Under the pieces are notes generated by a model. That model made no database searches. It saw nothing but the letters and a program-made list of their open reading frames with translations, and was not told the DNA's origin. From contig WHVD01000013.1 in assembly GCA_015178975.1 (NCBI GenBank), positions 992,001 to 1,056,000 of the forward strand: a stretch of 64,000 bases of DNA, given 5' to 3'. Positions within the stretch are counted from its first letter, which is position 1; each line of letters starts with the position of its first letter. The stretch comes from Hysterangium stoloniferum (lineage: Eukaryota; Basidiomycota; Agaricomycetes; Hysterangiales; Hysterangiaceae). A program made the position numbers and the translations under genes. Shown piece by piece: positions 1-64,000 of this stretch.

Positions 1-2
1 TA

Positions 3-2935
3 CCATTCTACTCCTGGACGGTTGCTCCACTTTTCAACCTCTTAAAGAAAGGAGTTCGTTGGCATTGGGATTCAGAACACGCCCGAGCTTTTGAAGACAT
101 CAAAGTTGCGTTGAGTTCTGCTCCAGTACTTGGACACCCTGCAAGCAGTATGCCTTATAGGTTATACACAGACGCTTCAGACTTTGCGCTGGGATGTTGC
201 CTCCAGCAAATACAAAAAATGACGCTTAAGGACCTAAAGGATACGAAAATTTATGCCCAAGCAAGGGCAGCTTTCGATCAATCACGAGACGTCCCCATTT
301 TTGTTACTCATTATAAAACCAAGGAGCCGGAATTCACCTGGACGGATTCCTGGGCCGCAGATTTTGATGACACCAGTGTCACAGTCGAACGCATTATCAC
401 CTATTGGAGCTGTACGCTCAAAAAAGCGGAATGTAACTACTCAGCCACAGAGCGAGAAGCGTTAGCTGCTAAAGAAGGATTGGTCCATTTCCAGCCCTTT
501 ATTGAGGGAGAACATATCCTTTTGATCACTGATCATGCGGTGTTACAATGGGCCAGATCTTACGAGAACACTAATCGTCGACTGGCCGCATGGGGGGTGG
601 TATACGCTGCATACCCCGGTCTGGAAATCCTACATAGAGCAGGACAAATACACAGCAATGTTGACCCATTATCTAGACTTCCTCGAGTACCTGACTGTGC
701 TTGTGAGGAGTATGCTTTTACCACAGTTTCATTGTGGTAAAATACTCCTTTTATTTTAATTATATTTTACATATTCTATTCATATTTTTCTATCTTTCAT
801 ATTCTTCGAATATTGCATATTTCATTAGTTCAAAGCATTGTGTATACTTGTGGGTGCACTCAGCACCAATTAGAACTCAGACACACTTTAACCCAAGAAC
901 CACCACTTGTAAGACACAAACTAGGTCTACTACAAGCAGTGATCAGGGTAACGCGTCAGCTACTACATAAGTAGCAATATCTGAACTACTAAACACTTCT
1001 GACCTCGAACTGTAACAGTCGAGGCCTCCACTCGAACCATTGCACTCGTTGACTCCTTCATCATCTTGTGCTCCTTCTCTCACTTTCTCTTATATTGCAC
1101 CGAATAGGTCAATATCCTTCCTTTCTACTCATTTATTCGTATATAGAATGGTCAGAACTTCCGCCACTCTTCACAGTGCTAGCCCCATGAGAGACGATCT
1201 CTTACCAATCGTAGCGGATTCTTATAACTGGAACGACAAAGAGACGTTATGGGAGAACAAACCAGTGGAAAAGGCCGTCTTTCTCACTCATCATGAGTTA
1301 GTTGAACCTGTCGGAACCGTCGAAGAGGTCCCCCAAATGAAATGGGACTTGCACAACCTTCCCAGAAACGATGAGACTGATGAGGCGGATTTTACTCTCT
1401 CAAATCCACAATTACTTATAGAGATTGATGAGAATTATGCTAAGGAACTTCGTGACGGATACCAGAAAGATCCCGCCTTCAGGAATTATTACACTGCCGA
1501 TCCCATTTCTCCAAACATGGTAGCCACTCCTTTGCATTATTTTATTGGCAAGAATAAGCTATTGTTCTTTCGAGATTTGGACTGGAAAAGTCGAATCTGC
1601 ATTCCTAGCAGCATGACGACAACCATACTCAAGCTGATACATGATAATCCTTTCGAAGGAGCTTATGCAGGCGGCCACAGGCTCTTTAATCTGATGAAAG
1701 ACCATTTCTTCTGGCCGAGGATTTTGCAGGACTGTGTGGTGTACGCTCGCAGCTGTGACATATGCCAGAAAACTAAAATTGATCATTCTGCTCGACAAGG
1801 AGCCCTTCGACCCACGGATGTACCCCTAAGGCCGTTTGAGGTTGTCTCAATGGACCTGATTACTGGATTGCCTCCTTCTACAGAAGGCGGTTATTCCGCC
1901 ATCTTCGTTGCCGTGGATAAACTCACGCGTTTCTTGATCTGTGAACCCACCACTTCAGATCTATCCGCAGAAGGATTTGCGTGAATCTTTGTGAATAAAG
2001 TAGCTGCTCCTTTCGGCCTGCCTTCAAGGATAATCTGTGATCGAGACAAGAGGTGGACCTGTAGGTTTTGGAGAGAAGTCTGCAAAGTATACAGAAGTGC
2101 CCTTGCAGTATCCTCGTCCCACCATCCTCAGACCGACAGTCAAATGGAGAACACTAATGCTATTGTGGAGCAAATGCTCAGAGCATACTGTGCCTCTTCG
2201 AAGGAGGAATGGTCTAAATGGACTCAAGTAGTGGCTCATACCTACAATTCGACAGTTCAAAGCTCAACAAGCTATGCGCCGGCCTTTTTGCTGATGGGCT
2301 ACTTACCAAGAGGAATGTCTAGCTGTCTAGGAGGGGACGACCCTGTGGTTCCCAAAGAATTATCAGATAGCCCTGTAGCCGACCAATGGATCTTAGAATT
2401 GGAAAATCACCGACAAGCAGCGTGGGATTTGATTGCACGAGCACAAGAGACCCAAGCTCGCAGTTACAACAAGAGATGGAGATTAGTGGAAGATATCTCA
2501 GAGGGAGATTATGTTCTGATTGATCCCCATTCTCTCGAGCTCGTCGAGGCCAAGGGACCCGGAAGAAAACTTATACAAAGACGGATAGGGCCGTTTGAGG
2601 TCTTGGAAAAGATCAATCCTCAAGTCTTCCGACTCTGCATCCCCTCGGAATATCAATTACATCCAGTGATTAATCGAGACCATCTTAAAAAGTACCACCT
2701 CTTCCCTAAGGAATTCGGATCCAGGGAGCTACTCGAGAACCCTCGAGAACTCAATCGTAACGACGAGGAGTACAAAGTAGAAGCTATAGTAGGACACAAA
2801 AAGCATTGCAATCGACTCCTTTTCCAGGTCCGATGGAAAGGATATGGACCGGAGGAGGACACTTGGTTAAACGGCAATGACCTTCGTAACGCTCCCGCTC
2901 TTCTTAGAGCTTACAAGACTATTTATCGAATTTAA
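3..2935 (+). pseudogene. Gy1 pol: RT end, RNase H, integrase, chromodomain
   Basis: The frame is open from base 3. RNase H is shown by LYTDASDFALGCCLQQ near 157-205 and by the later TDHAVLQWA segment. Integrase follows: its zinc motif is a His-X-His pair near 1645-1680 and CDIC near 1755, and its catalytic core has MDLI near 1851, ICDRDK near 2035 and HHPQTDSQMEN near 2120. A GPFEVL motif and a chromodomain (VRWKGYGPEEDTW near 2830-2865) end the protein at 2935. A solo LTR with target duplication splits the frame at 702-1180, and an in-frame TGA at 1981-1983 interrupts integrase (FA*IFVNKVAAPFG). The other copy, at about 11938 on the minus strand, has the same stop. Confidence 0.9.
702..1175 (+). 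repeat. Solo LTR, family A, inserted in Gy1 pol
   Basis: A 474-bp repeat starts TGTGAGGAGTATGC and ends CACTCTTCACA. It is flanked by an exact 5-bp duplication GTGCT (697-701 and 1176-1180). Removing it rejoins the pol frame. Other family A copies lie at 22090, 22805, 24536, 26995, 27593, 58231 and 58906. Confidence 0.95.
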
Positions 2936-3133
2936 TGATCATTTCACATCCTTACGACGACAACACTGTTTATCTACTTCTAGCTCTACCCCCCCCCTAC
3001 TTTCTTCCCCCTCGGCCCTTTACTTCAATAACTGAGTGGAGCTTGAAATTAATATAAAATACGTAAATTCGCTAAAGAAAATTTTATTCCCCCTATCTCT
3101 TCCCTCCACGTCAACCTCTCTAATCAGTACACT

Positions 3134-5594
3134 ATGTCGCAGGAGCAACAATCCAAACCCAAGTTCCCCAACTTTAAAAGAATACCGCGACCTCATCCTA
3201 TTAATACCTCTACTACGCCGTCTCGCACTGAACAAGTCGAGCACTCCACGGGTAATTCTGGAACGCCTTTGCCAATACCCTCCGCTGCGCAGGGCAACAT
3301 CACGGGAACGTCCACCAACTCGGGGAACGGAACCGCCTTTACTCCATACGCTCCTCTTCCCAGACCCCGATTTCCCAATTTTAAAAGAATACCTCAACCT
3401 CAAACTACAGTTCCTTCTGCCCCACCACTTCAAACAGAAACTGTCGAGCGCGTGGAGGCGACCTCATCGTCCACGAATCCTACACGGACGGACTCCATGT
3501 CAAAAGCTGCACCATGGTCCTCTAATACTTGGGGGGCTCTCTCGGGAACATGGAGCGAAACCCCACCACCTTCTCGTAGTATTTTCCCTTCTACCGAAGA
3601 GGAGATCAGAAAGAAACAGCAGTCTGAGGCCTTCTCCGCACAGGTTCAGGAGGAATTGAAAACGCTTAAATGGAAGAGGAGAGAGGAGTACTTGGAAGGA
3701 CAGTGGAGGATGGGGGCTAGGGATAATGTCCCTTCAAGGCGGACACGGCAGGAATGGAGGAAAATGGAAGGGTACGATAATCCTTCAATTATCGCTCCCT
3801 CTTCGGGTCATAAATGGACGGATTTCGCTGAAACGGATTGCAGCGACGGGGGCATGCCATGTGTTCGGAGTGTAGGCCAAAAAAGTAGGAAAGGAAAAGA
3901 TGGGGTCACCTTCTACGATTGGGACAAAGTACGAAGGATCAAATTACAAAGCATTGCATTGCGACATGGAGATGGAGTTGCATTACCTCCCAGACCCCCT
4001 TCACACCGCGGACCTCAGGAATGGACCTACCAGATGGGGCCCGGTGATCTTTCATCTGACTCGGAGGATGATCAATCTCACTACCCCACCTACGACAGCA
4101 AGTACCTCGGTGCTGACTGCCATGAAGGTTTCCTACTCCCTGACAACATTCACTTCTTCACAAGTGATCCTAACCAATGACGAAAGCTACTAACTTCCGT
4201 CAGAGTTTGGAGAGGGTATCATCCAGCAGACTCTGCAATCCCATCCACTTCCTCTCATCTCCTCCACCTCTGCCGGTCTCTTCCATACCCACATTACAGC
4301 ACTTTACACCCCTTTCGGAGCTACCAGGAAGTCTTGTACCATCCTCTGAGCTGCCTTCTCTTCCCCCTATACCACTACCCCTCCCCTTCGTAGGACATTG
4401 TCTTATATCACCGTCCTCATCCATACCCAAGCCTCCTCCAGCACCGCAGCCAATCTCGCCCCTCTACACGTCACCTGACCCTCTCGTCGCCTCCCACTCT
4501 ACTTCGACGCCTTTGGTCCCTGCGGTGTCTAACGTTCCCCTCACTTCCTTGACACCGCGGAGTCCACCGCCCGCCTCTCCCTACTCCCCTTGCATTTCTC
4601 TGGGAAGTCCCATTCAGCATCCTAACAATACATTAATGGATGTTGATCACCCTATCCTGGAAGTTCTCGCAATGCCTATGGAGGAAGTCCTCGAAGCGCC
4701 TCTCTCAGCCATAGACGTTTCCAAGGAACCCCCCCCGGCAATGGAAGCCTTCAAGGAGCCTCCCCCCTTAAGCGAAAAAGCAAAAGGGAAATGAAGAACT
4801 CAGGCCGACGAGCCCTTTGTCATGGACCCCCCCTCAACCCACCCCATTCGCAGCCCCCACCGCAGCCGTCCTCTCCCCTCCACTCTGAGGATACGGCTGG
4901 CCCCTCCCGTCCCTTCCAGTCAAGTTGGATGTGCGTGTCTATTAATTACCCCTCTGACATCTTCACTGTGGGACACACATTAATGCGACTAGGACCAACC
5001 CTGCGGCACCCCCTTCTTAAAGGGCATATCCAGGGGTATAGCGGGTCTCTCACTTTGTCGGACCGCATGAGCGCATTTTATTTACGCGTCAACGACCCTA
5101 AGGAACAGCTGCATTTAGCGGAGGATATAGAACGGGTGGAACTTTCCATGTTTCGGTCCTTACTTGTCAACTCCTCTTGTGTTCTTCCTGACCACACACC
5201 AACCCACTCTGCAGTGGACCTTGTTGACTTGTTGGAGCAACTGTTGCCGGATTCGGACACTTCGAGAGGAATCCCCTCTGGGGGAGACATGAGCTCCACA
5301 CCCCTCATCACTCCTACCCCGCCATCACTACACCCTTGACCCCCTCTCCTTGCCCGTATAACTGACGCTTCCGCTGATCGCGTTCATGCCATAATTCGAA
5401 CACGCCAGAAGGCCTACGGTTGTTGGGTCTCATCGATCCAAAAACTGGATGGGTTGACATCCGCCAATGACGCTTCGAGGCGGGAGGACATCGCTCTTTC
5501 CTTTCATGCCAAGCGTCTCGCCTGGGGCAACGCTATCCTACACCTTGGGGGTTCATCACAGGACGCATGGGGAGGAGTTCCAAGCGTACTTTGA
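3134..5594 (+). pseudogene. Gypsy third reading frame (ORF3), copy 1, function unknown
   Basis: The frame starts 198 bp after the pol stop and runs about 820 codons to the polypurine tract. I do not recognise a family. The N-terminal third is polar, with a repeated PNFKRIP motif (near 3170 and 3380). A conserved block with WTDFAETDCSDGG and YDWDKVRRIKLQ lies near 3810-3950. The middle, 4250-4790, is very rich in Pro and Ser with repeated acidic EPPP units. A well-conserved segment near 4970-5150 contains GHTLMRLGPTL, KGHIQGYSGSLTLSDRMSAF and LRVNDPKEQL. The tail near 5375-5590 has WVSSIQKLDGLTSAN. TGA codons at 4178 and 5337 and frame changes near 4240 and 4793 break it. In the second copy the 4178 site is CGA (Arg) and the frame reads on. 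Confidence 0.75.
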
Positions 5595-5631
5595 CATCTT
5601 CTTTGACATAGCTCTTCGACCTGGGGGGCAC

Positions 5632-6262
5632 TGTGAGAGGTATGGCGAAATGCACTCAGGAAATATAGTCGGATGTGCTCTTACTATATTTCCTTTATTA
5701 TTTCTATTTTCTCTCTTTCATTATATCTATAATTAGTTCGACGACCTATGTATGCGGTACATCAACTCTTGTGGGTGCACACACGCCAGACTTATGTATT
5801 CTAGCGCCCGTAGTTTAGAACTCAGACACCTTTTACACCGCAACTACGACTTACCCAGACACCTGTTAGTGTCCTGTAAGTTGTGATTGGTGTATTGTCT
5901 CGACCGTCACAGATGGGCTTTAGCTACTCATTCAAACTGAGTTTCGAACTGTATCAGTCGAAACTCAATCCCTATCTCAACTCACGTGGACTACATCCAC
6001 GCTACTCTATTATTCGACTCTCTAACTACTCTACTTGCACTCGAGCAGTTATCCAGAATTGCACTTAACCAGTCGATTCTGCTTATTCGTTCTAGCTATC
6101 TACCTTACTTTAGATAGCTATTTCTCTCTACCATATTGAACTAAGTAGTCAATACACATTCGGTCCGTATTAGACTTAGACAGTCAATACATCGTGGTAT
6201 CGTACTTTAACGGTTGATATTCTTCGTATATAGAACAGTTAGAACTTCTACCACTCTTCACA
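5632..6262 (+). repeat. 3' LTR of Gy1 (family B)
   Basis: A 631-bp repeat starts TGTGAGAGGTATGG and ends CCACTCTTCACA. It directly follows the purine tract CTGGGGGGCAC, as expected for a 3' LTR. The same family flanks Gy2 in inverted orientation (6732-7349) and recurs as solo copies at 28429, 29438, 29749 and 31502. Confidence 0.92.
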
Positions 6263-6731
6263 TCTTGTTACATCTCTCCAGGTTGTGCATCAATATTGAC
6301 CTGAGAGTGAAGTAGGCAAAACACACATTCAAAGGTTTACCATATATGGATTCCTTCAACATTTGAACATATGAAATCTGTATCGACCCTTGGCACGATG
6401 TGGTCCCCTCCAAGTAACACATGCATAATCTGTAGCAGATCATCATACACACAAAGTAAATCAGTGAGCAGAGTGAACAGTTCCATCTTGATACCCACTA
6501 TTCCCTTTTCTCGGAAGAACATCACTTCGTTTGACCACTTTGGGATCAACTTTGTTACCCCGTCAAGAGTTCCAGGCCAAGTGAATAAATCGTGTGCCAA
6601 TATGATGCCATGATACTGACCTAGCCAAGCTGCTACTGTTTCAGGCATGGATGGGTATCTAGTCCTGTAATCCTTCATGGCAGCAATGACCTTATCTCTC
6701 GAAACTCGAGGAGTGTAGTAAGAGCCCCACT
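6263..6731 (-). pseudogene. Gypsy gag fragment between two converging elements
   Basis: The minus strand reads a gag segment like the Gy3 gag (13230-13600): YPSMPETVAAWLGQYHGI, WSNEV and LLQIMHVLLGGDHIVP. It directly abuts the LTRs of Gy1 and Gy2 and has no start or end of its own. It is probably a piece of an older Gypsy gag into which the flanking elements were inserted. Confidence 0.8.
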
Positions 6732-7349
6732 TGTGAAGAGTGGTGGAAGTTCTAACCATTCTATATATGAAGAATATCGACCGTTTAGGTACGACACGTA
6801 GATGTCTTGACTATCTAAGTCTAATACAGACCGAACGGGTATTGACTACTTAGTTCAATACGATTGAGTGAAGTAGCTATCTAAAGTAGAGTAGAGAGCT
6901 AAACGAATAAAGGGAATTGACTGTTAAGTGCAGTTCTGAATGACTGCTTGAGTGTAGAAAAGAGTAATGAGAGTCGAATAATAGAGTAGCATGGATTGAG
7001 ATATAGATGGAGTTTCAACTGGTACAGTTCGAAACTCTGATTGCATAGGGAGTTAAAGCCCGTCTGTGATGGTTGAGATGATACCCCAATCATAACTTAC
7101 AGGACACTAACTGGGTGTCTGGGTAAGTCGTGGTTGTGGGGTAAAAAGTGTCTGAGTTCTAATTACGGATGCTAGAATACATAAGTCTGGCATGTATGTG
7201 CCCACAAGAGTCGATGTACCACATACATAGGTCGTCGAACTAAATATAAGTGTATAATAAAATAGAGAGAAGGAAGAAATAATAATGGAAATATAGTATG
7301 GGCTCATCCAGACTATATTTCCTGAGCATATTTCACTGTACCTCTCATA
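6732..7349 (-). repeat. 3' LTR of Gy2 (family B, minus orientation)
   Basis: On the plus strand it begins TGTGAAGAGTGGTGG and ends CCTCTCATA, the inverted form of the 5632-6262 LTR. The terminal CA of the inverted LTR start has mutated to TA. The purine-rich tract GAGGGCAC (minus strand) adjoins it at 7350. Confidence 0.88.
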
Positions 7350-7642
7350 GTGCCCTCTAGGTCAAAGAGCTATGTCAAAGAAGGTGGTGAAGGACACTTG
7401 GAACTCCTCCCCATGCATCCTGTGAGGAACCTCTGAGCTGCAGGATAGCATTTCCCCAGGTGAGACGCTTGGTGCAAAAGGAAAGGGCAATGTCTTCCTG
7501 CTTCCAAAACGTTGTTGGCGGATGTCAACCCATCCAGTTTCTGGATTGAAGAGACCCAATGGTGGTAGGCCTGCACATTCGAATGATGGCATGAACATGA
7601 TCAGCAGAGGCATCAGTAATGTGAGTGATGAGAGGAGGCCAG

Positions 7643-8107
7643 TGCCATTAATTGAATTTTACTCAATAAAGTCAAATAAACAATTGAAGAATATTCAATA
7701 ATATCAAATAAAGATGCCTCATTCAATGAAGTATTAATTTGTCCTGTTGATAAAGTGTGAGGCAAAGATAGGACACAGAGGCTCACGAATAAATAAGTTA
7801 AAGAAGGACTTGGAAAAGTTCGATGATTATGTAATACAGTAATAATATAATATAATACAGGTTTTCTGACTGACTTCCTTCATTCCTATCATTGCCCTTA
7901 TATACTATATATCATTTACCTATGATGATAATATAATATCAAAGTGAAATCATCAATGATGTCAAACTGAGACAAGTCGAAGATATTCGATATTGTCGAA
8001 GAATAGTCGAGTTGGAAAGTCAAAGGAAAGTCGAAGAAATGTTGAGGAAATGTCGAAGAAATATTAAATTGAATATTATCGAAATTTGAGTTTGTACGTT
8101 CGTGACA
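7643..8107 (-). repeat. Solo LTR, family I, in Gy2 ORF3
   Basis: A 465-bp AT-rich LTR, in minus orientation starting TGTCACGAACG and ending TTAATGGCA. An exact target duplication GCCAG lies at 638-642 and 108-112 (7638-7642 and 8108-8112). It is related to 10142-10553 by the shared ends and by the recurring TCGA-rich stretch. Confidence 0.85.
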
Positions 8108-10141
8108 GCCAGGGGTGTAGTTATGATGGGGCAGGAGTGAGAAGAGGTGTGCAGCTCGCATCCCCACCAGAGGGAAGTCCTCCCAGGGTGTCGGAATCCA
8201 ACAACAACAGATGCTCCAACAGGTCAACTAGGTCCACAGCTGAGTGGATCGGCGCGTGCTCAGGAAGGACACGAGAGGAGTCAACAAGCAGGGACCGAAA
8301 CATGGAGAGCTCACCCCCCTTGATATCCTCCGCCAAACGCAGCTGTTCCTTAGGGTCATTGACACATAAGTAAAAGGTACTCATGCGATCTGATAGCGTG
8401 AGAGACCCACTATACCCTTGGATATGCCCTTTAAGAAGGGGGTGCTGCAAGGTTGGCCCCAGGCACGTTAACGTGTGTCCCACAGTGAAAATGTTGGAGG
8501 GGTAGTTAATGGACACGTGCATCCAACCAGTCTGTAAGAAATGAGCTGAATTGGCCATGTCTCGAGAGTGAGGGGGAGAGGGTGGCTGTGGTGGGGGGTG
8601 GCAAATGGGGTCAGCCGGAAAAGGGTCAAAGGGTTCATCAACCTGAACATCAGCTTTCCGCTTCCCCTTCGCTTTTTCGCTTAAGGGGGGAGGCTCCTTG
8701 AAGACTTCCATGGGTGGGGGAGGTTCCTTGAAGACCTCTGTGGCAGGGGGGGGTTCCTCAAAGACATCCATGGCTGAGGGAGGTGCCTCGAGGACTTCCT
8801 CCATGACTGAGGGAGGCGCTGCGAGGATTTCCTGGATAGGGTGATCGACATCCATCAATGTAGTATTGGGTTGATGAATGGGGCTCCCCAGAGAAATGCA
8901 AGGTGAGCAGGGAGAGATGGGAGGTGGGCTCCACGCTGACAGGGGAACCAGGGAAGTGTCCGACACCATAGGGAAAAATGGTGCCGGGGTAGAGTAGGTG
9001 ACAACAAGGGGTTCAGGGGACATGTGGGGGGGTGGGGTTGGCCGTAGTGCCAGAGAGGGCTCGGGTGCAGGTGAGGGTGGTGGTATGAGGGAAGATTCTG
9101 CTGGGAGGAGGGGCAACATTATGGGGGGAAGAGAAGGCGGGTCGGTGGATGGTTCATGACCTCCCAGCAGCTCTGAAAAGGGTGTAAAGTGTTGCAGTGA
9201 GGGCACAGAAGAAACGGATGGAGGTGGAGGGAGGCGAGTGGAGCTGGGTGGCATCACAGGGTCGGTTGGATGATACCCCCTCCAAACTCTGATGGAAGTC
9301 AGCAGTTTTTGTCGTTGATTAGGGTCACTCGTGAAGAAGTGAATGTTGTCCGGAAGTAAAAAACCTTCATGTCAATCAGCGCCGAGATACCTGCTGTTGT
9401 AGGTGGGATATTGCAATTGGTCATCGTCCGAATTGGATGAGAAGTCGATGGGTCCCATCTAGTAGGTTTGTTCCTGAGGCCCACATTGGGAAGGAGGTCT
9501 GGGAGGTAGTGTAACTCTGTCCCTGCGTCACAATGCAATGCTTTGTAGCTTGATCCTCCGTACTTTGTCCCAATTGTAGAAGGTGACTCCATCCTTTCCT
9601 TTCTTGCTTTTCTGTTCTACACTCTGAACACATGGTGTGCCCCCATCACTGCAATCTGTCTCATTGAAATCTGTCCATTTATGGCCTGCGGGGGGAGTGA
9701 TGGTTAAAGGGTTGTTGTTTCCTTCCATTCTCCATTCCTGTCATGTCTGCCTTGAGGAGATATGATCCCTAGCACCCATTTTTCACTGTCCCTCTAAGTA
9801 CTCCTCCCTCCTCTTCCTCTTGAGCATTTTCAATTCCTCCTGAACCTCTGCGGAGAAAGCCTTGGACTGCCATTTTTTCCTGATCTCCTCCTCAGTGGAA
9901 GGGAAGATACTATGAGGGGGTGGGGGGGTTTCACTCCATGTTCCCAAGGGAGCCCCCCAAGTACCAGAGGGCAGGGGTGCCACTTCTGAAATGGGGTCCA
10001 TCTGTGTAGGGTATGTGGATGAAGAGGTTTTCCCCAGGTGCTCGACAATTTCTGTTCGAGGTGGTGGGGGAGGAGGAACCGTTGTTTGGGATCGAGGTAT
10101 CCTTTTGAAGTTAGAGAGTCAGAGTCTGGGGGAAGGCGTAT

Positions 10142-10553
10142 TGTCACAACTGTCACAAGTCACAACATTGTCACAAACAATCAAAGGTAATATTCGACAA
10201 CTCTTCGACGTATTGAATTCGACTCGACAAACCCAAACATTATTCGACATGTCTCATTTCGACATCATGTATGATTTCATTATTAGTTCATAACATAGTC
10301 ATAACGATACAAAGAAAAGCATAAAAGGGCTACAAAAGGAGCGAGGGAAGTCAGTCGAAATATCTGTAAATTAGTAATACTAGTAATTCTATCTTATCGT
10401 AACTTCTTTGACAAATACTTCCGTGAGTTCTCGCGACTGGTAATAGCCTCTTACTTTATCGACAGGGCAAATATATACTTCATCAAACGAGGCTTTCGAG
10501 TTCGATTGGTAGAATATTATTCGACTTTATTGAAGAATAATCGATTCGTGACA
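10142..10553 (+). repeat. Solo LTR, family I, second copy in Gy2 ORF3
   Basis: A 412-bp LTR starting TGTCACAACTGTCACAAG and ending CGATTCGTGACA. The flanks CGTAT (10137-10141) and AGTAT (10554-10558) match at four of five bases, consistent with an aged target duplication. Confidence 0.8.
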
Positions 10554-10982
10554 AGTATATGGAGTGAAAGCAGTGCTGCTCCCCGAGTTGGTAGAGATGC
10601 CTGCCATGTTGTCCTGTGAGGTGGGGTGCATCGATGTGGGGTGCATCGATGATGGCATCCCAGCATTACCCGTACAGTGCTCGACGTTTTCAGTATGAGA
10701 TGATGTGGTATAAGTATTAATAGATTGGGGTCACAGTATTCTTTTGAAGTTGGAGAACTTTGGGTTTGGGTTGTTGGTCCTGCAACATAGTGTACTGATT
10801 TGAGAGTTTGACGTGGAGGGAAGAGATGGGGGGATAAAATTTTCTTTAGCAGTTTTACATTTTTTATATTAATTTCAAGCTCCGCTCAGTTATTGAGGTG
10901 AAAGGCCGAGGGGGATGAATAGTAAGGAGTAGAGTTAAAGTAAATAAACAGTGTTGTCATAGTGAAAAGGTGAAATGATCGT

Positions 10983-12085
10983 TAGATTCGATAAATAGTT
11001 TTGTAAGCTCTGAGAAGAGTGGGGGCGTTATGAAGGTTGTTGCCATTTAACCAGGTGTCCTCTTCCGGTCCATACCCTTTCCATTGAACTTTGAAAAGGA
11101 GTCAATTTCGATGCTTTTTGTGTCCTACTATAGCTTCTACTTTGTACTCCTTATCATTACGGTCTAGTTCCCAAGAATTCTTAAGTAGCTCCCTTGATCC
11201 GAATTCCTTGGGGAAGAGATGGTACTTTTTAAGATGGTCTCAGTTGATCACTGGGTGTAGTTTATATTCTGAGGGAATGCACAGTCAAAATACTTGAGGA
11301 TTGATCTTCTCCAAGACTTCGAACGGTCCTATCCGTCTTTGTATAAGTTTCCTCCCAGGTCCTTTGGCTTCGACAAGCTTGAGGGAATGAGGATTGATTA
11401 GAACATAATCTCCTTCTGAGATATCTTCTACTGGTCTTCTTTTCTTATTGTAGCTGCGAGCTTGTGTTTCTTGTGCTCGCGCAATTGAATCCCGCACCAC
11501 CTGTTGATGGTTTTCCAATTCTAAAATCCATTGTTTGGCTAAAGGGCTATCCGACAATTCCCTGGGAACCACAGGATCATCCCCTCCTAGGCAGCGAGAC
11601 ATTCCTCTCAGTAGGTATCCCATCAGCAAAAAGGCTGGTGTGTAACTTGTTGAACTCTGAACCATCAAATTGTAGGTATGAGCCACTACCTGAGTCCATT
11701 TAGACCATTCCTCTTTTAAAGAAGCACAGTATGCTCTGAGCATTTGCTCAATGATGGCATTGGCATTCTCTATTTGACTGTCAGTTTGAGGATGATGAGA
11801 TGAAGATACCGCAAGGGCACTTCTGTATACCTTGCAGACCTCTTTCCAGAACCTACAGGTCCATTTCTTGTCTTGATCACAGATTATCCTTGAAGGTAAG
11901 CCAAAAGGAGCAGCTACTTTATTCACAAAGATTCACACGAATCTTTCCATGGATAGATCTGAAGTTGTGGGCTCACAAATTAAGAAATGTGTGAGTTTAT
12001 CCACAGCACCAAAGATGGCTGAGTAGGCACCCTCTGTAGAAGGAGGCAATCCGGTAATCAGGTCCATTGAGACAACCTCAAATGG
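10983..12085 (-). pseudogene. Gy2 pol fragment: integrase core and chromodomain
   Basis: The minus strand reads ICDQDKKWTCRFWKEVCKVY, HHPQTDSQIENANAIIEQ, GPFEVLEKINPQVF and then the degraded chromodomain. The in-frame TGA before IFVNKVAAPFG (about 11938) is shared with Gy1. The left end at 12085 is cut within the VVSMDLI region by the Gy3 LTR. The 3' stop used by Gy1 is not preserved. Confidence 0.85.
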
Positions 12086-12726
12086 TGTAAAGGGTATGCA
12101 TATATGCATACCTGGACTAAGGAATAATAACCGGATTATAGTACTTTATTATTTACCTTTTATTTTCTTTCTTTATATTCTTTCTATATTTCGAGCACAC
12201 CTTGATTTGTAGTTCGAAGCTTTGTGTATACGTATGGGCGCCCTCGGCGCCAAACGATAGACAACTTTTTACCCAGCAGACACCACTTCGTAATGACTCA
12301 GACGTCGAATAACGAGAGGTGTCAAGGGTAGTATCTCAGCTACCATAAAGGTAGCATTCTCTAGTCTACTAATAGCCTTTTGAACTCGAACCGCTAAGGT
12401 CGAGTTCCGCTTTCAAGACTTTGCGCTCGTCGACACCGTAGTCGACTCACGCTACTAATACTCTATCCTAAACACTCAGTCTTTAGCTGAGTATCTTTCT
12501 TATTTCTAGCTACTAGTTGTACCGTAAAGGGTCAACTCGTTATCTTACTGTTCTAAGCCGTCGCAAGCAACTATACAGTTGCTCTTGAAGCGTGCAGTGC
12601 GTTCTTATACTAGTACTAACAGTCTAGTAGTCTATAGTATTGTACTGACGGTCAATACTCTCTAATAGTAGTTGAATAAACACTATTCTTCGTATATAGA
12701 GCGGTCAGAACCCACCACTCTTTACA
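12086..12726 (+). repeat. 5' LTR of Gy3 (family C)
   Basis: A 641-bp LTR starting TGTAAAGGGTATGCATATAT and ending CTCTTTACA. A solo copy with a perfect target duplication is at 29870-30514. Truncated copies are at 19852 and 33504. Confidence 0.9.
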
Positions 12727-12727
12727 G

Positions 12728-12743
12728 TGGTGATCCGAGCCGG
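12728..12743 (+). other. Gy3 primer-binding site
   Basis: TGGTGATCCGAGCCGG begins one base after the LTR. TGG is complementary to the tRNA CCA end, so priming by the 3' end of a tRNA is expected. This is the usual Gypsy mode and differs from the Copia and miniature elements in the window. The tRNA is not identified. Confidence 0.6.
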
Positions 12744-14283
12744 ACCGTTCTTTTCCTACGAGGAAAAACTTATTATTTGACTACTAAGACCTGGACACGC
12801 GAATGACTATGGGCAAGAATCAAACATCTAGGCCTTCATCAACGCCTGGTAGCTCCATGCCTCGTCAAAAATCTTTTAACCTAGAACCACCCCGTAATGT
12901 CATCCTGAGGAAGTCTTCGTCGACTTTTCAAGGATCAGCTCCTCCGGAGGATTCCCCCGGAGTAGTAGCTGGATCGTCTACGAACATTCCCCAGCTTCCT
13001 CCAGGATCACCTCCTCCAGAGGATTCCCCCGGAGTAGTAGTTGGATCGTCAATGAACATTCCCCCCGATCCACCTGAGGAACGCTCGTTACTCGAGCAGT
13101 TGGACACCCCTGGAGTTAACGTTGAGTCTAATCGAGCACCCACGCCCGTTCTCAGATTCCCTCCGAGACAGGTCATCCTTAAGCAGTTCCTCGGAGGTCA
13201 TATGGTTTACGCCCAGCCCATCGATTACAAATGGGATATGTACTACACCGATCGAATCCCCGAGGATCAGGTTACCCCCTTCGTGGAGGAGTACAGTACG
13301 GATTACCCTATTCTACCGGAGACTGTAGCAGTCTGGTTAGGGCGTTATCAAGCGATTTTATCGGCGCGGGATTTATTCACGCGACCAGGGAACCTTGAGG
13401 ATTTGACCCAATCGATTCCTGAATGGTCGAACGAGGTGACGATTACTATGGAAGGAGGAAGAAGAATTCTCAAGCGGGAAGTGTTTTCTATGTTCCTTGA
13501 AGCACTTTGTACGCATGATGATGTGTTGCAGATCCTGCATGTCCTGCTTGGCGGAGATCATGTTGTGCCTAAGGTTGACTACCAGTACATGTACATCCAT
13601 ATGTTGGAGAAGTCTCTCAATGGAGTCACGCCGAATCTATCGCTGGCATACCTCACTTTAAGAGGTCGGTTGAAGCGAAACCAAAGAAGACTTGATAAGA
13701 TGGTTTTAGAGGTACTCCTCCCCTATAACAACTCGATCCAGGTCCCTGATTCGCCTATCTCCACGACCAATTCGTTTGTTCGCAACTTAAACGGGTCCCC
13801 TGATACTCGTTTTCTGCATTCTCTCAACCGTCCTGTAATATTGGAGGATTTTCCACTGGATTTGAGGACGCAAGTAATAGAACGCCTTCAGGAGAAGAGG
13901 ATTGAGGTCTGCGCTCCCTTCCATCAACCCCAGCCGTGTCGACTTCTGAACGCGACGGAGATCGAGAGACAAATCGCGATGGAACCAGGCCTAACGTCTT
14001 TCCAGGGAGATCACCGCTCTCGCGTCGCATTTGAGGGAGTCTCCAACAGCCTTAACTTCAGGGATGAAGCGACCACTCTAAGAAACCGATCAGTCGCCAA
14101 CAAGGGTCGACCGTCCTTCTCCACGGCATTTACTGAGGGCATAGCTGGCCCAGTTGCTGGTCGAGGATCGCTTAATCCAGACGGTCCCCGCCATTCTCTA
14201 CCGATCGCTTCAAACCCTTTCTTGCCATCAGGAGGACCCCCTAGCGATTCATCTGGGAGTTCGAATACTTCAGACCGGGGAGG

Positions 14284-14527
14284 TGTTAGAAAACATGAGT
14301 AATGTAGAAAATGAATAGCCAGACTAGGGATTGAACCCAGGATCTCTCGATTACATAACGAAGGTGTTAACCACTACACCATCTGACCTTGGGTAGGTTT
14401 GGTCTTACACTGTACTTAAGGATATAACCCTAAGCACCATTCCTATTAGATCATATACACACTGAACTCAGAGCTGTACACCATATGGTCCCAGTTGGAA
14501 CAATGGTTGGTATTATATAATCTAACA
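14284..14527 (-). repeat. Solo tRNA-bearing LTR, second family (T2), inside Gy3 gag-pol
   Basis: A 244-bp unit bounded by TGTTAGAAAAC and AATCTAACA, with exact target duplication GGAGG (14279-14283 and 14528-14532). On the minus strand it runs TGTTAGATTATATAATACC, then a tRNA-like module, a T-run (CATTTTC), and ends TTTTCTAACA. Apart from the short terminal TGTTAGA it does not resemble the 251-bp family, yet has the same design: the tRNA module near the LTR 3' end in sense orientation, then Ts. It carries no protein frame. Confidence 0.85.
14317..14388 (-). tRNA. tRNA-like module inside LTR (T2 family), 72 nt
   Basis: The acceptor pairs GGTCAGA with TCTGGCT (two G-U pairs). The D stem pairs GTGT with ACAC, with A-box sequence TGGTGTAGTGGTTAAC. 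The T arm is CTGGG-TTCAATC-CCTAG, giving B box GGTTCAATCC. The anticodon arm has only four good pairs and position 33 is not T; the triplet in anticodon position reads TGT. It may be a functional Pol III promoter without being a working tRNA. A TTTT run follows within about 10 nt. Confidence 0.65.
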
Positions 14528-17500
14528 GGAGGAAACTCAGGACGTGGGGAACGCCACAATGGAGTGCCTAATACCCCTTTTCGAACTCCGATGCGGTCTC
14601 GAGCTAGCGCGCTTATTGACGACTTACCTAAGGACAAGAAGGTCACTCTTAACACCAACGACCTCAAGATCAAATGGTCTGATCTCCCTGAATACGATGG
14701 AGCTCAATCCGAAGCCCTGGACTATATCATGGATATCATGAGTCTCGCGGAGATATCAGACTCTATGAGTGCGATCTTAGGAGTTGCTCTGCCAAGACGA
14801 CTCAAGGGGCACGCTAAGGTCTGGTGGAGCACCTTAGACCGTGAGCATCGTACTGAATTCAGTCAATCTCATGGGTCGTTTCTTTGGGGTATCGTCGAAG
14901 GATTGCTCGGAACTCGTTGGCGTGAATCCTTAGCCTTAGAATGGGAAGCTATGAAATTTCGACAGGTTGGTCACGATCGTGAGACACCCGTCCACTATAT
15001 CCAACGGAGAGTTAAACTTTATCGTTTCCTGTACGGGTTCCACCAGGACAGAGGGGATGAGACACGCAGACTCATTCTCACACTGCCTACGGAATGGCTC
15101 TACCTTCTTCAAGGACAACCCATCGATAATATCATGAGTTTACAGACTTATGCTAATAACCTGCAAGAAGCTCTGATTAACGCTTGGGTCCAAACACACC
15201 GGGAACGTTACAGGTTCCAGAAACCGCGTGTAATGTTATCGGAGGGTCAAGAATTGGATTTTAGAGCCACCGGCGACTCCTCTTCACCTAACCATATTCT
15301 CATTAGTGAGACTAACGAGAGAGGCTCGACGAGAAAGACCGTTCCAGACGTCGCTGATCCAAAACAGGGAAAGCGTCACGGAAAAATGTTCTTCGAGAGG
15401 AGTAACAAGAGGAGTTCGATCAAACCCACCAAGGAATGTTGGATATGTGGAAGTCCGGAGCATTTTAAGATAGACTGCCCTCAAGCTGGCAAAATGTCTC
15501 ATTATGTCTCTATCAACAAATGCTCCGCACAGGATATGTCGGAGGAAGCTGAGGAGCAAAGGTTATATGAAGCGGTTCATGGACTATCTATACAAGGACA
15601 AGTAAATAACTCTGATGACGAATTGACTTTTGTTTCCGTTTATTCGCCCCCTGTCGAAGACAAATTAGTGAGGGAGGAAAATCAAACGACTGGTGAAGCT
15701 CTTCTGTCAGAAGCTTACATATCCATACTCGCCGCAGATTTCTTCGAAAAAGGAGACCGGCTGAGTGTTCATCAGCAGGACCTTGAAGGCCTGACCGAGG
15801 ACTACTGTCAGACTGGAGATTCTCACGAACAAATCAGTTCGAATTCGCTCTGTTTGCCTGGAGCTGATGTTGACACGTTCCCGTTTGATCCCGGGAACCC
15901 CCCCGATTTACTACCGTACGAGAATTCGGATTCGGAGGACGGCGACGATGATCCAGTATTGGATTCCCCTTCGAAGCGTGTTCCTTGCCGAAGTGAACGC
16001 AGGAACGTAATCTTGTCCCTGCGCAAGGAAAGTAAGAGGCCTCGAATCCAATACCCTCGTCCCAGTCGTCTGATGAAGGAGGATACTACAATCCTTTATC
16101 GAAAACGGGATCCTCCCAGTGGTTACTCTAGCATAGGAGTTGCAGCACTCCATGTTTTCGGTCATGTAGGAACTCCTGATTCACCCAAACACGTTAAAAT
16201 TCGAATGGACACGGGAGCGGATCTTTCCCTTATATCGGAGGAATTCTACAAGGAACTGCAGGGCATGTATAAGTTGAAACAAGGACTCAAATTACGTCTA
16301 ATTCAGCTCACGGGTAACGCTAAGGTTATCGGATATGTTAATGTCCCCATTTACCTGGAGGACGACAGTGGAACGTTACTGAAGTTCGCGGCTGAAACTT
16401 ATGTCGTTAGAGGAATGACGGTGCCAATTCTTTTGGGAGAAGACTTCCATATTAATTATGAAATTGGTACTCTAAGAGATCAGCTGTTGGGATCTAGACT
16501 TATTCTCCCGGGACGACAGGGTTTTATTCCAGCCAGCTCTTCTAAGGAACCTCAACCTTTGACCTTCACCGTCAATAAGGCCCCTTTCGGGAAGCATGAG
16601 AAGGAGTCATCCAAACTCACCTCTCTCCCCGATAAAGGTGTGCGTACTGAAAGAGTCACGCGAGCCTTGGAGGATTGCACTATCGATCCAGAGTCAGCCA
16701 GACTAGTGCCTATTTTTGTTGAAGATCTAAAGGGTGAGGAATGGATTGTTGAAGGAATCGTACTGCAAAACGAGGACGGTTCTATATTAGCCACACCAAT
16801 CACGGCAATTTCAAGGAATAGTGCGGCAGTACCTTTAGCCAATCCATCACTAACCCCTAAGACTATCCGACGAGGGGAGACAATAGGGATAATTCATGAC
16901 CCCGCTCGTTGGGCTCACAAGCCCAGGTCATTCGAGGAGAAAGGTTTAATGGTAGCAGGCGCGACCAAGATCGCACACCTTATTGAAAGTCTCTCTCAAC
17001 TTGAGGAGGACCGTCAAGTCGCCTCAGAAAGACCTAAGCCACCTGTTGAACCAGAGATTGCAGATGATTTCGAACTGCCTGGTCCTAAGACGGCTGCAGT
17101 GGCTGATAATGAGAAATTTGCCTCAGAGGATCTTCACAAGTTAGTCAATTTGGGACCAGATATACCAACGGAGGTCCTGCCACATCTCAGATCAGTTTTG
17201 ACTGAGAACGTTAAGGCTTTCGGAGTCGATGGACGGTTAGGGCAAGTGGAATGTAGAGTCCCTGTCCCCTTGAAAGAGGGCGCTCAGCCCATATCCATGC
17301 CTATGTTCCCCTCGTCCCCTGCCAATAGGCGAGTTATAGACGAGCAAATGGATACCTGGTTCGAACAGGGTGTCATTGAGCCATCTAAAAGCCCCTGGGG
17401 AGCGCCAGCCTTTGTAGTATATCGCAATGGTAAACCGCGGGTGGTCATCGACTATCGGAAACTTAACCATCTCACGGTTCCAGATGAATTTCCTTTACCA

Positions 17501-18555
17501 CGTCAATCGGAGATTATGCAAGCGCTGTCGGGGTCAAATGTTCTTTCTTCTTTCGATGCGCTGGCCGGGTTTACTCAATTAGAAATGTTGGAGGACGATA
17601 AGCCCAAAACAGCCTTTAGATCCCATAGAGGGCTGTGGCAATTTAAAAGGATGCCATTTGGGCTCAGAAACGGCCCCTCTACATTTCAGCGCATCATGCA
17701 AACGGTTCTAGCACCCTACTTGTGGATTTTTTGTTTAGTCTACATCGATGACATAGTCATATTCTCTAAGAACTGGGATGATCATTTGCTTCACCTGAAT
17801 GAGGTGCTTGGCGCTATCGCTTCGGCCAGTATTACTCTCTCTCCCAAGAAATGTTTTATCGGATATAATTCGATATTGTTATTGGGTCATAAAGTATCTA
17901 GGCTGGGTTTTTCAACCCATCAAGAAAAGGTTCGCGCTATATTGGAATTGGCCCCACCCACTAAGGTTTCTGATCTACAACGGTTTCTTGGAATGGTCCT
18001 TTACTTTTCAGCATATATACCATTTTATTCATGGATGGTGTCCCCTTTATTCTCGCTCCTAAAAAAGGGAACACCTTGGACGTGGACTGCTGAACATGTC
18101 CGAGCTTATGAGGATGTTAAAACCGCATTAGGATCAGCTCCAGTGTTGGGACATCCAGTTAGTGGGATGCCCTACCAATTGTATACGGACACTTCGGATT
18201 TTGCCTTGGGTTGTTGCCTCCAACAAGTCCAGAAGATGGCTTTAGGAGATTTAGTGGATACAAAAATCTACGCCCAAGCCAAATTGGCTTTTGACCGTGC
18301 GCAGGACGTGCCATCCTTTGTTCATCGGTACAAAACCAAACAGCCCGAGATTGAGTGGTCGGATTCGTGGGGATCCACTTTTGAGGCGACCGAAGTTACT
18401 GTTGAACGAGTCATTGCATATTGGAGTCGCACGCTGAAAAGCGCGGAGCGTAACTATTCTGCTACTGAACGGGAAGCATTAGCAGCAAAGGAGGGACTGG
18501 TCCACTTTCAACCTTTCATTGAAGGTGAACATGTCCTGCTCATTACGGACCATCG

Positions 18556-19851
18556 ATGTAAGATTTCCAGACCAGGGTATGCAGTGTATACCACCCCCCA
18601 TGTGGCCAGTCGATGATTGGTATTCTCATAAGATCTGGCCCATTGTAATGCTGCATAGTCAGTCATCAAAAGGATATGTTCTCCTTCGATAAAGGGCTGG
18701 AAATGGACTAGTCCCTCTTTAGCAGCTAACGCTTCTTGCTCCATGGCTGAGTAATTAATTCCACTTTCTTGCGTGTGTGGCTCCAATAGGCAATGACACG
18801 CTCGACAGTGACACTGGTGTCATCAAAATCTGAGGCCTAGGAATCTGCCAAAGTGCATTCCAGCTCCTTGGTTTTATAACAAGTAACGAAAATGGGCACG
18901 TCTTGAGATTGATTGAAGGCTGATCTTGCTTGGGCATAGATTTTAGTATCCTTTAGATCCCTGAGCGTCATTTTCTGTATTTGTTGAAGACAACATCCCA
19001 GTGTAAAGTCCGAAGTGTCTGTGTATAGCCGATAAGGCATGCCACTCGCGGGGTCTCCGAGTACTGGAGCTGAGCTCAATGCAATCTTGATGTCTTCAAA
19101 AGCTCAGGGGTGTTCTGAATCCTAAGTCCAATGGACTCCTTTCTTTAAGAGGTTGAATAGTGGAGCAACCGTCCAGGAATAAAATGGTATGTAAGCTGAA
19201 AAGTACAGAATTATCCCGAGGAAGCGTTGAAGATCTGCTATCTTGGAAGGTGTAGCTAGTTCCAGTATAGCAGTGACCTTCTCTTGATGGGTCAAAAAAC
19301 CGAGTCTAGACACCTTATGTCCTAGTAATAGAATCAAGTTATACCCCACATAGCATTTTTTGGGCGAGAGAGTGATTCCAACTGCAATTATGGCTTGTAG
19401 AATCTGGTCTAGATGCTCTAAATAATCGTCCTATGTCTTAGAAAAGATCATGATGTCGTCAATATAGACTAGACAGAATATCCATAAGTAAGGTACAAGT
19501 ACAGTTTGCATAACTCTCTGGAATATAGAGGGTCCATTACGAAGTCCAAAGGGCATTCGCCTGAATTGCCACAGTCCTTGATGGGATCTGAAAGCGGTCT
19601 TTGGTTTATCTTCTTCTAACATTTCAATTTGGGTAAGCCCGGCTAGTGCATCGAAGGAAGATAGGATATTGGATCCTGAAAGCCCTTGCATGATCTCAGA
19701 TTGGTGTGGCAACGGGAATTCGTCGGGAACTGTTAAGCTGTTCAACTTCCTATAGTCGATCACCACTCTCGGTTTCCCATTGCAATAGATGACAAAGGCT
19801 GGCACCCCCAAGGACTTTCGGACGGTTCGATTGCTCCCTGTTGAAACCAAG
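18556..19851 (-). pseudogene. Inverted Gypsy pol fragment (RNase H to RT), Gy4
   Basis: The minus strand reads RT (FGLRNGPSIFQRVMQT, LVYIDDIMIFSK) and RNase H (YTDTSDFTLGCCLQQ, EGEHILLMTDYAALQWA) toward 18556. It is closer to the Gy1/Gy2 sequence than to Gy3. It has a frame change near 19830 and several stops. It meets Gy3 head-on at a palindrome (see findings) and is bounded on the right by a family C LTR. Confidence 0.85.
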
Positions 19852-20257
19852 TGTGAAGGGTATGCACATATGCATAATTGGACTAAGGAATAATAGTTGG
19901 ATTATAGTACTTTATTATTTACTTTTTATTTTCTTCATTTACATTCTTTCTATATTTTGAGCATACCCTTATTTTGTAGTTCGAAGCTTTGTGTATACGG
20001 ATGGGCACTCTCAGCACCAAATGATAGACACTTTTACCCAGCAGACACCACCTCGTAAACGACCCAGACGTCGAATAGCGAGAGGTGTCAAGGGTAACGT
20101 CTCAACTACCTATAAAGGTAGTGTTCTCTCGCATACTAACAGACTTTGGACTCGAACCGTAAAGGTCGAGTTCCACTCTAAGGTCCTTGCGCTCGTTGAC
20201 ATTATAGTCGACTCACGCTACTATCTCTTACTTTAGATACTCAGCTTCTCGTTGATT
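19852..20257 (+). repeat. Truncated LTR, family C
   Basis: It starts TGTGAAGGGTATGCACATAT and follows the family C sequence for about 405 bp. It stops near 20257, where Copia sequence on the minus strand begins. No right-hand target duplication remains. Confidence 0.8.
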
Positions 20258-21423
20258 ATCTATCTCACAGCATGGTTCCAGAAAGAAGCAGGCATAAGTG
20301 GCTCATGCATCATGGCAGTGACATGATCAGCCATAGTGCGATTGGCTCTTTCTGCAACTCCATTCTGTTGAGGGCGATTGCGAGTAGTATGGTGGCGTAC
20401 TATTCCACATTCATCTGTAAACTTGATAAAGGCATTTGACATATACTCCCCCCCTTTGTCATCCTGCAGAGCTTTGACCTTGCAACCGAGAAGATTCTCA
20501 GCATAAGCTTTGTATCTCTTGAATGCTTCAAATGCATCACTCTTCCGTTTCAAGAACAGAACAGCTCGCAACTTGGTGCAATCATCAATAAAGGTTATCC
20601 AGTAGTGATAACCCTCAGTTGTTTGCACAGGAAGTGGTCCATGTAGATCACTATGAATAAGCTCAAGTGGTGTCTGAGATTGACTTGGTGAGGTAGGAAA
20701 TGAATTGGCAGTCATTTTGCCAGCAAGGCAAGGTTCACAGATAGGATCAGGTTGTTCCTTTGAGTCAAGGTTTAAGCCAACCACCAATCCTTCTCTGATC
20801 ATCTTCTGGACATCAGCATAGCTGTGATGTCCAAGACGGCGATGCCAGAGATTGATATCAAAGAGAAGAGTGGAGGCAGCACCAGCTTGCTCAATAATAG
20901 GTGCAGTGGCACCATTTAGGATGCCTGCATTCTGTGCAGTAACTCTGGCTGTAAACAAAGTCTGGCCAGAGAGTTTGAAATGCATGGTTGTTCGATCAAT
21001 GTGTATGAGTAGTCCTTTGTGTCTTGTGAGATAAAGACAAGACAATAGGTTACTGCGCAGTTGTGGTACATGCAAAACTCTTGTAAGCTCCACAGATCAC
21101 AATTTCCTTCCATTTATAACTGGGTTGAATACCACAGAACCAACTCCTGCAGAGTAGATAACAGTATGATCTGCTAACTTGATTGGGACACATAATGGTG
21201 TGTAGTTACGCAGCCAATGACTATGAGGAGTCATATGACTACTAGCACCTGTATCAGCAAGCCAATCATAGTCAGAACCATTCTGCAGGGTGGAGGAATC
21301 GGATGAGGAGAAAGCAAGTGCATTTCCACTATATTCAACATTGTTCTGAGACATTGTCTTCTGAGGCCTATTTGGCTTTTTCTTCCCTTTAGCACGATTG
21401 GTAAGGACACTCTCCTGTGCTTC
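20258..21423 (-). pseudogene. Copia fragment: gag end, protease, integrase
   Basis: The minus strand reads NRAKGKKKPNRPQKT, protease (WLADTGASSHMTPHSHW near 21250), the gag-pre-integrase domain (LWHRRLGHHSYADVQKMI near 20830) and integrase with HSDLHGP, DDKGGEY and NGVAERANRTMADH. It is nearly identical to the 54450-55600 part of the complete Copia element. There is one stop near 21097. The right end is cut by the miniature LTR element and the left end by LTR sequence. Confidence 0.88.
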
Positions 21424-21446
21424 TGTTAAAGGCATAGAAAAGAATT

Positions 21447-21520
21447 GACCCAGCCTGGGATTGAACCAAGGACCTCCTGGCTTTATATGCAGGTGCTCTT
21501 AACCACTGAGCTACTGGACC
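21447..21520 (-). tRNA. tRNA-like module in TRIM 3' LTR, 74 nt
   Basis: Acceptor GGTCCAG pairs with CTGGGTC (two wobbles). D stem GCTC/GAGC sits in the A box (TAGCTCAGTGGTTAAGAG). The T arm is CTTGG-TTCAATC-CCAGG, giving B box GGTTCAATCC. The anticodon stem CCTGC/GCCAGG has one extra C, and the loop ATATAAA keeps T33 with triplet ATA. The extra base and A34 make translation use doubtful. TTCTTTTC follows as a likely Pol III stop. Confidence 0.7.
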
Positions 21521-21727
21521 TATAGTCTAGTATTATATGATGGATTATATATACATATATATAAGGACTTGTGATGCCAACTTGTGCTCTTATAACAGTT
21601 TATATAACTGATGGCAAGCCTGGGTCTTATAACAGTCTGTCACATATAGATATTGTATTTTCCCATTTCTAACACTTCCCCTGAAATCAATATCTAGTCT
21701 ATACCCTACGCAGCAGATGAAGCTGAA

Positions 21728-21741
21728 CGGGGCCCATAACC
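21728..21741 (-). other. TRIM primer-binding site, initiator-Met anticodon-arm type
   Basis: On the minus strand GGTTATGGGCCCCG directly follows the 5' LTR. Its complement, CGGGGCCCATAACC, reads like the 5' side and loop of an initiator-Met anticodon arm (CAT within CCCATAA). Similarity to the D arm seems to continue to about 21705 (CGCAGC and GAAGC). Half-tRNA priming of this kind is known from Drosophila copia and yeast Ty5. Confidence 0.7.
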
Positions 21742-21764
21742 TGTTAAAGGCATAGAAAAGAATT

Positions 21765-21838
21765 GACCCAGCCTGGGATTGAACCAAGGACCTCCTGGCT
21801 TTATATGCAGGTGCTCTTAACCACTGAGCTACTGGACC
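21765..21838 (-). tRNA. tRNA-like module in TRIM 5' LTR, 74 nt
   Basis: It is identical in the module to 21447-21520, with the same extra C in the anticodon arm. It lies in the LTR that would drive transcription of the element. Confidence 0.7.
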
Positions 21839-21992
21839 TATAGTCTAGTATTATATGATGGATTATATATACATATATATATAGACTTATGATGCCAACT
21901 TGTGCTCTTATAACAGTTTATGTAACTGATGGCAAACCTGGGTCTTATAACAGTCTGTCACATATAGATATTGTATTTTCCCATTTCTAACA

Positions 21993-22089
21993 TATATTTC
22001 GCCGTACCTCTCACAATTAGAGTCCATTGGAATCACCTCCTCCTTAAATGAGTGCCAGAGGAGGTTCATGATGCTTTGCTGTGGCCAGG
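21993..22089. other. Junction: LTR family B tail and unassigned sequence
   Basis: 21993-22015 (TATATTTCGCCGTACCTCTC) matches the inverted start of LTR family B. 22016-22089 is not recognised. Confidence 0.45.
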
Positions 22090-22225
22090 TGTGAAGGGTA
22101 TGCTTTTACCACAGTTTCATTGTGGTAAAACACTCCTTTTATTTTATTTATATTTTACACATTTTATTCATATTTTTCTATCCTTTATATTCTTCGAATA
22201 TTGCACCATTTCATTAGTTCGAAGC

Positions 22226-23505
22226 TATTAGGGTACATACATGGTGGGTCTCCAGAGAAATCCACGGAATATCCAGTAGGACTTGGCTTCAGCTTATAGG
22301 CTGTGCCCTTGCGAGATTGTGTTGTCCAATTTCAGACAGGCAGACGGGAATCCTGGGGAGTCCGGGCGGGGGTCATGGGTCGAGGGGTCGTAGGTCGGAG
22401 GTCATGGGTCATGAGTCGAGATAGGCAAGAGAGATAGATGTGCCGGAGCCCGTGGGCTCTGACTAGTGTGAGTGGTGTAATTCAAGTAGGAGTTTAGAGC
22501 AGAAAATGTATTAGATTACTGGGGGCAATCTAAGCTGATTTTCTGACTGGATTGTATGTATGTACAACATCTGCCAGTTTAAATAGACCATGGAGTGAAT
22601 GTCACACCGAATCCAGTAATGATGAAATGAAATGAGCAAAACATAAAATGGGAATAGTAAACACCAAATTTGGTGTTAGGAACGGGACAGAACGGAGTGG
22701 AGTCTGAATAGTGACAAATTATAAACCATAATGGGAAATGGAGCGGAAGCAGAGTCTGAATCGTGACAGATCATTTGACTAAAATGGGAATGGGGCTGTG
22801 TTAGTGTGAGGAGTATGCTTTTACCACAGTATCATTGTGGTAAAACACTCCTTTTATTTCATTTATATTTTACATATTCTATTCATATTTTTCTATCTTT
22901 CATATTCTTCGAATATTGCATATTTCATTAGTTCGAAGCATTGTGTATACTTGTGGGTGCACTCAGCACCAATTAGAACTCAGACACACTTTAACCCAAG
23001 AACCACCACTCGTAAGACACAAACTAGGTCTACTATGAGCGGTGATCAGGGTAACGTGTCAGCTACTACATAAGTAGCAGTATCTGAACTACTGAACACT
23101 TCTGGCCTCGAACTGTAACAGTCGAGGCCTCCACTCGAACCATCGCACTCGTTGACTCCTTTGTCATCTCGTGCTCCTTCTCTCACTTTCTTTTATATTG
23201 CACTGAATAGGTCAATATCCTTCCTTTCTACTCATTTCTTTGTATATAGAACGGTCAGAACTTCCACCACTCTTCACAGTTAGAGGGAAGATGGGTTTTC
23301 TGAGTGGGGTTCGGTGACTGACGTGTGGGACGAGGTCAGATATAGACAGAGATGGAGTCTGGTGGGTTTTCCAGTGACTGAAACACAACGTAACGAAGTC
23401 GAATGTAGAAGTCTGACATACGGAGTCCCGCGGGAATTCCAGTAAACTGATAATGGGTGCATATAAGTTAGTGCCCAGAGTCCGGCGGGATTTCCAGTCG
23501 TAACA
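22226..23505 (-). repeat. Solo LTR family D, nested in LTR-A and itself interrupted
   Basis: In minus orientation it starts TGTTACGACTGG and ends at 22226 with a mutated terminus (TATTAGGGTAC on the plus strand). Exact target duplication GAAGC lies at 22221-22225 and 23506-23510. Another copy lies at 37758-38895, and a relative at 31515-32259. Confidence 0.85.
22805..23278 (+). repeat. Solo LTR family A, innermost of a three-level nest
   Basis: A 474-bp LTR, TGTGAGGAGTATGC to CTCTTCACA, with exact target duplication GTTAG (22800-22804 and 23279-23283). Confidence 0.93.
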
Positions 23506-24535
23506 GAAGCTCTGTATATACTTGTGGGTGTACTCGGCACCAAACAAAGTGACACACTTTTACCCCAAGGACCACCACTCGTAAGACACAAACTAAGTCT
23601 ACAGCGAGTGGTGATCAGGGTAAGGTGTCAGCTACCATATAGGTAGTATTATCTAAGCTAATGAACACTTCTGGTTTTGAACTATAACAGTCGAAGCCTC
23701 CACTCGAATCATTCTTCCTCCCATTCTACTCATTTCTTCATATATAGAATGGTCAGAACTTTCACCACTTTTCACACATTCTGATACCATCCGATTTCAT
23801 GACCCAACCTACATTTACAACTTCGACTTCAATATTCATCACTTTGGTTTCTGACTGTTCACATAAGGCTTCAGTTTCTGATCACCAAGTATTACCCTAT
23901 ATGTTTGAAATTTAAGGACATTCGATAGTACCTTTTTGAGGGTGCAGTACATAAGCTGAAGCCAAGTCCTTTTGTTTGGTCCCCATTGGTTCTCCAAACC
24001 TCCCATTCCAGTTCTTAACAATGTATTGGACTCCAACAGCCTCCACCTCAGGATTCTCCAGTACAAACATGACCATCCACTTTCAGGACATTTTGGATTC
24101 AACAAGACTCTATCATTGATAAGAAGAGAATACATTTGACCTGGACTCCAAGATTTCATTAAGCACTATTGTAAATCTTACATTACTTGTCCACAGTCTA
24201 AATCACAGCATCACAAGCCATATGGCCTTCTGAAACAACTCCCAGTACTGGAATACCTGTGGAATTCTATCTTTATGAATTTTATTGAACACCTACTGGA
24301 CTCCAAAGCCTTTTATGCCTTTCTAGTCATTGTTGACAGATTCTCAAAACAAGGTATTTTCATCCTTACACATGATACCATCATATCTGTGCAGTTAGAG
24401 GAACTTTTTATTATCAATATATTTTCCAAGCATGGAGTTCTGTTCCATGTAACTTCTGATTGAGGATCAGAGTTTGTATCTCACTTCTTTAGATTCCTGG
24501 GGAAATCCTTGGACATGAAGTTACACTTCACCCCC

Positions 24536-24939
24536 TGTGAGGAGTATGCTTTTATCACAGTTTCATTGTGGTAAAACACTCTTTTTATTTTATTTATATT
24601 TTACACATTTCATTCATATTTTTCTATCCTTTATATTCTTTGAATATTTCACCATTTCATTAGTTTGAAGCTTTGTGTATACTTGTGGGTGCACTCAGCA
24701 CCAAATGAAACTCAGACACACTTTTACCCAAGCACCACCACTCGTAAGACATAAACTAGGTCTACAGCGAGCGGTGATCAGGGTAATGTGTCAGCTACCA
24801 CATAGGTAGCATTATCTGAGCTATCTAACACTTCAGACCTCGAACTATAGCAGTCGAGGCCTCCACTCGAATCATCCTTCTTCCCATTCTACTCATTTCT
24901 TCGTATATAGAACAGTCAGAACTTCTACCACTCTTCACA
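24536..24939 (+). repeat. Solo LTR family A in Gypsy integrase
   Basis: TGTGAGGAGTATGC to CTCTTCACA, 404 bp, with target duplication CCCCC on both sides (24531-24535 and 24940-24944). Confidence 0.9.
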
Positions 24940-25359
24940 CCCCCAGACATCACCTGGAAGGTGACGGACAAACTGAGCATGTCAATCAGACATTGGAACA
25001 ATATCTCTGTGTATATTGCGACTATCAACAGGACAATTGGAAATCCCTGTTACCACTTGCAGAATTTGCTTATAACAATGCATCCTTAGCCACTACTGGC
25101 ATTTCCCCATTCTTTGCAAATAAAGGGTACAATCGAAATATTACAGTACACCCAGAACAGAATCTCACCTCTGCCTATGCTCAAGAGTTCATCACGGACC
25201 TCCACAAGCTCCACAAGGAACTCCAGACCACTGTCAGGGGACCCTCTGTCACAGACTCCAGGGAACACCATTTCCTCATCTTATTGAAGTCCCTGAGTCC
25301 ACAGTCCAACTCCATGCCATTCATCACTTTCCCTCTCTTTGTGAATATCAATTAATACA

Positions 25360-25607
25360 TGTTTCTGAGAGTAGATGACTAATTTCAGAAGCTCAAAGTA
25401 TTAGTGTTCTATTGGGGAAAGCCCCCTATTCTGTAATAGATAGAGTAGGTGTCTATAGATCACATCTTGCAGGGAGAATTCCTTAGACTGTTTCTTTTCG
25501 GATTCCCTCCTGCTAGGTGAGTTAGGTAGTTGTTTGTATATACATATATCAGATCTAATATTACTTCAGATTCCTTCCTGCTAGCCTAGCATGAATATTA
25601 GGTAGTA
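25360..25607. other. Unassigned AT-rich segment inside a Gypsy relic
   Basis: It separates two parts of the same Gypsy pol relic and contains an imperfect direct repeat (GATTCCCTCCTGCTAGG near 25500 and GATTCCTTCCTGCTAGC near 25568). It is probably a decayed insertion; its family is not recognised. Confidence 0.4.
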
Positions 25608-25858
25608 TGTTAGAAATGGGAAAATACAATATCTATATGTGACAGACTGTTATAAGACCCAGGTTTGCCATCAGTTATATAAACTGTTATAAGAGCACAA
25701 GTTGGCATCATAAGTCCTTATATATATGTATATATAATCCATCATATAATACTAGACTATAGGTCCAGTAGCTCAGTGGTTAAGAGCACCTGCATATAAA
25801 GCCAGGAGGTCCTTGGTTCAATCCCAGGCTGGGTCAGTTCTTTTCTATGCCTTTAACA
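25608..25858 (+). repeat. Solo TRIM LTR with tRNA-like module
   Basis: TGTTAGAAATGGG to CCTTTAACA, 251 bp, with exact target duplication TAGTA (25603-25607 and 25859-25863). Confidence 0.92.
25762..25835 (+). tRNA. tRNA-like module in solo TRIM LTR
   Basis: Same 74-nt module as 21447-21520, in sense orientation, followed by TTCTTTTC. Confidence 0.68.
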
Positions 25859-26994
25859 TAGTAGGGGTTGCCCTTACAACCACAATAAAATCTGCACAAG
25901 AGTAATCTCAGCGTTCAGTGGACAAAAACCAGATTCTGCCACCCAACTTCAAAATTGGTGATTGTGTTCTTGTCAAAGCTCAATTCTTCTGGACTACCCA
26001 CTTAGTGAAAGATATTTAGGTCTGTTTGAAATAATAGCACAAGTAGGTTCAGTATCATGGACTCTGTGTGTGAAGGGTATGCATATATCATGATCAGGCT
26101 GTTAAATATTAGATATATTATACCCACATCCCTAGTACTGGTTACTATAGAAGCTATCTGAGCTCCCAGACAAGTTGCTTGGCTCTCCTCCAGTGCAATG
26201 ACGGGATTGGATTTGATAGGCAGAGGTCAGTGAGTTTTGTCCAGGTCTCGTGATCCTTGACTGAATACCTGGCCTGTGATTCCCTCAACGAATGTGGCTG
26301 AGAAGGACGGTTGACCTTTATTGGCGACTGATCTGTCTAGATTCCAGTGAGAGTTGTCAAAAGAATTTGGGGTGGTAGAAGAGGTGTTGAAGGTTACTCT
26401 GGTACATAGAGTTTCTACGTTGGGAGTTGCTTGTTGTTTCTTCAAGGCTTCCACTTCCAGTTCAGCCATGCTAAGAAGGTGACATGGTTGTGGTTGGTAG
26501 AGGGAAAGTTTGACCGGGATATTCTTTTCCTGTAGGTGTTCCAGGACTTTGATTCTCATGTCCATTGGAAAGTCTTCTAGGATCAGCAGGTGATTGACTG
26601 AACAGAAGAAACAAGTGTTGGGGGAACCCTTGAGCTCTCATATAAATGAGTCTGTCATTAAAACTGGAGAAGGGGTATTTGTGTTGTCTCATCAAATTCA
26701 TTCAATAATTCTATCATTATCTTGTCATGCTTTTGCTGGACATGCAAGAGTCTAGACTAGACCAAAGGCTGAAATACCCAAAAGATATCTCAGGTGACCT
26801 TTTGTAGAGAGAATGTTCTAAAATCTGAATGTATATATATGTATTGATAGTTGACCTTGGGGACAGCATGAAAATGTCTGATCAGTATATGCAAAATTTG
26901 CAATGTATTGTCGTGTAAGCAAATCCACGAGTTGGATAAACAATTCCCTTTTTATTGCTGTTCTTCCTCTCTCCATTGGGATTATGAGCTTCTT

Positions 26995-27468
26995 TGTGAA
27001 GAGTGGTAGAAGTTCAGACCGTTCTATATACGAAGAAATGAGTAGAGGAGGAGGATATTGACCTATTCAGTGCAATATAAGAGAAAGTGAGAGAAAGAGC
27101 ACAAGATGACGAAGGAGTCAACGAGTGCGATGGTTCGAGTGGAGGCCTCGACTATTACAGTTCGAGGCCAGAAGTATTCAGTAGTTCAGATAATGCTACC
27201 TATGTGGTAGCTGACACGTTACCCTGATCACCGCTCGTAGTAGATCTAGTTTGTGTCTTACAAGTGGTGGTTCTTGGGTTAAAGTGTGTCTGAGTTCTAA
27301 TTGGTGCTGAGTGCACCCACAAGTATACACAATGCTTTGAACTAATGAAATATGCGATATTCGAAGAATGTGAAAGATAGTAAAATATGAATAGAATATG
27401 TAAAATATAAATGAAATAAAAGGAGTGTTTTACCACAATGAAACTGTGGTAAAAGCATACTCCTCACA
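26995..27468 (-). repeat. Solo LTR family A in Gypsy gag
   Basis: Plus strand TGTGAAGAGTGG to ATACTCCTCACA, 474 bp. Flanks TTCTT and TCCTT match at four of five bases. Confidence 0.88.
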
Positions 27469-27592
27469 TCCTTAGACCATTTAGGGATCAATTGAGTGAC
27501 TTTTCCCAGAGTCCTTGATCACATGAAGAGGGTTTGAGGAGATAGAATCCCATGATACTTACCTAACCAGGTTACAATTGACAGAGGCATAG

Positions 27593-28065
27593 TGTGAGGA
27601 GTATGCTTTACCACAGTTTCATTGTGGTAAAACACTCCTTTTATTTTATTTATATTTTACATATTCTATTCATATTTTTCTATCTTTCATATTCTTCGAA
27701 TATTGCATATTTCATTAGTTTGAAGTATTGTGTATACTTGTGGGTGCAGTCAGCACCAATTAGAACTCAAACACACTTTAACCCAAGAACCACCACTCGT
27801 AAGACACAAACTAGGTCTACTACGAGCGGTGATCAGGGTAACGTGTCAGCTACCACATAGGTAGCATTATCTGAACTACTGAATACTTCTGGCCTCGAAC
27901 TATAACAGTCGAGGCCTCCACTCGAACCATCACACTCGTTGACTCCTTCGTCATCTCATGCTCTTTCTCTCACTTCCTCTTATATTGCACCGAATAGGTC
28001 AATATCCTTCCTTTCTACTCATTTCTTTGTATATAGAATGGTCAGAACTTCCGCCACTCTTCACA
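27593..28065 (+). repeat. Solo LTR family A in Gypsy gag, opposite orientation
   Basis: 473 bp with exact target duplication CATAG (27588-27592 and 28066-28070). It and the inverted copy at 26995 are separated by only 124 bp of gag, forming a near-perfect inverted repeat pair. Confidence 0.93.
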
Positions 28066-28428
28066 CATAGTGGGGTATCTCATTTGGTAGTCCTGTGTAA
28101 TCGCTATAACTTCCTCCTCTGAAATTTGAGAGGTGTAGCATATGTCCCACTTGTTATTCATTAGTTCATCATAAACCAGTTGTCCCTGGTAGGCATGTTG
28201 AAGCATTACTTGACATGATGGAAATTCCAGAATCATGTTGTTATTGTGGGTAGGTGAAAGGTCTCTTTCTGGTGTTTTCAATAGTTCCTGGAAGGAAGGT
28301 GGTGTTAATTGGCTAGCCATCGCTGGTTCAACTTCGGTTCAGGGAGAGCCTTTGACAGAGATTTGTTTTTGGAAAGTCAGCAAAGGCTTTCTCATTGTAA
28401 CATTTTTGGGCAGTTCAAGACTAGTGGG

Positions 28429-29032
28429 TATGAGAGGTATGGCGAAATATGCTTAGGAAATATAGTCTGGCTAAGCCTATACTATGTATATTCCCATTAT
28501 TATTTCTTCTTTCTCTCTATTCTATTATACACTTATATTAGTTCGACGACCTATGTATGCAGTACATCGACTCTTGTGGGTGCATACATGCCAGACTCAT
28601 GTATTCTAGTATCCATAATTAGAACTCAGACACTTTTTACCCCACAACCATGACTTACCCAGACACCCAATTAGTGTCCTGTAAGTTGTGATTGGGGTAT
28701 CGTCTCGACCATTACAGACAGGCTTCAACTATCCATGCAATCAGAGTTTCGAACTGTACCAGTTGAAACTCCATCTATATCTCAATCCGTGCAGACTACA
28801 TCCACTCTACTCTATTATTCGACTCTCTCGTTATTCTTTTCTACACTAGAGCAGTCATTCAGAATTGCACTTAACAGTTGATTCCTTTTATTTGTTTTAG
28901 CTCTCTACTTTACTTTAGATAGTTACTTCACTCAATCGTATTGAACTCAGCAGTCAATACATCTACGTGTCATACCTAAATGGTCGATATTCTTCATATA
29001 TAGAATGGTTAGAACTTCCACCACTCTTCACA
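28429..29032 (+). repeat. Solo LTR family B
   Basis: Starts TATGAGAGGTATGG (TG mutated to TA) and ends CACTCTTCACA, 604 bp, with exact target duplication GTGGG (28424-28428 and 29033-29037). 28321-28428 and 29033-29176 are not assigned; they may be the leader of the gag relic. Confidence 0.9.
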
Positions 29033-29176
29033 GTGGGTCTTCATCATGGGAAGGAACTACTTGATCCCACTGAAGGTTTCATGGCCTGTTCTTTGCCTGT
29101 AGTCATTATGTGTAAAGGAGTTTATTACTTTTAATAGACATTTTCTTTGTAGGAAAAGGATGGTCTAGCCCAGATT

Positions 29177-29427
29177 TGTTAGAAATGGGAAAATACAATA
29201 TCTATATGTGACAGACTGTTATAAGACCCAGGTTTGCCATCAGTTATATAAACTGTTATAAGAGCACAAGTTGGCATCATAAGTCCTTATATATATGTAT
29301 ATATAATCCATCATATAATACTAGACTATAGGTCCAGTAGCTCAGTGGTTAAGAGCACCTGCATATAAAGCCAGGAGGTCCTTGGTTCAATCCCAGGCTG
29401 GGTCAATTCTTTTCTATGCCTTTAACA
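29177..29427 (+). repeat. Solo TRIM LTR with tRNA-like module
   Basis: TGTTAGAAATGGG to CCTTTAACA, 251 bp, with exact target duplication AGATT (29172-29176 and 29428-29432). Confidence 0.92.
29331..29404 (+). tRNA. tRNA-like module in solo TRIM LTR
   Basis: Same 74-nt module, with A box, B box and TTCTTTTC intact. Confidence 0.68.
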
Positions 29428-29748
29428 AGATTACCACTGTGAAGAGTTGTGAAAGTTCTAACTATCCTATATACAAAGAATATTGACCGTTTAGATATGA
29501 CACAAGGATGTATTGACTGTCTAAGTTCAATATGACTGAAAGGATTAGTTATCTTAAGTACTGAATAGATAGCTAAGATGACCGGAAGGAGAATTGACTT
29601 TACAGTATGATTCTGAGTGACTGCTCTAATGATTAAGGAAATAATAAGAGAGTTGAACAAAAGCAGAGTAGTGCAAATGTAGTCTATGTGGATTGAGATA
29701 AAAGTTCAGATTTCAACTAATATAGTTCAAAACAGTGATTGCACTGAT

Positions 29749-31027
29749 TGTGAAGAGTGGTAGAAGTTCTAACTGTTCTATATATGAAGAATATCGACCA
29801 TTTAGGTACGATACCACGAAGTATTGACTGTCTAAGTCTAATACAGACCGAACGTGTATTGACTACTTATGTAAAGGGTATGCATATATGCATACCTGGA
29901 CTAAGGAATAATAGCTGGATTATAGTACTTTATTATTTACCTTTTATTTTCTTTCTTTATATTCTTTCTATATTTCGAGCACACCTTGATTTTGTAGTTC
30001 GAAGCTTTGTGTATACGTATGGGCGCTCTTGGCGCCAAAAGAGACAGACAACTTTTACCCAGCAGACACCACCTCGTAAACGACCCAGACGTCGAATAGC
30101 GAGATGTGTCAAGGGTAACGTTTCAACTACCTTTAAAGGTAGTATTCTCTTGCATACTAACGTACTTCGGACTCGAACCGCGAAGGTCGAGTTCCAATCT
30201 AAGGTCTTTGCGCTAGTCGACATTATAGTCGACTCGCGCTATTATTTCTTTACTCTAGATATTCAGCTTCGCGTTGATTATCTATTTTACATCTAGCTAC
30301 GAGTTGTACCGTGAAGGTCAACTCTTTCATTCTTTCATTCTAGTCGTCAAGAGCAACTGTACAGTTGCTCTTGTGACGCATAGCGTGTCTTCTTACTAGT
30401 ACAGCTTGTCTAGTAATCTACAGTATTGTACTGTACGGTCAATATCTGCTAATAGTAGTTGAATAGACACTATTCTTCGTATATCGAACGGTCAGAATCT
30501 ATCGACTCTTCACAACTTAGTTCAATACGGTAGAGAGAAGTAGCTATCTAAAGTAAGGTAGATAGCTAGAACGAATAAGTAGAATCGACTGTTAAGTGCG
30601 ATTCTGGACGACTGCTTGAGTGCAAGTAGAGTAGTTAGAGAGTCGAATAATAGAGTAGCATGGATGTAGTCCACGCGGGTTGAGATAAGGATTGAGTTTC
30701 GACTGGTACAGTTCAAAACTCAGATTGAATGAGTAGCTAAAGCCCGTCTGTGACGGTCGAGATGATACACCAATCACAACTTACAGGACACTAACAGGTG
30801 TCTGAGTAAGTCGTGGTTGCAGTGTAAAAGTGTCTGAGTTCTAAACTACGGGTGCTAGAATACATAAGTCTGGCGTGTGTGCGCCCACAAGGGTCGATGT
30901 ACCGCATACATAGGTCGTCGAACTAATTATAGATATAATAAAAGAGAGAAAATAGAAATAATAAAGGAGATATAGTAAGAGCTCATCTGACTATATTTCC
31001 TGAGTGTATTTCGCCATACCTCTCACA
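29749..31027 (-). repeat. LTR family B, middle of a three-level nest
   Basis: Exact target duplication CTGAT (29744-29748 and 31028-31032). It is split by a family C LTR at 29870-30514. Confidence 0.9.
29870..30514 (+). repeat. Solo LTR family C, innermost of the nest
   Basis: TGTAAAGGGTATGC to CGACTCTTCACA, 645 bp, with exact target duplication ACTTA (29865-29869 and 30515-30519). It is the solo counterpart of the Gy3 LTR. Confidence 0.93.
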
Positions 31028-31259
31028 CTGATAGTTAAAGCCCATCTGTGACGGTCGAGATGATACCCCAATCACAACTTGCAGGACATTAAGTAGGTGT
31101 CTGGCCACATATACGTTAGACTCACTTCATTTTTCCCTGTTGCCCTATGTCTTTGCTTTTACAGGTTTCTGACTTGTTTTATTTAAGTCTTAGTGGACCT
31201 TCTGCAGACTTTTATATTTCACACTTTTATTTTTATTTTTTAAAAAAAAGAAGAATTAA

Positions 31260-31490
31260 TTAAATTTTATTATTGTTTCCTTTTCCTTCTACATTTATGG
31301 GGCTAAGCTTCTGCCCACTTTCATTGAACTCTTTTTGGAGTTCTACCACCTCCTCAGCTACTCTGACCTCATCCCCAGGCTCCTGATACACATATCTGCC
31401 ATATTCCACCAAGAACCCCCAGAACTCCCTGTGGAGTCCCTGGAGAGTCTCTATCATGGTCACTTGCACCCAGTTGCTCTCTTCAAGCAA
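31260..31490 (-). pseudogene. Gag-like fragment, uncertain
   Basis: A 76-codon minus-strand frame reads EESNWVQVTMIETLQGLHRE and QEPGDEVRVAEEVVELQKEF, polar and probably helical. It resembles a Gypsy gag piece in style, and the surroundings are all retrotransposon relics. Identity is not certain. 31108-31259 shows no feature. Confidence 0.4.
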
Positions 31491-31501
31491 CCAGTTCTGG
31501 G

Positions 31502-32425
31502 TGTGAGAGGTACCTGTTAAGAACTAGAAACTGACTAATGTCAGCGGACTGATGGGGACTGATCGGAAGGACTTGGCTTCAGCTTATGTGCTGCGCCCTC
31601 ACAGTTGTCCGTCAGGTGTCCTTAAATTTTGGGCAGGCAAAGACTAGTCCCAACGAATACCTCTCGGTGAGAACTACCAATCGGAACCGAGGGATGAGTC
31701 GAGTGTTGGGCCAAGGGGTCGGGGACCGAAGGGGGGCGAGCACACGCGAAGGCAGAAGACGGAATTCTTAGTATGAGACTTCTGGAGGTGTAAGAGGGTA
31801 TTCTGAGTCGCTATTCTGATTGCCTCGTAACTACAACTACAGCAGGTTCATATACAAGTAACAGGCGTCTAAGAAAATACTAACTAGGAGAAAAGTGGAA
31901 CACGGTATTGACAAATAAACTTGACTAGGAATGGGAAGTTTATGATTAGTTCGGAGGCCGATGATCACTGAGAGTGGAATTACGGTAAAAGAAAATAGTT
32001 TGAGGACTACAAATATAGATAGACATGTGTGAAACATAGGATAGAGCAGATCATCATAATAAAGGGGATGTATCAGAGTTTAACCAGATAGTTTGAGTAT
32101 ATTTTGACGTGGGTGTAAACGGGGTTTGATCACTGTGAAAGCATATGTCAGCTTCAGGAGGCCGATGGTTTCCGATGTGGTAACTTGAACAGTAACTTGA
32201 AATTGTCGATAGGTGGCGATAACCTCGAGGACCAATAGGGTTGCGACACGGTCGTAACAGTACCATGAAATATATTCTGAATATAATCCAGATGGGTCCA
32301 CACTATATTTCAATTATTATTTCAATTTTCTCTCTATTTTATCATATGTATATATTAGTTTGATGATCTATGTACTTTAGCACCTATAGTTAAAACTCAG
32401 ACACTTTTTACCCTGTAACATAACC
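31502..32425 (+). repeat. LTR family B, split by LTR-D relative, 3' truncated
   Basis: TGTGAGAGGTACC at 31502 is interrupted after 13 bp by the LTR at 31515-32259. It resumes CATGAAATATATTCTG at 32265 and fades near 32425. Confidence 0.75.
31515..32259 (-). repeat. Solo LTR, D-like family
   Basis: Plus strand TGTTAAGAACTAG to ACGGTCGTAACA, 745 bp, with exact target duplication GTACC (31510-31514 and 32260-32264). It shares GGACTTGGCTTCAGCTTAT with LTR-D at 22226 but is otherwise diverged. Confidence 0.85.
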
Positions 32426-32758
32426 ATGGGTCTGCAGATTGCAGTTAGAGAGAGGATAGTGGTCCAGGTTTGAGTGGGTAAGCTGTATGAAAGTCAGTGA
32501 CAATCTCCATGGCATTACCAAGTTCTGTGGCCAAAATCCATGATGTCTCTTTATCTGTATCCTTGTAACCCACCCACTTGACCAAGTAAAGCAGTATACA
32601 AGTATGTACATAAACACTTATCTATTTTTGAGTCTAAAATTTGTGAGATTTCAAACTCAGGTTCTCCATCAATAATGACTGGAGGGGGCAGAGATTGCAT
32701 GCAGTCCAGGATAGTGTTAGCAATACACAGTTCTAGTATAGAGACATGAAATACTGGG
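32426..32758 (-). pseudogene. Gypsy pol 3' fragment with chromodomain start
   Basis: The minus strand reads HPVFHVSILELCIANTI, PPPVIIDGEPEFEISQILDS and then degraded chromodomain sequence (WVGYKDTD-like, near 32590-32540). It is the downstream part expected for the 23777-26067 lineage, but in the opposite orientation and separate. Confidence 0.7.
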
Positions 32759-33466
32759 TGTGAAGGATGGGCTGCAAACAGCACAATACTCCCAGAACTG
32801 AGTATTGCTTCAATTTCTTATTTTTTCCATATTTTATATTATTTAATTTTCCTCCAAATGTGAGATATATTTTGCATTTAGTAGTGCGAAGGTCTATGTA
32901 CATATGCTTGTGGGCACAAGCCCACAACAGTGACACTTGTAATTATAGTAGTGATAATGACAAGATACTTTTAACACTGACAACCACTATCTACACTGTA
33001 CAAGTATTGGTTTGGGGTTCTATCTCAATAACATCCACATTATTATACTTATATTTTGACAGTAAGCAAAGCTTTGCATTGTAACAGTCAAAGCTTGCTT
33101 GCTACTACAACTTAGCTTAACAAGATATATTCCCTTGAGCCGTTCACTCCTTATTATAGTAGCAATGTTACTCTCATTCTCTCTTCCTACCAATACATAT
33201 GTAACCTCTAATCACACCTTGAGTTCGATCCTCACTCTTAAGTACTTCATCTCTTCAATCACACCTAGAGGTTGTTGATCTTCACTTATAAGTACTTCAT
33301 CTTATCAATCACACCTTGAAGGTCAATCCTACTTCTATCATTTAAGTAGTTGGTTATTACTGTATATCATTTATTTACCGCTATCCTAATAAGTCGATCT
33401 AACTATCACACTGTTACAAGTCAATATTGCTCACACATTGAGTGGTTAATTACTCAACTCTTCATA
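32759..33466 (+). repeat. Probable LTR, family H
   Basis: It starts TGTGAAGGATGGGC and ends CAACTCTTCATA, 708 bp. Internal layout resembles families A-C: AT-rich, CTTGTGGGCACAAG, then AACAGTCAAAGC. No clear target duplication is seen (CTGGG against CCAGG), so its ends are approximate. Confidence 0.55.
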
Positions 33467-33503
33467 CCAGGTGTACCATGCACATGCTATCCAGAAGTTA
33501 CAG

Positions 33504-33985
33504 TGTGAAGAGTCGATAGATTCTGACCGCTTGATATACAAAGAATAGTGTTTATCCAACTACTATTAGAAAGTATTGACCGTTCAGTACAATACAATAG
33601 GTTATTAGACTGATAGTGCTAGTAGAAAGATGCACTACACGTCACAAGAGCAACTGTACAGTTGCTCGTGATGACTAGAACAAGAGAATAGAAGAGTTGA
33701 CTCTTGCGATACAACTCGTAGCTAGAAGTAAGAGAGATAATCAGCGAAAGACTGAATATCTAGGGTAGAGAGATAGCAGTGTGAGTCGACTACAATGTCA
33801 ACAAGCACAAAGACTTGAGAGTGGGACTTGACCTTCGCGGTTCGAGTCCAAAGACTATTAGTATGCGAGAAGACACTACCTTTATAGGTAACTGAGATGT
33901 TACCCTTGACACCTCTTGCTATTTGACATCTGGGTCGTTACGAGGTGGTGTCTGCTGGGTAAAAAATGTCTCTTCTCTTGGCGCC
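33504..33985 (-). repeat. Truncated LTR family C
   Basis: Plus strand TGTGAAGAGTCGATAG followed by the inverted family C sequence as far as GGCGCCGAGTG (about 33985). Confidence 0.82.
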
Positions 33986-34040
33986 GAGTGCATGGCAAAA
34001 CCCTGGGACCCCTTGACTTCCAAATCACTCTGGCTTTTGA

Positions 34041-34443
34041 AGCAACAACTTACCTAAGGAGAAGGTGCTTACTCTCAACACAAATGACATCAAGATCAAA
34101 TGGTCTGACCTCCCTGAATATGATGGAAGTCATTCCAAAGCTTTGGAGTACATCCTTGACATCATGAGTTTTTTAGAAATATCGGACTCGATAAGTATCC
34201 TGTTGGGAGTCACTCTGCCCAGACAACTCACAGGTAATGTGAAGATTTGGTGGAGTACATTAGACTGTGAGCATCACACTGAATTCAGTCAATCTCATGG
34301 ATCTTTCCTTTGGAGCATCATCAGAGGTTTACTAGGGACCAGGTGGTGTGAATCTCTTACAATCAAATAAATAGGAAGAAATGAGATTTTGTCAAACTTA
34401 TTATGATTGTGAAACTCCAGTACAGTACATTCAGCACCGGATC
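34041..34443 (+). pseudogene. Gypsy gag fragment, Gy3 lineage
   Basis: It reads NTNDIKIKWSDLPEYDGSH, ALEYILDIMSFLEISDSI and EFSQSHGSFLW, matching Gy3 at 14640-14930. There is a stop at 34370. It is cut on the right by the Copia LTR at 34444. Confidence 0.85.
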
Positions 34444-34747
34444 TGTTAGGGTATGATATTACAGCTCTAACATAGTCTATTATGATCTCTATATTTTTCT
34501 GATATTTGTAGTATTTTTCCCAGCACTATAGGTGCAGTATTGAATAAGTTACCTAGTAAGGTAACTGATGTGTAGGTGCTTAGGTAAGCACCCTGTAGCA
34601 TACTCTGCTGTGGGTGTGGGAAGTCTCCTTAGTGTTTACTTTCCTCACACTCACAGGTATGTAGTTATTTCATAGATGAATACACTTAGTATTTACTTTC
34701 CTCACACTCATAGGGTGTTTGTCAAGAGTTATTCAACTGTTTCAACA
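34444..34747 (+). repeat. Copia LTR family G with adjoining primer site
   Basis: TGTTAGGGTATGATATTAC to CTGTTTCAACA, 304 bp, directly followed by GGTTATGGGTCCCAG (34748-34762), the initiator-Met anticodon-arm type primer site. It is therefore a 5' LTR. Solo copies are at 35660 and 37479. Confidence 0.85.
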
Positions 34748-36433
34748 GGTTATGGGTCCCAGCTTCTAAACTGGTACATCCAGTTGTCATCTGCACAATC
34801 CATCACTTTGCACATCTTTTCTGACAATTTCTATTTGTTCAAAACACTCTACATTACATTTGGATTTTATTTTGGTTATATCTTCTTGGATTTTGGCCTG
34901 ATTTGGTCACTTTTTAGACTCACATCTCACACCTGTGATTGTGTGCATTGTTTGCCCATTTAGGTGCCCATGTCCATAAAAGGAAATATATTCCCACGCT
35001 CCAAATCACTTGTTGTCACTCAATTTTGCTTTTTTTGGGCAACTTCACTTTTATCACCCTTATGACTCACCCTGTCACACCCTGTCACCTCTCTCTCCAG
35101 TCACACTCTTCCCTTACATCTCAAGTACTTCACAGTATCATCTGGGTCTGTACCACATCATTTTACCTTTTAACATGGTCTTTTAGATACAATGAACTTG
35201 AACTGTTGGTACTGTGCTCTTCAGAGGGCTTTTGTTTTTACCTTCCTTGCAATATCACGGTAACCCTGTTGAGCAAGGTGGTGTTACAACTGCTTATCCA
35301 ATTACTTAGTTCTTTTCAAGTTAAATTCTTGGTGGATATTGACATGTCATAGTATCCAGTGATACTTACAAATGTAGTATCATATTGGAAGAAAATAATT
35401 ATGAGGATTGGAGACATGATATAATTGGTCTTTTTTGTGTATAGTGAACTGTCTTTCTATTGCCACTGGCAAAGAAAAACAACCTAGTGATACTAGTTTA
35501 CAGTCTGCCTAGTTGGAACGCTCCAATAAAGCAGCTGGTATCATATGGCACTCTCTTGGACCTACACAGTGCACCCATGTTGACATTGATGACGGTCCTG
35601 ATGATATGTGGTCTAAAATTGAAAAGGCACATAATAAACAACTCCCTGCAGTTCGTTTTTGTTAGAGTATGATATTACAGCTTTCATATAGTCTATGATA
35701 TTCCCTATATTTTTCTGATATTTGTAGTATTTTTCCCAGCATTGTAGGTACAGTATTGAGTGAGTCACCTAGTAAGGTAACTGATGTGTAGGTGCTTAGG
35801 TAAGCACCCTGTAGCATACTCCACTGTGGGTGTGGGAAAGTCTCCTTAGTGTTTACTTTCCTCACACTCACAGGTATGTAGTTATTTCACAGTTGAATAC
35901 ACTTAATGTTTACTTTCCTCACACTCATAGAGTGTTTGTCAAGAGTTATTCAACTGTTTCAACAGTTTTAGTGCCTACAATGACCTCTTTAATATTCAGA
36001 AGAAACCTGATGAATTTTTGACTTTATTAATAAGTCATGTTGACAAGGTTTGTGCACATGTCCAGAACTTGCATCCAAAGGGGTACACTCTTGCCATGCT
36101 AGATGATGAGCTTGCTGCTCTCACTTAACTTTGTTCTCTGCCTGAATCTGACTCTGTGTGGAGTTCATCTTTAATGATGAATACTACTATCACATTCTCT
36201 AATGTCAAAACTCACTTTGTATCACAAAAGAGTCTGCAGTCTGCCAGAAGTTTAGAGACAGCAAACAAGATTGTGTCAAAGACTTCCAACACTTCTGGTA
36301 AAGTTCTGTGCACATTCTGCAATGGTTCCAGCAACACCCAAGACAATTGTTACAAGTATGCAAATGCACAGAAACAGGCAAAGACCAGAATTGAGCAGAA
36401 GAAAAAGGAGTATAAAGAAAGAAAGGCTGTTAA
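34748..36433 (+). pseudogene. Copia leader and gag relic
   Basis: After a long noncoding leader, gag-like sequence appears near 35350 (degraded ILEENNYEDW and an IIGLF-like run). It resumes around the nested LTR and reads AYNDLFNIQKKPDEFLTLLI and ELAALT near 35970-36125. It ends with a zinc knuckle, CTFCNGSSNTQDNCYKY near 36308. A stop at 36126 and frame changes make it dead. It is cut by a truncated TRIM LTR at 36434. Confidence 0.7.
35660..35964 (+). repeat. Solo Copia LTR family G in Copia gag
   Basis: 305 bp with exact target duplication GTTTT (35655-35659 and 35965-35969). It splits the gag relic of the same family. Confidence 0.92.
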
Positions 36434-36595
36434 TGTTAGAAATGGGAAAATACAATATTTATATGTGACAGACTGTTATAAGACCCAGGTTTGCCATCAG
36501 TTATATAAACTGTTATAAGAGCACAAGTTGGGATCATACAGTAAGTCCTTATATATATGTATATATAATCCATCATATAATACTAGACCATAGAT
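36434..36595 (+). repeat. Truncated TRIM LTR, tRNA module lost
   Basis: TGTTAGAAATGGG through the AT-rich TATATATATGTATATATAAT stretch to ACTAGACCATAG, ending just where the tRNA-like module should begin. A 4-bp insertion (ACAG) lies near 36540. The neighbouring sequence is an inverted Copia piece. Confidence 0.85.
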
Positions 36596-37478
36596 ATTAG
36601 CAGGGTCAACTTGCCAGAAAGGCTTAGGAGGACCTCTGTTTTTTGGTGGATTCTGACATGGTTGAGGGGGAGGACTTGGTGAATGCTCAGAAGCAGGATC
36701 AAAGCTAGAGGCAGAATCAGGAGCCAAAGCATTATCCCAATCATCTCCCACCTGATTTGGTTCCTGTGGAGCTCCCACCTGAGTAGACCCAGAGAGTCCA
36801 GTAATAAACATATCAATAAATTGTTGGTTATCAGGAAGAACCTTAGGAATAGATGGTGGTGGTGGTATAGTCTGCTTAGATAGTCCTGGCAAAACTCTCT
36901 CATCAAAAACAGTATTATTACTGATGATTGTCTTAGTCAATAGATTGTAAAATAACCAACTCTTATAATCTGGAGGATATCCAATGAAGACACACTTCTG
37001 TGTATGAGAGCCAAGTCCAATACATTGATCCTTCTACACATGTACTGTAGATAGGTAGTGGATACAAATACTCTGAGTTGTAACACATCTGGTTTACTGC
37101 CATGGAAAACAGTGTAGGGCACAGAGTGTTTGAGAGCAGTAGTAGGTGAGCAATTGCGCATATAAGTAATTGCAAAGACAGCATGTCCCCAAAAAGGAGG
37201 AAGATGGGATTCAGCCATAATGGAAGTAGCTCCTTCTTCCAATGTCCTATTAAAGCATTCAGCTACACCATTTTGGTGAGGCTCATTTTAGACAGTATGC
37301 TGCTGACTAATACCAGCATTTGAAAGGAAAGTATCAAATTTCTTTGACATATATTCTCCACCCTTATCATCTCTAAAGATCTTGATCTTCTGACCAAGCA
37401 TATTCTCCACTTTGGCCTTATATTGCTTAAATGCCTGAAATGCATCACTTTTATTTTTAAGTAATGCAGTGGCAGTAT
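36596..37478 (-). pseudogene. Copia integrase fragment, minus strand
   Basis: The minus strand reads KVENMLGQKIKIFRDDKGGE, NGVAECFNRTLEEGATS, LPPFWGHAVFAITYMRNCSP and then the integrase tail with VFDERVLPGL and a Pro-rich linker. Several stops. It is a different Copia lineage from 53660-58230. Confidence 0.82.
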
Positions 37479-37753
37479 TGTTAGAGTATGATATTACAGC
37501 TTTATGATGTTCTATGTTGCTCCCTATATTTTTCTGATATTTGTAGTATTTTTCCCAGCACTGTAGGTACAGTAGTTACTGAATTACCTAGTTAGGCAAC
37601 TATATAGATTCCTGAGAACCTGGGCACTTAAATAAGTGCCCAGTGCATCGTCACATCTGTGGGGCTGTAAGAAAGCAACCTTAGAGCTTGCTGTCATCTC
37701 ATCCCTCACAATGTTTTGGGTGATCTTCAGCTACATATTGAGCTGTTTCAACA
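37479..37753 (+). repeat. Copia LTR family G
   Basis: TGTTAGAGTATGATATTAC to GCTGTTTCAACA, 275 bp. LTR-D was later inserted at its last base. The outer flanks do not match. Confidence 0.82.
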
Positions 37754-37757
37754 CTTG

Positions 37758-38895
37758 TGTTACGACCGGACAATCCCGCCGGACTCCAGGCACTAACCCA
37801 TACGCCCCCACACGCTACAAGCACCAATCGTCTGTTTATAGGATTTCCCACCCGGACTCCGTTACGTCAAGACTCGTTACGTTCGACCTCATTACGACAC
37901 ATATCAGTCACCGGACTTCCCCCGGACTCCGTCTCTGTCTATGTCCGTCTTCATCCCACGCATCAGTCACCGGTCCCCGCTTAGAATCCCGTCACCGCTC
38001 TAATCGAGCCCCGTTCCCGTTTTAGTCAAATGACCTGTCACGATTTAGGACTCCGCTCCCACTCCGTTTCCCGTTATGGGTTATGCTTTGTCACAATTCG
38101 GACTCTGCTCCGTTCCGTTCCGTTCCTAACACCAGTTTGGTGTTTACTATTCCCATTTCATGTTTTGTTAGTTTCGTTTTGCCATTACTGGATTTGGTAT
38201 GTCATTCACTCCATGGTCTATATAAACTGGCAGATGTTGTACATACAATCCAGTCAGAAAATTAGCTTAGATTCCCCCCAGTAATCTAATAATATTTTCC
38301 GCTCTAAAACCTTACTTGATTCACATCGCTCGCACTAGTCGGAGCCCACGGGCTCCGGCGCATCTACCTCTCTCAACCAACTCGACTCACGACCCACGAC
38401 CCCCAACCTCCGACTTACGACCTACAACCCATGAACCCCGCCCGGACTCCCTGGGATCCCCATCCGTCCATTTGAAATTGGACAACACGATCTAGCGAGG
38501 GCACAGCCTATTGTCAAAACTGCCTCCACTGTCTCCAAGACCTTCTGGAACCTTCTAGAACCTTCTAGAAGCTTCCAGCATGTTCCAGAGTATTTCCAGT
38601 TCATTTCCCATGACAGCTGTCAATCAGCTGTCAGTTTCCATTCAAGCTGTCAATCAGCTGTCACTTCTGACAGCTGTCAACCAGCTGTCACTTTTGACAG
38701 CTGACAAGCCTACTGATGTATAACATATATAAGCTTGTAGTTAGTGACCTGAATAGTAACAACTTTCCTCAGACTTGTGTGTGTCATGTGTCACAGTAAG
38801 TCACAGGTCACATTTAACACCTATAAGCTGAAGCCAAGTCCTACCGGATATCCCGCGGGTTTCTCCGGAAACCTGGCCTGTGTGTGTACCTAACA
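37758..38895 (+). repeat. Solo LTR family D with nested Copia LTR
   Basis: TGTTACGACCGGACAATCC to GTGTACCTAACA with exact target duplication ACTTG (37753-37757 and 38896-38900). It is interrupted at CCTAT by a Copia LTR (38512-38819). It is unusually C-rich, with repeated CGGACTCC-type units. Confidence 0.9.
38512..38819 (+). repeat. Solo Copia LTR (family of the 53660-58230 element)
   Basis: TGTCAAAACTGCCTCC to CACATTTAACA, 308 bp, with exact target duplication CCTAT (38507-38511 and 38820-38824). It contains three copies of the CAGCTGTCAATCAGCTGTCA type unit. Confidence 0.93.
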
Positions 38896-39092
38896 ACTTG
38901 GTCCCATCACTTACCTATTAGGTGTTGGAATTGAAAGGGACAGAAAGAGGAAAACTATCACTCTATCACAGTGACAATATATCTTAGATATGCTGAAATG
39001 CTATGGTCTTGCTGATTGCATTCCCATTAGTACACCTATAGAGCCTAACTTGAAATTAAGTAAAGATCAGTGACATTTGAGGAAATTGCATA
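38896..39092 (+). pseudogene. Copia reverse transcriptase fragment
   Basis: A degraded reading with the Copia RT tail pattern (LGVGIERD-like, then LxQxQYILxML, YGLADCIPI and STPIEPNLKLSK). It corresponds to 56960-57100 of the complete Copia. Stops are frequent. Confidence 0.6.
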
Positions 39093-39305
39093 CAGTGAGG
39101 GACAAAACCCTTCCAATGATTTTTAGTTGTGCAAAGATTCATGAATAACTCAAGAACCACTGTAGCTACAGACCTAAGATTTGGGGAGTGGTTAGGTCTA
39201 TATGTTGTCTATTTACCCTTAAAGTATTATTACATAAGCATCAGTATTTCCCACACTATAAATAAAATACTAATTAAACTGCATTGGAAGGGTTCTGTCC
39301 CTGTC
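39093..39305. mobile_element. MITE-like element with 25-bp inverted ends
   Basis: The left end CAGTGAGGGACAAAACCCTT (continuing CCAATG) and the inverted right end TGACAGGGACAGAACCCTT (continuing CCAATG) bound about 213 bp without a frame. A TA dinucleotide precedes the left end. The CAGTG start and layout recall the Tc1-type ends at 59459. Confidence 0.65.
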
Positions 39306-40335
39306 ACATGATTAACATATAACCATATTGTTTATATGCAAATAAGTGCAAATAAAAATCATCTGACTGGTCAAAATTATATAGGGTATAGAACTGATCC
39401 CCACCGAGCGCTAATACATAGTGGTGACCTACGTGGGGACCTCTGCTTAGAGTAACCGAGGTCCCCACCCAAATACACCCGATATACTACCGTGGATCCA
39501 TAGTTGACCCATAACCAGACCCAGATCACCGTAGCCGACTAAGAGGTGGCTTTCTTCTACAAGAGCAACAGCAACACTCATCCATCTCCAACATGTCTGC
39601 AAAGCCAGAGACAAGTACCGTCGCCTCTCTTTGAGGGGTGGCAATGTAGGGGTAGCAATGTCGGTTGGGATGCCTATGCCTCACATCGTGGCTCTCTTTG
39701 AGGGCTCGTGTTTTGAAAGGCGGTCCATTGGAGCTCAGGGATCCCATTTTTCAAAACAGCTCTTCAAAGCAACATCTACTACCCAGAAATGTGCACTCCC
39801 CATGTTGTAGCTCTCTCTTTCTTTGGGGGGTCGGGTTTTGAAAGACACCTGTTCCAAGCAGAGGTTTTCGTCTCAAGGCAGCCTCAATCTATGACTGCGT
39901 TGCCCGGCTACATAGGACATCGGTCGCTCGTGATTCACAGACCAGCTTGCTCATTACCCGACTACTATCTGCTGACAATTGCCCCCCTATTACCATCGTA
40001 TGTGTTTAAATCACTTAATTTTTTGACAATTCTCAGATTATCCCGACTGTAGTCAAGTTAACAACATATCTGAAAAGATCACAATATTTTGCAATGTGAG
40101 TGCTACACTTCAGACTTGCAACTTACCTTATGACTTGTATTCAGTGACGACGAGTGCTCCGCAGTGACCGTAGTAACAGCGACATGTATGTCTGTTGTCG
40201 GTCTACAGAGAGCTAGGTCAATACTGTGATCAATGTGGATGAAGTTTGGTGTGTCTATTTACTACTCGTCTTCGCTTACTGTTAAAAGTCGTTTATAGCG
40301 CAACCAAAGGAACAGCGGGTACTGCTGATTCGTGA
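39306..40335. other. Intergenic region
   Basis: No convincing gene. Two short similar stretches, TCTCTTTGAGGG...GTTTTGAAAGGCG near 39693 and TCTTTGGGG...GTTTTGAAAGACA near 39820, suggest a small local duplication. The missing 5' exons of the PLC-like gene could lie at the right side, but I could not place them. Confidence 0.4.
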
Positions 40336-41381
40336 CTCGAGTATTTATCTCTCATACCCGCTCTAACTGGGCTGATCGAAGGCGACTACTCTGGCCAGAC
40401 CGTACTCAGTGAAGATGTAGTGGAGGCCGGCATGTTCGTCTGTAACTGGCCGCACGAATGCTGCGGCGTGACCCATTACCCAATGGCAAAGGGAGGGTTG
40501 TTGGCACAGGAACGCACTTTTGCTGCGTACCTGAAAACAGTCAAAACATGGGTAGACACACATCCTAGCGAAGGTATTTCTACTCTATTTTTGCATGTCT
40601 GCTATTGAATCTCTGTATTAGTCTTGACCATTCTGATCGTCAACAGCGACAAATTACCTCCAATGCAGTGGCAAGCGGTATACCAATCTGCTGGAATGGA
40701 CACCGTATCTTTGTCGCCCACCTCAGCCTCCCTTACTAAGGACGCATGGCCTACCTTAGGCGGTATGTAGCCTTCCTGATGAGTTTCATTGGTTACACTC
40801 ACAAATAATATAGAGACGATCGACTCTGGCAAGCGTGTCGTCACCTATCTAGATACCCAGGCCGATTTCACTCAGCTTCCGTACATCATCGATGGTTTGT
40901 CCACGATTTACTATTTACAATGACAGTTATCTAATAGCAACAACCCATAGAATTCTCAAACATGTGGGAAACACCATTTGATGTAGCGGAGGCCAGCTTC
41001 CCTTGCAGTGTGAACCGCACAAGCAGCAACGATCCAACGTCTCAGCTTAGCTTGATTAACCACTACTTGGACAAAGTGAGTTGTTCCTTTTATAATGGTG
41101 TTCCTACATGACCGTCTATTAGACTGTAACCATTGGCACCACCACCTTTCCAGCGCCTGACACCGATCAGCTTGCTGTGACCAATGCCACCAGCGGCTCT
41201 GGTTGGCTAGGTGTAGAAGTCCAAACCTGCATCGCGGCCCACGGAGCACCACCAAACTTCCTCCTTGTAGACGTACGTGCGCGGAATGCATGGTTGACGA
41301 TGTACTGATTATATTTTCCTGGATCAGTTCTACGAATTCGGGGGTGGAAGCGTGTTCCAGGTTGCCGCTAATATATATTAA
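40336..41381 (+). CDS. PLC-like phosphodiesterase (PI-PLC X-like), 5' end unresolved
   Basis: Six exons join in phase: 40336-40573, 40622-40762, 40814-40894, 40951-41075, 41123-41272 and 41328-41381, with introns of 48-56 nt. The product reads AAYLKTVKTWVDTHPSEVLT, SDKLPPMQWQAVYQSAGMD, WPTLGE, DSGKRVVTYLDTQADFTQLP, MWETPFDVAEASFPCSVNRT and PNFLLVDFYEFGGGSVFQVA. This order is that of fungal PLC-like TIM-barrel phosphodiesterases, usually secreted. The N-terminal part with the signal peptide and the catalytic His (GxHDS-like region) is not visible upstream: a TGA stands at 40333, and the sequence around CNWPHECC departs from the usual CHTSC motif. The gene may be 5' truncated or have exons I could not find. 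Sequence just past the stop (INGV) resembles the usual C-terminus in another frame. Confidence 0.65.
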
Positions 41382-42240
41382 TGGGGTACAGCTCACCTCG
41401 ACAACCGTTGCTTTCACCCGTGGGTACGAGTGGCACAATGTCGACGCCTCTAGGCAATATGGCATTTGACACGCTATTCACAGCTCGTTCGATGGCCTCG
41501 TGGGCTATATCCACGACCCTGCTGGCCTGGGAAAGATGAATGGAAGCGGCAGTTCCCGAGCGATCCAGATGTTATCAGAATAGAGCCACATCGGGTTACT
41601 GTGTCGAATTCGTGGATGTTGGATTCATCTCTATCCCGTTGTCAGATACTCTCAAATCATTTGGCTCAAGCACAAAGAGGGGTGTGAAAGTATCTAGCTT
41701 GCATGTGTACATCATCAATTCCTTATTCAAATATTTAATCTAATCCATGCCTAGTAGTGGTCGACCCGGTGATGTGCGTGTCGGGGCCAAAAGCGAAAGG
41801 GAAGACATACACAAGATATTGGAAGGAAATTGACCCTTACATAGGTGAGTGACAGATGTTGATGCCGCCATTGTTGTGCACAGACGCACTATGAAATCCA
41901 GTCCATGTCAGTTGTCAATTCTGCTCCTCTTCGAAGTCCTCGCTCCCACTGCTGGGCCCACATTCTAAAGTCATTCGCCGTAAAATGTCACGAGGGAGTT
42001 TTCCAAGATGTGCATGGTTCAACAATTCACCAATCCACACTTTTCAAGAGAGGTATGCTTCATGCTACGCTTTTCCATTGACCGATGTGGGTGTTACATG
42101 GAAGATGATTGACAAGAAGGCTCACAAGTACAATTTTACTATAGCGATTCAAGTATGTATCACCTGTCACTTATTACACCCATACTCCAAATGATACTGT
42201 TTACTCAGTCATGCAAACCTAAATGTTAGAGCAAATCCAG
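41382..42240 (+). other. Unidentified, possibly spliced coding remnant
   Basis: Short frames look coding: SGYCVEFVDVGFISIPLSDT near 41600, VDPVMCVSGPKAKGKTYTRY near 41765 followed by a GTGAGT donor near 41845, and SMSVVNSAPLRSPRSHCWAH near 41905 running on through FAVKCHEGVFQDVHGSTIHQ. I do not recognise the family. No start or clear end is found. 42241-42607 shows nothing. Confidence 0.3.
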
Positions 42241-42607
42241 TCACTTCCTAAATGATGAGTTACGGTCATGTAACTGACATGTCGCAATAATAGATTTTGA
42301 TAGAGCTTTGAATTGACATTAAACTATCACAATCAAGCTGTCGCATTTTCCCAGATCCCACTCTATGTATCTGAATGAAATCTAATTAACCTTCATGTTT
42401 TTGACTTGAAAACTGGCAGTTGAGGGGTTTGAAACCGGTGAAACCATTTTTTGAACTGAAACATCTGCCATTCAGTCTGTCCACCCGCCATTACTGCCCC
42501 TGCATATTGTGTTTGCTCACAACCTCTGTCACATATATCACCTTGGCTGAAAGGAATGACTGAATTATTTTTCATTGTGCTTCGAGCAACAGCAGGGTAC
42601 ACACAGA

Positions 42608-45594
42608 ATGACTATCATACCAAGCCTTCTTCCACATGGACCTATGTTTCGCACAACCTCTCCAACTGCTTCACCTGCTCCCATAACAAGTGACTTGGGT
42701 GGCTTTGAAAAATCCCTGCAAGATGTAGAGATGCAATCCTTCAATGTCTGTGATAAAATTCGGAATAAGAGACAGGCGGATACACAAATGGAGGGCACTT
42801 ACAAAGGCTATCAAAATGCATATGAGAAATGGTGGAATCAGGGGCAATGGATGCGCAAGCAAGAAAACCCTTCATATGAGCCAATTCCAGCATTTCCGAT
42901 CATTGCAAGCAAGGTTGTTTTATTTTTGAAATATGAGATGGATCGTCCTCAGGTGAGTTGCTCTTTCACTTCATACATACTTTCAAGGCACTTACCCACT
43001 TCATTTCAGTACGAGCGTGGAGGTGGTGGTAAAATCAAACCTGGCACAAATGTCGGAAAATCAGTTATTAAAGGTGCAATTTCAGCACTGGAAAGTTACC
43101 GAAAGAGACATCAACATCTCTACCCTCACATTGTGGGTAGTCAAGTAAAGCTTCGGGACGATATACGCATAAGAGAAATTGAGCAAGCTGCTGCACATAA
43201 TGAACCCAATCGCCATGAAAAATCCCAGACTTTAAAAGCTTCCGGGGCCATGGGTGGTGAGTTCATTCCCGTATAACTCTTATTGATTAATATAATATTA
43301 TTCCCACCTTAATAGATACTTACAGCACTCAGGAGCTGATCGCAATGTCTTCATACTGTCTTACAGCACCTTCTACAAAGAGAGAGACAGTTACATATTT
43401 GCGAGACCGTGCCATGTTCCTTCTTGGGGCAGCTTCTGCCTACCGAGGAGATAGTCTGCGGCCATTGGAGTGGTCTGACCTAGGAGTCGATGAAATCCTG
43501 AACACTGGTGCAGGTCTGGGTTCTACTATAATGGTTTGGATTGTCTGTTACATACTACAACCTATTTTTGAGCAATGTTTTTTAGGCTCTTATATTACTC
43601 TCTTATAATGCCAAACATAATCAGGATGGCCGACTTGATGAGAAAGGAGTTATCCGTCATTGGTTAGTAGAGCTCTGCCCAATTGGTGCTCTGGCAATGC
43701 ATTTCTTTGGTCAATTTCATATCCTTGGCATTTCACGACCTTCGTTTAAGCCAGACTTCTCTGAGAATTCACAGGCTGCCGGATATGGTATTTATGGGCG
43801 TCGTGAGTGGTATGAGTACAAAGTTTTTTATGGTTCAAATATGCGGAAATCAATGTCCTATGACAGTGAGTATATAGAACTTGATATATACAATGAACCA
43901 TATTTATTTGTCTACAGATCATTTGGAGCGTGTGAAGAGCCTACATAAGCAGAATGATATATCAATTAGCAAGGCCACACATGCAACACGTATATTCTCA
44001 GCTGAAACGGCGAGAGGTCATGGCACATCTGCAGCTGATACCAAGGCACTTGGTGGCTGGAATGACGGTGGCTCTTTTCGCCCTTGTTATGACCATAAGT
44101 TGCCAGTTGCAGCACTACTTGGTGCAGCTATGTTCAATGCGGCCAAACCTGAAATGCACTTTCTTGCAAGAGAAATTCTTCGTGAGTTTTTTATTCCAAA
44201 TGATAGATTGTCACTTAAATACCACAAGAGCCACCCGAGAAAGTATTATCTGCCCTCTTTCCTTGGGCAGATGAGGAAATAAGACTTTTGCGAATGAGGG
44301 CCACTACACATAATGAGTCCAAGGATTTCGCACTCAGTAAATTTCTCAAATTGCTTATTCATATGCGAACAATTCTTGTGCAAGATCTGTCTCTTTTATT
44401 TCATCACATACCATCTTCCCAGATATTTTCTTACCACCCTTTTTGCCTATCAGAATTTCGGGCCTTTGCTGAACAAGCACCACAACAAATTCGACGAGCT
44501 GAAGAAGATGCACACAATGCCTTACAACAACTTCCAGAGTGTATTGCTGAAACCATGCGTTTGATAATGGCAAGTACACGATTGGCACAAGAAGAACATG
44601 CCCGTGTATTGAAAGAAGAACTACTTACATTTCGTGAAGAGATGTTCCAAGTCAATGGGAGGATCAGGACGTTTACTGAATCTGACAAACCTCATCGACC
44701 AAGAAAGCGTGCTCGAGTTTCAAGTGAGTCTATGTTGTAATCTACTGTATAAGTATGCCATGCTCATATCTTGCCCCAGCGTACAACACTTCCAATATCC
44801 CCTCCCCCCCCTTGCCACATGTCGTACCTCAACACACAGCCTTGCAACCCATGACAGATCAGCCTTTTTCATCACCGTCATCCTCTATTACATCAAATTC
44901 TTACCCACCCCATCACCCATCCTTGTCCATCAATATTACGAACTCTCCAAATGCCGTCATAACAACCAGTCATATGCCAAGCAGTTCCATGATTCATGAC
45001 GCATCAAATGTCCCTGGGGAAGCTGGGCCTGAATCTGACATACCCAATCCCAATATCGAAACTCCCATCCACCCAGTCACAATCACACCCTCGCCCCAGG
45101 CTCTTCCAGGTGGGCTTGCGCTGAACAGCCTAGATGAGAAATTACACATCACAAAATGGCAAGCGCTGTTTAGTAAGTTCACCGCAGACCAAATTCAAGC
45201 ACATCACTGGGATTATGATGCCGAGAACTTATGTTGGCTTCCACACTATAGCTTTTCGAAGCTCCGAACATACGAGGATGCATGGATAGAATGGGCCATT
45301 GGAATCAACGGTTGCCTGCCAGTTCGTGTGCTTTACGAGCATTTCTCAAAACCAGCATGGCATAGAAGTGTCCATGGGACAATGACAGAAGCTGGGAGGC
45401 GTCAGAAGCTAACGTCTGTGATTGAGAAACTAGCTAATAAGCCACAGTGGAGTATTCCAAAGGCCCTCGAGTTCTTGAAGACAACATATGGACAACGATT
45501 TTCTACACCGGGCACATTGGCAAGGTATCTAAGCAAGGGTGGTGGAGCCAATACCGATCTTGTGTTTGCCACTGCTGCGACATATAGAAAATAA
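42608..45594 (+). CDS. Crypton-type tyrosine recombinase with Ndc10-like and GCR1_C-like regions
   Basis: Seven exons join without a stop: 42608-42952, 43010-43256, 43316-43533, 43586-43865, 43918-44181, 44229-44723 and 44780-45594, giving 888 codons with the stop, from the first ATG. The central part resembles the fungal Ndc10/CBF3 domain shared with Crypton recombinases: LRDRAMFLLGAASAYRGDSL (box I Arg), DGRLDEKGVIRHWL, KATHATRIFSAETARGHG (H-x-x-R), LGGWNDGGSF and CYDHK (candidate Tyr). A helical, charged stretch follows (about 44455-44690). The C-terminal region WQALFSKFTADQIQAHHWDY, EDAWIEWAIGINGCLPVRVL and KPAWHRS resembles the GCR1_C DNA-binding domain found at the end of Cryptons. All tetrad positions appear present, so it could be active or domesticated. 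Element ends are not identified, as expected for a family without inverted repeats. Confidence 0.82.
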
Positions 45595-45828
45595 CATTCA
45601 TTCTCTCCTAGAGGTTCCGTAATGCTTACCTTTCAATGTACATAATCATTCATATTCACATATGTAGATCCAGTCTAATAGATGGTAGACCTTGTCCTTG
45701 CGCATGTCAATATGAGCTAGATTGCAAGTGAGTCTCAGGCAAAAACGATAATGCCGTGAACCTCTATCCCGATTTTGAACTTTCCAGTTTCTCTTTTTAC
45801 TTTATTCACATCAAGATTGAATCTTATT

Positions 45829-47656
45829 ATGGGAATCCGAGGTTTTTGGGAGGTACATGATACCAATTTCAATCTATATACATATCTCTAGCGATACACT
45901 GACGTGTTGTTTGACATTTAAGGTCCTTGCTCCAGCTGCACGAAGTCAGTCAATACTTAATCTAGCCATCGAGGATGGGTCAGCATCAAGTCAAAACCTC
46001 AGTGGTGGATATAGAGTTGGTATTGATACTTACATATGGCTTTATGAAGCAAGGTCTGCACAACAAGGGGAAAATACAGTCCTGCAAGTTCTCTTCTCTC
46101 GTTGCTGCAGGTGTGCTGTGTTTGGCTCATATTAACGTCATGCTCCAATTAATTTTTTATAAGAATTTTGAAACTTGCTATTCTTCCTCTTTTCGTTTTT
46201 GATGGTCCACAGTGTCCCAATGTGAAAAGAGGGCGAACAATCAAACAGAGGGACCATGAGCTCCTCAATAGTTTGTGAAAGATGTTGGACGCATTTGGGT
46301 TTGACTGCCGCACTGTAAGTTTCCCTTTATCACACAAATTGACTCCATAAATTATCATGATAGGCTCCTGGGGAAGCTGAAGCCAAACTAGCTTACCTGA
46401 ATAAAATTCACATTATCGATGCTGTGATCACCAATGATGGGGACAGCCTCGTTTGGGGAGCTAAAACCATTATCCGTAGCTTCTCTGCGATTATAAATGG
46501 ACACGCAGCCTATAATGGTGCCCATAAGCACGATACAAACCATGCCTATGTATTCAGGGCAAACGAAATTCTGGAACATCCCAAAATTGGCTTGGACCAA
46601 GATGGATTCCTTCTTATAGCCTTATTTTGTGGCGATTACAGCACTGTGCGTCACTTCCATTCTTCATATTTCAGACCCTTAGCTTATCTCGTCACAGTCC
46701 TACATACCAGGCATGGGAATTAAAATTGCTATGGGCTTAGCACAAGCCGGCTTTGGTACAAGTCTAGGCAACGCCATTCGTATGTACTCACCTATGCAGC
46801 TGGAATCCTTTCTCCCTGGCTGGTGCAAATCACTTGTTGACAAACTACGGACCAATAAAAGTGGAAGGCTGCCACATAAGTATCCGCAACTTTCCAAGAC
46901 TCTACCCGCCGGGTTCCCAGAGATGACGATCTTGGAGCTCTACAGCAACCCATTGACATCAGAAAGGTATGATCAGTCCCTTCAAGGGTTTGCTACCCTG
47001 TGGACGAAGGCTGCGGATATTGGAAAGCTGTCACACTTTTGTGAGCTTTACTTCGATTGGGGCCATGAACATACTATTCTAGAAAGATTTCGCACATTAC
47101 TGTGGCCTGGAATTTTAATACAAGGTCTCATGAAAAGTCCATCTCCATGCCTCAATGTGAGTGAACTATTAACCCCCCAGTATGATAATATTGACTCCAC
47201 TCTGAGGATACAACAATTCAAGAATTGTCTGTTGCGATCATCAAGGAGGGCAGGCATGCCTGGGGTGACTTCTTACCAGAATTCCGAGTCACGATTGACA
47301 CCACCCCATTGATCCTGCAAGCAAAGGCCGGGATTTAACATGTCAGAGAAATATTAAAAGACTCGGTCCCTGTTGTCGGACCCAACGAGCCAAACCGCAA
47401 GAAAACGAAGACGGTAGTCAGGTCTCACAATGCGCGTTCTCTGCTTCGATGTTGGATTCCAGCCAAAGTACTTGAGAACGCTCTGCCATTATTAGTGAGT
47501 GAGCATGCAGAAGCCATAGACCACAGAAGCAACATCAAACCAAAAAAAATCTGTGTCGCCTCCTCATCAAGAACAAAGAGGAAATTGCCGTCACCTAGCG
47601 ATTCAGAATGTGACCTCCCATCCCCCCAAGCCTTGCTAGATGGCATTCCGGTATGA
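45829..47656 (+). pseudogene. GEN1/XPG-like structure-specific nuclease, two premature stops
   Basis: Six exons fit in phase: 45829-45852, 45923-46110, 46164-46314, 46364-46645, 46698-47156 and 47207-47656. The N-terminus MGIRGFWEVL matches the XPG N region (MGIxGLW), followed by GIDTYIWLYEA and LPLFVFDGP. The XPG-I region reads APGEAEAKLAYLNKIHIIDA and TNDGDSLVWGAKT, and a helix-hairpin part GDYSTSYIPGMGIKIAMGLA. The family cleaves flaps and Holliday junctions in DNA repair. An in-frame TGA (46276, likely from CGA) and TAA (47336) interrupt it, but sequence after both stays homologous and in frame to 47656 (WIPAKVLENALPLL). It starts 234 bp after the Crypton gene on the same strand. Confidence 0.78.
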
Positions 47657-48104
47657 ACTTTACTTGCAACTTTCTGCGACAAATCCTGACAACAGCCCAC
47701 TCCTTTTAAGCATCGAAAGACTCAGAGGACCAATCCTTCGCCCAAATGATTGAGTACAGATATTTCTTCTGCACAGATGAATAAAAATAAATAAATAAAA
47801 GGCAATGTAATAGATTTGAGCTTGTACATTAATGTAGCTAAGGCCACATTGTACTATCTCATATGCCTTCCCCCACCGCCCATTCATGCCAAGATCAATG
47901 CAAAATCATGATGTGCCGCCACTTCAAATTGGCCCTTTGCTTTCAGGACGAGGATGGTGGGGCACATTTGGGCATATTACACGCCGAGCCTTGGAAGTGC
48001 CCTACTGTAGGGAAGGGCCCATTTGGAGTCTGTGTAACAGGTATATTGTGGTGGGGGATTGGCGCGCTTATATTAGCAGTTTGAGGATGTGCTCGATGGC
48101 AACT
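47657..48104. other. Intergenic, one small unassigned frame
   Basis: A plus-strand frame at 47886-48107 reads LLSGRGWWGTFGHITRRALE and VGDWRAYISSL. It has no recognised family and no clear start context. Otherwise nothing is seen. Confidence 0.3.
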
Positions 48105-48480
48105 TGATAAAACGGCATGCACTGCAGAGGCGGTCAATCATGAGGCGTTAGAAATTGCACCTGACTCACCTATAACCCGAACCAATCCCCGACGGCGACT
48201 CAGTAAAGTAACGTGCACTGTGAATGTGAAGGTGGGTAATGATTGACGAGGCGCTAGAAAATGCACCTGACTCACTGTATAACCCAAACCCGTGTCCGAC
48301 GGCGACCCCCGATAAAGTAAAATGCGCTGTGGAGATGGAGATGGTCGATTATTATTAAAGGGGTTAAAAAGTGCGCCTGACTCGTCGTGTGGCCCAAACT
48401 CCTTTCTGACGGCGACCCGATAAAATAATATGCGCTGTGAAGACGGTCAATTACGAGATGCTGACTCGATAAAAGCAAGG
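48105..48480. repeat. Degenerate tandem repeat, about 96-110 bp unit, 3.5 copies
   Basis: Units begin near 48105, 48201, 48311 and 48419 with a shared core of the form GATAAARTAAYRTGCRCTGTG. Each continues with GGTCRAT, a TTAGAAA/TAAAAA core, TGCRCCTGACTC, CCRAAC and GACGGCGACYC. Copies are diverged but collinear. Confidence 0.75.
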
Positions 48481-48809
48481 ATAAAAATAAAAATAGAGGT
48501 CAGTTCGATACTCTATACACATTAGGTCCCCACCATTCCCCAAAACGCCTGATTGAATCCTCACTGATTGAACGGGCACTGGCGGAGCCAAAGAGGCCAT
48601 CCAATGCGGCTTTAGTGGCCTGTAGATCTTACCCCTGCACAATCACTGTGGGAAACTTGCCCTTGGTGGCACCTAAATAAGATGACGCGATCGGCAATGC
48701 GGCCACATGGTTTTGGGAATGTCGAATGACTTTGTGGACGAAAGCATGCAGTAGAATTCTTCTTGGAGGAGGGTGCGCGGGGGTCGGCTATGAATTGAAC
48801 TGGATTGTA

Positions 48810-49432
48810 TCAGATGGTAGCGAAGTAACAATCTGGGTAGAAGGCGTAGAGGGGGAAGGGAGTTGATATGCGGCAGGCCGTCAAGGCACCTGGAGAATGC
48901 TCCCCCATGTGTATTTTATCTGGGAGTGGATCCATCACCTGAGTGAATGACATAGGAAGCTTCTTTGCCGTATATGTCTGAAATATGTTGAATGGCGAGC
49001 TCTGCACCGAAAAGTGACCATTGGCTTGAATCAGAAAGATCAGAATGGCCGCAATTGATCGTGTCGGAGATGCTGGCGCATTACTGACGGCTTGAACAGC
49101 GTCCATCTCAATTTGGTGAGCAACTCGGGCCTTGAGCCGCAACACCCGCTCACCTGCAAATCAGATGAAATAAAATAGATATATAACGTACCTTTTGTAT
49201 GTATGTCACCATGGTCGGCGTTGTCACCTGCAGGGCCCAAGCCGGCCTGGTGGCAGGCCAGCAGTCGCGTCCTACGCGCGCGTGCGCGAGCGAGAGAAGG
49301 GAGGAAATGCGGAGGAAATGCCGCCCAGCATCGTCTGTATAAATCGTGCCAGTCCCGCCAGAGTATTATATCGACGGCGCCTATTTTTCGCGGACAGTAG
49401 AGAGGGGCAGGAGGTCGACGGCAGGTCCCCAA
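48810..49432 (-). CDS. Hypothetical spliced gene, minus strand
   Basis: Two minus-strand exons join in phase across a typical 41-nt intron (49152-49192): donor GTACGT, branch-like CTGAT, acceptor TTTGCAG. Exon 1 (49432-49193) ends DNADHGDIHTKG. Exon 2 (49151-48810) reads ERVLRLKARVAHQIEMDAVQ, SIAAILIFLIQANGHFSVQS and HMGEHSPGALTACRISTPFP. No family is recognised. The start is uncertain. The region 49200-49500 is strongly CpG-rich (a CGCGCGCGTGCGCGAGCG run), unlike the AT-rich, CpG-poor transposons around it, and could hold the promoter. 48481-48809 shows nothing else. Confidence 0.4.
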
Positions 49433-50138
49433 AGGTGCGAGGCGCCGTGTAATAGTGGGCGATCGGAGAAATTATACGGGTACCGACAGCGCGGCGCCTG
49501 CAAGTGCAGGTCCCCAGCACCTCACCGGGGGACTCACCCCACCCGGTCTACATATATATACATCTGTTTACTTTCCAATCCAAAAACATCCCCATAGCTC
49601 AACATTCTACACCATGAAGGCTCTTACTCCTCCTCAGCTTAGCCATATTCTCACTTTTCTCAATAAGAGCAAGTCTGCTCCTCAGATCTCTGAAATCACT
49701 GGCCAGGATCTGTCCACTATATCCAGAATTCATTCTACCCATTGATCATCACTTGCCAACTCATCTGGTGGCTGTTTATGCAAGCTTTCCTCCTCAGATA
49801 TTTATTATTCTATTCAACAAATCACTTCTCAAAAGGCTGAAAATGCCACTGAGGTCACCAAACCATTCAAGATATGACTGGAGAGTCTATTTCAGTTAGA
49901 ACTGTTCATAGGGCATTCAAGAAGGCTGAAATGAGGGCTATAGTGAGGAGAAAAAGGCCTTTACTCAATAAGAGGTATAGGAAGGCAAGGATGGACTTTA
50001 CTCTGGCACACAAGGACTGGACTGTGGATGATTGATTTGGTCAGATGAGACAAAAATCAATTGTTTAGGGTCATATGGGAGGAATTAGATGTGGAAAAGG
50101 GCAGGAGAGGGGCTCAGTGGTAGGCTGGTCAAGGATAC

Positions 50139-50887
50139 TGTTAGGGCAACACTAACAAGGCTACCAAACACAAGATAAAACACAAAGATATAAAGTGAAA
50201 AGGGGACAGCTCAATGACAGGGGAGATCACACTTGTTTTAGTGGGATTTCTAAGAGATTGAAACTAAAGACTAGCTATGTACATGCCCCTATTTATACTA
50301 TTTATTTAATATTTATTTAGTATTTTTTATTTATGAAAAACCTATGAAGAATACTAAAAACGGCATATATGCATCTTACATTGCATAGCTGCGCTTCGGC
50401 GCTTATATAATCCCATCCGGCGCTGTGTAGGTCCATGCAGTGTGCCGGCGCTTACATAGGCTCCGACTGCAGTTGCAGTGCCGGGGTGTAAGAAGGTCTC
50501 TATGGGCACACAGTGCTTTGCACTGTGTGTCCGTCGGGGTGTAGGCGGCGCCGTCGGCCTTATGTCGGTGCTGTCGTTTGCACCATACTGCCACTGCATC
50601 GTGTCGCGGTGCTATTGCGCCGTCGTTATGTTGCTGTGCGGCCGCCATTATATGACCATCGGGGCATGGGTGGCAGTGTCGGCCTTATGTCGGCACTGTC
50701 ATTTACGTCATGCCACCGCTACATCATATCGCGGTGTTACTGCACTGTGCTGCTTTTTGTGCAGGCGGCAGCACGATTATGTAATCACTCTCACACCATG
50801 CCTGTACTGCTACATGTAGATATAGTTAAAATAAACTAAAATCAAAAATAAATGGCAAAAATATATATTATATATATTGCCCTGACA
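50139..50887 (+). repeat. Solo LTR inside the Tc1 relic
   Basis: TGTTAGGGCAACAC to ATTGCCCTGACA, 749 bp, with inverted ends TGTTAGGGCAA and TTGCCCTGACA. Flanks GATAC (50134-50138) and GACAC (50888-50892) differ at one base. Removing it restores the transposase reading across the junction (KDTVRFGGG). It contains diverged internal duplications of TTATGTCGGTGCTGTCGTTT type around 50560-50720. Confidence 0.8.
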
Positions 50888-51296
50888 GACACGGTGAGGT
50901 TTGGTGGAGGAAATCTGATGTTGTAGAGCTGTATGTTCTGGGAAGGCCCATATTCCACTAAGACTAATGGGAGAATGGATGCTGACCTTTATGGTAGCAT
51001 TTTGGAAGATGAACTTCAAGCAACTGTGGAGTATTATAGCAAGAACACAGAAGATGTGGTCTTTCAGCAGGACAATGATACCAAACACAAGAGCACAAAG
51101 GCCATTAATTGGTTCAAAGACAATGGATTTATGGTCATGGTATTGCCTCAGTCTGCTGACCTTAATCCAATTGAACACCTCTGGTATTACCTCAAAAGGA
51201 GGTTGGGAGAGTATGAAGTGGCACCCAAGAGTATTCATGAGTTGTGGGAGAGGGTTCAGACAGAGTGGGAGAATATGTTAAATTTGATGATGAAAC

Positions 51297-51548
51297 TGTT
51301 AAAGGCATAGAAAAGAATTGACCCAGCCTGGGATTGAACCAAGGACCTCCTGGCTTTATATGCAGGTGCTCTTAACCACTGAGCTACTGGACCTATGGTC
51401 TAGTATTATATGATGGATTATATATACATATATACAAGGACTTATGATGCCAACTTGTGCTCTTATAACAGTTTATATAACTGATGGCAAGCCTGGGTCT
51501 TATAACAGTCTGTCACATATAGATATTGTATTTTTCCCATTTCTAACA
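51297..51548 (-). repeat. Solo TRIM LTR in Tc1 relic
   Basis: Plus strand TGTTAAAGGCATAG to CCATTTCTAACA, 252 bp, with exact target duplication GAAAC (51292-51296 and 51549-51553). Confidence 0.93.
51320..51393 (-). tRNA. tRNA-like module in solo TRIM LTR
   Basis: Same 74-nt module, minus strand. Confidence 0.68.
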
Positions 51549-51650
51549 GAAACACACCTTTTTATAGGGGGAGTCCACCAATTATTGCAACTTTTCATAT
51601 GAAGATGCTAATTGTGGACCATCCATTTGGAGGTTAATGTGTGTCAGAAC

Positions 51651-51901
51651 TGTTAGAAATGGGAAAATACAATATCTATATGTGACAGACTGTTATAAGA
51701 CCCAGGTTTGCCATCAGTTATATAAACTGTTATAAGAGCACAAGTTGGCAACATAAGTTCTTATATATATGTATATATAATCCATCATATAATACTAGAC
51801 TATAGGTCCAGTAGCTCAGTGGTTAAGAGCACCTGCATATAAAGCCAGGAGGTCCTTGGTTCAATCCCAGGCTGGGTCAATTCTTTTCTATGCCTTTAAC
51901 A
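51651..51901 (+). repeat. Solo TRIM LTR, opposite orientation, 102 bp from the previous one
   Basis: 251 bp with exact target duplication AGAAC (51646-51650 and 51902-51906). Confidence 0.93.
51805..51878 (+). tRNA. tRNA-like module in solo TRIM LTR
   Basis: Same 74-nt module with TTCTTTTC after it. Confidence 0.68.
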
Positions 51902-51906
51902 AGAAC

Positions 51907-52224
51907 CACTATACACCTCCCAGAGCATCCAACCTATATTGTCAGGAGGTGCTACACTAACTGACACAAGATATTGAGACACAAAGTACTTTTATTACAA
52001 GCTTATTAAACCCTTGTATATTGTGTATTGCAATAGAGTCAACTCATACTATTTTTAATAGATTATGGGCCCCGACTTCTAATTGTAATACACATTACTA
52101 TAAGTACTTGAATTTGGAGGCATAACAAACCAACTTTTGTGTTTGGTTGAGCCTGTCACTTTTGCTTGCATAAGCAAGAAACCTTAATTTTCGGATTTTC
52201 GAAAATTTCCCTACTGTGTCAAGC
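51907..52224 (+). other. Copia leader: LTR remnant and primer site
   Basis: An LTR end-like sequence stops at about 52062, followed by GATTATGGGCCCCG (52063-52076), the initiator-Met anticodon-arm type primer site. A leader of about 150 bp runs to the gag ATG. The left part of the LTR is not resolved. Confidence 0.55.
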
Positions 52225-53659
52225 ATGACATCCTCAGAATCATTACCAAAATTCAAACCATTAAACAACCAAAATTATCCAGAATGGTCTGGAGAAATGA
52301 AGGCATGGTTGATGAAGTTGGGTTATTGGAAGCTTGTTTGTGGAAAAGAAATCAAGCCAGTAAATGGCAGTGATAACATTGAGAAGTGGGAAACAAAGGC
52401 AGAGAAAGCAGCTGCAGAGATATATCTTATGGTGGAAAATGATCAGAGGGTGCATTTCCGTGGATTTGAAGAAGATCCAATCAAAATGTGGGACTTGTTG
52501 GAAAGGACACACTTACAACAAAAACCAGGAGCCCACTTCAATGCCTATGATGACCTATTCTCAATCCAAAAGGATGAAAAGGAGTCTTTGATGGATTTGG
52601 GTGTCAGAATTGATAAAGCAATGGGGACTATTCAAAACCTGCGCCCAAAGGACTTCACAATTGAAAAGTTGGATGAAGAATTACAATGCATGACACTCAT
52701 CCGGGCTCTTCCTGAGGAATATGCACACCTCTCCTCATCATTATTACTCATAGAGAAGTTGGACAAGAATACCATTCTCCAGGCATTTAGAAGCGAGGAA
52801 CTAAATCGCAATCGCCGTGGAGAAATGGTTAATAGGGCCAAAGCACCCATCAAGCATCGAAAAAAGATGGTTTGCTATAATTGTGACAAGGAAGGGCACC
52901 TCAGCTATGACTGTCCAAAGCCAAGGAATAAAGAAAAGATACAGCAATACTGGCAGTCACGCAACAGTGCTAACAAGATGGAAGAGGCAAAAATAGAGGA
53001 AGTAGAGGAACAGACAGGAAAAGCAAGTGTCTTTTCACAACATGATGCATGTGCAACCTCAGCTAATATCTATGATTGGAATACAGACACAGGGGCCACA
53101 TCGCATATGACACCCCATTACAACTGGTTCCACACCTATACCCCATACAGAACCCCAATAAAACTTGCAGACAATAGAATTGTATATTCTGAAGGTGTTG
53201 GGAGTGTTATTTTTCAACCAATCATTGATGGAAGAGTTATCCGGGAGGTTGAATTCACAAAAGTATTACATGTTCCAGCTTTACATAATAATCTTCTTGC
53301 TGTCCTATACCTCACACGTTATAAAGAATTTGATGTACACATTTCATCCAAAACCATAAGATTTAATCGCCATGGGAATCTTTTATTCACTGCATCAATC
53401 ACTGATCAAAATGTGGGCTACTTGGATGGCAAGACTATTATAAATAAAATGGAGAATGTGCACATGTCCTCTACTTTACCTCTAGATCTGTCTCTGTGGC
53501 ATAGAAGATTGGGACATCACCACTATGAGGGGATAAAGAATCTAATGAGAAGAAACATGGTTAAAGGATTGGTACTTAATTCAAAGGCTAAACCAGATCC
53601 AATTTGTGAACCATGTCTTGCAGGAAAGATGCATGCCAACCCATTTCCCCCCTCAGAAC
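52225..53659 (+). pseudogene. Copia gag-protease-pre-integrase, 3' truncated
   Basis: An open frame of about 478 codons without internal stops. Gag follows the UBN2-like pattern (LNNQNYPEWSGEMKAWLMKL at the N-terminus, MWDLLERTHLQQ, LIRALPEEYAHL), then a CCHC knuckle (CYNCDKEGHLSYDC near 52875), protease (WNTDTGATSHMTPHYNW near 53080) and the pre-integrase domain (LWHRRLGHHHYEGIKNLM near 53495; CEPCLAGK near 53608). It is cut at 53659, just before integrase, by the 5' LTR of the next element. It is well preserved, hence fairly young. Confidence 0.88.
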
Positions 53660-54024
53660 TGTTAAAACTGCCTCCACTGTCTCCAAGACCTTCTGGAACC
53701 TTCTAGAACCTTCTAGAAGCTTCCAGCATGTTCCAGAGTATTTCCAGTTCATTTCCCATGACAGCTGTCAATCAGCTGTCACTTTGTATTCCAGCTGTCA
53801 ATCAGCTGTCAGTTTCCATTCAAGCTGTCAATCAGCTGTCACTTCTGACAGCTGTCAATCAGCTGTCACTTCTGACAGCTGTCAACCAGCTGTCACTTTT
53901 GACAGCTGACAAGCCTACTGATGTATAACATATATAAGCTTGTAGTTAGTGACCTGAATAGAAACAACTTTCCTCAGACTTGTGTGTGTCATGTGTCACA
54001 GTAAGTCACAGGTCACATTTAACA
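53660..54024 (+). repeat. Copia 5' LTR with five E-box-like repeat units
   Basis: TGTTAAAACTGCCTCC to CACATTTAACA, 365 bp. About five AGCTGTCAATCAGCTGTCA type units lie between 53760 and 53900. Confidence 0.93.
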
Positions 54025-54265
54025 GGTCATGGGCCCCGCGCTCTAAGTGCTCTAGTACTGTATAACGTTTTGCAAACTCGCTTCTTTTGAGTAAGTTTCA
54101 GCCTATACTTTATATTCCCCTGCCAGGCCCAGCCTTATTGCTGTTGCTAGTAGGGAGGAACTTGTATGCTACTAAGGCTGAGTTTCCCTCGAGACTACCG
54201 TCTGGACCTCGAGTTAAATACCTTTTTTCTCAACTTCTTTGCGAGTTTGCTGCGTCTATACTACA

Positions 54266-57200
54266 ATGCCATCTTCCATTCCCCCATTCCCTAAAGTCAA
54301 TCAGACTAAAGGGAAGAAGGCAAACAGCACTCAAGAGACAATGTCTCAGGGCAATGCACCCACTGCATTTCTCAAATGTGCTTTCTGCTCCATGACCAAC
54401 CATACTATGGACAAGTGTCATCGCTTCATCAAGAAGCAGCAGGAAGCACAGGAGAGTGTCCTTACCAATCGTGCTAAAGGGAAGAAAAAGCCAAATAGGC
54501 CTCAGAAGACAATGTCTCAGAACAATGTTGAATATAGTGGAAATGCACTTGCTTTCTCCTCATCCGATTCCTCCACCTTGCAGAATGGTTCTGACTATCA
54601 TTGGCTTGCTGATACAGGTGCTAGTAGTCATATGACTCCTCATAGTCATTGGCTGCGTAACTATACACCATTATGTGTCCCAATCAAGTTAGCAGATCAT
54701 ACTGTTATCTACTCTGCAGGAGTTGGTTCTGTGGTATTCAACCCAGTTATAAATGGAAGGAAATCGCGATCTGTGGAGCTTACAAGAGTTTTGCATGTAC
54801 CACAACTGCGCAGTAACCTATTGTCTTGTCTTTATGTCACAAGACACAAAGGACTACTCATACACATTGATCGAACAACCATGCATTTCAAACTCTCTGG
54901 CCAGACTTTGTTTACAGCCAGAGTTACTGCACAGAATGCAGGCATCCTAAATGGTGCCACTGCACCTATTATTGAGCAAGCTGGTGCTGCCTCCACTCTT
55001 CCCTTTGATATCAATCTCTGGCATCGCCGTCTTGGACATCACAGCTATGCTGATGTCCAGAAGATGATCAGAGAAGGATTGGTGGTTGGCTTAAACCTTG
55101 ACTCAAAGGAACAACCTGATCCTATCTGTGAACCTTGCCTTGCTGGCAAAATGACTGCCAATCCATTTCCTACCTCACCAAGTCAATCTCAGACACCACT
55201 TGAGCTTATTCATAGTGATCTACATGGACCACTTCCTGTGCAAACAACTGAGGGTTATCACTACTGGATAACCTTCATTGATGATTGCACCAAGTTGCGA
55301 GCTGTTCTGTTCTTAAAACGGAAGAGTGATGCATTTGAAGCATTCAGGAGATACAAAGCTTATGCTGAGAATCTTCTGGGTTGCAAGGTCAAAGCTCTGC
55401 AGGATGACAAAGGGGGTGAATACATGTCAAATGCTTTCATCAAGTTTACAGATGAATGTGGAATAGCATGCCGTCATACTACTCGCAATCACCCTCAACA
55501 GAATGGAGTTGCAGAACGAGCCAATCGTACCTTGGCTGATCATGTCACTGCCATGATGCATGAAGCGCGTATGCCTGCCTCATTCTGGAATCATGCTGTG
55601 GCATCTTATGTCTATGTATGGAATCGTCTGCCTACTGCACCATTGCCTAAAACTACACCCTATGAGCAATGGTACAAGCAGAAACCAGATGTGAGCAATT
55701 TGCGAGTGTGGGGGTGTACTGCCTATGTTTACATTCAAAAGGACAAAAGGAAGTCACTTCAGTCACACATGGAGAAATGCCTCTTTCTAGGCTATCCTGT
55801 GGGATACAAAGGTTGGCAATTCTACAACCCTGTTACAAAGAAGTTTATCATCTCTGAATGGGCTGTATTTGATGAACGCCACTTTCCTGGTCTATCTACT
55901 ACTGGACCAATGCCTAATATTAGGCTTTTCCCAAATATACCAAACTCTGACATTCCTTGATTTGTGCCAGAAGTAGAGGGGGATAATGATATTTCTGTCC
56001 CTCCTACTCATATTCCTGCACCTCCTGCTTATATTCCTGCACCTCCTGTTCAGATTCCTGCACCTCCTGCTCAGATTCCTGCACTTCCTGAACCCATTCA
56101 ACTACCTCCTCCACCTGCACCAGAACCACAGCTTTGTCGCTCTCAGCGTGTTCCAAAGCAACCTGGTGAATGGTGGAAGGTACAACCAGCTCCAGCTCTA
56201 GCTGAAGATGATGATGAGGACATTGATTATAAGGAAGTACAGTTTGTTGGAACAGCTTCAACTGCTGATCCACAAAACTACAAGCAGGCTATAAAAGGTG
56301 ATGATGCAGATAAATGGCAAGAGGCTATAAATGCAGAGTACAATACACTGGTAGAAAACAAGATGTGGGAACTTGTTGACCTCCCAGTTGGTGCAAAGGC
56401 AATTGGTTCGGGTTGGGTGTTTAAAGTCAAACACAATGCAGATGGCACCATTGAGCGTTATAAAGCTCGTCTTGTTGCCAAAGGATACTCACAACGTCCT
56501 GGCATTGACTACAATGAAGTGTTTGCACCTACTTTTAGACCTGCCACTCTGCATTTGATTCTGGCCCTAGCTGCCATTGAAGACATGGACTTGCGCTCTG
56601 TTGACATTTCTGCTGCTTTCACCCATGGTGACCTTGATGAGACAATCTATATGAGACAACCTGAAGGCTTCCATCAAGGAGGTCCTAATAAGGTTCTCAG
56701 ACTCTTGAAATCACTTTATGGTCTCAAGCAGGGATCTCGTCAATGGAACATCAAGTTACATGGTGCACTTACTGAAATGGAGTTCAAACGAATTGAATCT
56801 GATACCTCTGTTTACATTTATTGAGGTGAAGATCTTTATACCCATTTACATTGATGATATTACATTTGCATCCAAGTCCACTCTTGCCATTGACAAAGCT
56901 GTCAAGCAATTGTCCCTGCATTTCAAATGCCGTGATCTTGGACCCACTGTTTATTTACTTGGTGTGGGAGTTGGCAGAGATCGCTCTAAGCGACTCCTTA
57001 CTCTTGATCAGCGACAGTTTATTCTCAACATGCTTGAGCGTTATAACATGTCTGACTGTCATCCAGTTCTCACACCTATGACACCTGGTACATCTCTTTC
57101 CAAAGAAATGGGTCCTGAGAATGCTGCAGAGGTGGATTTCATGCGTAGTGTTCCTTATCTCAGTGCTGTTGGGTCTTTACAATACCTGGCTACTATGACC

Positions 57201-57818
57201 CGTCCAGATATTGCTTATACTGTGTCCTACTTGGCACGTTTTAATGGCAATCCTGGACCAAAGCATTGGACAGCAGTGAAGCACTTGTTCAGATACCTAA
57301 AAGGTACACTGGAATACAAGTTGCATTATTCTGGTAAATGTGGCTCTGAATTATTCACCACATACACTGATGCTGCTCATGGTGATTGCATTGATTCTGG
57401 AAGATCCACTGGTGGTTATGTAACTATGATGGCTGGAGGTGCTATTGGCTGGAGTAGTAAACTGCAAAGTATTGTCACACTTTCTACAACTGAAGCAGAA
57501 TTTGTCTCTGCTGTAGAAGCTGGCAAGGAGATTGCCTGGATGCGGCAAATCCTAGGTGAATTTGGCTACCAAGTTGATCAACCCTCCACTCTACACATTG
57601 ACAACCAGTCTGCCATCAGTGTTGCTAAGAACCCTGAGCATCATGGAAGGATGAAACATCTTGACCTGCACTACTATTGGCTTAGGGATGCTGTAAATGC
57701 CAAGTGTATTGCTCCTTCCTATATTCCTACTGCAGAACAAATTGCAGATATTCTAACCAAGCCTCTATCTACTCCCAAGGTTCAATTTTGCCGTGATGGA
57801 ATGGGTATAAGGACTTAG
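54266..57818 (+). pseudogene. Copia pol (zinc knuckle, protease, integrase, RT, RNase H), three pieces
   Basis: From the ATG at 54266: zinc knuckle CAFCSMTNHTMDKCH, protease WLADTGASSHMTPHSHW near 54601, pre-integrase LWHRRLGHHSYADVQ near 55016, integrase with HSDLHGP, DDKGGEY and NGVAERANRTLADH (55200-55550), RT from GSGWVFKVKHNADGTIERYK to YIDDITFASKS near 56850, and RNase H with YTDAAHGDCIDSGRSTGGYV near 57364 and DILTKPLS near 57749. A TGA at 55958 and a frame change near 56825-56850 break it. Otherwise it is complete from protease to RNase H. The integrase-RT linker contains repeated IPAPP units. Confidence 0.9.
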
Positions 57819-57919
57819 TTTCTTGTTTTCTTTCTTACTCTCTGTAGTTTAGCAAAGTCTCTCTCTCTGTCTCTCTCTCTGTTTCTTTTTCTTTGGAGAC
57901 ATGTGAGATCAGGGGGGTC

Positions 57920-58230
57920 TGTTAAAACTGCCTCCACTGTCTCCAAAACCTTCTGGAACCTTCTAGAACCTTCTAGAAGCTTCCAGCATGTTCCAGGGTA
58001 TTCCCAGTTCATTTCCCATGACAGCTGTCAATCAGCTGTCACTTTGTATTCCAGCTGTCAATCAGCTGTCAGTTTCCATTCAAGCTGTCAATCAGCTGTC
58101 ACTTATGACAGCTGACAAGCCTACTGATGTATAACATATATAAGCTTGTAGTTAGTGACCTGAATAGTAACAACTTTTCTCAGACTTGTGTGTGTCACGT
58201 GTCACAGTAAGTCACAGGTCACTTTTAACA
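57920..58230 (+). repeat. Copia 3' LTR with three repeat units
   Basis: Same ends as the 5' LTR but 311 bp, having three rather than five CAGCTGTCA type units. A CT-rich stretch precedes it near 57850. Confidence 0.93.
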
Positions 58231-58642
58231 ATTGACCTATTCAGTGCAATATAAGAGAAAGTGAGAGAAAGAGCACAAGATGACGAAGGAGTCAACGAGT
58301 GCGATGGTTCGAGTGGAGGCCTCGACTATTACAGTTCGAGGCCAGAAGTATTCAGTAGTTCAGATAATGCTACCTATGTGGTAGCTGACACGTTACCCTG
58401 ATCACCACTCGTAGTAGATCTAGTTTGTGTCTTACGAGTGGTGGTTCTTGGGTTAAAGTGTGTCTGAGTTCTAATTGGTGCTGAGTGCACCCACAAGTAT
58501 ACACAATGCTTCGAACTAATGAAATATGCAATATTCGAAGAATATGAAAGATAGAAAAATATGAATAGAATATGTAAAATATAAATAAAATAAAAGGAGT
58601 GCTTTACCACAATGAAACTGTGGTAAAAGCATACTCCTCACA
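58231..58642 (-). repeat. Truncated LTR family A
   Basis: Minus-oriented family A sequence lacking its first about 60 bp, directly abutting the Copia 3' LTR. It ends GCATACTCCTCACA. Confidence 0.88.
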
Positions 58643-59458
58643 TTTCCATTAATATTTCTACTTTCTCTCTATTTTATTATACATATATAATTAGTTCGAT
58701 GACCTATGCATTTGGTACATTGACTCTTGTGGGCACATACATGCCAGACTTATGTATTCTAGCACTGGTAGTTAGAACTCAGAACTAAATAGTCAATATA
58801 TCATTGTGTTGTACCTAAACGGTTGATATTCTTTGTATATAGAATGGTTAAAACTTCCACCACTCTTCACAGCAAGTCATGGTTACAGGGTGAAAAGTGT
58901 CTGTTTGTTTGGTGCTGAGTGCACCCACAAGTATACACAGAGCTTTGAACTAATGAACAATATTCGAAAAATATAAAGGATAGAAAAATATGAATAAAAT
59001 GTGTAAAATATAAATAAAATAAAAGGAGTGTTTTACCACAATGAAGCTATGGTAAAAGCATACCCTTCACACACAGGCATACATAGATCCTTGAACTAAT
59101 GTAAATGCATGTAAACAAATATTTTACTTAGTCAAAAAATAGTAGAAAAATAAGGAAAAAAGATAGGAAATATAATATGATGAAACAGTTACATTTCCCA
59201 GAGAGGGGTGCCTCTCACAGGCTGAGACAATACCTTAATCACAACTTGCAGAGGACACTTCAAAGGATGTCTAGCTAGTTGTGGTTTCTAGGTAAAAGTG
59301 TCTAATTTGACACTTAGGACATCTATTATTATACATATGTCTGTATGTCCATGAGTGTCCATGTGCCTATAGGGATACATAGACCTTTGAACTATTAGGA
59401 GAGAGATATTCAATGAATATGTCAGAAGAATAAAAGGAAATAAAATGAAAAAAATATA
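58643..59458. repeat. Mosaic of LTR fragments (families A and B)
   Basis: 58643-58872 resembles LTR-B in plus orientation and ends CCACTCTTCACA. 58906-59071 is an inverted family A piece. 59072-59456 has two diverged inverted LTR-B-like pieces (CTCTCACAGGCTGAGAC near 59212). No frames. Confidence 0.65.
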
Positions 59459-61063
59459 CAGTGGGTCAAAAAACTGCCCCAATGTTTGTGCATTTTAGAA
59501 AGATTGATACTGTGTGAAGGAATGACATCAGCGAAAATTCTGAAAAATTCACATGATATACTAGAACATGTTGGCTATCTACCAACTTAAGAAATCATGT
59601 GATTCCAATCAAAACTCATTGCTTAATAAATCAAACAAAATAATCACTCATTGGGGCAGTTTTTTGACCCTCTATCATTTTCTCTGATTTTCAATATTAC
59701 ACACCAGTATAAGGTAGGAGTGGATCATATGAATCATCAACATGTCATGTGACCTTATTTGTATCAATTTGGCATGCTGAACTTTGTTCATTCATCTCCT
59801 TGACTCCTTACCACCACTATGAAATCCATCTCTGCAGAAAAGCATTCTTCTGTTATTTTTCTCCTCAATGAGGGGTATTCCCAGTGTCAAATTCAAGCTA
59901 GGACTGGTCTGGGAAAGGGTACTATTGGCAGAATCAGTAGAGAGGTAGAGGGGGATAAGGAAAATCATCCTGGTGGCCATTCTTCCAAGCTTTCCCCTTA
60001 TGATAAACAGTCAATTATCCATTAAATCAGCTCTGGGAAGCTTGACAATGCTGTCCAAGCCACCCAATTTATAAATTCCATCATATCTACCTCTGTCACT
60101 CCTCAGACTGTTAGGAATGTGTTGAAGGAAGCTGGCTTTAGGTCAGCAACAAAGAAGAAAGTCCCTATATTCAAGGGGTCTCATCGTCAGCAACATCTAA
60201 AGTTTGCCCAATACCATGAAAATTGGACTATGGAGGACTGGAAGAGGGTGTTGTGGACTGATGAGACAAAAATCAATAGGATTGGGTTAGATGGGAAGGT
60301 ATATGTTTGGAAGCAACAAGGGGAACCAGTATCAGACAGGACCACCACACCAACTATCAAACATGGAGGGGGGAATAACTTGATGGTTTGGGGGTGTATG
60401 GGCTGGAATGGGGTGGGGAAGCTGATAGAGGTGCAGAAGAACATGGATACAGTGCAGTATTATGAGATTTTGGAGGAGGGAGTGGAGGAGAGCATTGAAA
60501 GTTTGGAGATGGCTGAGGATAAGTGGTACTTCCAACAGGACAATGATCCAAAACATACCTCAAAAAAGGCAGACCAGTGGTTATCTGACAATAACATCAT
60601 TCCTATGAATTGGCCTGCCCAATCTGATCTAAATCCCATTGAACACCTCTGGCAACACCTCAAGGCCAAACTCCAACAATATGACATATCACCCAAAGGA
60701 GTACATAAATTATGGGACAGGGTGGCAAAGGAGTGGACTGAAATACCACCAGAGACATGTCAGAAGCTAATAGAAAGCATGCCTAGGAGGATACAGGCAG
60801 TTTTAAAGGCAAAGGGGGGTCATACAAAGTATTAGATTGTAAAATAATAGAGGGTCAAAAAACTGCCCCAATGAGTGATTATTTTGTTTGATTTATTGAG
60901 CAATGAGTTTTGATTGGAATCACATGATTTCTTAAGTTGGTAGATAGCCAACATGTGCTAGTATATCATGTGAATTTTTCAGAAGTTTTGCTGATGTCAT
61001 TCCTTCACACAATATCAATCTTTCTAAAATGCACAAACATTGGGGCAGTTTTTTGACCCACTG
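59459..61063 (+). mobile_element. Tc1-type DNA transposon, nearly intact, composite 217-bp inverted repeats
   Basis: The ends CAGTGGGTCAAAAAACTGCC and its inverse are flanked by TA on both sides (59457-59458 and 61064-61065), the Tc1/mariner target. The inverted repeats are 59459-59675 and 60847-61063. Each repeat also has the GGGTCAAAAAACTGCCCC motif at its inner edge in the opposite sense, so every end is itself a miniature inverted-repeat unit. It carries one transposase gene with a single stop. Confidence 0.92.
59819..60835 (+). pseudogene. Tc1-type transposase with one internal TAA
   Basis: One frame of 339 codons from the ATG at 59819, interrupted only by TAA at 60023-60025. The N-terminal HTH is EKHSSVIFLLNEGYSQCQIQ. 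The catalytic region has WTDETKINRIG (first Asp), GGGNNLMVWGCM, QQDNDPKHTSKKADQW (second Asp) and SDLNPIEHLWQHLK (Glu), with DD34E spacing. Length and order are normal for Tc1 transposases. It may be inactive, though the element's ends are intact enough to be mobilised in trans. Confidence 0.9.
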
Positions 61064-61204
61064 TATAATCAAATCAGAAATTATATTAGTGATGCAGGCT
61101 TTTAGAAACTTAGCCCTATCCCTCACAGCTTGGGGTAGAATCTTTGACCCTCCCACCCACCCTCTAGTGTCTTGATGGAGGAACCTTACATGGGAAGTGG
61201 TATG

Positions 61205-61548
61205 TGTTGGAATATGTGGTTTGGAACCCTAAGTACTGTTGTAATACGAAGTCTATAACAATAATACTCAGTCTCGTAGTTGTAAACAAGAACTGAATTC
61301 TATAATGGCTAACCTATAACAATAATACTAATAGAAGTATCAGTACCTAGTTATTGTGCATTATTTAATAAAGATCTACTAACCTCAGTCTCGTAGTTGT
61401 AAACAAGAACTGAGGAAAAACTTTCTAACTCAGACTTACAGCATATATAATGCTTTTGACATCGCATACACAAATGTATGCAGAAGTTGTGGACCGTAGT
61501 GGACCAATACACGCACGTGACACAGGCACGTTGCGTTGTATTCCAACA
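61205..61548 (+). repeat. Probable solo LTR with internal direct repeat
   Basis: TGTTGGAATATG to GTATTCCAACA, 344 bp, with 10-bp inverted ends TGTTGGAATA/TATTCCAACA. A 30-bp direct repeat around CAGTCTCGTAGTTGTAAACA occurs at 61268 and 61385. No matching target duplication is seen. 61066-61204 is unassigned. Confidence 0.6.
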
Positions 61549-62045
61549 AGTACCCACATGTATCCATAGTAGTCCTTATCCATGGCTTTGGTTCTGTCCA
61601 CCATGCGGTCAATCTGAGTCTGAGTCTGAGTATGAGTGGTGGTCTATTTGTCCACTAGGGTCACTATTCTGTGTCCCGATCCCCCTTCCCTTCTTTCATT
61701 CTAATAGTATGTTCCTCCACCTCACCACTCAGGCTGTTTGTTTGCTGGTGAGCAGACAGGCAATCCCCCTCCTCCCTTTCTTCTGTTTAAGTATCCTATT
61801 GCTAGCTGGTGACTGCACCAATTTAGTCAGCAAGTACAGTATACTATCGGCTGGCGCTTACCTACTTGATGGCCAACCGTATTTAACTAACTGTCGGGCC
61901 GCCGTCGAAATTTGTAGATTAGATATGATGTTGCCTGAGTAAGCTGCACACGTGATCTCTCTTCACAAGCGGGTTTCACTCCTTGTAAAGTTTGCGACTT
62001 GGGCTGATTCTGTCTTTCCATCTGTCCATTTACACTTTACTATCC
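61549..62045. other. Upstream region of the copper-fist gene
   Basis: No convincing coding sequence. A short tandem GAGTCT repeat lies at 61615-61632. The promoter and 5' UTR of the following gene should lie here. No copper-response element is asserted. Confidence 0.4.
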
Positions 62046-63735
62046 ATGGCAAGTTTCTGTCCGTTAAGCTCGATTTATTGCTCGAATATCTTTTCCAGGT
62101 ATATGTAAACAGCAGGAAGTTCGCATGGTACGACTGACCACTGATTAGGCCATACTGTTTCAACTCTTGTTGACATCGCCATTTAGTGGGTCTTGCATTA
62201 AAGGTCATCGGTCGTCATCTTGCTACCACACGGATCGCCCTCTGTTTGAAATTAAAAAGAAGGGTAGGCCTGTTTCTCAGTGTACAAAGTGCAGGGACTT
62301 GCGCAAGAATAAGCGCATGCATGTCAAATGCAGTTGTATTGGTACTTCAGCCCCTGGGCCATCAAGCAGTAGCGTACTTGAGGACCTAGATATTGATTTA
62401 CCTAAGAATATTAATCCTACCAGTAGGTCTGCCCGTAAGCATGATAACACCTCACGTCTATTTTTCTTTGTTAGATCAACGGAAATTGCCAGCTATCCCA
62501 ACTCTTCCAAACGGTATCAAAGATTTAGTGGCAGACTATACGCCTTCTATCGAAGCCAATCCCAAGCAACGTGGTGAGTATAATGCTTTATTTTTTGACA
62601 TTCATATGTAAAGCGTATGGCAGTCGCACATCTTTTAAATCCTTGCAAGTGTCGTTCACTACGTGATTGCAGGTGTGCCTATGCTTCTAGTAGCAGAATG
62701 CCATCCGTAGACCCCCCCTCAAACCAAGACCATGCAAATCTTGATCATTCTAACGTCGCCAGCCCAGATCTAGCATCTTTCAGCACTCCCGATCTCATTC
62801 GAGGCTTAGTGTCCCAGCAGAATGTCGATTCACAGCCACAGTTTCGGGCGCGGACACAACCGTCACTCATATCTGAGCCAACACAATTACATATGCCGAA
62901 TCACATCGTGTCATCCTTTGAGAATGAAACCATGTCACTTCCCTCAGTCGAGTTCTCAAGCAACACAAGCCTCCGGTATATTCCTCGTCTTTTCGACTTT
63001 CAGATGCTACCTTCTCTTGAAGAAGTTCCTGATTCTTTATCGCACCATGGGCATGGTGATGCACAGCTCGACAAATGTGGATGTGGCAATATATGTGCAT
63101 GTCCTGGTTGTAAAGAGTAAGCCAATTTTATGTCTTCATTGGCTTGGAGGAATAATTGACTTTTTAGGCATCGGGGGCCAAGCGCGAGTGATATCTCTGG
63201 AGAAGATTGTCCAGAAAACTGTAGTTTTTGTGTCGATCGTGCAAGTGGTCTTGCTTTGCCCTCCATCCCTTCATCTGTCATCAAAAGCCACTCAAAGTCC
63301 TCTAATGACTTCAAAGGTAGTTCTAGTCATGGCAGCACACCCTCCGCCCATGCCAACATCTATATGTCACCTTTGGAGGAGTTCCACACGGTGGCCGCAC
63401 TCATCCCGCCACCACCGGCCTCCCGAGCTCCTGCATCCGGAACCCTTGACGCCACCAATTTAAATGTATATCAGACAAACAAGTCGTCCAATTGGCAAAA
63501 GGCAGTGGGACTTGTGCAATTACCACGTCTAAAATGTTGTGGCGGGAGGTGTAGATGTCCCAGAGGAGAATGTGGGTGCCATTCTGAATGCCACGGTCAG
63601 TGTAGACCAGAACAATTACATAGCGAAATTCTGGGGAGTGGTAGTGTTGCGGAGATGCTAAAAGCAAGTAGGGCTATCCCCGATAGCGAGGTGAACCGAA
63701 GAAAGAGTTGTTGCTATAGTAAGAGGAAGAATTGA
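62046..63735 (+). CDS. Copper-fist transcription factor
   Basis: Six exons join in phase to 480 codons: 62046-62048 (ATG alone), 62099-62127, 62187-62434, 62475-62573, 62624-63116 and 63168-63735. The N-terminus MVYVNSRKFAC, then GSCIKGHRSSSCYHTDRPLF, gives zinc ligands C11, C14, C23 and H25, the spacing of yeast ACE1 and AMT1, followed by the KKGRP minor-groove motif and a C-x-C pair (VKCSC). Downstream are Cys clusters NPCKCRSLRDCRC, CGCGNICACPGCKEH (MAC1/Cuf1-like regulatory motif, split by the last intron) and a C-terminal CCGGRCRCPRGECGC run. The family senses Cu(I) and controls copper or iron uptake and metallothionein genes in the nucleus. The start was chosen because it alone restores the ligand numbering; it requires a GC-AG first intron (62049-62098). 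Confidence 0.88.
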
Positions 63736-64000
63736 GGTACCACACAAGCGAGGTTCATAATGAAGATTCTACTGTATGATTTGCTATATGTACTCTCTAA
63801 ATCCTTTTTGTTTCAACCCGTGTAGATCATAATATAACATTTCAAGGCAAAGAGGGAATCACATGTGAATAAATGGATGTTTGGCTATTCTGGTACAGGA
63901 CAGGACGGCTTAGTTACGATATAACATCCAATGGTGCCGTTAGGAGGGACGTCTTGTTATACCCTAAAACTATTCTTACTATGCATATCATACAACGAAA
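63736..64000. other. 3' flank of the copper-fist gene
   Basis: AT-rich, with AATAAA-like stretches near 63868. No further gene to the window end. Confidence 0.4.

Follow-up and report, generated by a model that had tools for sequence, protein, structure and literature searches.

A Helenus-type TRIM family of Hysterangium stoloniferum, very probably mobilised by a Copia family with a common primer site but unrelated LTRs

A 64,000-nucleotide stretch of the Hysterangium stoloniferum genome (contig WHVD01000013.1; hereafter the window) carries, at 21424-21992 on the minus strand, a 569-bp LTR-interior-LTR element, a TRIM, whose 67-bp interior (21675-21741, minus strand) is below the size needed to encode retrotransposon proteins. 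The interior is flanked by direct repeats at 21424-21674 and 21742-21992 that are 251 bp each and 98.0% identical. Element sense is the minus strand, as given by the primer-binding site (PBS) GGTTATGGGCCCCG (21728-21741, minus strand), which abuts the 5′ LTR (21742-21992, minus strand), and by the polypurine tract AGGGGAAG (21675-21682, minus strand), which abuts the 3′ LTR (21424-21674, minus strand). An initial annotation made from the letters alone had described this 251/67/251-bp layout and an interior with a primer site and a purine tract, and both descriptions were borne out. The window copy has no 5-bp target-site duplication (TSD), its flanks being GCTTC and TATAT.

That missing duplication is what favours two solo repeats lying in tandem by chance, which the initial annotation had named as the conclusion to draw should other two-LTR copies or the common spacer be absent from the genome; it proposed a genome search for full copies with 5-bp duplications. 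We searched the genome assembly (111 Mb, 554 contigs) with the 569-bp query and scored the best 40 of 346 candidates, which yielded 60 matches, copy counts thus being lower bounds; the window, all of 50 loci and six of a further 30 were annotated. The loci read contained at least 62 full TRIM interiors and at least 33 single LTR-interior-LTR copies, 22 of which have a perfect 5-bp TSD, whereas the other 11, among them the window copy, have none. Against these 33 copies with the same interior, 22 of them with TSDs, the chance tandem is to all intents ruled out, its probability being negligible. Ten of the 33 LTR pairs are free of substitutions, so TRIM activity was recent. Three of the 33 cannot be counted as independent, since they belong to a tandem repeat of 5.4 kb on C543; in this region (C543:266371-277766; L023, L028 and L029) the three TRIM copies and Copia junctions recur every 5.4 kb, a host segment having been duplicated in tandem. 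Within the window, all four intact solo LTRs of the family have a 5-bp TSD: 25608-25858 (plus strand, TAGTA), 29177-29427 (plus, AGATT), 51297-51548 (minus, GAAAC) and 51651-51901 (plus, AGAAC); a truncated LTR at 36434-36593 (plus) has none. Plasmid records gave no match.

The family also forms tandem arrays. Five complete arrays of three to seven LTRs each were found, and four of the five have one perfect outer duplication. The seven-LTR array (L047, C534:47742-49976) has its interiors alternately 318 and 356 bp apart within one TSD, GTATT. At another locus (L006/L050, C109:83821-84773) a TRIM has inserted into a second TRIM LTR, within its tRNA module, with the TSD AGAGC and an inverted partial LTR alongside.

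Each LTR bears a tRNA-like module, at 21764-21838 in the 5′ LTR and 21446-21520 in the 3′ LTR, which both ARAGORN and Rfam RF00005 call as a tRNA on the minus strand (RF00005 score 48.6 bits, with the cut-off at 29); ARAGORN labels it tRNA-Tyr with anticodon ATA. The A box TAGCTCAGTGG (21821-21831 and 21503-21513), the B box GGTTCAATCCC (21775-21785 and 21457-21467) and a TTTT run (21756-21759 and 21438-21441), which starts 5 nt beyond the last base of the module, occupy identical LTR positions in both LTRs (162-172, 208-218 and 234-237, respectively). The module with boxes and T-run that had been annotated in each LTR was thereby located and independently called; both boxes fit the tRNA consensus. 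At LTR positions 112-130, 25-43 bp upstream of the module, is a TATA-like stretch on the minus strand (21545-21563 in the 3′ LTR, matched directly; 21863-21881 in the 5′ LTR, positioned by offset) that is a putative promoter. Free folding of the 75-nt module was no better than that of dinucleotide shuffles (z -0.30), so that its support lies in tRNA likeness and not in extra stability. No sequence derived from 5S rRNA was found, Rfam at gathering score giving only tRNA matches within the window.

Variation among LTR copies bears on whether the module matters to the element. In an alignment of 105 LTR copies, which are non-independent and were chosen by similarity to the window copy, variants shared by at least two copies occur in 2 of the 75 module columns versus 27 of the 176 others (p 0.0025), and singleton variants are even (p 1.0), with 11 of the 75 module columns and 27 of the 176 others; shared and singleton variants differ at p 0.03, and only 4 of 177 stretches of 75 columns are equally clean, all of them at the module. 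With one LTR per locus (n=53), the shared columns number 1 in the module versus 16 elsewhere (p 0.027) and the singletons 5 versus 19, and the constraint signal is weaker, with p 0.37 for shared versus singleton. The depletion of inherited variation lends moderate support to constraint on the module in the source elements and falls short of proving Pol III use.

Less surely, the tRNA module may act as a Pol III promoter for the TRIM, perhaps with a Pol II TATA promoter working alongside it; the conservation of the boxes and T-run and the depletion of inherited module variation would support such a role. Because the TTTT run within the 5′ LTR may halt Pol III short of the interior, a Pol III transcript of the whole element would depend on read-through. 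This possible early stop, together with the TATA-like stretch upstream of the module and a fold stability not above shuffles, makes it a serious though lesser possibility that the module serves no Pol III promoter function, being a passenger or an element for Pol II or chromatin, and that Pol II transcribes the TRIM from that stretch. Against this reading stand the fit of both boxes to the tRNA consensus, the depletion of inherited but not of singleton variants in the module, and the retention of a B box and TTTT run by two LTR families with different anticodons, the second of which is described below.

TRIMs with tRNA-derived LTRs are already on record: according to the accessible part of PMC10886601 they were named Helenus (TRIMp3) in 2024 by Kojima, and are reported from the Pucciniales and a few Agaricomycetes. 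The initial annotation had seen in the window element a fungal parallel to the plant TRIM Cassandra that uses a tRNA module; a TRIM with a tRNA-type module in each LTR, probably fungal, it is, but it is not a new kind, having been published as Helenus (PMC10886601, in the portion available). The family has the features of that group, namely a short non-coding two-LTR element with TG..CA LTR ends (TGTTAG..TTAACA), tRNA-derived sequence with A and B boxes in each LTR, a PBS and a polypurine tract both between the LTRs, 5-bp TSDs as in fungal and plant members, though not in the window's two-LTR copy, and, as in fungal members, a link at the sequence level to a Copia partner through a shared PBS and mosaic insertions. 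It is one more Helenus-type member and may already be catalogued in Repbase.

All 14 nt of the PBS are complementary to the anticodon arm of initiator tRNA-Met: the genome has three initiator tRNA-Met genes (by pattern search, with which ARAGORN agrees), and these carry CGGGGCCCATAACC across the anticodon arm, the exact complement of the 14-nt TRIM PBS. Because the PBS matches this tRNA, self-priming by the TRIM's own module was set aside. In PMC10886601, priming by the anticodon arm of initiator tRNA-Met is the dominant primer type in fungal Helenus.

Within the window, a site of the same type follows the 5′ LTR of a Copia element at 53660-58230 on the plus strand (LTRs 53660-54024 and 57920-58230, of 365 and 311 bp), whose PBS at 54025 has one mismatch to that of the TRIM. 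BLAST at E 1e-3 found no similarity between the TRIM LTR and the Copia LTR. Pol_BBD, gag_pre-integrase, integrase and RVT_2 domains were recognised in the interrupted reading frames of this copy, whereas a search of them for a gag domain found none; a longer Copia copy outside the window, L108, does carry one, and in a frame that is open. Copia elements lacking gag may therefore make up another, larger tier of non-autonomous elements beside copies such as L108, and no whole intact helper was seen among the Copia copies read. Among 120 listed relatives of the Copia reverse transcriptase, most without a species name, the named ones come from Agaricus bisporus, Lyophyllum shimeji, Mycena citricolor, Sphaerobolus stellatus, Antrodiella citrinella and Neolentinus lepideus, all six of them Agaricomycetes, so that a rust (Pucciniales) host was not supported. 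The left flank of the window TRIM is itself a Copia-family fragment (20266-21423, minus strand; 97.15% identical to 54443-55600), which the TRIM abuts at 21423; the right flank is not Copia.

Elsewhere in the genome the two families are joined; neither these mosaics nor the window Copia nor the second Helenus-type LTR described below figures in what the initial annotation said of the TRIM. Writing T and t for the TRIM LTR and interior, and C and c for those of Copia, six loci were examined as t without a complete T upstream, and five of them have C there. A pattern for the 3′ junction found 73 t-LTR junctions. On the 5′ side, 55 of these interiors have T (units inside arrays included), 16 have C and 2 were classed as other. 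One of these two (C544), placed there by the cut-off, is C with a diverged end, which brings the interiors preceded by a Copia LTR to 17 of 73; the remaining one, L106 (C335), is an 81% relative whose 5′ flank is unrelated, and it was left out of the Copia count. Reciprocally, T is joined to c at six junctions, versus 69 LTR-c junctions found by a laxer pattern. On the purine-tract side there was no exchange, t being followed by T in 73 of 73 cases and c by C in 67 of 67, even though both purine-tract patterns were written for the exchanged form and an exchange there was thus easier to find than a normal join. The exchange is therefore one-sided (Fisher test, 17/73 versus 0/73, p 5e-6; 6/69 versus 0/67, p 0.028).

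Eighteen mosaics could be read at both ends, and twelve of them have perfect TSDs, all twelve different, while six have none. Simple C-t-T insertions account for 12 of the 18, with a perfect 5-bp TSD in 9. For the six mosaics that are longer or reciprocal, the sequence read covers both ends and the junctions but not the central part of the Copia interior. A TSD is present in T-c-C-t-T (TTTTT), in C-t-T-c-C (ATCAC) and in T-c-C (AGAGA), and absent from one further C-t-T-c-C and two further T-c-C. Less weight attaches to the duplications TTTTT, AGAGA and CTGTC, since these words are simple or recur locally. Two more C-t loci are truncated (L055 and C543). Since the Copia LTRs of the hybrids vary in length (308 to 349 bp, 16 measured) and their interiors are of both 66 and 67 bp, the fusions arose repeatedly. 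Hybrid LTRs were not seen in the mosaics read. At L107 (C534:229400-230500) the TG end of a TRIM LTR is fused to an inverted piece of Copia interior, which resembles an autointegration product.

Mosaics and arrays could in principle have formed after integration, by ectopic or unequal recombination among neighbouring copies. Element recombination or unequal crossing-over is a published route to tandem TRIMs (PMC6934838 and PMC7215508, in the parts available), the alternating 318/356-bp array suggests later amplification, the C543 tandem repeat with its three single copies attests that later duplication happens, and the TSD is missing from six of the 18 mosaics and from one of the five complete arrays. 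We nevertheless consider this origin improbable: the LTRs are unrelated, so that only about 20 bp, the LTR end plus the PBS, is common at the joins; the exchange is confined to one side; and a single perfect outer TSD encloses twelve of the 18 mosaics and four of the five complete arrays.

Taken together, these data suggest that this Helenus-type family is very probably mobilised in trans by the Copia family, with which it shares a PBS but no LTR. In second-strand transfer, plus-strand strong-stop DNA comprises the whole LTR and the PBS and anneals through the PBS. The mosaics fit an intermolecular version of this step at the shared primer site. TRIM RNA would be packaged with Copia RNA in one particle, where both would be primed by a fragment of initiator tRNA-Met; strong-stop DNA from one template would then anneal to the PBS complement of the other and give a Copia LTR followed by a TRIM interior and a TRIM LTR. 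Such transfer would produce C-t-T and T-c-C with pure LTRs, joined at the PBS only and with the purine-tract side unexchanged, whereas first-strand switching would give hybrid LTRs instead. When repeated, it would yield longer chains and tandem arrays, which the Copia integrase would presumably insert. The hybrids show that the two cDNAs meet, not that Copia makes most ordinary TRIM insertions.

The joins might also be made by the host, through alternative end-joining of separate cDNAs at the PBS microhomology and not by strand transfer of the reverse transcriptase in the particle. All 12 LTR-exchange junctions inspected fall at the PBS, which would suit such joining, and a review (PMC12786077) reports that host alternative end-joining uses PBS microhomology for second-strand transfer. 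We judge it rather unlikely, although sequence alone cannot separate it from strand transfer; both cDNAs would still be needed together at the transfer step, so the conclusion on the helper would be little changed. As for intermolecular strand transfer at a shared PBS, we can only suggest, at somewhat less than an even chance, that it is frequent in LTR elements primed by the anticodon loop, with TRIM and helper joined in ordered chains in one particle and integrated as units.

A second Helenus-type family in the window allows a comparison. Its solo LTR at 14284-14527 (minus strand, 244 bp) has a tRNA-Thr-like module (14316-14388), a TTTT run and the TSD CCTCC. A genome search scored the best 40 of 410 candidates; the four two-LTR copies read have interiors of 168-169 bp, identical LTR pairs in all four cases and TSDs in three of four. 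The PBS of this family starts with TGGTAGCAACTCCA, by inspection the complement of the 3′ end of initiator tRNA-Met plus CCA. Of 19 LTR/interior hits, 18 end in the family's own LTR (last 12 nt), which gives 0 of 18 mosaics versus 17 of 73 in the TRIM family (p 0.02); the 19th hit (C146) is not an element of the second family. Mosaic formation is thus not general. Other elements in the window include an LTR-like pair of a different family (34444-34747 and 35660-35968, 92.6%), with a PBS of the initiator-tRNA-Met anticodon type after the first repeat (34748, two mismatches), and a Tc1/mariner-like transposase at 60026-60835 (DDE_3, HTH_Tnp_Tc3_2), which is adjoined by 97% inverted repeats at 59455-59681 and 60841-61067.

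What is new here is the evidence for a helper, a Copia family that appears to share the primer site and not the LTR. Soybean autonomous and non-autonomous elements reportedly swap LTRs, to go by the title of work by Du et al. from 2010. In PMC10886601 the Helenus partner was inferred from the similarity of the PBS and from a single internal region in common, whereas here it is inferred from mosaic insertions. Cassandra of plants resembles the present family as a TRIM with a Pol III module from a small-RNA gene in its LTRs and with tandem (LTR-interior)n arrays, which PMC7215508 traces to either of two mechanisms, one being template switching; it differs in that the module is 5S rRNA there and a tRNA here, and in having no known helper according to PMC10886601. 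The TRIMs of PMC4717578, in the portion seen, include LTR-interior-LTR-interior-LTR arrays drawn with flanking TSDs, and helpers were proposed for some, but by shared LTR and internal sequence and with arrays of a single family, whereas in our case the LTRs are unrelated and helper and TRIM units also alternate. The template-switch complexes of the Triticeae (Sabot and Schulman 2007, PMC1950507, available part) are likewise three-LTR insertions with one pair of 5-bp TSDs ascribed to reverse-transcriptase switching, but between related templates in the R region of the LTR, while the switch proposed here would be at the PBS between elements with unrelated LTRs. Recombination also links autonomous and non-autonomous elements in Athila (PMC2410132, in the text available), where same-clade recombinant lineages replicated, in contrast to the first-generation joins of unrelated LTRs seen here. 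In the accessible sections of the literature, mostly outside subscription journals, we found no TRIM-helper fusions joined solely at the PBS.

How the dependence of TRIMs on a helper is maintained is described as unknown in the Discussion of PMC10886601, in the part available, with none indicated for Cassandra. One-sided, TSD-flanked Copia-TRIM fusions provide a test for a helper that needs only a genome and no LTR homology; they suggest that a shared tRNA primer site suffices to link two cDNAs, and they bear on whether tandem TRIM arrays form before or after integration. If transfer at a shared PBS is indeed frequent, tandem TRIM arrays would be products of reverse transcription, foreign 5′ LTRs would reveal a TRIM's helper, and gag-pol interiors could come to lie behind a TRIM LTR and its Pol III module.
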